The notes beneath the pieces were generated by a model, which worked only from the letters and a program-made list of their open reading frames with translations, had not been told where the DNA came from and made no database searches. A DNA stretch of 7,855 bases from JAFGIT01 sp016929465 [NCBI: Candidatus Coatesbacteria bacterium]. Lineage in GTDB: Bacteria; B130-G9. A program made the translations under genes and the position numbers. Location: positions 1 through 7,855 of the forward strand of contig JAFGIT010000156.1 of NCBI GenBank assembly GCA_016929465.1, written 5' to 3'. Positions 1 through 7,855 of the stretch are shown here, one piece after another (position 1 is the stretch's first letter; each line of letters opens with the position of its first letter).

Positions 1-156
1 AGCGGAACTTATAGCTGCGACAGCTATTATGAGTGCGGCGGCGCGGCAAGCTTCAATTGCACAGATTTCAACTGCAATGAGAATTTCTACTGTGCGGGCC
101 ACCGTTTTCAATGTGTCGGCCATCACAATTGCTACCACACATACTCATATGATTAA
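1..156 (+). CDS. Cysteine-rich protein or peptide, C-terminal 51 residues (5' end outside window)
   Basis: An open frame enters from the left edge and ends at TAA (154-156); the start is not visible. The 51 residues contain seven cysteines (residues 6, 12, 20, 25, 31, 38, 44) spaced 5-8 apart. Six of the seven lie two residues after an aromatic residue: YSC, YEC, FNC, FNC, FYC, FQC. The last is HNC. The segment is rich in Asn, Gly, His and Tyr and has no hydrophobic stretch. The regular aromatic-x-Cys rhythm suggests either a disulfide- or metal-binding tail of a secreted protein or the core region of a modified-peptide (RiPP-like) precursor. No maturase gene lies in the window to favour the latter. 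It ends 21 nt before the next secreted-protein gene, so the two may be co-transcribed. I do not recognise the family; the frame itself is credible because of the strong compositional pattern. Confidence 0.6.
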   Translation, partial: SGTYSCDSYYECGGAASFNCTDFNCNENFYCAGHRFQCVGHHNCYHTYSYD

Positions 157-177
157 TCCAGGAGAAAAGGGGAAGAT

Positions 178-588
178 ATGAAAATCCGAGTAATAGTGCC
201 ATTGACACTTATGGTCGTGTTCTGGACTTGGTCATGTGCATTCGGTGACGAAATCGGCACTCTCAGCACGAAGGGCTTCGCGGTTGCCGGCGTGGGCGAG
301 ACGGCGCCAGCTATGAACAACAACTATCCTGATTTTGTATTCAAAGGCGCAGACAAGCAGGCCTATCTAGTATTCGGCGGGGATTATGATAGCAGCGACT
401 GGTCAACCTGGGGCGATAGTCTCTATTATCTGTTATTCGAGTACAGCGACCTTGATGATGGCATCTGGCTTGGCTTCGCGGTTGGCGGGGCTGGGGATGT
501 AACTGGCGATGGGGACAACGATGTTCTGATTGGCGATCTGCAGTATCTCGATGTGAACGACCCCGAGGACGCGATCGGCAAGGCCTGA
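178..588 (+). CDS. Secreted FG-GAP repeat protein, apparently truncated
   Basis: A 136-residue protein with an N-terminal signal peptide: Lys/Arg near the start, a hydrophobic core at residues 5-19, and a plausible signal-peptidase I site after AFG (21-23). C20 lacks a proper lipobox. Residues 33-69 resemble a degenerate FG-GAP repeat (GFAVAGVGE, YPDFVF, QAYLVFGGD). Residues 99-120 are a clear second repeat with a calcium-type loop, D107-x-T-G-D111-G-D113-N-D115. FG-GAP repeats are blades of integrin-alpha-like beta-propellers, which normally need about seven, so two repeats are too few for a closed propeller. The TGA falls right after GKA, where the family usually reads A-Y-L-V; the bases after the stop read L-V in the same frame. 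The gene may therefore be a nonsense-truncated remnant. The start is supported by purine-rich AGGAG...GGGGAAG just upstream of ATG. Exported location is inferred. Confidence 0.6.
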   Translation: MKIRVIVPLTLMVVFWTWSCAFGDEIGTLSTKGFAVAGVGETAPAMNNNYPDFVFKGADKQAYLVFGGDYDSSDWSTWGDSLYYLLFEYSDLDDGIWLGFAVGGAGDVTGDGDNDVLIGDLQYLDVNDPEDAIGKA

Positions 589-695
589 CTCGTCCACGAC
601 GTAACCTACACCACCGCTCAGCCGACGATCACGCTCAGCGCGGGCGGCGGAAGCGGAGCCTGCGTCCTCACCGAGATGGCATCGGGGCAGAGATC

Positions 696-715
696 GGGCG
701 GTTCCTGAACCGCCC
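696..715. repeat. REP-like hairpin, copy 1
   Basis: A perfect inverted repeat: GGGCGGTTC, a CT spacer, then GAACCGCCC (9-bp arms), followed by ATACA. There is no T tract, so it does not look like an intrinsic terminator on the plus strand. A related unit occurs about 109 bp downstream. Short GC-rich palindromes of this kind are commonly dispersed in bacterial intergenic DNA; copy number here cannot be judged from one window. Confidence 0.55.
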
Positions 716-804
716 ATACATTGGCCATCGTGTTGTTCCACGATCAGGCGATCACGAATTGCCCATGGTCGCCGAGGTGGTTAATGCGTCGCGCGATGAA
801 TAAA

Positions 805-823
805 GGGCGGGGTCAAGCCCCGC
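805..823. repeat. REP-like hairpin, copy 2
   Basis: GCGGGG (807-812) and CCCCGC (818-823) form a 6-bp stem around TCAAG. The unit starts GGGCGG and is followed by TCATACA, matching copy 1, which starts GGGCGG and ends CCCATACA. The shared outer sequence with a different inner stem suggests two diverged members of one repeat family. Confidence 0.45.
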
Positions 824-918
824 TCATACAGATCCGAGACTGCATTTATGGCACAGCATCATCGCCCGAGCGGTGCTCGTCGGCCTCGAAAAGGCTGTCA
901 GGGAGATGATCGAACTGG

Positions 919-1671
919 TTAAATCAACCTGATTGGATAGCACATCGCAGCAGCCGTGACGTGGGCGATTGCGAAATAGGTAACCGGCCTCGATAGGTAG
1001 CGCCAGGCGGTTGACCTGGCATCGGTGGGAAGGGCGCCGTGGCTTCCCGATTTGATCCTTATATCCCAGCCGATCAAGATCGCGCCAATTATCGGTAGAA
1101 CGACACTGCCCGCACCGGCAAGGGAGAGCATCTGGAGCATTCCCATGAGTATCCCAATAAGGAAGCCCATCAGCGCGCCATAGTGGAAAATGGTCATGAT
1201 GGTGCCGGCCAGATAGCCCTCCGTCACGATCAGCGGCAGTAATATAAGGAATGAAATCGATGAGTGGAATTGAAGGGCGAATACCCTGAATAGCGGAATC
1301 GGCAGGATTGAGCAAATCCCCTGCAAGAGACCAGCGATCACAAAGCAGACGATCCCCGTTATGCCTCCAAAGGTTACGAGTTTCTGTGTATTCTGCTTAA
1401 ATTCAATAATTGGACTACCTGCGATATCATCGGATTCTCTTATCACGCTTGCGTCAAATCCAATCCTGGCGAAGCTCTCTCGAAGCAACTCGGCGTCTAT
1501 CAATGTTGCCTCGATTGGCAATTCACCCGGGCCTGCGAAGAGCTCGAGCAGTTCCTTATGGCTCAAACTGGTCAGGTTCAGGCCGCTCAATGCGCGAGCA
1601 GCCTTATCGGCGAGTGCTTCCTCCGCACCGTCATATCTCACATAGTGTCTGACCCGTCTAAGCCCTGTCAT
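919..1671 (-). CDS. Unrecognised polytopic membrane protein with cytosolic N-terminal domain
   Basis: A 250-residue protein. The start at 1671 is chosen because GGAGGG (1682-1677) lies 5 nt upstream of this ATG; a longer frame to 1770 adds 33 residues without family character. Residues 1-95 are soluble: a basic start (RRVRHYVRYDG), then LNLTSLSHKELLELFAGPGELP and ATLIDAELLRESFARIGFDASVI. That alternation of strand and helix loosely recalls the small alpha/beta fold of ribosomal L7/L12-like or ferredoxin-like domains (inference only). Hydrophobic segments follow at about 99-121, 138-160, 163-183 and 187-203, plus a weaker one at 230-246, giving four or five membrane spans. Glycines are frequent in the third and fourth (GALMGFLIGILMG, GAGSVVLPIIGAILIGW). 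No catalytic motif is evident. It stands alone and opposite in direction to its neighbours; an AT-rich tract near 1699-1708 could be its -10 region. Confidence 0.6.
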   Translation of the reverse strand: MTGLRRVRHYVRYDGAEEALADKAARALSGLNLTSLSHKELLELFAGPGELPIEATLIDAELLRESFARIGFDASVIRESDDIAGSPIIEFKQNTQKLVTFGGITGIVCFVIAGLLQGICSILPIPLFRVFALQFHSSISFLILLPLIVTEGYLAGTIMTIFHYGALMGFLIGILMGMLQMLSLAGAGSVVLPIIGAILIGWDIRIKSGSHGALPTDARSTAWRYLSRPVTYFAIAHVTAAAMCYPIRLI

Positions 1672-1728
1672 GACCGCCCTCCATCGCCATGTTAGTCTAA
1701 TATAATATCTATTACTACAACAAGCGTG

Positions 1729-1745
1729 ATGGAATAGTGTTCCAT
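1729..1745. promoter_or_regulatory. Palindrome upstream of the minus-strand membrane-protein gene
   Basis: ATGGAA, a 5-base spacer (TAGTG), then TTCCAT. It lies about 58 nt upstream of the ATG at 1671, close to where a promoter would sit, so it could be an operator for a dimeric regulator. On the plus strand it is followed by ATTTTTC, so a weak intrinsic terminator is the alternative. Both readings are inference. Confidence 0.3.
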
Positions 1746-1812
1746 ATTTTTCAGTGGTTGGGGGCAGCAAGCGTTTGAGCGATAGTGGAATGGGCGATGA
1801 AAAACGATTGAT

Positions 1813-2019
1813 ACCACCCCGCCCTGAAAGGGTGACACGTGAATAGCCGCGTGTGAAACGCGCGGTACGAGAGCACGCTCTCCCGCGATTCCTCCCCCCT
1901 CCCGCAAATCGCGGAGCGATTTGCGGGAGGGGGGAGGTTTGTCTCGGGCTGCTTGAATCCGTAGGTTTGGCCTTCGGCCTGCACTCTACGGCTATTCATA
2001 CGATGCCCCGCTGGGGCAT
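1813..2019. repeat. Cluster of nested inverted repeats (REP/MITE-like region)
   Basis: In about 200 bp I find successive palindromes: CCCT-GAA-AGGG (1822-1832); outer arms TGAATAGCCG (1840-1849) and CGGCTATTCA (1989-1998); CCGCGTGT-GAA-ACGCGCGG (1847-1865, one G-T wobble); GAGAGC-AC-GCTCTC (1869-1882); a central 22-bp-arm palindrome (1891-1937); CCGTAG (1959-1964) with CTACGG (1986-1991) around GGCC-TTC-GGCC (1969-1979); and ATGCCCC-GCT-GGGGCAT (2003-2019). No protein gene is credible here; the minus-strand open frames simply cross the palindromes. The density of hairpins fits a REP/BIME-type repeat or a small non-autonomous mobile element. No target-site duplication is obvious and no transposase is in the window. 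Together with its flanks this fills the gene-free stretch 1672-2206. Confidence 0.6.
1891..1937. repeat. Perfect 22-bp-arm palindrome with 3-base centre
   Basis: The left arm (1891-1912) starts CCTCCCCCCTCCCGC and ends AAATCGC. The centre is GGA (1913-1915). The right arm (1916-1937) is its exact reverse complement, ending GGGAGGGGGGAGG. Perfect pairing over 22 bp implies recent origin or active maintenance. As RNA it would be an extremely stable hairpin. A TTTGTCTC stretch follows on the plus strand, so termination is possible, but the structure is far larger than a usual terminator. Confidence 0.8.
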
Positions 2020-2117
2020 TACTTGAGCAGAGCAGATTAGTTAGAGAGCAATTTGCGGGAATCAATGCCGGCCCCAGATAGCTGCAATCTTAGGTCACAC
2101 TCCTCGCCGAGCCTGCA

Positions 2118-2147
2118 TTGACAACCGACCCTCAAACGACTTAGCTT
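2118..2147 (+). promoter_or_regulatory. Candidate sigma70-type promoter for tolQ-tolR
   Basis: A consensus -35 box TTGACA (2118-2123) is followed after 18 bp by TAGCTT (2142-2147), a poor -10 match (3 of 6). The position, about 60 nt before the preferred tolQ start, is suitable. The -35 is convincing, the -10 is not. Confidence 0.35.
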
Positions 2148-2192
2148 GTGGAAGACAAGTGATATCTTGGGCGAGCTTCTCGCAACTTCCTT

Positions 2193-2198
2193 GGAGGT
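2193..2198 (+). promoter_or_regulatory. Ribosome binding site that decides the tolQ start
   Basis: GGAGGT lies 8 nt upstream of TTG 2207-2209. No comparable site precedes the in-frame GTG at 2159 or the ATG at 2261, so the TTG is the preferred start. Confidence 0.6.
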
Positions 2199-2206
2199 AT
2201 GGGCAC

Positions 2207-3031
2207 TTGAGTCTGCTTTCGACTGCGAAAACGAGCGTTGTTATCTCATTATTCTCCCAGATGGATGGCCTCGGCATCGGGATAACGGTATTTCTGCTGG
2301 CCGTCTCGGTCTATTCCTGGGCGATAATACTCGAGCGGATCATCTTCTTTAAGGAGATGGAGAGAGGCTTCTGGGAGTTCGAGCGAGTATTTCGCAAGTC
2401 GCAGAAGCTCGAGGCGATTGCATCTGCAATAGAGGACATCCCGGAGAGTGCGCTCTCGAGGATATTTCGGAAGGGGCACTCGGTGCTTAAGGAGAGCCTC
2501 GAGGTGCTTTCGGCAGGGACATCCCATCACGGAAACGAGACCGAGTTGAAGGCCGGCATGGTCGAGATACAGATCGACCTGTTGAAGGAGAGCCTTGGCA
2601 TAGCCGCCGATGACGAGGCGGCCGTTTTCGAGCGGCGTCTCGGAGTGCTCGGGACGATTGCCGCCGCAGGTCCTTTCGTCGGACTTCTCGGAACTGTTTG
2701 GGGGATCATGGTTGCATTTCACAGCATGGGCGGTGCGGGCACGGCGGAATTCCGAGTAGTCGCCGCCGGTATCTCGAGCGCGCTTCTGACGACGGTCGCG
2801 GGACTTCTTGCCGCGATACCGGCTCTCGTCTCGCACAACTACTTCATCCACAAATCTCAGCGGTTCGGGGCGAGGATCGATGAGTTCAACGACAGGTTTC
2901 AGAGGCTTGCCTGGCACAGACTGATGCAGAGCGCCTCGGAACCGTGCGAACAGGACCTGTCGAGTGAACGAGAGCAGCCCATAGAAAGAGAGCAAGCAGG
3001 CGATCAAGAGCCGCGGAGCGAGATCGAATGA
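2207..3031 (+). CDS. tolQ: TolQ/ExbB-family proton channel protein
   Basis: A 274-residue inner-membrane protein of the MotA/TolQ/ExbB family, which with TolR/ExbD uses the proton gradient to energise an envelope process. Membrane segments lie at about 22-43 (ending VSVYSWAIILER, as in TolQ), 145-170 and 184-207. The hallmark LGTIAAAGPFVGLLGTVWGIM spans 148-168, with T150 at the position of the channel threonine; SALLTTVAGLLAAIPA spans 191-206, with T196 at the second. Residues 44-144 form the cytoplasmic loop. The charged tail (243-274) is longer than in typical TolQ and rich in Glu/Gln/Arg. The TTG start is chosen for its GGAGGT site and gives a normal N-terminus; GTG 2159 would add 16 residues. 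The stop overlaps the next start (ATGA), so translational coupling is likely. TolQ versus ExbB cannot be settled, as neither tolA, tolB, pal nor tonB is in the window. Confidence 0.92.
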   Translation: MSLLSTAKTSVVISLFSQMDGLGIGITVFLLAVSVYSWAIILERIIFFKEMERGFWEFERVFRKSQKLEAIASAIEDIPESALSRIFRKGHSVLKESLEVLSAGTSHHGNETELKAGMVEIQIDLLKESLGIAADDEAAVFERRLGVLGTIAAAGPFVGLLGTVWGIMVAFHSMGGAGTAEFRVVAAGISSALLTTVAGLLAAIPALVSHNYFIHKSQRFGARIDEFNDRFQRLAWHRLMQSASEPCEQDLSSEREQPIEREQAGDQEPRSEIE

Positions 3032-3435
3032 GGCTCGGCAGCCGCAGGAGAAACGCAATCACCGACGTTAATATCACGCCGATAGTTGACGTCATGCTCA
3101 TGCTCCTCGTGATCTTCATTCTCACTGCGCCTGTCATCAGGTATGGGCTCGATATCGGCCTGCCAAAGGGAACGTTCGGGGAGGAGAATACACGACATGC
3201 GGTGATCGTCTCGCTCGGGAGGGGGGGCGGCATCTTCGTGCAGGATAGGAGTGTAGAGATGGCTGATCTGGTGGGTGTTCTCGAAGAGGAGCTTCTGACC
3301 GGCCCTGCCTCCAAGGTGATGATCGCTGCCGACAAGAGCATCTCTTATGGTCGCGTTATGGGGATTTTATCCCTGATCAAGACCGCCGGGATAGACAACG
3401 TCTATTTGCTGACGGAACCCGACAAGGGGGAGTGA
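3028..3435 (+). CDS. tolR: TolR/ExbD-family biopolymer transport protein
   Basis: A 135-residue partner of the preceding channel protein. Residues 1-18 are a short basic cytoplasmic stretch ending in the family signature ITDVNITP. A single membrane helix at 19-36 (IVDVMLMLLVIFILTAP) carries D21, which corresponds to the proton-binding Asp of TolR/ExbD. The remaining ~100 residues are the periplasmic domain, ending with the typical AADKSISYGRVMGILSLIKTAGIDNVYLLTEP pattern seen in pieces at 100-131. Length is normal for the family. The start overlaps the upstream stop by 4 nt, fixing ATG 3028. A second-component gene (TolA/TonB-like) would usually follow; instead the next gene is rpmH, so the pair is either an orphan module or serves a partner elsewhere. 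Confidence 0.92.
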   Translation: MRLGSRRRNAITDVNITPIVDVMLMLLVIFILTAPVIRYGLDIGLPKGTFGEENTRHAVIVSLGRGGGIFVQDRSVEMADLVGVLEEELLTGPASKVMIAADKSISYGRVMGILSLIKTAGIDNVYLLTEPDKGE

Positions 3436-3455
3436 ATTCCCCCCGATTGAATTTT
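3426..3455 (+). terminator. Candidate intrinsic terminator after tolR
   Basis: GGGGGA (3426-3431) pairs with TCCCCC (3438-3443) around a 6-base loop that contains the tolR stop codon. GATTGAATTTT follows. The T run is short and offset, so confidence is modest, but the position between tolR and the rpmH promoter fits. Confidence 0.4.
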
Positions 3456-3528
3456 CGGCGAGCCATTGCGGCACGAGCTTTGTTCATCTAACAGAAGGCG
3501 GGGGCTGTTTACCGGCCTCCCTCTGTCA

Positions 3529-3557
3529 TTGACAGGCAGAATCTTGCATTTTAGTAT
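3529..3557 (+). promoter_or_regulatory. Sigma70-type promoter for rpmH-rnpA/yidD-yidC
   Basis: A consensus TTGACA (3529-3534), 17-bp spacer, then TAGTAT (3552-3557, 4 of 6 matches to TATAAT). It would start transcription near 3564, about 80 nt upstream of the rpmH ATG, giving a structured leader. Strong promoters ahead of rpmH are the rule. Confidence 0.6.
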
Positions 3558-3572
3558 TCACGCAGTAATCTT

Positions 3573-3596
3573 CTGGACCCCTACCGGGGAGTCCAG
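3573..3596 (+). promoter_or_regulatory. Hairpin in the rpmH leader
   Basis: CTGGACCCC pairs with GGGG-A-GTCCAG around a TACC loop, with a single bulged A. It begins about 10 nt after the predicted transcription start. There is no T run beyond TTAAT, so I read it as a leader structure (stability or regulation) rather than a terminator. Confidence 0.45.
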
Positions 3597-3645
3597 TTAA
3601 TATGCAGATCACAAACTGAGATTATAGAGCGTTAAAGGCGAGAGA

Positions 3646-3780
3646 ATGAAACGAACATTTCAACCTCACAACTTAAGACGAAAGCGGACACACGGCTTCT
3701 TGGTCAGAATGCGATCGAAGCGAGGCCAGCAGGTCATCGCGCGGCGCCGGTCCAAGGGCCGGGATCGTCTTTCAGTCTGA
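3646..3780 (+). CDS. rpmH: 50S ribosomal protein L34
   Basis: A 44-residue, strongly basic protein with the invariant L34 layout: start MKRTFQP, then N9-L10, RRKRTHGF (11-18), RM (21-22), and the C-terminal [10 protein letters not shown] (30-39) ending RLSV. Length is exactly typical. L34 is a component of the large ribosomal subunit. AAAGG (3633-3637) lies 8 nt before ATG 3646 as a weak ribosome binding site. It heads the classic rpmH-rnpA-yidD-yidC cluster and is followed after 37 nt by the fused rnpA-yidD frame. Confidence 0.97.
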
Positions 3781-3817
3781 GGCCATAGTACCTCGGACAG
3801 CCAAGGCCAGTAGAGAA

Positions 3818-4438
3818 TTGCCAAAACGGGGCATCGATTACGAGCGCTTAAGGCTCAATTCTGAATTCAGGCGTTTATATAGCGAAGGGCGTCGCGTCTC
3901 GGGCTCGAGCATCGTCGTGTTTGGCAGGCAGAGCGATGACTGTGCATTGCCCAGATTCGGCGTATCCGTAAGTCGCAAGGTCGGTAATGCTGTCGTCCGA
4001 AATCGAGTGAAGCGCCTCCTACGGGAGGCTTTCTTGAATCTCGTGTCAGATCTCGCACCCAATTGGGAATTTGTCATCTGCGCGAGGCCGTCTATTGCTG
4101 ATAAGCGCTTTGGAGATGTTTTGGATGATCTAGGAAGGGCCCTCGGAAGGCTGTCAAGAACCTCGAAAAGGCAGGACCCCAAACGCGCATCGGCCCGCGA
4201 TGTGGCAAGCAAGGTCCTCTCGCTGCCTATCATCTTTGCTCTTATCTTGTATAAGCGAACCGTCTCGCCATTCATGTCTCCTTGCTGTCGATTCGAGCCG
4301 ACATGCTCAGAATACGCGATAACTGCATACCGCAGGCACAACATCCTGCGCGCCACGGGTCTTGCAATTGCAAGGCTTCTGAGATGTCAGCCTTTCTGCA
4401 AGGGGGGATACGACCCAGTCCCCGAGGCGAGGGACTAA
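3818..4438 (+). CDS. rnpA-yidD: Ribonuclease P protein component fused to YidD membrane-insertion factor
   Basis: One uninterrupted 206-residue frame carries two normally separate proteins. Residues 8-115 are RnpA, the protein subunit of RNase P that matures tRNA 5' ends with the RNA subunit: LRLNSEFRRLYSEGRR (11-26) and the signature SVSRKVGNAVVRNRVKRLLREAF (50-72) with R61-N62-R63. Residues 131-203 are YidD, a small inner-membrane-associated protein that aids YidC-dependent insertion: LYKRTVSPFMSPCCRFEPTCSEYA (144-167), LLRCQPF (188-193) and GGYDPVP (196-202). Cysteines lie at 156, 157, 163, 190 and 194. A basic linker (about 116-130) joins them. No stop separates the parts; in most genomes rnpA ends near the yidD start. 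An in-frame GTG at 4202 could give free YidD of 79 residues, but it lacks a good ribosome binding site. The start is TTG 3818, the only sensible one in frame, with a weak upstream site. A sequencing error removing a stop is possible but would need a substitution, since both halves are in the same frame. Confidence 0.9.
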   Translation: MPKRGIDYERLRLNSEFRRLYSEGRRVSGSSIVVFGRQSDDCALPRFGVSVSRKVGNAVVRNRVKRLLREAFLNLVSDLAPNWEFVICARPSIADKRFGDVLDDLGRALGRLSRTSKRQDPKRASARDVASKVLSLPIIFALILYKRTVSPFMSPCCRFEPTCSEYAITAYRRHNILRATGLAIARLLRCQPFCKGGYDPVPEARD

Positions 4439-4471
4439 TACCTTCGAACCCGTAATCCAGGAATAGTGTAA

Positions 4472-6439
4472 ATGGAGACCAAGAATCTCATTCTCGCGGT
4501 TGTCCTCGTCATCCTCGTGATGATGGTGTACAACTACTTCTTCGCACCAAAGCCGAAGCCAAAAGCAGACGATCTGACGACCTCCCAGACCGAATTAGCG
4601 GAGAAATCGCAGCCCGCTTCCAGTTCTGAAGATGCCGTCAAGAAGTATATCGAGAGGCAGATGGTGAGTAAGGATGCCGGCAATTCCCTGGAGCTTCAGG
4701 CCGAGGAGAATCCCGAAAAGGAGATAGTAGTCCAAACAGACCTGTTCACAGCCGTGTTTTCGACTGATGGTGGAGCGATAAAGAGCTTCAGATTGCGGCG
4801 CTACAAGGACCTTCCCCCGGAGTTCAGGACGGCAAAAGAGAAGCTCCTTCGAGATGCCGCCGGTGACGAGCCTTTGAACGAATTTCAACTGGCAAACGCG
4901 AGAAAGACGCTATCTGAAGCGTACAACGCCTTCCGGGAGAATTACCTCGGCAAGAGGGAACTGACCTCAGAGGAAGAGGACAAGATCGGGGAATTGGTCG
5001 AGCAGTTCGGCCCCGCCGCAAAGCGGGTCTATAACACCGATCTTCTCAAGAGGCGCGCGACCGCGAAGAGGATCAGAGAGAGCATGCCCCCGGAAGACGA
5101 CTCTGGAGACTCATATCAGGATGAGAACTGGCGCAGGATAGAGCAGCTCGAAGGTGTCGAGCTCGTCCCTCCCTACCTCTCGGAGATAGGGGAATACATG
5201 CTCCAGACAGTTTACCAAAGCCACGGCTCGGAGGCGGGGAAGTCATTCAAGACGGTTCAGTTCGAAACGAGCGCTCCCGAGAGAATAACGCTGAATTCAG
5301 CTGACGGCGTCCAGACGCTGCGCTTCGAGACCTCCTTCAATGAAGGGGCAATAAGGCTCACAAAGGAATACAGGATAGATCCGGACAGCTATACGCTCGA
5401 TCTCTCGTATGAGGTGCAGAATTCATCATCGGCAACAGTCGAAGTGCCTAGCTTCGAAACCTGGCTCGGTCCCGACATAGGTTCAGCCGGGATTGAGCAG
5501 AAGGGCAGGTATTCCGCCGGGGGAATCGCGGCACTCGGGGAGGGCAATATTCTCACAGATGCATTTGGATTCAACGACCTGCTGGACTGGGCAGCACTGC
5601 AGGACCGCTATTTTATAGTAGCGCTGGTGGCCAAAGAAGATTGGCTCATCGGCTCCAATCCCTTCCTCGGCGGGTATTACTTGAGATGGGTCGTCCCCGC
5701 ATCTGACGGCATGAAGTCGAGCGTCAGGCTATTCGCCGGGCCAAAGGACATCGACCAACTGAAGAAATTCGGCGATGGACTGGAGAGAGTCGTTGACTTC
5801 GGCTGGTTCTCCTTCATATCCGAGCCGCTTTATGTCATATTGAAGTACATCTACTCACTTCTCGGCAACTACGGCCTGGCCATCATAGTCCTCGCCCTGC
5901 TAATCAAGATTGTCTTCTATCCGCTTACCGTCAAGCAGACCAAATCGATGAAGAAGATGCAGCTGGTTCAGCCCAAGATGAAAGAGCTCCGCGAGAGATA
6001 TAAGAACGACAAGGAGCGTCTCAACAAGGAGATAATGGAGCTCTATAAGAAGCATGAGGTGAATCCCATGGGCGGCTGCCTCCCGATGCTCATACAATTC
6101 CCGATCCTGATCGCTCTCATTAGAGTTCTGCCAATCGTTATCGACCTACGGCAGGCCCCATTCATCCTCTGGCTGCACGACCTTTCAGAGCCCGATCCGT
6201 ATTACATAACACCTATTCTGATGGGTGTTGCTATGATTGTGCAGCAGAAGCTGACTCCATCGAGCGATCCGAAGCAGGCGCGGATGATGCTGATGATGTC
6301 GGTCGTGTTCACTTTCTTCTTCCTCAACTTCTCATCCGGACTCGTGCTCTACTGGCTCTGTGGGACTGTATTCCAGCTGATTCAGCAGCTGATCATGAAC
6401 AAGAGAGACGAACAGGCCAAGGCGGTATCGACGACTTAA
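4472..6439 (+). CDS. yidC: Membrane protein insertase YidC (long form)
   Basis: A 655-residue inner-membrane insertase of the YidC/Oxa1/Alb3 family, which inserts and folds membrane proteins alone or with SecYEG. It has an N-terminal helix (6-23), a Pro/Lys stretch (26-31), a large periplasmic domain (about 85-440), then five C-terminal helices: about 464-485, 533-556, 575-592 and two within 606-640. Signatures include IKIVFYPLT (478-486), KKMQLVQPKMKELRERY (494-510), NPMGGCLPMLIQFPI (531-545) and APFILWLHDLS (562-572). K479 occupies the hydrophilic-groove position of the catalytic Arg (R366 in E. coli), a known conservative alternative. Gram-negative YidC is usually near 550 residues; the excess is a charged, helix-prone insertion at about 114-260 between two periplasmic strands. 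AGGA (4459-4462) lies 9 nt before ATG. It follows rnpA-yidD by 33 nt, presumably in one operon. jag and mnmE do not follow. Confidence 0.96.
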   Translation: METKNLILAVVLVILVMMVYNYFFAPKPKPKADDLTTSQTELAEKSQPASSSEDAVKKYIERQMVSKDAGNSLELQAEENPEKEIVVQTDLFTAVFSTDGGAIKSFRLRRYKDLPPEFRTAKEKLLRDAAGDEPLNEFQLANARKTLSEAYNAFRENYLGKRELTSEEEDKIGELVEQFGPAAKRVYNTDLLKRRATAKRIRESMPPEDDSGDSYQDENWRRIEQLEGVELVPPYLSEIGEYMLQTVYQSHGSEAGKSFKTVQFETSAPERITLNSADGVQTLRFETSFNEGAIRLTKEYRIDPDSYTLDLSYEVQNSSSATVEVPSFETWLGPDIGSAGIEQKGRYSAGGIAALGEGNILTDAFGFNDLLDWAALQDRYFIVALVAKEDWLIGSNPFLGGYYLRWVVPASDGMKSSVRLFAGPKDIDQLKKFGDGLERVVDFGWFSFISEPLYVILKYIYSLLGNYGLAIIVLALLIKIVFYPLTVKQTKSMKKMQLVQPKMKELRERYKNDKERLNKEIMELYKKHEVNPMGGCLPMLIQFPILIALIRVLPIVIDLRQAPFILWLHDLSEPDPYYITPILMGVAMIVQQKLTPSSDPKQARMMLMMSVVFTFFFLNFSSGLVLYWLCGTVFQLIQQLIMNKRDEQAKAVSTT

Positions 6440-6485
6440 CGCATTCCGACGGGCCGAACTCCCTCTGCGCGAGCGGCAGCTCAGC

Positions 6486-6502
6486 CTATTGTCATTCAAT
6501 AG
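6486..6502. terminator. Weak hairpin between convergent yidC and the ILEI gene
   Basis: CTATTG, loop TCATT, CAATAG (6-bp stem), located 47 nt after the yidC stop. AT-rich and without a T tract, so it is only a weak terminator candidate for yidC. Confidence 0.25.
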
Positions 6503-6518
6503 AACCGGTGGGATTGTT

Positions 6519-6533
6519 CCCTGATTCTCAGGG
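6519..6533. terminator. Hairpin spanning the stop of the minus-strand ILEI gene
   Basis: CCCTGA, loop TTC, TCAGGG (6-bp stem). It overlaps the TGA of the minus-strand gene and lies 80 nt after the yidC stop, so it could act on either or both convergent transcripts. No T tract follows on either strand. Confidence 0.3.
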
Positions 6534-7855
6534 GGAGGCGAGATATACGTCGCTATCTAGTCCCTTGCCTGACATATAGACAACGGCTCGATTTTCCTCG
6601 GAAGCCCTCTTCTTGATATTGGCCCTGACTTCAGCTTCATCGGTTCCGAAGTCACGCGGGCCGCATACTTCGAGACTCGATGAGCCTCGTCCCTGCATCT
6701 CGAGCGCAGTGCCGGCCGATGCGCCTTTGACGCCAATGACGCAATGAGACCACAGGTATCTGTCGGGCTCGACCATCGCAAATTCGCCCCCAATGCTCTC
6801 AAATGAGTTAAAAAGGTCAGGCGACACCTTGGTCTTGCCCTTGGCCGCCAGCACAACGACCGTTCCTGCAGGGAACCTCGCTATCATCCGGGCCAACCTA
6901 AGCTCGTCATTCTTACGAGCGATCGCATCGAATCGACCGGATGCAATCACTTCCTTTGTCTTCGGATCGATCGCGACCAGGTTGTAGCCCCTTAGATTTG
7001 CCGACACATCGACTCCATTGACCAGGATACTCCCGAAGTTGCCGTGGAATTCTCCAGCACTTCTAACTGAGATATCGCACGGTGCTGAGACGCCGGTCTG
7101 GCCGATCTTCTCGCCGCCCGGGAAGACGAGCTGCATGCCGTATATCTCGAACAGCCGGGAGAGGTCGCTCCAGTGCATAAGCTCGACAACTGACCAGCTC
7201 GAGTGAAGTTCGGCGGGTATGAGCGATTTGACATTGGTCTTTCCGACCTTCGTGCCTCGCGAACTCTTCTCGAATTCGCCAATGCGAGAGCCGATGCCGG
7301 AGACCTCCATCAGGCTTTTCAGCGCCTGAGCAGCATCCCGCCAGTCCGAATTGACACTATCGACATAGACCTGCCAGAAGAGAGGCTCTGATTCGGAACC
7401 ACTCTTCATGCAATCGCTAAGGCGGGCCTTGGCTCGTACCCACTCACTGAGCAGGGAATGCACCTTGCCCATGTAGCAGGAATTGTCCTTGATGTTATCG
7501 AGCACACTGAGCAGCTTGTCATCCTTACCTGCAAGTATATGCTGGGATGGGAAGACGAAGTAGTAATCGTCCTCGAGCTTCTTCAAATCCTTCCATTCAT
7601 TGAATGCCCTGTCTATCTGACCCTGGGCGAAATCATCCCTGCTGCGCTTGTAGAGATCCTCGATGCCGGTCAAAGCTATTTCGCGCATCTTGGCCTCCGA
7701 TGGGGCGCTATCCCTCTCAATCCGACGCACCTTGATATACTTCGCCATCGCATCGGTGTAGTCCCCTGATTTGAGCTCGGACTCCGCGCGGGACCTCAGC
7801 ATAGAGGGAAGATTCGAGACCTGCATTGCGACAGCAAATGCAAGGATGAGTACCA
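6528..7855 (-). CDS. ILEI/PANDER (FAM3-type) domain protein with TPR-like N-terminal helices (5' end outside window)
   Basis: Numbering is from ATG 7826 (432 residues to the stop), but the frame stays open to the window edge and the extra codons read VLILAFAVA. This hydrophobic stretch suggests that the true start lies upstream and that the protein is exported or membrane-anchored. Residues 8-90 are helical with TPR-like pairs (AESELKSGDYTDAMAKYI; IDRAFNEWKDLKKLEDDY), and another helical block runs 120-175. Residues 251-378 match the ILEI/PANDER domain: ISVRSAGEFHGNFGSILVNG, then LRGYNLVAIDP (278-288), SGRFDA (296-301), DELRLARMIARFPAGTVVVLAAKG (307-330), FNSFESIGG (339-347), RYLWSHCVIGVKG (356-368). 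In animals this fold occurs in FAM3 cytokine-like proteins and in the POMGNT1 stem, which binds glycans; bacterial versions are uncharacterised. A carbohydrate-binding envelope role is inference. Residues 380-432 are not recognised. It converges on yidC and is probably unrelated to that operon. Confidence 0.75.
   Translation of the reverse strand, partial: VLILAFAVAMQVSNLPSMLRSRAESELKSGDYTDAMAKYIKVRRIERDSAPSEAKMREIALTGIEDLYKRSRDDFAQGQIDRAFNEWKDLKKLEDDYYFVFPSQHILAGKDDKLLSVLDNIKDNSCYMGKVHSLLSEWVRAKARLSDCMKSGSESEPLFWQVYVDSVNSDWRDAAQALKSLMEVSGIGSRIGEFEKSSRGTKVGKTNVKSLIPAELHSSWSVVELMHWSDLSRLFEIYGMQLVFPGGEKIGQTGVSAPCDISVRSAGEFHGNFGSILVNGVDVSANLRGYNLVAIDPKTKEVIASGRFDAIARKNDELRLARMIARFPAGTVVVLAAKGKTKVSPDLFNSFESIGGEFAMVEPDRYLWSHCVIGVKGASAGTALEMQGRGSSSLEVCGPRDFGTDEAEVRANIKKRASEENRAVVYMSGKGLDSDVYLASP

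Follow-up and report, generated by a model that had tools for sequence, protein, structure and literature searches.

Can RnpA, the protein subunit of the tRNA-trimming enzyme RNase P, and YidD, the membrane protein insertion efficiency factor, be made as a single polypeptide, and what would such a chain do in the cell? The genes rnpA and yidD are adjacent in many bacteria, and we know of no accepted reason for their having stayed so; a natural fusion, in which the essential RnpA has to function with YidD attached, would allow one to ask directly if RNase P and membrane insertion can occupy one place in the cell. The question is raised by a stretch of 7,855 nucleotides, referred to here as the window, which is an entire contig of a genome (G000) of 3.19 Mb, assembled in 423 contigs and 86% complete.

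Analysis of the open reading frames of the window revealed one uninterrupted frame of 206 codons on the forward strand, from a TTG at 3818 to a stop codon at 4436–4438 (Table 1). As the earlier note had proposed, complete RnpA and YidD both lie within it. The Pfam Ribonuclease_P profile is aligned at positions 5–108 of 109 and scores 96.7 bits against a curated cut-off of 22.3; the YidD profile is aligned at positions 5–67 of 67 and scores 86.7 bits against 27. The NCBIfam models TIGR00188 (RnpA half, 78.3 bits, cut-off 38.35) and TIGR00278 (YidD half, 65.1 bits, cut-off 40) give the same picture. The sequence RNRVKRLLRE in the first half is the RNR motif, and the segment ahead of the YidD domain is hydrophobic without being clearly amphipathic. 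The calculated mass of the whole is 23.3 kDa, in line with the ~23 kDa that the note had given. Initiation at TTG 3818 is supported by the retention of TTG as codon 1 of rnpA in each of the four genomes of the family described below and by an in-frame stop codon just upstream of it in one of them, G002.

Table 1. The fused rnpA–yidD gene, its parts and its neighbours, in positions of the window
Feature	Coordinates	Strand	Evidence and remarks
Fused rnpA–yidD, 206 aa, TTG start	3818..4438	+	ORF, Pfam, NCBIfam; fused in G001 and G003 too
RnpA domain, residues 9–112, with RNRVKRLLRE	3842..4153	+	Pfam PF00825, E 1.1e-27; AlphaFold model similar to solved RNase P proteins
Basic linker, codons 113–128	4154..4201	+	Codon table; pLDDT <50 at residues 118–125; pI 11.6
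In-frame GTG, codon 129, candidate internal YidD start	4202..4204	+	Anti-Shine-Dalgarno pairing −1.7 kcal/mol
YidD domain, residues 139–201 (CCRFEPTCSEYA ... GGYDPVP)	4232..4420	+	Pfam PF01809, E 9.2e-25
rpmH, ribosomal protein L34, directly 5′ of the fused gene	3646..3780	+	Pfam PF00468, 1.9e-21; TIGR01030
yidC, membrane protein insertase, 655 aa, directly 3′ of the fused gene	4472..6439	+	Pfam PF02096 and PF14849
MotA/TolQ/ExbB-family gene	2159–3031		Pfam
ExbD/TolR-family gene	3028–3435		Pfam

Elsewhere in the window, a gene convergent with yidC (6528–7853, reverse strand) encodes an ILEI-domain protein (PF15711, 3e-12), which also neighbours the fusion in G001. The region 1–181 holds a cysteine-rich open frame (1–156) truncated by the contig start. 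On the reverse strand, a 283-residue frame at 919–1770 has hydrophobic stretches as judged by eye and gave no match in Pfam or NCBIfam. A perfect 22-nucleotide inverted repeat with a 3-nucleotide loop spans positions 1891–1937, in a stretch to which no gene is assigned, and a scan of the window with Rfam at gathering scores returned no match.

The sample of this phylum comprises four genomes, 83–95% complete and all of one family: that of the window, G001 and G003, which form a second genus, and G002, which represents a sister genus. The earlier note had pointed to related genomes as the place to look for the same architecture, and a stop-free fusion of 211 codons is indeed found in G001 and G003, whose proteins are 59% and 57% identical, respectively, to that of G000. 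The proteins align without insertions or deletions apart from five extra C-terminal residues in G001 and G003. The two halves, which the note had judged intact, are thus full-length and joined in an open frame in three genomes. It had also named a stop codon at residues ~115–130 in relatives as evidence against a fusion. One of the three relatives has such a stop: in G002, rnpA ends with TAA at codon 117, giving an RnpA of 116 residues, with yidD behind it in an unchanged frame. G001 and G003 do not. Since both of these are fused, we read the G002 stop as showing that a sister genus is unfused, and not as a sign of error in G000; not every member of the family, then, need carry the fusion. Codon 117 is AAA in G000 (4166–4168) and CGC in G001 and G003, and the fusion would have arisen most simply if the stop codon of rnpA was lost when the two neighbours already shared a frame. 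The family would then illustrate clearly how two genes become fused once a stop codon disappears, the genes being separate in a sister genus. We conclude from these comparisons that the open frame is, with near certainty, a genuine and rare fusion of known parts, common to two genera.

The rarity of the architecture emerged from surveys of other genomes. In a first survey of 60 genomes, the only full-length, stop-free matches listed were those of G000, G001 and G003. Among the matches listed for 386 genomes, 367 of which gave a match, three were full-length and stop-free, all in this family, and at least 25 others, that of G002 included, cover both domains with at least one stop codon in each; the two surveys overlap, and a low-scoring fusion may lie beyond the matches listed. 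The phylum of genome G054 was surveyed through 398 evenly drawn genomes. Matches with E values of 1e-22 or better came from 63 of these, 7 of them partial; none of the 56 that cover both domains (one of which is short at its end) is fused, and all contain a stop. Three matches from a small phylum of four genomes likewise contain stops. We also compared named genome loci of relatives, taking the best 80 out of 93; they are not a random sample because they were recruited with peptide patterns of the fused protein itself. None is fused: rnpA and yidD share a frame with an intervening stop in 12 and lie in different frames in 64, and in the other 4 one gene is absent from the stretch examined. Regions in which yidD lies inside a long open frame, or which gave a co-linear match, numbered twenty (two of them in the set already) and a further seven, and yielded no single frame containing both domains; at two of these loci, L170 and L199, rnpA was not detected. 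Genome G028, which open frames of equal length had made look fused, was rejected on account of a stop codon between rnpA and yidD. A widespread RnpA–YidD architecture is therefore not supported, there being no fusion outside the family among the matches listed and the loci compared.

How often the two genes were joined is a question of history, and the answers to it are compatible with the best explanation given below. It is plausible, though less likely than not, that a single fusion took place in the family ancestor and that G002 was split again by gaining a stop, as opposed to having kept an ancestral unfused state. A tree of RnpA, YidD and YidC (26 rows, 680 columns) places G002 beside G001 and G003 with support of 98/97, FastTree versions of it agree (0.79–0.90), and grouping the three fused genomes in a single clade is disfavoured (p-AU 0.035); this tree is equally consistent with two separate fusions. 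Against a later split, a partial RpoB and RpoC tree, built without G003, weakly favours the pairing of G000 with G001 (91/71), the pairing of G001 with G002 being just 0.27 log units worse. Moreover, tolQ–tolR on the 5′ side of the fusion and the ILEI gene on its 3′ side are common to G000 and G001, and neither was seen by eye in a 12-kb stretch of G002, in which Pfam was run on rnpA and one other gene. These trees and gene orders are compatible with a single fusion, with two, and with a fusion followed by a split.

PF00825 matches once in each of the four genomes of the family, so that no RnpA other than the fusion was found in the fused genomes. Class A RNase P RNA (RF00010) is present in three of the four, scoring 314.6 bits in G000; a search with the same model did not find it in G003 (83% complete). 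PF08745, the HARP family of protein-only RNase P, is found in none of the four, and this speaks against such an enzyme having freed RnpA from its duty. The single RnpA, the RNA in three genomes and the lack of a HARP match together indicate that the fused protein is probably an RNase P subunit, and that it serves as the working RnpA is a conclusion we hold with considerable confidence. A passage in PMC10941002 describes RnpA as essential in cells of bacteria with an RNA-based RNase P.

An AlphaFold model of the fusion, calculated from a 12-row alignment in which the rows other than the fusion read the stop as Q, has a mean pLDDT of 78.9. Ten-residue means of 83–94 over residues 11–110 define an RnpA fold. 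Beyond the poorly modelled linker residues a helix spans 126–148, and the YidD part has two further helices of lower confidence (blocks 51–83). With a pTM of 0.56, the placing of the two halves relative to each other is not trustworthy. Foldseek with this model gave 16 matches in the PDB at E ≤0.001. The titles of fifteen name an RNase P protein or holoenzyme, the proteins of S. aureus, B. subtilis, T. maritima and E. coli among them, and the title of the remaining one, 4jg4, does not name its kind. YidD is not named among the 50 matches listed.

Overall, the observations are probably best explained by a stop-loss fusion that gave rise to an RnpA–YidD chain serving as the sole RnpA and held at the membrane. 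The parts of this explanation differ in strength. Translation as a single polypeptide is very likely: ribosomes would initiate at TTG 3818 to give a chain of 23 kDa. Its N-terminal half would bind RNase P RNA and act as the sole protein component of that enzyme in the cell, and the flexible basic linker would connect this half to YidD. From work in E. coli, YidD is known to associate with the membrane. The hydrophobic first helix of YidD would lie on the inner membrane, beside YidC/Sec, so that RNase P would be held there, partly or wholly, and YidD would be produced one-to-one with RnpA. Such tethering as a physiological fact is finely balanced, and we lean slightly against it; the segment ahead of the YidD domain, not clearly amphipathic, counts on the opposing side. 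The strictest form, in which the YidD tail permanently anchors the family's RNase P at the inner membrane, tRNA 5′ maturation takes place beside YidC/Sec and the ratio of RnpA to YidD is fixed at one, we regard as rather doubtful. Two published statements bear on the location: a table in PMC8082313 counts YidD among the putative Sec-network factors, and a passage in PMC6883915 cites Miczak et al. (1991) for anchoring of the E. coli RNase P protein to the inner membrane.

Free YidD could arise alongside the fused chain by internal initiation at GTG 4202 or nearby; the free form would then be the active one and the tail on RnpA would be tolerated. Free YidD made in this way in the fused genomes is possible; the arrangement as a whole seems to us unlikely. 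The GTG does lie within the frame, as the earlier note had it. Its position is not conserved, codon 129 being no start codon in G001, G003 or G002. Codon 133 is GTG in G001 and TTG in G003, and these match by eye, across a gap of one codon, the ATG of G002 yidD, for which a GTG further upstream is the alternative start; the G000 GTG lies four codons earlier. A start codon of some kind is thus found near the beginning of YidD in all four genomes, but one within ~20 codons would probably be unsurprising by chance. Pairing was scored against an assumed canonical anti-Shine-Dalgarno sequence. The candidate starts of G001 and G003 pair at −2.6 and −2.1 kcal/mol, and all three candidates, that of G000 included, are weaker than the yidC starts of the same genomes (−4.8, −5.6 and −3.5 for G000, G001 and G003, respectively). 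The G000 rnpA and rpmH starts score −2.6 and −3.2, and the G002 ATG −4.6. The measure is a poor discriminator between true starts and interior sites, however, because across the four genomes 780 interior codon sites have a median equal to the value of the rnpA start (−2.6) and a quarter of them reach −5.3 or stronger; weak pairing is thus no ground for dismissing the internal sites.

G000 also contains a second, divergent YidD-domain protein of 149 residues (contig C74, L002:1354–1803; PF01809, 6.5e-17), the N-terminal stretch of which looks hydrophobic by eye. A second match comparable to it is present in all four genomes of the family. This protein could act as a supplier of YidD function, which counts against the explanation preferred above.

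Less probable again is cleavage of the full-length chain within the linker, releasing RnpA and YidD as ordinary separate proteins, in which case the fusion would be a neutral accident. The loss of a stop codon between same-frame neighbours needs one substitution, and the linker could be a protease target because it is basic, modelled with low confidence at 118–125 and fast-evolving. Four of its 25 residues are identical between G000 and G001, and between G001 and G003 dN is 0.25 and dS 0.89, values from 25 codons, too short a stretch to decide on selection, in a codon comparison of linker and YidD that leaves out G002. Against an accident, the linker has acquired neither stops nor frame-changing indels in three genomes despite its sequence change, though 25 stop-free codons are weak evidence by themselves. 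Finally, a stop or frameshift missed through sequencing or assembly error, for which the fragmented G000 assembly might give grounds, can be set aside almost entirely, as G001 and G003, at 57–59% identity, have the same stop-free frame, three assemblies cannot credibly share the error and, with both genes of the unfused G002 in one frame, no frameshift error is needed.

Among the titles and abstract openings listed from an open-access library we found no RnpA–YidD fusion, which does not imply that none has been reported in print, and none is mentioned in passages of PMC10941002, PMC10502375, PMC8082313, PMC6883915, PMC4863248 and PMC10490939. Where these passages use the word fusion, it refers to tags (PMC4863248) or to the eukaryotic PRORP (PMC10941002). 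Compared with bacterial RnpA as defined by PF00825 and TIGR00188, the fused protein has the full domain and the RnpA fold, and is encoded by a single-copy gene in a genome with class A RNase P RNA; it differs in the in-frame YidD domain at its C-terminus, whereas the RnpA of G002 stops at 116 residues. Like YidD as defined by PF01809 and TIGR00278, it has the complete conserved domain encoded directly ahead of yidC, but this copy is joined to RnpA through a basic linker, and any start of its own is at most a candidate. The order rpmH–rnpA–yidD–yidC is described for E. coli and many other bacteria in passages of PMC10941002, PMC10502375 and PMC4863248. The fused locus retains this order, with the difference that rnpA and yidD are here one frame.
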